The position numbers and the translations under genes are program-made. The notes under the pieces were generated by a model. The model was given only the letters and a program-made list of their open reading frames with translations, had not been told where the DNA came from and ran no database searches. This document shows positions 1-21,981 of a stretch of 21,981 nucleotides of DNA, in pieces. How positions within the stretch are numbered: the first letter of the stretch is position 1; every line of letters starts with the position of its first letter. The stretch is from a virus, in the IMG/VR virus record IMGVR_UViG_3300030104_000542, positions 2,325 through 24,305 of that record; one strand, given 5' to 3'.

Positions 1-541
1 AAGTATTAGTCAAATTAGCTTTAAGATCATAAGCTACCATTGGGTGTATCACTGCTGATACTGCGTCCATTGATACTCCAGCATTTCTTACATTTGCAAT
101 CGCTTGAAATACAAGTGCCGCACTTAAAGCCGCATCTGCCGCACCTACTGCTGTACTAAAGCCATCAAATAATGCTGTTAAATCTTGGTCTTGTTTTTTT
201 GCAATCGCTTCTCCAAATAATTTACCAATATCTCCAGCAACATTTCTTGGTGCAGAGTTTCTTGCTAAATCTGTAAGAGTAGTCATGATTCCAACTTCTG
301 ATGCTGTGATAGTCACAGAAGATGGGTTGATTGCAGTGTTAGATAAATCAGTAGCTTCATTTACCGCCGCCGCAGATACTGCCGCATAGATAGGAACTTC
401 AACTGACTTTCCACCACCTGTTATAGCATAGTTCTTTACAAGTGGTCTCATAATAGATTGTTCACTTGCTACGAATAATGCTTCTGCAACGATTTCAGTA
501 TATAGTTCTGATACCGTTGACGATGTTGTTTCGTTTGCCAT
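1..541 (-). CDS. Major capsid protein, N-terminal 180 residues (cut by window edge)
   Basis: The reading frame opens at ATG 541 and runs without a stop to the window edge, so the C-terminal part lies outside. An AAAGG Shine-Dalgarno precedes the start. The visible part begins MANETTSSTVSELYTEIV and continues with a region rich in Ala, Ser and Thr, including 'VEVPIYAAVSAAAVNEATDL' and 'TTLTDLARNSAPRNVAGDIG'. This resembles the N-terminal arm and start of the core of HK97-fold capsid proteins of marine phages. It directly follows the scaffold-like gene (11 bp gap) in the usual order portal, minor head protein, scaffold, capsid. That order is the main support, together with the composition. A head decoration protein is the less likely alternative. 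Confidence 0.8.
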   Translation of the reverse strand, partial: MANETTSSTVSELYTEIVAEALFVASEQSIMRPLVKNYAITGGGKSVEVPIYAAVSAAAVNEATDLSNTAINPSSVTITASEVGIMTTLTDLARNSAPRNVAGDIGKLFGEAIAKKQDQDLTALFDGFSTAVGAADAALSAALVFQAIANVRNAGVSMDAVSAVIHPMVAYDLKANLTNT

Positions 542-552
542 TTTATTTACCT

Positions 553-1257
553 TTATTTATTAGTTAAGTTTATTTGTACCGCACCTGAATCTCGTTTTTT
601 CCTATATTCTGAATAGGCTTGACGATCTTCTGGTTTCGATAAGTCCAAGTCCTGTAAGTTAAAGGGTTTAACAGTTTTGCCACCAATAGCACTCTGGCTT
701 CCTGAACCAGACATAGACCCTTTACGGAAGTGTGGGTTGCTATCTAAAAACTCTTTTACTCTATCTTCAAGAGTTAAAGGTTTTCCACTTTTGTTATATC
801 GTACATTAGAATTATTATCAACTACTTCTATATTACCATCATCATTATATTTTACTTCTTCTTTTAACAAAGAAACTACCTGACTTGGATTAATGGCATT
901 ATTAGATGATGCAATAGAAAGTATTGAATTATCTACCTTTTCTTTTTTAATTTGATTTTTATATTTCGATAATTCTTCTTCTTTTTCTTTTATTCTTTCT
1001 TGCATAATCTTTTCAATATCAGCTTTAGTTTTAGCTTCTTCTAATTGTTTCTGCCTTAAAATTTCAGCTTTTTGTTTTTCTTCCTCTTGAAGTTTTTTCT
1101 CATATTTACTTTTTTCTGCTTCAAGTCTTGATTTGATTATGTTGTCTAGTTGTTCTTGTGTAAAAGTATTTTGTTTTGTTTCTTCTACTTTTACTTCTTC
1201 TTTTGGTGTTTCAGTTTGTTGCGTTTCAGGTGCAACTGCCTTTGTTTCTTCAGACAT
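553..1257 (-). CDS. Capsid scaffold-like protein (Glu/Lys-rich coiled coil)
   Basis: This 234-residue protein has an acidic, Glu/Gln-rich N-terminus and then a long charged helix (about residues 35-115) with the Glu/Lys/Gln pattern of a coiled coil. The C-terminal third is Ser/Gly-rich and carries 'KPFNLQDLDLSKPEDRQAYS'. The make-up and the position, immediately before the capsid gene and after the minor head gene, match phage scaffolding proteins, including the DUF4355 type. Scaffolds guide capsid subunits into a prohead and then leave. The start at 1257 has a clear AGGAGA Shine-Dalgarno six bases upstream. No protease motif was recognised, so a protease-scaffold fusion is not supported. Confidence 0.75.
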   Translation of the reverse strand: MSEETKAVAPETQQTETPKEEVKVEETKQNTFTQEQLDNIIKSRLEAEKSKYEKKLQEEEKQKAEILRQKQLEEAKTKADIEKIMQERIKEKEEELSKYKNQIKKEKVDNSILSIASSNNAINPSQVVSLLKEEVKYNDDGNIEVVDNNSNVRYNKSGKPLTLEDRVKEFLDSNPHFRKGSMSGSGSQSAIGGKTVKPFNLQDLDLSKPEDRQAYSEYRKKRDSGAVQINLTNK

Positions 1258-1265
1258 TGTTTCTC

Positions 1266-2258
1266 CTATATTATTAGTTCGCCTTTGCTGTCATACCAAT
1301 CAGGATTGACATAAGACCATTGATGACGACAGTTATAACCACCACGAACAACTAAAGGGTCGCCAGATTTTTTACCTGACCAACTTCTACTTGCCCATAT
1401 TCTTCTGACTTCATCAACTGTGAAAAGTCCATCTTTTCTTTTAGGTTTTATTACACCATTTATGATGTTTCTGCAAATATCTCTTGTTGTAGGAATTACA
1501 TCTCCATAGTATTTAACAAATGTAAGTCCAGCATCTTGTGACTTATTAAAATTTAAAGTTGCATCAAAATCACGCAAAGAATCATTTAATATCTGACCAG
1601 CATATCTTTTCATGTTTTCTCCAGCACGATCTCTTGCAAATTTAGATTGTAATGTTTGTATTGATTTATCAACCTCTGCTTGTTTTGATTTCTTGTATTT
1701 ATTCTCATTTATAAAATTTACTAATCGTTGAATTTCTGGGTCATCTGAACTAGCATAGATGCCATTTATTGTTTGTCTTAATTCTTTTTCAAGGGTTGCA
1801 AAATCACTTCCAACTAATGTATTCTGGTACACCTTTTCTGATAATTTTCTTGTAAAAGTATTTGATACATCTTTAAACTGCGTGAAATATTGTTGTTTTA
1901 AATTCTGCACTAAAGCTAAATCTCCTTTTGTGAGTTCCTGAAACTCTACTGGTATATTACCTATTCTTTTAAATGCTTTTTCAATTCTTTTAGCTTGTTT
2001 ATTAAAACCCTCTCTTACAACTGTATCTGACCAATCTAAATATTCTCTTTCTAAAATAAATTTTATTCTTGGTCTTATTGCAATAGCAGATTGTAGTTCT
2101 ATTAACTTACCATCTGTTAAAGGTAATCGACTTGCAAGAGATACTACTTCTCTTTCTATTCTATCTAATGTTGCTACTAATGATTTATAATATTCTGCTT
2201 CAGCAATTTCTATTTGCTTGATTCTATAAAGTGTTGAATCTTTGACTATATCTGACAT
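1266..2258 (-). CDS. Phage head morphogenesis / minor capsid protein (SPP1 gp7-Mu F type)
   Basis: This 330-residue protein is mostly helical in its first two thirds. It ends with the conserved C-terminal block of phage head morphogenesis proteins: 'DICRNIINGVIKPKR', then 'WASRSWSGKKSGDPLVVRGG' and the GGYNCRHQW motif at residues 306-314. Conserved Cys, Arg and His in this motif are typical of the SPP1 gp7 / Mu gpF family, whose members bind the portal and are packed in the prohead in few copies. It lies three bases after the portal stop, with a TAATGAATG junction implying coupled translation. The motif and the position between portal and scaffold make this call firm. The exact role in this phage is unknown. 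Confidence 0.85.
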   Translation of the reverse strand: MSDIVKDSTLYRIKQIEIAEAEYYKSLVATLDRIEREVVSLASRLPLTDGKLIELQSAIAIRPRIKFILEREYLDWSDTVVREGFNKQAKRIEKAFKRIGNIPVEFQELTKGDLALVQNLKQQYFTQFKDVSNTFTRKLSEKVYQNTLVGSDFATLEKELRQTINGIYASSDDPEIQRLVNFINENKYKKSKQAEVDKSIQTLQSKFARDRAGENMKRYAGQILNDSLRDFDATLNFNKSQDAGLTFVKYYGDVIPTTRDICRNIINGVIKPKRKDGLFTVDEVRRIWASRSWSGKKSGDPLVVRGGYNCRHQWSYVNPDWYDSKGELII

Positions 2259-2261
2259 TCA

Positions 2262-3674
2262 TTAAATCTGCTCTTGCTCTACTTCTTGATCTTCTTGTTG
2301 TGGCTCATCTTGTGTAAACTCTCCAACTTCAGACTTTTGGTCTATTTCTTCAAAAATTGTATTTAACTTCTCATCATCATCTACAACTGCTCTAGCAATT
2401 TCTTTATCAACTTCTTTGCTAAATGTAGGAGAGCCAATACTCATAGCTTTTGCTTGTTGGAAGTAAATTAGATCAGAAGCATAATCTCTAATGTTAAATG
2501 AGTCTGGGTAATTTATCTCGCCATCAAAAGTAGCATTTTGGAATTGTGCATATAATCTAAATAATTGTTCTTCTGCTATTTGTAAGTTATCTGCTTTTTC
2601 TGATAGTCTTGCATTTAATAATTCAAATTCTGTTTGTAAAGCTATACCAGATGATACTGCTTGTTTAGTAGTTCTTACTGCACCGGTATGTGCAATTCTA
2701 TTTATAGACTCTACCTTGTTATTTATTGAGTCCATTATTGCAGTTAAGTTTTGACCAGATGGTTGTAGTAAATATGGTTTTAGATTTGGCTCTAATTCAT
2801 CAGGCATTTCTATTACTGCACCAGCACCAGCACTTGCATTTACACTAGGAGTTTTAACTAATGATGGGTGGTTAGTTAATCTGATTAATTGTTCCATTTC
2901 AGAGTATTCATTGTAGATAGATTTTTGTAAGTCAGCTATATCAGTAAGGTCTGATTGACCAATGCCACGTTTGTGAGATTTAGCATTGTATAAAATAACT
3001 GCTGGTATTTTGCCAATCAGGTTATCGGCAGTATCTATTATTGTCGGTGGCTCTCTATCTGGCATATAGACAGTTTCAATTCTATCAGGATACCAAAGTC
3101 GCATATATGTTCCACCATCTTTATCTACTTCTTCTCTAATTTTAAGATAGTCCAAATAATACTTACCATTTACTTCTCTTTTAAAATTCCAATCTAAAAC
3201 ATTTTCAGGAGTCACGATTGATAAATATGGTCTAATATCTTGTTCTAATTCTTCTGCTCTCGTGTTTGTTGTGACTCTAGGTTTATCTAAAATCATAAAA
3301 CAATGACCATAAATTGATGCGTAGTTTTGTGCTTGTTTAATTACTGAGTTTAAATTGTTTCCGTCTAGGTCTGCGTCTTTTAAGAATGATTCTAAACTAG
3401 GTTCTTCTGCTAGAGAACCAAAATCTCTGCTTGGTCTTACTCTAAATAAAAACGATGAATAGATTTGAATAATATTTTTACAATGATTATCACATGGAGT
3501 GTTTGCAAGTCTTTGATTAAATTCGTTATCTAATTCTAAATTATATCTGTTAAGGTATTGACCAATCATATAGTCATATCCACCATTGTATGATCTGATA
3601 TAGTATTCCCAGTTATTAACAGTTTGCTGATAGTCTTTGTGAACTTCTAATGCTTGATCTCTTGAATATGCCAT
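2262..3674 (-). CDS. Phage portal protein
   Basis: This 470-residue protein lies between the large terminase and the head morphogenesis gene, the standard portal position, and has the length usual for SPP1 gp6-like portals (about 450-500). The centre has 'ADNLIGKIPAVILYNAKSHK' and 'SDLTDIADLQKSIYNEYSEM', the pattern of portal wing/stem regions: a polar beta section, then a long helix around residues 245-265. A second helical part (residues 300-390) contains the usual Thr/Ser and Gln-rich 'TTKQAVSSGIALQTEFELL'. The C-terminus is acidic and Gln-rich. Portal rings form the DNA entry channel at one capsid vertex and dock the terminase. No single catalytic motif exists, so the call rests on context and overall pattern. 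Confidence 0.85.
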   Translation of the reverse strand: MAYSRDQALEVHKDYQQTVNNWEYYIRSYNGGYDYMIGQYLNRYNLELDNEFNQRLANTPCDNHCKNIIQIYSSFLFRVRPSRDFGSLAEEPSLESFLKDADLDGNNLNSVIKQAQNYASIYGHCFMILDKPRVTTNTRAEELEQDIRPYLSIVTPENVLDWNFKREVNGKYYLDYLKIREEVDKDGGTYMRLWYPDRIETVYMPDREPPTIIDTADNLIGKIPAVILYNAKSHKRGIGQSDLTDIADLQKSIYNEYSEMEQLIRLTNHPSLVKTPSVNASAGAGAVIEMPDELEPNLKPYLLQPSGQNLTAIMDSINNKVESINRIAHTGAVRTTKQAVSSGIALQTEFELLNARLSEKADNLQIAEEQLFRLYAQFQNATFDGEINYPDSFNIRDYASDLIYFQQAKAMSIGSPTFSKEVDKEIARAVVDDDEKLNTIFEEIDQKSEVGEFTQDEPQQEDQEVEQEQI

Positions 3675-3677
3675 AAT

Positions 3678-4913
3678 TTATTTAATTGTCCATCTTGTTG
3701 GAGAAGAAAAATTAGCCTGTGTAGTTAATGGTTTTAAATAATCAATCATATAACCAAGAGCATCGTTCATGTGATCGAATCCATCTTCCTTATCAGGAAT
3801 ATTTGTATTCTCCTTGTATATTTGTCTTTGTAAACCTTTTATCAATGTTTTGCAAGATTGTGAAACAAAAATATGTCTTTCTCCTTTAGAATCTTTTAGC
3901 CTACTATTAACTGCATTGACCCTATCTCGTATTGCTGGGTGTTTGTGTTTTACCTTAACTTTAAATCCAGCATTTTGTAATATTGATAAATCAGTACGTC
4001 CACCAGCAGATGTTTTTCTTTGTTTAGAAGCTGGGTCAGGATATATAAATATTTGCATTTTAGTTCCATATCTATCTCTTATTTCTTGCACCATTTCATC
4101 AGTATTAGAGCCATAAATAATAACTTCATCTACAAAATAAACTTTATCTTTTTCAATCTGTCCTACACAAGCAGACATTGGGTCAACGTTAAAGTCCATT
4201 CCTATATGTAAAGGTTTAGTCCAATCTATTTGTCTTTTAACAACATTATCTACTGGGTGGAAATTATAATAAACAGCACCAGCATAGTTTTCAAATGTAC
4301 CCTCAAACTCTTGTCTAAAAGTTCTTATATCAATATCTTGTTTAGCTTGTTCTATTTCTTCTTCAGTGACCATACCACCATCAATAGTAGTATATTGAAA
4401 AGACTCCCAATCATCATCTTGTTTTCCTTTTAAATACATTTCATAACTCCAATTACCATAACCTTTTGGAGTTCCACACATAAGCACATGGCCAAGTCTA
4501 TCTGATATTGATGCTCTCAATACTTCAAACCAAGTTCGTTTATCTATATCTGCAAATTCATCTAATATTAAAAAGTCTAATCCTGTACCTCTTAATGAGT
4601 CGTAATTATCTGCACCCTTTAATGATATTTGACTATTTGTTTTTCTAATAGTTATAGTCATTGTAGTTTCGTTTATATCCTCAATCCAATTAAATAGATT
4701 AAGCATTTCTTTAAGAGTACCCCAAACAATCTCTTTTGCCATTTTAAAAGTAGGTGCTACATACCAGATTTTACGATTGGGTTGAGATGCATATTTCATC
4801 ATCTCTGTTACAGCTAAATAAGTTTTACCAAATCTACGACCACTAATTAATATTCTAAATCTAGCTTTCGATTGACTTACTCGAAGTTGTGGTTTTGTTA
4901 GAGATATTTTCAT
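3678..4913 (-). CDS. terL: Terminase large subunit (packaging ATPase and nuclease)
   Basis: This 411-residue protein has an N-terminal ATPase with Walker A SGRRFGKT (residues 24-31), Walker B LDFLILDEFAD (112-122) and a coupling motif CGTPKG (146-151). A C-terminal RNase H-like nuclease follows, with acidic residues in HIGMDFNVD (Asp240, Asp244), VDE (261-263) and DHMNDALGYM near residue 380. It pumps phage DNA into the prohead through the portal and cuts it. I chose ATG 4913, because the frame opens further upstream only at TTG 4922 and the family begins close to this point. The upstream small gene overlaps its 5' end by 53 bp. The TerS-like gene is about 2 kb upstream rather than adjacent. 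Confidence 0.95.
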   Translation of the reverse strand: MKISLTKPQLRVSQSKARFRILISGRRFGKTYLAVTEMMKYASQPNRKIWYVAPTFKMAKEIVWGTLKEMLNLFNWIEDINETTMTITIRKTNSQISLKGADNYDSLRGTGLDFLILDEFADIDKRTWFEVLRASISDRLGHVLMCGTPKGYGNWSYEMYLKGKQDDDWESFQYTTIDGGMVTEEEIEQAKQDIDIRTFRQEFEGTFENYAGAVYYNFHPVDNVVKRQIDWTKPLHIGMDFNVDPMSACVGQIEKDKVYFVDEVIIYGSNTDEMVQEIRDRYGTKMQIFIYPDPASKQRKTSAGGRTDLSILQNAGFKVKVKHKHPAIRDRVNAVNSRLKDSKGERHIFVSQSCKTLIKGLQRQIYKENTNIPDKEDGFDHMNDALGYMIDYLKPLTTQANFSSPTRWTIK

Positions 4914-5112
4914 TACAACCAAATTTTATATAGATATTAAATTTATTAACATCTTCTTTGCCCAACTCAACAATTTTATCATAAGCCTTTGTATATCCAT
5001 CAAGCATACAACTATAACCATCTATATAAGTTTTTTCAAATTGATGTGGTGGCAAACAAGTTGTTTTACCCTCTACAATTGCACACATTATTATTGTTAA
5101 GACATATTCCAT
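4861..5112 (-). CDS. Small probably exported Cys-containing protein
   Basis: This 83-residue protein starts with a short hydrophobic segment (MEYVLTIIMCAIVEG) and has four cysteines after or within it (residues 10, 19, 35 and 66). That suits a secreted or periplasmic protein stabilised by disulphides, or a membrane-anchored peptide. The start at 5112 has a strong AAGGA Shine-Dalgarno at suitable spacing. The last 18 codons lie inside the 5' end of the terminase gene in another frame. I recall similar small proteins in uncultured marine phages but know no function. Two more short proteins with hydrophobic starts and paired cysteines lie in the same cluster (5262-5474 and 6242-6448). Confidence 0.6.
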   Translation of the reverse strand: MEYVLTIIMCAIVEGKTTCLPPHQFEKTYIDGYSCMLDGYTKAYDKIVELGKEDVNKFNIYIKFGCNENISNKTTTSSKSIES

Positions 5113-5260
5113 CTACTTTTTCCTTTTGTATTTTCGGTGTGTTTGAACTCGCCAAGTCCAATGGAATATTGCCCTTGTTATCTTCTCTATTGTTTTTAAC
5201 ACCCAATCTATCATTAATAAATCTCACTTCGTTTTCGTATGTCCTATCTTCGTCAATCAT
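5066..5260 (-). CDS. Small polar protein of unknown function
   Basis: This is a 64-residue Asn/Asp/Lys-rich, soluble-looking protein beginning MIDEDRTYENEVRFINDRLG. It has no membrane segment, and two cysteines lie near the end. Its start is one base after the stop of the 70-residue gene upstream, which favours translation by reinitiation since no clear Shine-Dalgarno is present. Its final 47 bp overlap the start and ribosome-binding site of the next gene. I do not recognise the family. The first 25 residues look protein-like. The end (NNNNVCNCRG) lies in the overlap and is less convincing, so the real extent may be shorter only if a sequencing error hides an earlier stop. Confidence 0.5.
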   Translation of the reverse strand: MIDEDRTYENEVRFINDRLGVKNNREDNKGNIPLDLASSNTPKIQKEKVDGICLNNNNVCNCRG

Positions 5261-5261
5261 A

Positions 5262-5474
5262 TTATTCTAAAATTAATTTCTTAATACTTTTACTCCCATC
5301 TATATTATCTTCTAATTCTGCTTTAGATTTAATACATTGATACTCAACATTGTCGTCAATTTTTCTTGATGCAACTCTTTTACCTTTTAAACATTCTGAC
5401 ATAGATGGTTGTATTCTATGTTCTTTAATTTCATTATTTACAATCATTAATAAAGCTACAACAGTTTCAATCAT
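5262..5474 (-). CDS. Small Cys-pair protein with hydrophobic N-terminus
   Basis: This is a 70-residue protein. The N-terminus MIETVVALLMIVNNEIK is hydrophobic and could be a short signal or anchor. The body has two cysteines about 19 residues apart (ECLKGKR and YQCIKSK), which could form one disulphide. The start overlaps the stop of the upstream gene as TAATG, a classic coupling junction, so the frame is well supported. Its build resembles the proteins at 4861-5112 and 6242-6448, though I see no clear sequence identity among them. I recall relatives in marine phages without a known role. Confidence 0.65.
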   Translation of the reverse strand: MIETVVALLMIVNNEIKEHRIQPSMSECLKGKRVASRKIDDNVEYQCIKSKAELEDNIDGSKSIKKLILE

Positions 5475-5833
5475 TAGTGGGTACCATTCTTTCTTACTTT
5501 ATCTTTTAATTTTTCTATATCAGCTAATGCTTTTTCTAATTGTTTCTCAACGTGTTCAAGCATAACTTGATTGTGTATATTTTTATCTAACAACTCTTGA
5601 TGTTTCTCTACTGTTTCATATAAATCTTCTAATAATAAAAACTGCTCTTTATCAACTGTTGTCTGTTCACTAGCTTTTAATAAATCTGCATTCATTAATT
5701 CTCTTGATGTTTCTAAAGATGTGAGTCTTGCAGTGATTTCAGTATATGCAAATATACCCATAGCAACTCCAACAATTATACCAACCATATTTTTAATTGG
5801 CATAGCAACAGATGTATTTTCATTTAATTTCAT
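5474..5833 (-). CDS. Membrane-anchored coiled-coil protein
   Basis: This is a 119-residue protein. A single membrane segment lies at about residues 15-30 (NMVGIIVGVAMGIFAYTEI). A long charged helix (residues 35-115) with Leu/Glu/Lys heptads follows, as expected of a coiled coil. The layout fits a type II inner-membrane protein with a periplasmic coiled coil, as in inner-membrane spanins or host-exclusion proteins. However, it lies far from the holin and endolysin genes, so a lysis role is only a possibility. The start overlaps the stop of a 35-codon gene as ATGA, and its own stop overlaps the next start as TAATG. This shows it is part of one translated chain. Confidence 0.7.
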   Translation of the reverse strand: MKLNENTSVAMPIKNMVGIIVGVAMGIFAYTEITARLTSLETSRELMNADLLKASEQTTVDKEQFLLLEDLYETVEKHQELLDKNIHNQVMLEHVEKQLEKALADIEKLKDKVRKNGTH

Positions 5834-5937
5834 TTCTTCTTCCTTTTCTTCTTAGGCTTATCTAAAAACATATTATCTACCCAAGCACACCACTTGTCTA
5901 ATGTTCCAAATATTAAATAACAAAATTTATCTATCAT
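5830..5937 (-). CDS. 35-residue amphipathic mini-protein with Lys/Arg tail
   Basis: The frame reads MIDKFCYLIFGTLDKWCAWV, then DNMFLDKP and a basic tail KKKRKKK. Both ends form 4-bp ATGA overlaps with neighbours: ATG 5937 with the TGA of the upstream basic protein, and the TGA at 5830 with the ATG of the membrane coiled-coil gene. Such exact joints at both ends are hard to explain unless this is a gene. The aromatic, amphipathic first half with two cysteines and the cationic end suggest an inner-membrane-associated peptide. I recall similar mini-proteins in marine phages. No function is known. Confidence 0.7.
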   Translation of the reverse strand: MIDKFCYLIFGTLDKWCAWVDNMFLDKPKKKRKKK

Positions 5938-6221
5938 ATTCTAAAACCTTTTTTCCAAGATTGTACTGCCCAATAAACAGGAGTTGTATTAAGTTGCTTT
6001 CCTGATCTTCTAGCTTTAGCCAAGATAGGACGAAACCTTGCCATGAATGACCTCTGCCTAGCTGGTATATTTTTTTTAATAGATAACTGTTTACTACCAA
6101 ATCTTACAACTTGAACTCTGTTTGTTTTTCTATTTTTAACATATACTGCAAATTTTTTAGAACCACTTGGTGTTCTAAATGGTTTATTTAGTCTAACAGT
6201 TCTACCTTTGTATTTAGCCAT
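5934..6221 (-). CDS. Small basic phage protein of unknown function
   Basis: This is a 95-residue, very basic protein starting MAKYKGRTVRLNKPFRTPSG, followed by 'SKKFAVYVKN' and 'QVVRFGSKQLSIKKNIPARQ'. The first 60 residues follow a pattern I recall in many marine phage and cyanophage proteins of about 70-90 residues. Those often end with a Cys-containing segment that is replaced here by 'YWAVQSWKKGFRI'. No catalytic motif is visible. The charge suggests binding to DNA or to acidic head proteins. It ends in an ATGA overlap with the 35-residue gene. No strong Shine-Dalgarno was seen before ATG 6221. Confidence 0.7.
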   Translation of the reverse strand: MAKYKGRTVRLNKPFRTPSGSKKFAVYVKNRKTNRVQVVRFGSKQLSIKKNIPARQRSFMARFRPILAKARRSGKQLNTTPVYWAVQSWKKGFRI

Positions 6222-6241
6222 GAGAAACTAAATATCATAAA

Positions 6242-6448
6242 TTACTCACAAATAAAACCTTGAAAAGTACCACGACCATCATTTAAGAACCAAGCATTTT
6301 TATCGCCATCATAAGTTGCTATCTGTTCTCTATGGTCATTACCAAAATCCATACAATCGTAAACATTCATTGGTCTTGTAAATTCTAATCTTTCTTTAAT
6401 TACTTCTCCCTCAAAACTTAATAGTAATAATATTAAATATTTGCACAT
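6242..6448 (-). CDS. Small probably exported protein
   Basis: This is a 68-residue protein with a hydrophobic start MCKYLILLLLSFEGEV, suited to a short signal peptide. Its body is small and polar with cysteines near residue 32 and at the penultimate position (FICE). The start overlaps the upstream stop as TAATG. The body phrase 'MNVYDCMDFGNDHREQIATY' resembles nothing I can name. Because the start and the N-terminus are both sound, I take it as a real gene for a secreted or periplasmic peptide of unknown role. Confidence 0.6.
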   Translation of the reverse strand: MCKYLILLLLSFEGEVIKERLEFTRPMNVYDCMDFGNDHREQIATYDGDKNAWFLNDGRGTFQGFICE

Positions 6449-6654
6449 TATCTTTTAAAATGTCTTTGTCGCCATTTATTGCAAACATAAGTATCTCGGA
6501 CTCCTCTAGTTCTCCATAGACCGCAAAAGTATCTTTTTTGACTAAATAAACCACAACTTCCACAACTCCCTCTACCAGTTGATGGTCTATAATCCTGTGG
6601 CATTTGATAAGGTATCATTTCTCCATTAGGATAGAAATTACTTCGCTTGTCCAT
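6448..6654 (-). CDS. Small four-Cys (zinc ribbon or Fe-S-like) protein
   Basis: This is a 68-residue protein with cysteines at residues 31, 34, 44 and 58 in the arrangement CGSCGLF, CGLW and YVCNKW. This CxxC-x9-C-x13-C spacing with aromatic neighbours resembles small rubredoxin-like or HiPIP-like metal-binding folds found in phages and in glycyl-radical enzyme small subunits. Zinc or iron-sulphur binding is inferred from the cysteines only. The C-terminus is basic. It overlaps the upstream coiled-coil mini-gene by 17 bp and joins the next gene by TAATG. Confidence 0.65.
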   Translation of the reverse strand: MDKRSNFYPNGEMIPYQMPQDYRPSTGRGSCGSCGLFSQKRYFCGLWRTRGVRDTYVCNKWRQRHFKR

Positions 6655-6814
6655 TTTCTATTAGTTTCCTTAAATCTTTTGCTATGGTTAATGCTTTGTT
6701 TAGTTTTCGTAAAGCTATATCTCTTTGAATCTTAACTTGGTCTAACTCTAATCTAGCTTGATCTCTTTGTTCTCTTAATTTTAAAAATGTATTTTCTCCT
6801 ATTGGCTCTGGCAT
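6638..6814 (-). CDS. 58-residue helical (coiled-coil) mini-protein
   Basis: The frame from ATG 6814 reads MPEPIGENTFLKLREQRDQA and goes on as one long helix rich in Leu, Arg, Lys and Gln to residue 58, ending at a TAA at 6638-6640. The start has an excellent AGGGAG Shine-Dalgarno seven bases upstream, and the 17-bp overlap with the next gene is typical here. A regular heptad-like Leu/Ile pattern suggests a dimeric coiled coil. No family was recognised. Confidence 0.65.
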   Translation of the reverse strand: MPEPIGENTFLKLREQRDQARLELDQVKIQRDIALRKLNKALTIAKDLRKLIENGQAK

Positions 6815-6815
6815 A

Positions 6816-6968
6816 TTATCTCCCTTGTTGGTTATATTTTTTATATGATCTGCGTTTGTTTTTATTCATAGATGACATCTTAACTCTACCACCACCTATT
6901 GAAGTTCTTTTGTGTTTTTTTTCATAGACAACAACTTGTCCAAATACATTACCTTTTTTCTTCGCCAT
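6816..6968 (-). CDS. 50-residue basic mini-protein
   Basis: The frame from ATG 6968 reads MAKKKGNVFGQVVVYEKKHK, then RTSIGGGRVKMSSMNKNKRR and a basic end SYKKYNQQGR. The stop TAA at 6816 lies one base before the next start, and the 5' end overlaps the TerS-like gene by 20 bp. The Lys/Arg content and the phrase SMNKNKRRSYKKY recall small basic proteins that I know only as conserved marine-phage hypotheticals. Its end also supplies the Shine-Dalgarno (AGGGAG) for the following gene, consistent with coupled translation. Binding to nucleic acid is a guess from charge. Confidence 0.65.
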   Translation of the reverse strand: MAKKKGNVFGQVVVYEKKHKRTSIGGGRVKMSSMNKNKRRSYKKYNQQGR

Positions 6969-7332
6969 CTATTTCTTCTGCTTTAGCATCTATAATTAAT
7001 GGTAAAGGCTCAACAATAGACTCTGTTTGAGTTCTATCTTTCATACCTAAATAATTCTTACTTAACCAAATTTGCATATTGGTATTATCTTTTTTAACTG
7101 CTTTATCCCACATCTTTTTACGTAAACTAGCTTTTCCTTTTTCTTTGTATTGTTCGATAATTTCGGCATAATTTCTTTTTAAAGTTCTAGCAGATACATT
7201 TAAAACACTTGCTATTTCATAATCAGGACAACCAATAGATGCTAAATTTTTTAATATTTCTATATCTACAATTATTTTAGGTCTACCAGCACCTTGTCTT
7301 TTAACTGTCTTATTTGCCTTATTTTTGTCCAT
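6949..7332 (-). CDS. Terminase small subunit-like helix-turn-helix protein
   Basis: This is a 127-residue protein. GRPK at residues 17-20 leads into a helix-turn-helix (about 24-56: LASIGCPDYEIASVLNVSAR followed by TLKRNY). A conserved tail 'GKASLRKKMWDKAVKKDNTN' and 'MQIWLSKNYLGMKD' follows. This is the usual build of small TerS-like or homeodomain-like DNA-recognition proteins, which bind the packaging site and hand DNA to the large subunit. The end is acidic. The gene overlaps the methyltransferase gene by 14 bp. It lies about 2 kb upstream of the large terminase gene with ten small genes between, so pairing with it is inferred from family, not adjacency. A plain transcription regulator is the alternative. 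Confidence 0.75.
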   Translation of the reverse strand: MDKNKANKTVKRQGAGRPKIIVDIEILKNLASIGCPDYEIASVLNVSARTLKRNYAEIIEQYKEKGKASLRKKMWDKAVKKDNTNMQIWLSKNYLGMKDRTQTESIVEPLPLIIDAKAEEIDGEEKR

Positions 7333-8524
7333 TTTCTAACTCTGCCTTTTTCCCTGTAAAGTTCTCCCACCTTTTAATAATAACATCACAATATTTAGGG
7401 TCTAATTCAATAGCATAACATTTTCTATTTGTTTTTTCACAAGCAATTAATGTACTGCCTGATCCTAAAAATGAATCAAATATTATATCATCTTCTTTAG
7501 AATTATTCAAAATTGCCTTTTGTGATAAAGCAACAGGCTTTTGAGTTGGATGTTTATAACCAACCACACTATCCCTTTTAACATTCCAAATACTAGTGTT
7601 TTTTCTATCTCCATAAAAGGAGTGTTTACCTTGTCCCTCTTTCCAACCATATAATATTGGCTCGTGTTGTGATCGGTAATCTTGCCAACCCATTCCAGCA
7701 TTACCTTTGTCCCATATAATAGTTGAGGATTTTTTAAAAAATTTATCAAAGTTTATTTCAAATGCTATTTTGGGTTTGCTATGACTATCAGGATGACAAA
7801 CATATATACAACCTAAAGGCTTTAAATAATCTGACATTAAATTAAAGTTTTTATATAAAAAATCAATAAAGTCATTCTCTGACATATTATCATTTTTAAT
7901 TTTGCCTAAATCATTATCTCCTCTACCTGAATAATCCACATTATAAGGTGGATCAGTAAATATTAAGTCAGCTTTATTATCATTAAATAAATTTTTAAAT
8001 GTTTCTTCTGATGTGCTATCTCCACAAATTAATTTGTGTTTACCTAATTTCCAAATGTTACTTAATTTTGTAATTGGCTCTTCAGGTGTTTCAGGCACTT
8101 CATCTTCATCAGTTAAACCTTGTTTCTCTTCAAATAATATATTGTTTAGTTGTTCATCGTTAAAACCTAATAAATCTAACTTAAAATCTTTAGCTTCTAA
8201 TTCCTTGATTTCCATTTTAAGTAATTCATTATCCCACTCGGATTCTTCAGCAGTTCTATTATCAGCTATTCTATATGCGTTTATTTGTTCTTCTGTTAAA
8301 TTATCTATTATTGATATAGGTACATTTTTAAGACCTAATTTTTTACTAGCCCTAAATCTAGTATGTCCAGCAACAATAACTCTGTCTTTATCGACCACTA
8401 TTGGTTGTCTAAAGCCATATTCTTTTAAAGACATAGCAACTTTTTCAATAGCAGTATCTGATAATTTTCTCGGATTGTTCTCGTATGGTTTTATAGAGTT
8501 TATATTAGCAATTTCGATTTGCAT
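7319..8524 (-). CDS. ParB-domain / class beta DNA amino-methyltransferase fusion
   Basis: This is a 401-residue two-domain protein. Residues 1-90 are a ParB/Srx-like N-terminal domain with 'IKPYENNPR' and AGHTRFRA (52-59). A linker follows (about 90-150). The methyltransferase part (160-400) has motif IV DPPYNV (191-196), then PTQKPV (326-331), and motif I FDSFLGSGST (349-358) near the end. This order, IV before I, marks the beta class of N6-adenine or N4-cytosine methyltransferases, which use S-adenosylmethionine. No restriction enzyme gene is adjacent. It may therefore protect phage DNA from host restriction or mark it for replication or packaging. Such fusions are common in phages and mobile elements. 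The specificity cannot be read from sequence. Confidence 0.92.
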   Translation of the reverse strand: MQIEIANINSIKPYENNPRKLSDTAIEKVAMSLKEYGFRQPIVVDKDRVIVAGHTRFRASKKLGLKNVPISIIDNLTEEQINAYRIADNRTAEESEWDNELLKMEIKELEAKDFKLDLLGFNDEQLNNILFEEKQGLTDEDEVPETPEEPITKLSNIWKLGKHKLICGDSTSEETFKNLFNDNKADLIFTDPPYNVDYSGRGDNDLGKIKNDNMSENDFIDFLYKNFNLMSDYLKPLGCIYVCHPDSHSKPKIAFEINFDKFFKKSSTIIWDKGNAGMGWQDYRSQHEPILYGWKEGQGKHSFYGDRKNTSIWNVKRDSVVGYKHPTQKPVALSQKAILNNSKEDDIIFDSFLGSGSTLIACEKTNRKCYAIELDPKYCDVIIKRWENFTGKKAELENGQK

Positions 8525-8526
8525 TT

Positions 8527-8805
8527 TTATATTTCTACCTTTTTCATAGATAAAATCAATCCTTTAGGAATTAGGTTTCTATCGCTAAATGTTTCTTCAT
8601 CATAACTAGCAAATGTCCAAACATATTTTTTATCTTTTTTAAATACATATGCGTTAGTCGTCATATAAGCTGGTTTCATGGCTAAAAATTCTTTTTCCGA
8701 ACAATGCCCAGAATCTCCGATCACATCAATCCACTTGATAATATAAAAATAATATTTTTTGTTGGAAATTGAAATGTGGCGAAATTTTGACTTTTTTTTT
8801 ACCAT
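8527..8805 (-). CDS. Conserved phage hypothetical protein
   Basis: This is a 92-residue protein with Lys-rich start MVKKKSKFRHISISNKKYYF and conserved-looking phrases 'WIDVIGDSGHCSEKEF', 'KYVWTFASYDEE' and 'FSDRNLIPKGLIL'. I recall the pattern GDSGH plus TFASYD in marine phage proteins of about 80 residues near replication or methylation genes. No function is known to me, and no catalytic motif, membrane segment or metal site stands out. The start overlaps the preceding stop as TAATG. The following methyltransferase gene begins two bases after its stop. Confidence 0.75.
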   Translation of the reverse strand: MVKKKSKFRHISISNKKYYFYIIKWIDVIGDSGHCSEKEFLAMKPAYMTTNAYVFKKDKKYVWTFASYDEETFSDRNLIPKGLILSMKKVEI

Positions 8806-8939
8806 TAGTGTTTCTTATGATTATCTGATTCTACGATTGCCCTATAATATTCTAATTGTGTTTTTAATATCTGATTTTCTATACTTAATGCAATAATTCG
8901 TTTTCTACAATATTTAAAAATTCGCAGTATTGCTTTCAT
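8805..8939 (-). CDS. 44-residue helical mini-protein
   Basis: The frame reads MKAILRIFKYCRKRIIALSI, ENQILKTQLEYYRAIVESDN, HKKH. Its ATG at 8939 forms ATGA with the stop of the initiator-like gene, and its TAA forms TAATG with the next start. Exact junctions at both ends strongly suggest a real gene. The first half is a basic amphipathic helix. The second half has a leucine-zipper-like run. It could bind membrane or nucleic acid, but nothing in it identifies a role. Confidence 0.65.
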   Translation of the reverse strand: MKAILRIFKYCRKRIIALSIENQILKTQLEYYRAIVESDNHKKH

Positions 8940-9511
8940 TTATACTCTCTGATTGGTTCTTTTTTCCATTTATGTTTGAGATACTGTTTTTTATCTTTTT
9001 CCAAAATATTATACTGACCCCAGCTTCCGATGGTTTTATACCCATTATTCACATCTTGGTCTTTGTTAGACCTAGTATTTGATATATGTGTATTGTATTT
9101 GTGTATTGACACTTGTTGCGATAGCTGGGCTGTAGGTGGTTGTTCGTTATCCACATATTGATATAAGTCGTAATTTATAAGGCTTATTATAGTGACTTTT
9201 CTACTAGGGTGGTTGTTGCTGGGCTGTAGCTGGGCTGTTCTAGTGCCTATCATTTTTCTACGCACAAGACGTAGTATAAAAGACCTCATTTCAGAGTAAG
9301 TCATACCAAATCTTTTAGCTGTAACTCTTAAAGGCATAATAGCTTCTCCTCGTTTTATAAATATTTCCGAGTCTAAAAATCTTAATGTAACATCTTTATG
9401 AGATGCACTACTTATAAAATATATCCAACAACTAGCTTGTAATAAATTTTTAAATATAGGATTAGAATATATATCTCTATATAAAATAAAATAACCTCTT
9501 TTTTTAGCCAT
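8936..9511 (-). CDS. Replication-initiator-like winged-helix protein
   Basis: This is a 191-residue protein. The N-terminal two thirds have an MAKKRGYFILYRDIYSNPIF start and a helix-turn-helix/winged-helix section (about residues 50-105: 'GEAIMPLRVTAKRFGMTYSE' then 'MRSFILRLVRRKMIGT') followed by 'KVTIISLINYDLYQY'. The C-terminus is polar, Gln/Asn-rich and basic. This is the build of the N-terminal domain of phage replication proteins of the lambda O / DnaD-related group, which bind origin repeats. I chose ATG 9511, which has GAGA/AGAGAG upstream, over the TTG five codons earlier. The gene itself carries direct repeats and DnaA-box matches in the part encoding the linker region. A transcription regulator is the alternative. 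Confidence 0.65.
   Translation of the reverse strand: MAKKRGYFILYRDIYSNPIFKNLLQASCWIYFISSASHKDVTLRFLDSEIFIKRGEAIMPLRVTAKRFGMTYSEMRSFILRLVRRKMIGTRTAQLQPSNNHPSRKVTIISLINYDLYQYVDNEQPPTAQLSQQVSIHKYNTHISNTRSNKDQDVNNGYKTIGSWGQYNILEKDKKQYLKHKWKKEPIREYK
9045..9238. other. Candidate replication origin inside the initiator-like gene
   Basis: Within about 200 bp lie several origin-like elements. There are two DnaA-box matches in the same orientation: TTATTCACA at 9045-9053 and the exact strong-box sequence TTATCCACA at 9147-9155. Two tandem AT-rich 13-mers lie at 9083-9095 and 9096-9108 and differ at one base. GCTGGGCTGT occurs three times (9124-9133, 9218-9227, 9229-9238), and GGTGGTTGTT twice (9135-9144, 9208-9217). 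The GC-rich repeats stand out in AT-rich DNA. Lambda and its relatives also keep the origin and its iterons inside the O gene. That initiation starts here is inferred. All the repeats lie in coding sequence, so repeated peptide (TAQL twice) is part of the signal. Confidence 0.45.
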
Positions 9512-9662
9512 TACTCTCTTTCTCAATCATCTCTATTAACTGCCTTTTGGAGTATCTATTTAATAGTGTTCTAATTATGTTTAATGTTTTTTTAGTTTTT
9601 TCATATTCTCTTGCTTTGTTACTAGATACTACCTCAAAGTGTTCTTCTCTCATCTCTGCCAT
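9504..9662 (-). CDS. 52-residue helical mini-protein
   Basis: The frame from ATG 9662 reads MAEMREEHFEVVSSNKAREY, EKTKKTLNIIRTLLNRYSKR, QLIEMIEKESNG. The start is coupled to the HNH gene stop by TAATG, and the last eight bases overlap the start of the initiator-like gene. The whole chain looks helical, acidic at the start and basic in the middle. I do not recognise it. Its place between a nuclease gene and the initiator-like gene suggests a replication accessory, but only by position. Confidence 0.6.
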   Translation of the reverse strand: MAEMREEHFEVVSSNKAREYEKTKKTLNIIRTLLNRYSKRQLIEMIEKESNG

Positions 9663-9958
9663 TATTTATCTCCAAATAAGTTATAAGCATCTTCCATAAG
9701 TTCTAGTTGTTTATTAACTTGATGTAAGATTGATTGTTCAGTTCCATACTTTTCTATAAATAGATTTTTACCTAAATGAATTGAGTCTTTACCAGTTCTG
9801 TGATGAGTCGGACACAAAGGTATTGTTTGTTGATGATCTGGTCTTAAAGATAATCCTGTATGCGATCTTATATGATGAACCTCTGCCGGTCTGCCACAAC
9901 AAAAACAACCCATTTGGGAAATCTTATCTAATCTATCTTTATCTACTTTGGTTGCCAT
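9662..9958 (-). CDS. HNH-type endonuclease (Ref/YbcO-like)
   Basis: This is a 98-residue protein with a zinc/HNH core: CFCCGRPAEVHHI (residues 18-30), RPDHQQTIPLCPTHHR (39-54) and a helical end with F...KYGTE. The HH pair at 28-29 and the Cys and His residues at 18-21, 49 and 52-53 are the expected metal and catalytic positions. The pattern 'CGRPAEVHH...IPLCPTHHR' resembles the YbcO / P1 Ref group of HNH nucleases found near replication and recombination genes in phages. It would cut DNA using a His metal site. Its substrate is unknown. It overlaps the upstream winged-helix gene by 16 bp. Confidence 0.85.
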   Translation of the reverse strand: MATKVDKDRLDKISQMGCFCCGRPAEVHHIRSHTGLSLRPDHQQTIPLCPTHHRTGKDSIHLGKNLFIEKYGTEQSILHQVNKQLELMEDAYNLFGDK

Positions 9959-10239
9959 ACTATCGCTTGTTTGCCATATTTAGTTTCTCGTCTTTTACCA
10001 CTATCTTCTACCAGATTTAAAACTTGTAGTTCTCGGACTCTAGCACATACACTTGATAAAGGTATCTCTAGTTCATCTGATATTTCATAATTAGTTAGTG
10101 CGTTAAGTTTTATAAGATCATAGACTTGTTCTCTTTTAGTCTTAATCTTTGGCTTGATTGTGGCTAGTGCGTCTTGGCTTGTTTTTGTATAATTTGCTGA
10201 CTTGTAATCAGTATCAAATATATCTAATTGTTTTTGCAT
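9943..10239 (-). CDS. Winged helix-turn-helix protein
   Basis: This is a 98-residue protein. The short N-terminus (MQKQLDIFDTDYKS) is followed by a winged helix at about residues 35-90: 'REQVYDLIKLNALTNYEISD', 'ELEIPLSSVCARVRELQVLN' and a beta-wing 'LVEDSGKRR...KQAIVWQPK'. This is the usual MarR/LexA-like fold of small phage regulators or primase-loading partners. It is the first ordinary-sized gene of the leftward transcript, downstream of a predicted promoter at 10425-10453 and just below a 13-bp RNA hairpin at 10259-10293. Its Shine-Dalgarno AGAGAGA (10247-10253) complements that hairpin's loop. A regulatory role in the lytic switch is plausible but unproven. Confidence 0.8.
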   Translation of the reverse strand: MQKQLDIFDTDYKSANYTKTSQDALATIKPKIKTKREQVYDLIKLNALTNYEISDELEIPLSSVCARVRELQVLNLVEDSGKRRETKYGKQAIVWQPK

Positions 10240-10254
10240 CTCGTTTTCTCTCTG

Positions 10255-10344
10255 TTAGGTGCTGGGCTTGGAGAGAGAGACCAAACCCAACACAATTAAA
10301 AGTATGATATGAAAATAATAAATACTTTTTGTCATCTCTGACAT
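10255..10344 (-). CDS. 29-residue small membrane peptide (leader ORF)
   Basis: The frame from ATG 10344 reads MSEMTKSIYYFHIILLIVLG, LVSLSKPST, with one hydrophobic stretch long enough to cross a membrane. A second ATG at 10335 lies three codons later and has AGAGAG at a better distance. The stop at 10255 lies just before the ribosome-binding site of the winged-helix gene. The final codons are part of the 13-bp hairpin, so translation of this peptide would melt the hairpin. It could thus be a leader peptide that controls the next gene. The alternative is untranslated leader RNA, since a longer overlapping frame (10214-10474) is also open. Confidence 0.4.
   Translation of the reverse strand: MSEMTKSIYYFHIILLIVLGLVSLSKPST
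10259..10293 (-). promoter_or_regulatory. Strong RNA hairpin before the winged-helix gene
   Basis: On the minus-strand RNA, GUGUUGGGUUUGG (10293-10281) pairs with CCAAGCCCAGCAC (10271-10259) across 13 positions, with two G-U wobbles and a nine-base loop UCUCUCUCU. On the plus strand the same two positions are C/A mismatches, so the structure belongs to the leftward transcript. The loop complements the Shine-Dalgarno AGAGAGA at 10253-10247. No U-run follows, so it does not look like a simple terminator. Control of translation of the winged-helix gene is inferred. Confidence 0.5.
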
Positions 10345-10424
10345 CTCTCTTATAACTTAAATATTTATTTTTCATAACTAAAATTGATTCGTTTCTATAA
10401 AATTGATTTGCTAATTTCAAGATA

Positions 10425-10453
10425 ATTCTAATTAGAGTAGTTAATAATGTTAA
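10425..10453 (-). promoter_or_regulatory. Predicted leftward sigma70-type promoter
   Basis: On the minus strand a -35 box TTAACA (10453-10448) is followed after 17 bases by a -10 box TAGAAT (10430-10425). This would start RNA near 10418, ahead of the small membrane peptide, the hairpin and the winged-helix gene. The match is good, but the region is AT-rich and chance matches are common. Confidence 0.4.
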
Positions 10454-10484
10454 AAAACCTAGTAAAATAGCCATTTTTTAACTA

Positions 10485-10513
10485 TTTACAATGCAACCTT
10501 AATTTTATAGATT
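10485..10513 (+). promoter_or_regulatory. Predicted rightward sigma70-type promoter
   Basis: TTTACA (10485-10490) and TAGATT (10508-10513) are separated by 17 bases. RNA would begin near 10520, about 35 bases before the first plus-strand gene at 10556. This is the only non-coding stretch upstream of the eleven-gene plus-strand operon. With the leftward promoter it forms a divergent control region. Confidence 0.45.
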
Positions 10514-10555
10514 ATTCTTATGTTAAATAAAACTAACACTAAACAAGGAGAGAGA

Positions 10556-10741
10556 ATGAAGAAATGTTTAATTTGTAACGATCAACCAAAAGAAATTTGG
10601 ACACACCCTTTTTCAAATAGCTTTTGCAAACCATGTATGGAAAAACACGGAGATACGCACCATGAAAAAGTTGGTGTATATCCAAAAAATTATATCCCAA
10701 GTGATTATTTCCATTTAATTAATAACAAGGAGAGAGCATAA
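10556..10741 (+). CDS. Small zinc-ribbon protein
   Basis: This is a 61-residue protein. CLIC near the start and CKPC about 16 residues later form a CxxC...CxxC zinc ribbon. A His-rich stretch (EKHGDTHHEK) and 'YIPSDYFHLINNKERA' follow. I chose ATG 10556 because AAGGAGAGAGA sits directly before it. An ATG at 10520 would fall at the predicted RNA start. It is the first gene of the operon and joins the next by TAATG. Its own C-terminal codons (AAC AAG GAG AGA GCA) double as the Shine-Dalgarno of the next gene. Role unknown. Zinc binding is inferred from the cysteines. Confidence 0.75.
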   Translation: MKKCLICNDQPKEIWTHPFSNSFCKPCMEKHGDTHHEKVGVYPKNYIPSDYFHLINNKERA

Positions 10742-11109
10742 TGGAAAATATACAAAATTTTTCTTTTGAAAACCCTTGCCACATTAAGCATTTTAAAATT
10801 GTAAATGATAAGTTTGTTCCAAAAAAACAAACTACTTTAATTACATTAACTGCGTGTGCAAATGATTTAAGATATTGTAATTGGGGTGTTCAAAATATTT
10901 GGGATATAAGTATTGTTTTTCCTACTTCTTGGGTACAAAAAACTTTAAGAAGAATTGACGATAATGATTTTTCTAAAGTTGAAAAATACATAAATAAACA
11001 TTTAAAGAAAAATGGTTTTAATACTATTTCAATCAAAAAAGATGCAGAAATAATTGGTGTATCTCCTAAATTGTATAGAATTGAAAACATAGAAAAGGAG
11101 AGAATATAA
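10741..11109 (+). CDS. Hypothetical protein (early operon)
   Basis: This is a 122-residue protein beginning MENIQNFSFENPCHIKHFKI, with a middle 'TLITLTACANDLRYCNWGVQ' and a Lys-rich end. No membrane segment, catalytic motif or metal site is clear. The start has AAGGAGAGAG and a TAATG junction with the previous gene. The end also forms TAATG with the next gene, so the frame is certain. I do not recognise a family. Position suggests an early host-takeover or replication accessory protein. Confidence 0.7.
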   Translation: MENIQNFSFENPCHIKHFKIVNDKFVPKKQTTLITLTACANDLRYCNWGVQNIWDISIVFPTSWVQKTLRRIDDNDFSKVEKYINKHLKKNGFNTISIKKDAEIIGVSPKLYRIENIEKERI

Positions 11110-11405
11110 TGAGAATACCAGCTAACTCAACTTTTACTAAAGAAATATCAAAACAATTTAAACAGATTTTCCACCGAGATATGACTCTTGGTGGATTAGA
11201 AGATTTACAGGAACAGTTAGATTTAATTGATTCTGTGGATACTCATTTGGTTAATCAAGTGAGTAAATTAAACAAAGGTAATGGACATGAACCCAAAAAA
11301 AATGTTTCGCCTACAAGAGCAGTTAGACAAGAGTACACACAAGGAAAAGGTGCTATTGGAAAAATTGTTCCATTTGAAACAAAAGAAAAAGGATTTGGCT
11401 TTTAG
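11109..11405 (+). CDS. Hypothetical protein (early operon)
   Basis: This is a 98-residue protein: MRIPANSTFTKEISKQFKQI, then an acidic helical part 'GGLEDLQEQLDLIDSVDTHL', then a polar, probably flexible end rich in Lys, Gly and Pro and finishing KGFGF. The N-terminal phrase 'PANSTFTKEISKQF' could be a short domain, but I do not know it. AAGGAGAGA precedes the start. A 6-bp inverted repeat (ACTTCA/TGAAGT, 11406-11422) follows the stop. It lacks a T-run and is unlikely to be a terminator. Confidence 0.65.
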   Translation: MRIPANSTFTKEISKQFKQIFHRDMTLGGLEDLQEQLDLIDSVDTHLVNQVSKLNKGNGHEPKKNVSPTRAVRQEYTQGKGAIGKIVPFETKEKGFGF

Positions 11406-11459
11406 ACTTCATCAAGTGAAGTACCATCAACCAGTTCTTTAAAGAGAGGATATAAAGAT

Positions 11460-11771
11460 ATGAAAAAAACAATACTTTTATGTGGGCTACTTGCCACTTT
11501 ATTAAATGCTTGTGTTCCAAATATAGTAGTAGATACCAAAGGCAGATCAGGAACTTTTGATTTTTCAAGAGCAGAAGATTTAACTAATGATAGAATTATA
11601 TGTGAGGAGTTAGTTAAAGAAAATGTAAATCTAGTTGTTGATTATTCAAGATATGCTTTTGCTAAATATATTGAACTAGGAACTATTGGTTTAATAAAAG
11701 CAGATGAATTAAAATCAAAAAAAATAAATAGAGAGTGTCTTAAAGGACGTGGACATTCAACTTTAGATTAA
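11460..11771 (+). CDS. Predicted lipoprotein
   Basis: This is a 103-residue protein with a classic lipoprotein signal: Lys-Lys at residues 2-3, a hydrophobic core, and lipobox LLNAC with Cys18. The mature part has 'GRSGTFDFSRAEDLTNDR', cysteines near residues 49 and 94, and the conserved-looking end CLKGRGHSTLD. After processing it would be tethered to the inner or outer membrane facing the periplasm. I recall lipoproteins with CLKGRGHS ends in marine bacteria and their phages. An early-expressed phage lipoprotein is a good candidate for blocking superinfection by other phages, but this is inference. A GAGAGG Shine-Dalgarno lies upstream. Confidence 0.75.
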   Translation: MKKTILLCGLLATLLNACVPNIVVDTKGRSGTFDFSRAEDLTNDRIICEELVKENVNLVVDYSRYAFAKYIELGTIGLIKADELKSKKINRECLKGRGHSTLD

Positions 11772-11774
11772 TTT

Positions 11775-11978
11775 ATGCCTAAACCATCAACTAGGAATAA
11801 AATTTTAGCTTATGTATGTGCTAAATGTTTCAGAACAGATGCCTTAAAACTTGCGTGGTTTTTTGGCTCTGATTCTATATTCAGCGATTGTTTATTATGT
11901 AATAAATGTTTTAAAGAATCGTTTAACCAACTAACTCAACAACAGAAAGAAGAATGGGGTTTTTATGAAAAAAAATAA
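11775..11978 (+). CDS. Small four-Cys zinc-ribbon-like protein
   Basis: This is a 67-residue protein. 'YVCAKCFR' and 'CLLCNKCFKESF' supply CxxC and CxxCxxC pairs about 25 residues apart, as in zinc ribbons. The centre is aromatic (LAWFFGSDSIF), and the end has 'QQQKEEWGFYEKK'. There is no strong Shine-Dalgarno. The start lies three bases after the lipoprotein stop, which suggests coupled translation. The 3' end overlaps the XRE regulator by 14 bp. DNA or protein binding through zinc is inferred only from the cysteines. Confidence 0.65.
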   Translation: MPKPSTRNKILAYVCAKCFRTDALKLAWFFGSDSIFSDCLLCNKCFKESFNQLTQQQKEEWGFYEKK

Positions 11979-12351
11979 TACTATTGAAGAAATAAACACT
12001 TCTATAAATAACTTATTAGAAGAATGGAATATTAGTGATGAACACAATGAGAAAGTAGTCACTCATATTATTGGATTACAAATAAAAAAGATTAGACTCA
12101 TAAATAAAAAAACGCAGACTAGAGTTGCAAGAGCAGTAAAAGTCACTTTTCAACAGATTCAGAAGTATGAGAAAGGGTTTAACTTACCTAATCCAATTAG
12201 ACTATTAGCTTTAAGTCAATATTTTAAAGTTCCTTATCATTATTGGTTAAAACCTATTTTGGACAAAGAATTGACAATATTAGCACAAAGTTATTATAAT
12301 AAATATGAACTAAATAATACTGAAGAAAAATTTAGTATTTATAACTTATAA
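11965..12351 (+). CDS. XRE-family (Cro/CI-type) transcription regulator
   Basis: This is a 128-residue protein with an HTH_3 domain at about residues 36-95: 'IGLQIKKIRLINKKTQTRVA', 'RAVKVTFQQIQKYEKGFNLP' and 'PIRLLALSQYFKVPYHYWL'. The phrase 'TFQQIQKYEKG' is the usual recognition helix and turn. The N-terminal 35 residues are polar and helical, and the end is Tyr/Asn-rich. It likely binds operators in this phage, possibly in the divergent region at 10425-10513. No peptidase or cleavage domain is present, so it is not a LexA/CI full-length repressor. It lies mid-operon, ahead of the exonuclease gene. Confidence 0.88.
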   Translation: MKKNNTIEEINTSINNLLEEWNISDEHNEKVVTHIIGLQIKKIRLINKKTQTRVARAVKVTFQQIQKYEKGFNLPNPIRLLALSQYFKVPYHYWLKPILDKELTILAQSYYNKYELNNTEEKFSIYNL

Positions 12352-12368
12352 ACTAAAAAGGAGAGAGC

Positions 12369-13142
12369 ATGACTACTATAACAACCGAACATGGTTTTAA
12401 AATAGAGTTTAATCAAGAAAAGCACGTTTATATTCACGATAATAATTATATTGTGGGTATGAGTACAATTCTTGGTAAGTTAGCAAGTCCAATGTTAGAG
12501 AATTGGAAAATTGCTAATCAAATAAAAGCAATCAAAGAAGAAATGGAAAGACAAGGTATTTCTATTGATAAGATAGAAACCATTGTAACCAACGCAAAAT
12601 CTAATGCAAAAAAACAAGGAGATAATATTTTAAATATTGGCTCTATGGTGCATAAATTTTGTGAGATGTGGTTAAAGGGAGAGAAATTTACTGACCCTGA
12701 AGACCCTGTTATAAAAGGTTGTTTTGAAAAGTTTAAAAGATTTTGGACAAAACATAAACTAAAAGTTATTGAGTCTGAAAAAATACTTTACTCTGAAAGA
12801 GGGTATTGTGGAACTTTAGATTTAGTAGCCAAAGATTCAGAGAATAATCTATGGTTAATAGATATAAAAACTTCTAAAGGAGTGTTTATAAACATGGTTC
12901 ATCAGTTGCATGGGTATAAATTAGCATACGAAGAACAAACTGGTAAAAAGATAAATAAGATGTATTTAGTCCGACTTCCTAAAGATAGTGGAGATTTTGA
13001 AGCTAGACACATTTTATATAAAAAGGAACACTTAAAAGCATTTCTAGGATTATTGAGTTGTCATAAATCCGAGTTATTGTTTAACGAGCAAGTACGAAAA
13101 TATAATCAACTAAAACGAGGAAAAAATGTATCAACAAAATAA
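12369..13142 (+). CDS. PD-(D/E)XK exonuclease (RecB/Cas4/lambda-exo-like)
   Basis: This is a 257-residue protein. The motifs in order are GSMVH (residues 91-95), a GTLDLVA motif with catalytic Asp151, LIDIKTSK with Asp165 and Lys167, and a QLHGYKLAY motif (179-187). This matches the PD-(D/E)XK fold of RecB-like exonucleases. These resect double-stranded ends or process replication intermediates using Mg2+. The gene overlaps the next gene (SSB-like tail) by 17 bp, and such a pair could form a recombination module. AAGGAGAGAG directly precedes ATG 12369. The exact polarity and substrate cannot be read from sequence. Confidence 0.88.
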   Translation: MTTITTEHGFKIEFNQEKHVYIHDNNYIVGMSTILGKLASPMLENWKIANQIKAIKEEMERQGISIDKIETIVTNAKSNAKKQGDNILNIGSMVHKFCEMWLKGEKFTDPEDPVIKGCFEKFKRFWTKHKLKVIESEKILYSERGYCGTLDLVAKDSENNLWLIDIKTSKGVFINMVHQLHGYKLAYEEQTGKKINKMYLVRLPKDSGDFEARHILYKKEHLKAFLGLLSCHKSELLFNEQVRKYNQLKRGKNVSTK

Positions 13143-13569
13143 GTTTGATTTACCCTTTTGTGGTTTATCAATGAGATTGTTCCCAACTGGGAATCAAAGT
13201 CCAAAGTATGAGTATAGTGGAGAAGCTAGTAAAGTTAAATTTACTTGTAGCTTAACTAAAAGGAAATATAGCTTATCACAAGTTAATGATTGGTTTATGA
13301 GTCCTGAAGTTCAAAAATATGCTAATGCTGGATATGTATTAAAATACATGACTAAAACGCAAGAAATGTCTAATCCACCTAAATATGCAAAAAGTAATTT
13401 AGAGCAGATATTTTGTTTAGTTATGGTAAAGCCATATAAACCACAAGCAAACATAGATGGTATGAAACCTATTGGTCAATCCATGCCATCTCATGCAACA
13501 CAATTCGCACCAGATCATGCAAAGTCAGTTGAGAAAATGTCTGATATGGACGATGAGATACCATTTTAA
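13126..13569 (+). CDS. Putative ssDNA-binding protein with SSB-type acidic tail
   Basis: This is a 147-residue protein. The N-terminal 100 residues have beta-rich, aromatic segments ('KYEYSGEASKVKFTCSLTKR', 'YVLKYMTKTQ'). A flexible, Pro/Met/Gln-rich linker (about 105-135) ends in the acidic tip DMDDEIPF (140-147). Bacterial SSB proteins end in a similar DDDIPF tip that recruits partner enzymes, usually after such a linker. I do not recognise a standard OB-fold signature, so this could be a divergent SSB or another protein borrowing the tip to dock with host repair proteins. It follows the exonuclease directly. The start has GAGG nearby. Confidence 0.6.
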   Translation: MYQQNKFDLPFCGLSMRLFPTGNQSPKYEYSGEASKVKFTCSLTKRKYSLSQVNDWFMSPEVQKYANAGYVLKYMTKTQEMSNPPKYAKSNLEQIFCLVMVKPYKPQANIDGMKPIGQSMPSHATQFAPDHAKSVEKMSDMDDEIPF

Positions 13570-13571
13570 TT

Positions 13572-13769
13572 ATGACAAAAGAACTTATTAGCGAGATTAA
13601 CCAATTAAAACGTGATCTCGCTTTTAAGAGAGAAGAACTACAAGCAATGTATATGGAACATAAAGGATTAAGTAAAAAGATAGATTCTTTAGAAAAAGAA
13701 AACCATAGTTATAAACAACAAATAAAACAATTAGAGGAAGAAGCACAAGAGCTTTTGTTATACCCATGA
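13572..13769 (+). CDS. Short leucine-zipper coiled-coil protein
   Basis: This is a 65-residue protein that is almost entirely a coiled coil: 'EINQLKRDLAFKREELQAMY', 'LSKKIDSLEKENHSYKQQIK' and 'QLEEEAQELLLYP', with Leu, Ile and Tyr at heptad spacing. It has no other domain, so it probably dimerises and scaffolds another protein. The start lies two bases after the SSB-like gene. The stop overlaps the next start as ATGA. No named family. Confidence 0.65.
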   Translation: MTKELISEINQLKRDLAFKREELQAMYMEHKGLSKKIDSLEKENHSYKQQIKQLEEEAQELLLYP

Positions 13770-13924
13770 TAATATTTGGAATACCAGTACATAGAAAATA
13801 TGTAAAAAAAATTATAATAATATTATTGATACTTGGGTCAGTATTATTAATGTCTTGTAGTAAATTAGATTTTGACCCAACAACAGGAATTTTTAGATAT
13901 ATTTTACAACAGGAGATACAATGA
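13766..13924 (+). CDS. 52-residue tiny lipoprotein
   Basis: The frame from ATG 13766 reads MIIFGIPVHRKYVKKIIIIL, LILGSVLLMSCSKLDFDPTT, GIFRYILQQEIQ. The basic part, hydrophobic core and lipobox LMSC (Cys31) form a lipoprotein signal, leaving about 22 mature residues. Both ends have ATGA overlaps, with the coiled-coil gene before and the helical gene after, so it is well placed as a real gene. The end of this gene contains the AGGAG Shine-Dalgarno of the next. It is the second lipoprotein of the early operon. Tiny phage lipoproteins are known to act as entry-exclusion or o-spanin proteins. Either is only possible here. Confidence 0.65.
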   Translation: MIIFGIPVHRKYVKKIIIILLILGSVLLMSCSKLDFDPTTGIFRYILQQEIQ

Positions 13925-14247
13925 ATTTAAGCGAACAACTATATAAGAAACTAGAAGAAGCATCAAACAAATGGGCAGAGTGGCAAAAGAAAGTAATTAT
14001 TTTAGACGAGGGTAGAAAAGGAATATTTAGCCAATGCGTTATCAAGCATAAGAAATTAGTTAAAACAATGTCTGAAGCTGAACACGAAGCTAGAATAGAC
14101 CCTGAATATAAAAAAGTTGTTGAAATGTATGCTGAAGCTGAAAAAGAATTAACCAAAGCTAGATACCACTATAATAATATTGATAGGTATGTTAGTTTAA
14201 AACAATCAGAGTTAAAAAGAGATTTAACTTTGAATAATAAGGTTTAA
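13921..14247 (+). CDS. Helical protein of recombination-associated hypothetical type
   Basis: This is a 108-residue, nearly all-helical protein: 'LYKKLEEASNKWAEWQKKVI', 'KLVKTMSEAEHEARIDPEYK' and 'YAEAEKELTKARYHYNNIDR'. The pattern, with 'MSEAEHEAR' then 'EYK' in the middle and a basic LKR end, is like a family I recall beside exonuclease/annealing genes of other phages, with no known function. The start has an excellent AGGAG. It is the last plus-strand gene and is followed by a structured convergent junction. Confidence 0.7.
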   Translation: MNLSEQLYKKLEEASNKWAEWQKKVIILDEGRKGIFSQCVIKHKKLVKTMSEAEHEARIDPEYKKVVEMYAEAEKELTKARYHYNNIDRYVSLKQSELKRDLTLNNKV

Positions 14248-14252
14248 AGGAT

Positions 14253-14373
14253 TCTGCTAACGAGAATTAGGTGTTATCCTCTTGTTTATCAGTTAGCAGA
14301 TAAAGTCATCAGGTAGCCTTGATGATTTGCTAGGGTGGTTTTTATTGCTCTCTTTTTGTTAGTACCACCCTAG
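14253..14373. terminator. Convergent junction with three stem-loops (likely terminator or structured RNA)
   Basis: The stretch after the plus operon stop at 14247 holds TCTGCTAAC (14253-14261) with GTTAGCAGA (14292-14300). Next come TCATCAGG (14306-14313) and CCTTGATGA (14317-14325) with one bulge. Last is CTAGGGTGGT (14330-14339) with ACCACCCTAG (14364-14373), ten perfect base pairs over a 24-base T-rich loop. A small alternative hairpin, TTTATC (14285-14290) with GATAAA (14299-14304), competes with the first. No classic U-run follows either strand, so it may be a bidirectional stop of unusual form, an RNA-processing site or a small RNA source. The last stem contains the stop codon of the minus-strand gene at 14370. 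Confidence 0.5.
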
Positions 14374-14606
14374 TTAATAGTCACATCAAAATATTTTATA
14401 TCTGTATCTTTTGTTATTGGAGTTTCTGTATAGTGATAATCAACTACTTCTAAATCTTCGTTCTTCATTAATTCATAAATAGCATTATTAAGTTTTGGTT
14501 TATTAGGAGTGATGTCAATAAATCTTAAATTAACAAAATGATCATAAGGTCGCCACTTTGACTCTATTTGAAATTCTGCTTCTATGATTACTGCGTCTAT
14601 GTCCAT
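14370..14606 (-). CDS. Small hypothetical protein
   Basis: This is a 78-residue acidic protein: MDIDAVIIEAEFQIESKWRP, 'YDHFVNLRFIDITPNKPKLN', 'AIYELMKNEDLEVVDYHY' and an acidic end 'KDTDIKYFDVTIN'. It looks like a compact alpha/beta fold. No family was recognised. It is the last gene of the leftward late block, and its stop lies in the 10-bp stem of the convergent junction. An 8-bp palindrome (14598-14615) spans its start codon. No Shine-Dalgarno is evident. Confidence 0.6.
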   Translation of the reverse strand: MDIDAVIIEAEFQIESKWRPYDHFVNLRFIDITPNKPKLNNAIYELMKNEDLEVVDYHYTETPITKDTDIKYFDVTIN

Positions 14607-14615
14607 TTGGACATA

Positions 14616-14981
14616 TTACTTCTTTTTGTTTCGGTTTAAAACCTTATCTGTCATCTTGGTAGAAAATGTTGCAGTGAAGACAATAATTACGAGATACCAT
14701 ACTGAATCTGGGAGATCGTTTATGATTCTTACCCATTCTTCAAAGTTATCTCTAGTGCTTTCAAACCACCCTGTACTTAACATCGCTATTAGCCATACCA
14801 TTAATATTTCATCTTTCCAACTTTTGTCTTGACTTTTAATTCTAGTTATATCAACATCTTTAGCCGCTTCTATTTCTGCGGCTCTTATTGTTTTTACCTT
14901 TTCTGCTTTGTGTTTAAAATGATCTGTGACTTTACCTACTGCAAGTTTTGTAAGTGGATTATTTAATATGCTAAATATCAT
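14616..14981 (-). CDS. Holin, GTA-type 3TM family
   Basis: This is a 121-residue protein. The N-terminal 'MIFSILNNPLTKLAVGKVTD' is followed by a basic, Ala-rich helix 'HFKHKAEKVKTIRAAEIEAA' and 'DITRIKSQDKSWKDE'. Two hydrophobic segments follow at about residues 60-72 (ILMVWLIAMLSTGW) and 92-107 (SVWYLVIIVFTATFS), then a basic end. This fits the 3TM holin family described for gene-transfer-agent release and common in alphaproteobacterial phages. Holins form membrane lesions that trigger lysis and let the endolysin reach the wall. An M15 endolysin lies in the same transcript. The start overlaps a 26-residue TM gene as ATGA. Confidence 0.8.
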   Translation of the reverse strand: MIFSILNNPLTKLAVGKVTDHFKHKAEKVKTIRAAEIEAAKDVDITRIKSQDKSWKDEILMVWLIAMLSTGWFESTRDNFEEWVRIINDLPDSVWYLVIIVFTATFSTKMTDKVLNRNKKK

Positions 14982-15058
14982 AAATAATTATTTGTTAAAA
15001 ATATTAATGTTGTCCAATATAACACAAGAATTGAATAAATAAAATAAGTGAAGTTCAT
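14978..15058 (-). CDS. 26-residue single-TM peptide before the holin gene
   Basis: The frame from ATG 15058 reads MNFTYFIYSILVLYWTTLIF, LTNNYL: almost wholly hydrophobic, with one membrane-spanning segment. The stop overlaps the holin start as ATGA (14978-14981), which suggests coupled translation and a partner role such as an antiholin or holin helper. The closest Shine-Dalgarno-like AAGGA is about 14 bases before the start, further than usual. The peptide is short enough that chance is possible. The ATGA junction is the main support. Confidence 0.45.
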   Translation of the reverse strand: MNFTYFIYSILVLYWTTLIFLTNNYL

Positions 15059-15074
15059 AGGTGCTTAATATTCC

Positions 15075-15317
15075 TTATTTATCATTTTTCAATAATTCTT
15101 TTTGTAGTTCACAATAATGAATGATTTTATCTAAATCTTCAATTCCATTTTTCTTATCAAATCTGCAAATATACTTAATTACACAACCTTGAATAAATGA
15201 TAGGTTATTCTTTGAAATAAACTCGATTGGTTGGATTTTAAAGTTAGTGTAGTGGCTACCCCCTATTTGCTTGTCAGTAGCTTTCTCTGTGGCTCTCTGT
15301 GGCTTTAAACTAGACAA
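15075..15317 (-). CDS. DUF3310 phage protein
   Basis: This is an 80-residue protein. The core is KQIGGSHYTNFKIQPIEFI (residues 17-35), then 'LSFIQGCVIKYICRFDKKNG' and 'EDLDKIIHYCELQKELL'. The GGSHY...IQPIEFI...GCVIKYI.R...KNG.EDL.K..HY pattern is the hallmark of DUF3310, a family seen in many tailed phages and suspected to bind nucleotide. Its exact role is unknown. No ATG is present in the N-terminal part. TTG 15317 is the only reasonable start, with AGG upstream, and it overlaps the phosphoesterase gene by eight bases. Confidence 0.85.
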   Translation of the reverse strand: MSSLKPQRATEKATDKQIGGSHYTNFKIQPIEFISKNNLSFIQGCVIKYICRFDKKNGIEDLDKIIHYCELQKELLKNDK

Positions 15318-16011
15318 TTTTACCTATCCAATCCCCTTTATTGTTTAAAACCATTGGAAGAAGTCTAGGGATACCATTTAATATAACTCCACAACCTAGA
15401 ATAAACCTAGTCTTAAAATTTTTGGCATAAGCAAAAGCCATAGATTTTTGATTAATTAAACAACCTACATTCATACCAAAAAATAAATTATCAGGATTTG
15501 CCCACCAAGATATTACAAACTTTGTATGATAATGACCTTGTACTGCACTCATTCCCATAGTTTGAGATACCTTTAAAATGTCTGCACTTCTTCCATGTGT
15601 AAAAAAACATCTTTGGCCATTAGACATTGTAATCGTTAAGTCATCTGTCCATTTCCATTTTTTTGTACCTAAAAAATCTCCATAATCTCTCAAAAATTCT
15701 TTACTCATTCCATGTTTTAATGCTCGTCTATAAACAAGACTAGAGTGGTTGCTATCTACTTCTGTGACCATTGGAAATATACTTTCTAATTCTTTAACAT
15801 ACTTTCTAGCTTCTTGTAATTCATGTCCAGCAGAAAATAAATCAGGATTGGAGTCGTGCATAGATATTGCATGGAAATCTAAACTATCTCCAATGTTAAT
15901 TATTGTATCTGGTTTAAATTGTTTTTTTATTTCTTTTAAAAAATTAAATGAGTCTTTGTGATGGTAGGGTATATGTAAATCTGAAATAACAAGTATTTTT
16001 TTATTAGGCAT
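15310..16011 (-). CDS. Calcineurin-like metallophosphoesterase
   Basis: This is a 233-residue protein with the family's metal motifs in order: ISDLHIPYHH (Asp11, His13), INIGDSLDF (Asp42), VDSNHS (Asn88, His89), FFTHGRS (His139) and GHYHTKF (His160, His162). These coordinate two metal ions that hydrolyse phosphoesters. The third motif reads DSNHS where the family usually has GNHD, so this is a variant. Phage members act on nucleic-acid ends or nucleotides. The substrate cannot be assigned here. A 19-bp palindrome covers its start codon, with no clear Shine-Dalgarno. It is next to the DUF3310 gene and upstream of the holin. Confidence 0.85.
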   Translation of the reverse strand: MPNKKILVISDLHIPYHHKDSFNFLKEIKKQFKPDTIINIGDSLDFHAISMHDSNPDLFSAGHELQEARKYVKELESIFPMVTEVDSNHSSLVYRRALKHGMSKEFLRDYGDFLGTKKWKWTDDLTITMSNGQRCFFTHGRSADILKVSQTMGMSAVQGHYHTKFVISWWANPDNLFFGMNVGCLINQKSMAFAYAKNFKTRFILGCGVILNGIPRLLPMVLNNKGDWIGKIV

Positions 16012-16030
16012 ACAAGTTTAACTTGTATAA

Positions 16031-16261
16031 CTATTTAGAGAAGATGTAAAGTATTTGGGTTAGGAATACGATTGCTACTGCACCAACTCCATAAAGTATC
16101 CATGAAGTTAATTTATCAAATTTAGAATCAATCTTATCTATATCTTCGTGTATGTGTTTTAAGTGATTTGTTTTTATAATTTTTATTTCTCTAGTTAAGC
16201 CTTTGATATGACCATATAAGGCAACAATGTGTTCTCCAGTAGTTCTAGGTTTCTTACTCAT
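16031..16261 (-). CDS. Small protein with C-terminal TM segment and coiled coil
   Basis: This is a 76-residue protein. Its N-terminal 'MSKKPRTTGEHIVALYGHIK' leads into a coiled-coil helix ('TREIKIIKTNHLKHIHEDID', 'KIDSKFDKLT'). One membrane segment follows (SWILYGVGAVAIVFLTQILY) near the C-terminus. I recall this TTGEHIVALYGHI pattern in marine phages. The build resembles XhlA-type holin helpers, which are C-terminally anchored coiled coils, but no proof is available. ATGA overlap links it to the DUF5824-like gene, so it is translated with the block. Confidence 0.75.
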   Translation of the reverse strand: MSKKPRTTGEHIVALYGHIKGLTREIKIIKTNHLKHIHEDIDKIDSKFDKLTSWILYGVGAVAIVFLTQILYIFSK

Positions 16262-16503
16262 TTCTTTTTCTTTCTTCGTAAGTCTGTATCATGTTTTCTG
16301 CTTCCTCGCAAAAAACTATTTACTCTGCCAAGCGACCAGCTTTGCATAGATGTTCTTGGTCTTGAACCTGATGATAAATAAGCACCTTGTCCTCTACGAT
16401 ATACTTTTTTCAGCATACCTAAAGTTATGTTTTTTCTATTCTTTGCTTTTGCTCTTAAAATAGAAACAACTCTTGCAGATAAAGGTTTTCTTCTAATAGC
16501 CAC
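16258..16503 (-). CDS. Basic protein with RRGQGAYLSSGSRP motif (DUF5824-like)
   Basis: This is an 81-residue basic protein from GTG 16503: VAIRRKPLSARVVSILRAKA, 'TLGMLKKVYRRGQGAYLSSG', 'SRPRTSMQSWSLGRVNSFLR', ending in a Lys/Arg-rich tail. The phrase YRRGQGAYLSSGSRP..SM..W..GRVNSF is a widely shared motif that I associate with DUF5824. No function is known. I chose GTG 16503 because GAGG lies seven bases upstream. A longer frame from GTG 16545 is open but has no Shine-Dalgarno. It overlaps the upstream gene by eleven bases. Confidence 0.8.
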   Translation of the reverse strand: MAIRRKPLSARVVSILRAKAKNRKNITLGMLKKVYRRGQGAYLSSGSRPRTSMQSWSLGRVNSFLRGSRKHDTDLRRKKKK

Positions 16504-16687
16504 TTCTTGCCCTCGCTTTAAACATTGATCTTGGTATTCTAGCACCTGATTTATATAAAGCAGACATAGATTTAATTAAACTTGCTCTAGCTGATCTTTT
16601 ACTACCTTTTAAACCTGATAAATATTTTTTAGGTAAGTCAGTTGCTTTATCTTTTGGTACTTTTCTTCTTTTTCTTTTTTTTGCCAC
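16493..16687 (-). CDS. Small very basic protein (GTG start)
   Basis: This is a 64-residue protein, VAKKRKRRKVPKDKATDLPK, then 'KYLSGLKGSKRSARASLIKS' and 'MSALYKSGARIPRSMFKARA'. The whole is Lys/Arg-rich. The phrase PKDKATDLPKKYLSGLKGSKRSARA is one I recall in marine-phage hypotheticals. The GTG start is backed by an excellent AAAGGAG. The first 41 bases also encode the end of a 37-residue basic mini-protein in another frame. Binding to DNA or to acidic virion proteins is inferred from charge alone. Confidence 0.75.
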   Translation of the reverse strand: MAKKRKRRKVPKDKATDLPKKYLSGLKGSKRSARASLIKSMSALYKSGARIPRSMFKARARSGY

Positions 16688-16760
16688 TTCTTCTCCTTTT
16701 TCTCATTGGTCTTTTATCTATCATTACTGCTAATGTAGATGTTGTTGTAAATCCACTCAT
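16647..16760 (-). CDS. 37-residue basic mini-protein
   Basis: The frame from ATG 16760 reads MSGFTTTSTLAVMIDKRPMR, then a basic run KRRRSGKKKKKKK and STKR, with its stop at 16647. ATGA overlap at the start links it to the upstream 60-residue gene. Its last 41 bp run inside the next gene in another frame, giving Lys there in both frames. The start is sound, but the overlap is long and the end is low-complexity. Confidence 0.5.
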   Translation of the reverse strand: MSGFTTTSTLAVMIDKRPMRKRRRSGKKKKKKKSTKR

Positions 16761-16939
16761 TTGCCTACACTCCTCATAGCTTTAGTATGTGCAGATTGAA
16801 AAGTAGCACCCTTTTTCATGGCTCTTGCCATTGATCTCATGTGTTTTAAACTATGATGTCTTGCGTGTGCTTTCATAGTCTTTTGTTGTCTAGGTTTTAG
16901 ACCTTTAATGATTCCTGTGATTGATGCTACTTTTACCAC
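16757..16939 (-). CDS. Small His/Lys-rich phage protein
   Basis: This is a 60-residue protein, VKVASITGIIKGLKPRQ-like start, then 'QKTMKAHARHHSLKHMRSMA' and 'RAMKKGATFQSAHTKAMRSV'. The pattern 'MK.H..HHS.KHM..M...M..G..F..AH..A...VGK' is one I know from marine phages and cyanophages, without a function. The start is the GTG at 16939, one base after the 24-residue gene stop, probably by coupling. It ends as ATGA with the next mini-gene. Confidence 0.75.
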   Translation of the reverse strand: MVKVASITGIIKGLKPRQQKTMKAHARHHSLKHMRSMARAMKKGATFQSAHTKAMRSVGK

Positions 16940-17014
16940 TTATTTCTTCTTCTTTTTTTTCTTTTTCTTTTTTTTCATTGGTCTTGAATAACCATATCCT
17001 GTTCCTCTAGGCAT
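16940..17014 (-). CDS. 24-residue Lys-tail mini-protein
   Basis: The frame reads MPRGTGYGYSRP, then M and eleven Lys, and stops at 16940. Its start overlaps the preceding stop as TAATG, and the next start abuts its stop. The frame is open further upstream (to 17173) but only through two other better-supported genes. This short gene with coupled start is the likelier unit. Its Gly/Tyr and poly-Lys make-up is of a kind I recall in marine phages. Lys codons run through A-rich tracts prone to slippage. Confidence 0.6.
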   Translation of the reverse strand: MPRGTGYGYSRPMKKKKKKKKKKK

Positions 17015-17103
17015 TATTTCCTCGCTTTCTTTTTTTTCTTTTGTTTCTTCATAATAGCTTTTTGTAGAGCCATTGGTAGTTTCTTTTGTTTTTTTGTAAG
17101 CAT
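17014..17103 (-). CDS. 29-residue Lys-rich mini-protein (LTKKQKKLP type)
   Basis: The frame from ATG 17103 reads MLTKKQKKLPMALQKAIMKK, QKKKKKARK. AGGAG sits seven bases before the start, one of the best in the window, and the stop is coupled (TAATG) to the next gene. The motif LTKKQKKLP..LQKAI recurs in many marine phages as I recall, with unknown role. Very high charge suggests nucleic-acid or capsid binding. It is the first of a run of six basic mini-genes after the endolysin. Confidence 0.75.
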   Translation of the reverse strand: MLTKKQKKLPMALQKAIMKKQKKKKKARK

Positions 17104-17111
17104 ATTTTCTC

Positions 17112-17594
17112 CTAATTAACCATTTTACCACCAGACCATTTAGCATCTGGTAATCCATTTTTATATTCTCCACCTGAATATGTCAAAACTTGTTTTCTAT
17201 TAGAACCCTCTTTAAAAGAACAATGTATCCACCCACTATTTGGCTCTCCCTCTTTCCAAAATTCTAAAATAAGTTGGTCAAAATTACAGTTGTTTTGAAT
17301 CCACAAAGCTACTTCTAAATTAGATATACCAGCAATTTCAAAGTCTGCCGCTTCGCCAAAACAATGTTGTGATGTTGCTTTTGAACCTATTGCTTCTGAC
17401 AATTCAGGACTTCTATAACCTGATGTAATAGTGACAGGCTTATCAAACTTTGCTCTTACAGGCTCTAATACTTCATAACAAAGATCGCCTAAATTTTTTA
17501 TTTCTCCACTACCAGCTTTATTAGTTATGCTTTTTCTAGTCGCAGTTTGTGATTTCTCAAATTCTTCTAATGTAAAATGTTTTGAAAGTTGCAT
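17112..17594 (-). CDS. M15 peptidase endolysin (D-Ala-D-Ala carboxypeptidase-like)
   Basis: This is a 160-residue protein with the M15 peptidase signature: VTITSGYRSPE (residues 54-64), ATSQHCFGEAADFEI (73-87, zinc ligands His77 and Asp84) and SGWIHCSF (120-127, His124). These zinc residues cut peptide cross-links in peptidoglycan. It has no signal peptide, so a holin (14616-14981) is expected to let it out. The end 'LPDAKWSGGKMVN' is polar. The start has AAGAGG nearby. It lies between the tail fibre block and the basic mini-genes. A structural tail-associated wall enzyme is less likely given its small size. Confidence 0.9.
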   Translation of the reverse strand: MQLSKHFTLEEFEKSQTATRKSITNKAGSGEIKNLGDLCYEVLEPVRAKFDKPVTITSGYRSPELSEAIGSKATSQHCFGEAADFEIAGISNLEVALWIQNNCNFDQLILEFWKEGEPNSGWIHCSFKEGSNRKQVLTYSGGEYKNGLPDAKWSGGKMVN

Positions 17595-17603
17595 TTAAAC
17601 CTC

Positions 17604-17903
17604 TTATGGTTTGGTTGGAAATTCTACTGCTTCTACTTCTTCTACTGTTGTAAGACCCTCTGTAATATCTCGTAAGTCTTGTCGATATGTTTTAAATCCA
17701 GCAGATAATGTTGTGCCTTTTTCTTTTGCCATGATTACTTCCCAATCACAATTTGCTAATAGTCTATTTCTTCTTTGTCTTAAATCTTCCATAGCACGAT
17801 CAAACGCACCATTATTCCATGCTTGTTCTTCAGCATCTCTTTGTGCTTCTTCTTCTGCTGTAAAGGGTACTATGTTCCCATTTATGTTGTGATGTCTTGG
17901 CAT
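17604..17903 (-). CDS. Phage tail assembly chaperone-like protein
   Basis: This is a 99-residue protein. An acidic helical part 'PFTAEEEAQRDAEEQAWNNG' is followed by 'DLRQRRNRLLANCDWEVIMA' and 'AGFKTYRQDLRDITEGLTTV', then a short 'EAVEFPTKP' end. RLLxxCDW...YRQxLRDIT is the pattern of the phage tail assembly chaperone group that follows tail fibre genes in many phages (PF16778-like). It would help fibres to fold or attach and is probably not in the virion. It follows the third tandem fibre gene. Confidence 0.78.
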   Translation of the reverse strand: MPRHHNINGNIVPFTAEEEAQRDAEEQAWNNGAFDRAMEDLRQRRNRLLANCDWEVIMAKEKGTTLSAGFKTYRQDLRDITEGLTTVEEVEAVEFPTKP

Positions 17904-17929
17904 AATTATTTATACTCCATTGTTAATTG

Positions 17930-18556
17930 TTAAGCAATACCATAAAGGCAAATATCTCCAGCATCTATGTTGCCAGTATTAAATTTAAAAATCATAGCAT
18001 CAATAGCTGATGTGGTATTTCCATATCCAGCTATAAAATCGTCCATACTATATGGTGCTGAAGAACTATTTGTGTAGTGAACTCTTGAAACAAAATGTTT
18101 TACAAATGTAGTAGATGATGGATTAAATAAATGCAAATAACCTGAAACAGCATCATCATTATTATTTGATGTTCCAGCAGTTAAAAATTGATCTGAAGTA
18201 GATTGTGCTAAATCATCTGAAGTTTTATATGCTAAACTTGTATATGAATCAGCTTCGTTGTGTTCTGCTCTAAAAAAAGTTGTAGTTTTTGTAACATTAT
18301 AATTACTACCACTATCTGTACTCATATTAAAAACTAATCTTCCACCATCAGTAGCTGGGTGAATGTTATTAAATGTAAATACATATTCCTTATAAGTATT
18401 ATCTAGCACCACACCACTTGCACCATCAACAAAAGATAAAGTTGAAGAACTAGAAGCTGTTAATTTTTTAATAAATATCATACTGCCTAATCCTGTAATA
18501 CTACCAAAAGCAGTTGCGTCTTTTACACCTCTATTATTTAGTTTTACAATGCTCAT
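17930..18556 (-). CDS. Tail fibre-like protein, third tandem copy
   Basis: This is a 208-residue beta-rich protein starting MSIVKLNNRGVKDATAFGSI. Shared blocks with the next two genes include LTASSSSTLSFVDGASGVVL, 'DSGSNYNVTKTTTFFRAEHN', the run of LAQSTSDQFL, LFNPSSTTFVKHF and the end GNTTSAIDAMIFKFNTGNID with LYGIA. The set looks like a repeated globular head or knob for receptor contact. Start and previous stop overlap as TAATG. It follows the second copy and precedes the chaperone. Fibre call is from position and composition. Binding specificity is unknown. Confidence 0.75.
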   Translation of the reverse strand: MSIVKLNNRGVKDATAFGSITGLGSMIFIKKLTASSSSTLSFVDGASGVVLDNTYKEYVFTFNNIHPATDGGRLVFNMSTDSGSNYNVTKTTTFFRAEHNEADSYTSLAYKTSDDLAQSTSDQFLTAGTSNNNDDAVSGYLHLFNPSSTTFVKHFVSRVHYTNSSSAPYSMDDFIAGYGNTTSAIDAMIFKFNTGNIDAGDICLYGIA

Positions 18557-19176
18557 TAACTATCCTTAATTCCATAGAGTTTTATTGTGCCAGCATCTAT
18601 GTTGCCTGAACTCATTTTAAACTGTATTTCATCAACTGCACTTGTGGTATTAAAATATCCAGCTACCATACTCTGAACACTCTGGGGGTCATGGTGCATT
18701 GATTGAGTTGTAGCCATAAAATGTTTTACAAAAGTTGTAGATGAGGGATTAAATAAAAATAATTCTCCGGATACACTACCATCATTATCATTACTAAGTT
18801 CTTGTGTAAGTCTTTGAAAAGATGTTGATTGTGCTAAATCTGATCCTGTTTGATAATCTAATAATGCTTCAGCATCACTTTCTAAATGAATAGCTCTAAA
18901 ATAAGTAGAAGTAATTGTTTCATTATAACCTGAACCACCAGAAGCATTTGCTTGAAATTGAAAAAATACTTGATCGGTTTGAGGGTGGATATTAATAAAC
19001 TTAAAAACATAGATAGGATATGTGCTATCCAAGACTACATCTGAACTTCCATCTACGAATGACAATGTAGAACTAGAACTAGCAGTTAAAGTTTTAATAG
19101 GTACTAATGCACCACTTGATAATGCAGTAGAGGTTACAGCACTTATGCTATTGTTGTTATATTTAACTAATGCCAT
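18556..19176 (-). CDS. Tail fibre-like protein, second tandem copy
   Basis: This is a 206-residue paralogue of its neighbours: MALVKYNNNSISAVTSTALS, TLTASSSSTLSFVDGSSDVV, 'YPIYVFKFINIHPQTDQVFF', 'SGYNETITSTYFRAIHLESD', 'YQTGSDLAQSTSFQRL', 'LFNPSSTTFVKHFMA' and the end MSSGNIDAGTIKLYGIKDS. The same blocks come in the same order, with change concentrated between them, as after duplication and divergence. The start abuts the previous stop (TAA then ATG). The function is inferred to be part of the receptor-binding apparatus. Confidence 0.75.
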   Translation of the reverse strand: MALVKYNNNSISAVTSTALSSGALVPIKTLTASSSSTLSFVDGSSDVVLDSTYPIYVFKFINIHPQTDQVFFQFQANASGGSGYNETITSTYFRAIHLESDAEALLDYQTGSDLAQSTSFQRLTQELSNDNDGSVSGELFLFNPSSTTFVKHFMATTQSMHHDPQSVQSMVAGYFNTTSAVDEIQFKMSSGNIDAGTIKLYGIKDS

Positions 19177-19785
19177 TTATGATACCCCATATAATTTAAA
19201 AGTTCCAGCATCTATGTTACCTGATGACATTTTAAATCTTATTGCATCAATAGCAGATGTAGTGTTTCCATAACCAGCAATAAAAGCATTATAACTATAA
19301 TTTTGATCTGAAACCATTTGAATAGTTGAAATAAAATTTTTTACAAAAACAGTTGATGATGGTTCAAAAATATGAATAAATCCAACCAAACAATGGTCAT
19401 TATCTGTACTCATAGCACCATTTAACAATATTTGCTCTCCTGTACTTTGTGCTAAATCTGATCCTGTATGATAACCATAAGTTGCGGAACTATCATTTTC
19501 ATAATTATATGCTCTATGATATGTACTTGTTTTAGTAACATTGTAATTGCTTCCACTATCAACACTTAAATTAAAAGTAAATGACGCTTGATTAGTTCCA
19601 GCGTGAACATCAGTAAATTTAATAATATATTCTTTATATGTAGAATCTATCCCTGAAGTAAAACTAATTGTAGCTGAACTTGATGCAGTTTGTGTAGAGA
19701 TTAAAGTCATTCCACCACCAGAAATAGAAGCTGGTAAAGATGTTATTGCTGATAAGGAGTTGTTGTTAGCAAAGTTAAGAGCCAT
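19177..19785 (-). CDS. Tail fibre-like protein, first tandem copy
   Basis: This is a 202-residue first member of the triplet: MALNFANNNSLSAITSLPAS, 'TQTASSSATISFTSGIDSTY', 'DSGSNYNVTKTSTYHRAYNY', 'YHTGSDLAQSTGEQIL', 'IFEPSSTVFVKNFISTIQM' and the end KMSSGNIDAGTFKLYGVS. It lacks the extra residues before 'DSTYKEYIIKF' that the other two have. A strong AAGGAG lies before ATG 19785 and is encoded by the end of the upstream chaperone gene. The two later copies lack strong Shine-Dalgarnos, so they may rely on coupling to this one. Confidence 0.75.
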   Translation of the reverse strand: MALNFANNNSLSAITSLPASISGGGMTLISTQTASSSATISFTSGIDSTYKEYIIKFTDVHAGTNQASFTFNLSVDSGSNYNVTKTSTYHRAYNYENDSSATYGYHTGSDLAQSTGEQILLNGAMSTDNDHCLVGFIHIFEPSSTVFVKNFISTIQMVSDQNYSYNAFIAGYGNTTSAIDAIRFKMSSGNIDAGTFKLYGVS

Positions 19786-19788
19786 GTC

Positions 19789-20073
19789 TTACTCCTTTGG
19801 ATTATCTGATTTAACTTTTGCTATTGCGTCTTGCCAAGTTGATGTTCCATTAACTTTATCCCAATATTGCATATCCATTTGTTCTTGCCATGATGGATAT
19901 TCTTTTGCTCTATCTCTTTGATATTGAGTTTCATTTATTTTAGCTTTTATTTGTTCTTTAGTAATATTAGTTGGGTTATTATCATGCCAAGTTATAGTGC
20001 AAGTATCTATATTATCTCCTGATACTGAAACTTGTGCATCTGATTTTATTTTTAAAATTGCTTCACAAATCAT
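19789..20073 (-). CDS. Fibre-associated chaperone-like protein (DNPKE end)
   Basis: This is a 94-residue protein. The N-terminal beta part 'MICEAILKIKSDAQVSVSGD' is unlike the partner at 21014-21325. The C-terminal part 'YQRDRAKEYPSWQEQMDMQY', 'WDKVNGTSTWQDAIAKVKSD' and end NPKE is the familiar pattern of short proteins next to phage fibre genes (YPS..EQ.D..Y......W...I..VK..NPK). They are thought to help fibre folding or attachment. The stop codon with the last codons supplies the Shine-Dalgarno of the next fibre gene. Starts one base after the upstream fibre. Confidence 0.7.
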   Translation of the reverse strand: MICEAILKIKSDAQVSVSGDNIDTCTITWHDNNPTNITKEQIKAKINETQYQRDRAKEYPSWQEQMDMQYWDKVNGTSTWQDAIAKVKSDNPKE

Positions 20074-20074
20074 A

Positions 20075-21010
20075 TTATACTCCTATTTCCATTGCTATAA
20101 TTGTAATCGGAGTTAAAACATATGATATTTCTCCACCCGTATTACTTTTAACTGCAATTTTATAATTTATTTGTGATGTTGTTGATGGAGAATCTAAATA
20201 ATGCATAGATGAAGATGTACTCTGATTAACATTTTGAGCAGTAGTTAAATAATTAGTATATATATTTGAACTATCTCTAAAAAATGTATAACGTCCTTTT
20301 CCAGCAACTACTTCTCCTCCAAACATTGCAATAACATATATTTTACTAGATGTTGCAGATGGTGTTATTGAAACTCCTGTTGAACCACTATCAGTCACAA
20401 ATGATGACGAAGTTGTACTATAACTATTTGTATCAACATTTTGAACAACTTGTAAAACCTTACCACCACCAGCATCTCCAAAAGATAAATTTCCTGACCC
20501 ATCTGTTATAAGTGCTTTATCTGCTTGTGGTGCAGTAGCTGGTAAAGTAAGAGTATAAGATTGTGCTGATGAGTGTGCTGGAGATTTTAATTTTACTCCA
20601 TGTGAATTTTGAGAACAGTTTAATTGTAAAGTTCCATCAGTTGTTCCATCGCCTTTAATTTGAAGTCCAGCAGCACTTGATGTTGATACAAAATTTGTTT
20701 TAGCTTGTGTGACAGTAGCATCAGAGGGAGTGCCGATGTCCAATGTATTACCAAGCACAATAACGAAGTCTATAACATCTCCTGTTGCAAGGTTAGATGC
20801 AAATGTAAGTGTGCTTCCTGATACTGTAAATGAAGTTGTTGGTGCTTGAAGAATACCATTAAGTGAAACTAAAAACTGATTGACATTTTCGTAATCTGTA
20901 AAAGCTGAACCCCCATTATTCATAGTATAACCAGCTTGACCATTAACAACACTAATTGCATCTAGTTTTACAAAGTTTCCTGTAATTGGTGTTTTACCTA
21001 TATATGCCAT
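20075..21010 (-). CDS. Tail fibre protein
   Basis: This is a 311-residue protein. N-terminal MAYIGKTPITGNFVKLDAIS, then 'NGQAGYTMNNGGSAFTDYEN', 'NQFLVSLNGILQAPTTSFTV' and 'SGSTLTFASNLATGDVIDFV' form a docking/shaft-like section that I recall in many marine phage fibres. A low-complexity Thr/Ser/Gly middle with 'GDGTTDGTLQLNCSQNSHGV' follows. The C-terminal beta domain has 'YSTTSSSFVTDSGSTGVSIT' and ends AMEIGV. It probably trimerises and carries receptor binding at the C-terminus. N-terminal MAYIG is shared with the fibre at 21334-21975, implying the same attachment site. Chaperone genes flank it on both sides. Confidence 0.88.
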   Translation of the reverse strand: MAYIGKTPITGNFVKLDAISVVNGQAGYTMNNGGSAFTDYENVNQFLVSLNGILQAPTTSFTVSGSTLTFASNLATGDVIDFVIVLGNTLDIGTPSDATVTQAKTNFVSTSSAAGLQIKGDGTTDGTLQLNCSQNSHGVKLKSPAHSSAQSYTLTLPATAPQADKALITDGSGNLSFGDAGGGKVLQVVQNVDTNSYSTTSSSFVTDSGSTGVSITPSATSSKIYVIAMFGGEVVAGKGRYTFFRDSSNIYTNYLTTAQNVNQSTSSSMHYLDSPSTTSQINYKIAVKSNTGGEISYVLTPITIIAMEIGV

Positions 21011-21013
21011 AAA

Positions 21014-21325
21014 TTATTCCTTTGGATTGTCCTCTTTAATTTTTTTAATTCTTGTTTTCCAATTATCTATATTATGATAAATTTCGTCTAATTGATCTCC
21101 GATATTTCCATAAGCATTTATTCTTTCTTGATCTACACTTAAGTTTCTTTCCATTTTATCTGCATCACTTTCTACTGCTGAAAGTTGAGCATCTGTTGGT
21201 TGAGCAATATCTAAATTCCATTCTTTAATATATGCACCATTACCATCATCTTGAAGAATTACATCAGAAGTAAAATCAACTTCTGAATTTACATATTGTT
21301 TTATTTTATTACTTAAAGTTGCCAT
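21014..21325 (-). CDS. Fibre-associated chaperone-like protein (DNPKE end)
   Basis: This is a 103-residue protein. N-terminal 'MATLSNKIKQYVNSEVDFTS', 'DGNGAYIKEWNLDIAQPTDA', then helical 'QERINAYGNIGDQLDEIYHN', 'IDNWKTRIKKIKEDNPKE'. The C-terminal half matches the other DNPKE protein in layout (Y..IG.QLD.IYHN...W...I..IK..NPKE). The end codes for the AAAGGA stretch that acts as Shine-Dalgarno for the fibre gene downstream. It sits between two fibre genes. Role by family: folding or attachment helper of the adjacent fibre. Confidence 0.72.
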   Translation of the reverse strand: MATLSNKIKQYVNSEVDFTSDVILQDDGNGAYIKEWNLDIAQPTDAQLSAVESDADKMERNLSVDQERINAYGNIGDQLDEIYHNIDNWKTRIKKIKEDNPKE

Positions 21326-21333
21326 AATTTATC

Positions 21334-21975
21334 CTACTCTATTAATTTGAATACTCCAAAAACACTTTTGTAATCTGATTGTCCTACTACAGTAGGAGTT
21401 CCTGATGTTGTATCAATATAAGCATATATTTGAATATAATCCCCAACTGATAAATCCATTGTATCTTGAATAATTGGAGTTCCAGCAGATCCATTATTAT
21501 TTCTAAAATCTATTTTTGCAAAACTCCATCTGCTACCATTTTTCCAAATATGCACAGCTAAAACTTTTGCTCTATCTAAATCAGATGGTTCTAAATTAAG
21601 TTGACTATAAACTACATATTTACCAGCTTCGCCACTTGGAACAGTAAATTTATTAGTGCCATCATAACAAGAACCATTATCAAAAGTTTCTGTGCCAAAA
21701 TTAACTAAAGTTACAGTAGCATCTGAAATACTTTGTGCAGATGTTACCTCTGCTCTAAATGATGGAGAGTTATTTCCACCAATATAACTAGCATCTAATC
21801 TTTTTAAAACTCCAGCATCACTAATTAAAAATTCATCTGTACTTGCTGGTGCTTCTGCTAATTCTGTTTCTGCTGAAATTATATCTTGTGCTAGTTTTGA
21901 ATTTGATATTATTCCATCTGTTATATCAGATGCACCTAAAGGTTTGTCTGCTGGTTTCTGTCCAATATAAGCCAT
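21334..21975 (-). CDS. Tail fibre protein with C1q/TNF-like C-terminal domain
   Basis: This is a 213-residue protein. N-terminal MAYIGQKPADKPLGASDITD, then a short helical stretch (SKLAQDIISAETELAEAPAS). A beta-rich domain follows (about 70-213): 'FRAEVTSAQSISDATVTLVN', 'KFTVPSGEAGKYVVYSQLNL', 'LAVHIWKNGSRWSFAKIDFR', 'SVGDYIQIYAYIDTTSGTPT' and end FGVFKLIE. The strand order 'F.VP..G.Y....L......L...I.KNG......D.....GDYIQIY.Y' is like the C1q/TNF jelly roll seen on phage fibres, where it forms a receptor-binding trimer. The TAA just before ATG 21975 may end the upstream gene outside the window. Confidence 0.85.
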   Translation of the reverse strand: MAYIGQKPADKPLGASDITDGIISNSKLAQDIISAETELAEAPASTDEFLISDAGVLKRLDASYIGGNNSPSFRAEVTSAQSISDATVTLVNFGTETFDNGSCYDGTNKFTVPSGEAGKYVVYSQLNLEPSDLDRAKVLAVHIWKNGSRWSFAKIDFRNNNGSAGTPIIQDTMDLSVGDYIQIYAYIDTTSGTPTVVGQSDYKSVFGVFKLIE

Positions 21976-21981
21976 CGCTTA

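Follow-up and report, generated by a model that had tools for sequence, protein, structure and literature searches.

The question raised by this locus is whether the DNA within a phage gene for an initiator-like protein, in addition to encoding that protein, also serves as the site where replication of the phage genome begins. The window (viz. the whole stretch of 21,981 nucleotides that was analysed) is part of a 24,305-bp IMG/VR virus record, and its closest named relatives are the Pelagibacter phages HTVC111P, HTVC202P and HTVC026P, due to which the window is taken here to derive from a pelagiphage whose host would be SAR11. Pelagiphages rank with the most abundant marine viruses and SAR11 is an abundant ocean bacterium. 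An earlier note had placed an origin within an O-like winged-helix initiator gene of this window, and this central claim is supported by the homology of the gene product to O proteins, by the presence of annotated origins at the same place within the genes for those proteins, and by conservation at synonymous sites. Based on the sequence comparisons described below, it is highly probable that the locus is an origin of the theta type, from which a SAR11 phage replicates its genome and which is contained in the gene for the phage's own initiator.

The initiator gene and its neighbours

The gene in question (8936..9511, minus strand) encodes a protein of 191 aa, which was characterised by means of PHROGs, hhalign, AlphaFold2 and Foldseek. 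Its relatives carry the annotation 'DnaD domain protein', and in PHROGs it matches phrog_27581 (E 4.7e-38) and phrog_2514, DnaD-like helicase loader (E 1.8e-15). There was no match to the O or DnaD models of Pfam, and sequence searches of Pfam, NCBIfam and PDB returned nothing informative for this protein. In the AlphaFold2 model (mean pLDDT 72), a winged-helix domain (residues 1-118) is followed by a disordered linker (119-155) and a short C-terminal module of three beta strands (156-191); the top Foldseek matches of this model were of winged-helix type and weak, none of them having E <= 0.001. The relationship to O proteins is seen in profile comparison, where the pelagiphage profile aligns over residues 4-119 with O of the HK620/P22 type (phrog_345, replication initiation O-like) at an hhalign probability of 97.7 and E 1.7e-12 (BLASTP E 4e-8), and phage CobraSix forms the link between the pelagiphage family on the one side and, on the other, gp18 of P22-like Salmonella phages and the replication protein O found in HK620 and HK022.

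Among the relatives, the C-terminal module of the initiator (8936-9053) is found swapped just downstream of the proposed origin block (L066, L078 and L080), one example of the exchanged modules being ...KHKWKDEPIKDYE versus ...KHAFDDTKPLLENI. A C-terminal module that is swapped at a conserved DNA junction fits what might be expected of a partner-interaction module. Several other genes of the window also deserve mention. Just upstream of the initiator gene lies a gene for a small HNH protein (9662-9958), which matches a RecA-dependent nuclease (PF16786), and downstream of it a ParB-N domain is fused to an N6/N4 DNA methyltransferase of 401 aa (7319-8524); in HTVC111P, the gene directly after the initiator gene is for a putative cytosine methyltransferase. 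The gene at 6949-7332 likely encodes the terminase small subunit (phrog_309, E 1.5e-8), its relative in HTVC202P being annotated only as a putative DNA binding protein, and three tandem genes resembling each other (17930-19785; 202-208 aa) are possibly paralogous structural genes.

Repeats and AT-rich units in the wing and linker codons

Every sequence quoted in the earlier note was found at its position. The repeat GCTGGGCTGT starts at 9124, 9218 and 9229, and GGTGGTTGTT occupies 9135-9144 and 9208-9217. Both of these repeat units are thus real, but they do not constitute two families; they belong to a single family with a phasing of 10-11 bp. Its core, RMCCAS on the coding (minus) strand, occurs at five sites that form two arrays (3+2). 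Array 1 (9206..9235, minus strand) falls where the gene encodes the wing hairpin (residues ~93-102) and contains three CCA-core sites, viz. GCCCAGCTA at 9227-9235, GCCCAGCAA at 9216-9224 and AACCACCCT at 9206-9214, which are spaced by 11 and 10 bp. Array 2 (9122..9141, minus strand) lies at the start of the linker and consists of AACCACCTA at 9133-9141 and GCCCAGCTA at 9122-9130, with a spacing of 11 bp.

Next to array 2 lies an AT-rich region (9074..9108, minus strand), which is proposed as the unwinding region. The two abutting AT-rich 13-mers reported earlier, TATATGTGTATTG (9083-9095) and TATTTGTGTATTG (9096-9108), are indeed present, but they form part of a set of three units that recur every 13 bp: CAATACACA at 9100-9108, the same sequence again at 9087-9095, and TCAAATACT at 9074-9082. 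These units fall in three different reading frames, and AT units of the ACTAATACACA type are retained in the relatives. The duplex stability of this region is ordinary for this AT-rich genome, with 19% of windows being less stable (1.5% in HTVC111P). The entire cluster had been placed between the folded domain and the tail of the protein. This holds for array 2 and the AT units, which lie in the linker (119-155), but not for array 1, which lies in the wing hairpin.

The occurrence of these repeats by chance is improbable. A 10-mer in three copies within 120 bp was seen in 0/200 shuffles, and when the protein was held fixed by synonymous-codon shuffling the triple-copy 10-mer recurred in 0.04% of the shuffles, an equal number of cross-frame repeated 10-mers being reached in 0.9%. 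It had also been suggested that the repeats may in part reflect a repeated peptide, TAQL. However, the reading frames are 0, 2 and 0 for the copies of ACAGCCCAGC and 0 and 1 for those of AACAACCACC, and since the copies stand in different codon frames, the peptide cannot have given rise to them. Phased iteron clusters were found neither elsewhere in the window nor outside the initiator gene in three complete relatives, which led to the rejection of a further origin at another place in the genome. The GC skew, which had been recommended as a check, gave no origin mark, as the skew in the window tracks gene orientation; the skew at fourfold sites in three complete genomes was likewise uninformative and shows no switch at the proposed site.

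Synonymous sites and DnaA-box-like sequences in the relatives

If the repeats and the AT units function as DNA, then they should be retained in the relatives irrespective of the freedom of codon choice. The ortholog set comprised 146 distinct genes from IMG/VR and GenBank phages, of which 115 form clade I (inclusive of the window) and 31 form clade II (HTVC026P type). In 57 independent clade I pairs, a synonymously constrained block, the proposed origin core, extends over ~9050..9139, with a synonymous ratio of 0.00-0.32 (at most ~40% of expectation; z -4.6 to -7.0). The constraint is strongest in the windows at 9074-9106, where 0-2 synonymous differences are present versus 25-41 expected, and the ratio over the AT-rich region as a whole is 0.00-0.19; in the rest of the initiator gene the ratio is mostly 0.7-1.7. 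In clade II the ratio likewise drops at the corresponding position, to 0.13-0.38 (gene nt 361-465), and the first 60 nt of the gene are also low in this clade (0.33-0.59). In the neighbouring genes at the same loci, the lowest ratio is 0.34-0.69 with z >= -3.9, as against 0.05 and z ~ -8 in the initiator gene. The codons of the linker coincide with this block, and array 2 falls within it. Conservation at synonymous sites in relatives was what the earlier note had named as bearing upon its own refutation, and the conservation found is strong. Array 1, in the wing codons, shows only a weak constraint at its synonymous sites (ratio 0.76-1.02), although 89-99% of the clade I genes retain its CCA cores. 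Further, the genes of clade I each contain, on average, 2.36 iteron cores in pairs of 10/11 bp spacing, versus 0.07 after synonymous shuffling; the arrays of clade II are less regular, two phased pairs being present in just 5/31 genes. Concerted evolution of the five sites was also considered, and is not proposed here: a naive permutation was significant in clade I, but branch-wise coincidences are mostly near chance.

Within the constrained stretch the amino acids vary, which indicates a stricter conservation of the DNA than of the protein. This observation bears directly upon the possibility that the low synonymous rate and the repeats are both due to a coding constraint or an overlapping gene. 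In favour of this possibility it can be said that sites 1 and 5 encode a TAQL-like peptide and that, in 72% of the genes of clade I, one antisense frame is open. However, the repeats occupy different reading frames and the amino acids change where the DNA stays fixed, and in clade II just 32% of the genes have this antisense frame open, with the other frames stopped in most genes. An overlapping ORF was therefore rejected, based on the poor retention of the antisense frame in clade II and the stops in other frames, and this explanation as a whole is largely refuted and extremely improbable.

The conservation could also be due to an RNA-level or transcriptional element (viz. a structured RNA, an internal promoter or an operator). 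In clade II, a conserved inverted repeat, ACTAATA...TATTAGT, is present and folds weakly (mean z of -2.1 for the coding strand), and autoregulation by binding of the initiator to the iterons is conceivable. However, clade I lacks a consensus structure (alifold empty; mean z -0.1 and -0.96), no match was found in Rfam, promoter-like sites are at chance level with none of them within the block, and the single terminator-like hairpin (9058-9072) is also at chance level, making an element of this kind very unlikely. A site for packaging (pac, cos) or for recombination (a hotspot of module exchange) is similarly a highly improbable explanation. Although C-terminal modules are exchanged among relatives just downstream of the block, and synonymous diversity can fall through recombination, the terminase small subunit gene lies elsewhere (6949-7332), the same dip occurs independently in two clades, and recombination does not produce helically phased CCA repeats like those in the annotated origins of the homologues. 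Recombination at the module boundary could, in part, contribute to the low synonymous diversity.

An origin within the initiator gene thus being the preferred reading, it needs to be considered whether it also uses host DnaA, as the earlier note had claimed. Two DnaA-box-like sequences are present on the plus strand, viz. TTATTCACA at 9045..9053, at a fixed position on the far edge of the constrained block, and TTATCCACA at 9147..9155, just upstream of array 2 and outside this block. Two copies of TTATNCACA in 22 kb represent no excess (1.63 expected; 45/100 shuffles reach 2). If the origin were a hybrid one, in which the phage initiator and host DnaA are both needed and two functional boxes flank array 2 and the AT region, then several features of the boxes would be accounted for: a same-strand pair within 120 bp is rare (1/200 shuffles), the boxes are confined almost wholly to two fixed positions, they are one-stranded (antisense in 54/115 and 21/31 genes of clades I and II, versus sense in 2/115 and 0/31), their number per clade I gene is 0.63 as against 0.12 in synonymous shuffles, and a GTG valine codon is tied to the box context (43/50 GATAA genes). 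However, the box at 9147 is present in 43/115 clade I genes and 0/31 clade II genes and shows a synonymous ratio of 1.15-1.18; the box at 9045, with exact copies in 27/115 genes of clade I and 21/31 of clade II, is thus partly kept; and 61/115 genes of clade I and 10/31 of clade II are without an exact box. In addition, the box counts are phylogenetically non-independent, box 1 showing ~11 gains and 5 losses by parsimony. A requirement for DnaA is thus poorly supported and a hybrid origin appears doubtful, whereas assistance by DnaA in some members, not as a conserved requirement, is possible.

Comparison with known in-gene origins and the proposed mechanism

The origins most closely comparable with the proposed one are those annotated within the O gene of HK620 (rep_origin, nt 393-488) and within gene 18 of the P22-like Salmonella phage L (putative ori, nt 397-473), both of which are depositors' annotations. 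Similar to the window phage, these phages combine a homologous winged-helix initiator with an in-gene origin that is placed behind the winged-helix part and made of 11-bp CCA-core repeats, which in HK620 form two arrays of three. However, the sequence of the iterons differs from that in the window phage, and in the HK620 type both arrays lie past the winged-helix domain, whereas array 1 of the window phage lies in wing codons. HK620 O also has a C-terminal part of ~130 aa and an adjoining gene for a DnaB-like helicase, whereas the window phage has a short tail and no helicase gene. The lambda origin lies inside gene O and comprises 4 iterons and a 38-bp AT-rich region, 127 bp in all (PMC3349717), and it resembles the proposed origin of the window phage in the placement of iterons followed by an AT-rich stretch within an initiator gene; it differs in having four 18-bp iterons in place of five short sites at 10-11 bp spacing, and no counterpart of the P-like loader of lambda was found in the window phage. 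In SPP1, oriL lies inside gene 38, which encodes the replisome organizer, and contains direct repeats and an AT-rich unwinding element (PMC6316719), an arrangement within an initiator-type gene that is like that in the window phage. However, SPP1 has its own loader gp39, helicase gp40 and a second origin oriR, whereas no second iteron cluster was found in the window.

The 11-bp phasing is also seen more widely. In 28/34 non-redundant DnaD/O-like initiator genes, 11 or 22 bp is the strongest repeat period, located at 0.35-0.52 of the gene. Synonymous shuffles of these 34 genes favour 11 bp as well (36%); the encoded peptide itself probably carries this period, and due to this the synonymous-shuffle null would be conservative. 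Examples are provided by phages HS2 (Pseudoalteromonas), CobraSix (Enterobacter) and BH1 (Lactobacillus), which, like the window phage, carry phased repeats of 11 bp within the gene, in their case at 0.42-0.44 of its length, a repeat copy of HS2 being likewise within wing codons. In these three phages, the proteins are longer than the window initiator and the repeat sequences are phage-specific, and in CobraSix and BH1 a helicase or loader gene adjoins the initiator gene, unlike in the window. Perfect or near-perfect 11-bp tandem repeats, each with a different sequence, were also observed in the middle of DnaD-like genes of Lactobacillus, Staphylococcus and Pseudoalteromonas phages (L228:640-672, L231:1032-1064 and L219:1511-1560), and these look like unannotated origins.

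The homology of the initiator to the O type, the layout of the iterons and the DNA-level constraint at the site were computed directly. In the mechanism that we propose, the winged-helix domain of the initiator would bind the five CCA-core iterons, which lie about one helical turn apart in arrays of 3 + 2; the resulting nucleoprotein complex would open the adjoining AT-rich stretch, in which the three units recur every 13 bp; the initiator would then place the host DnaB helicase at the opened region; and the host replisome would copy the phage genome. The model of iteron binding, AT opening and helicase loading is established for lambda (PMC3349717) and SPP1 (PMC6316719). The use of the host replisome is proposed because no helicase, P-like loader or polymerase is annotated in HTVC202P, HTVC026P and HTVC111P, and none was detected among the proteins scanned with PHROGs; the missing adjacent helicase or loader gene is read as suggesting reliance on host DnaB. 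This agrees with what is stated for phages of the HTVC010P type, which are described as having no DNA polymerase and just a lambda-like helicase loader, and as using the host replisome (PMC10504331).

In a limited open-access search of the literature no origin of a pelagiphage was found, and the type of in-gene origin known from lambda O, P22 gp18 and SPP1 gp38 is apparently proposed here for SAR11 phages for the first time. A defined origin of ~200 bp lends itself to marker-frequency, binding and minireplicon tests. The signature of 11-bp iterons across the DnaD/O-like family would help in locating origins in uncultured phages. A broader proposal, whose prospects of being correct we regard as evenly balanced, is that helically phased 11-bp iterons in wing or linker codons are a general signature of DnaD/O-like initiators in phages of Firmicutes, enteric bacteria and SAR11, and that the 191-aa pelagiphage protein recruits host DnaB directly. 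If this signature proves to be general, then for many uncultured phages the initiator gene could suffice for reading off the origin and its recognition sequence.
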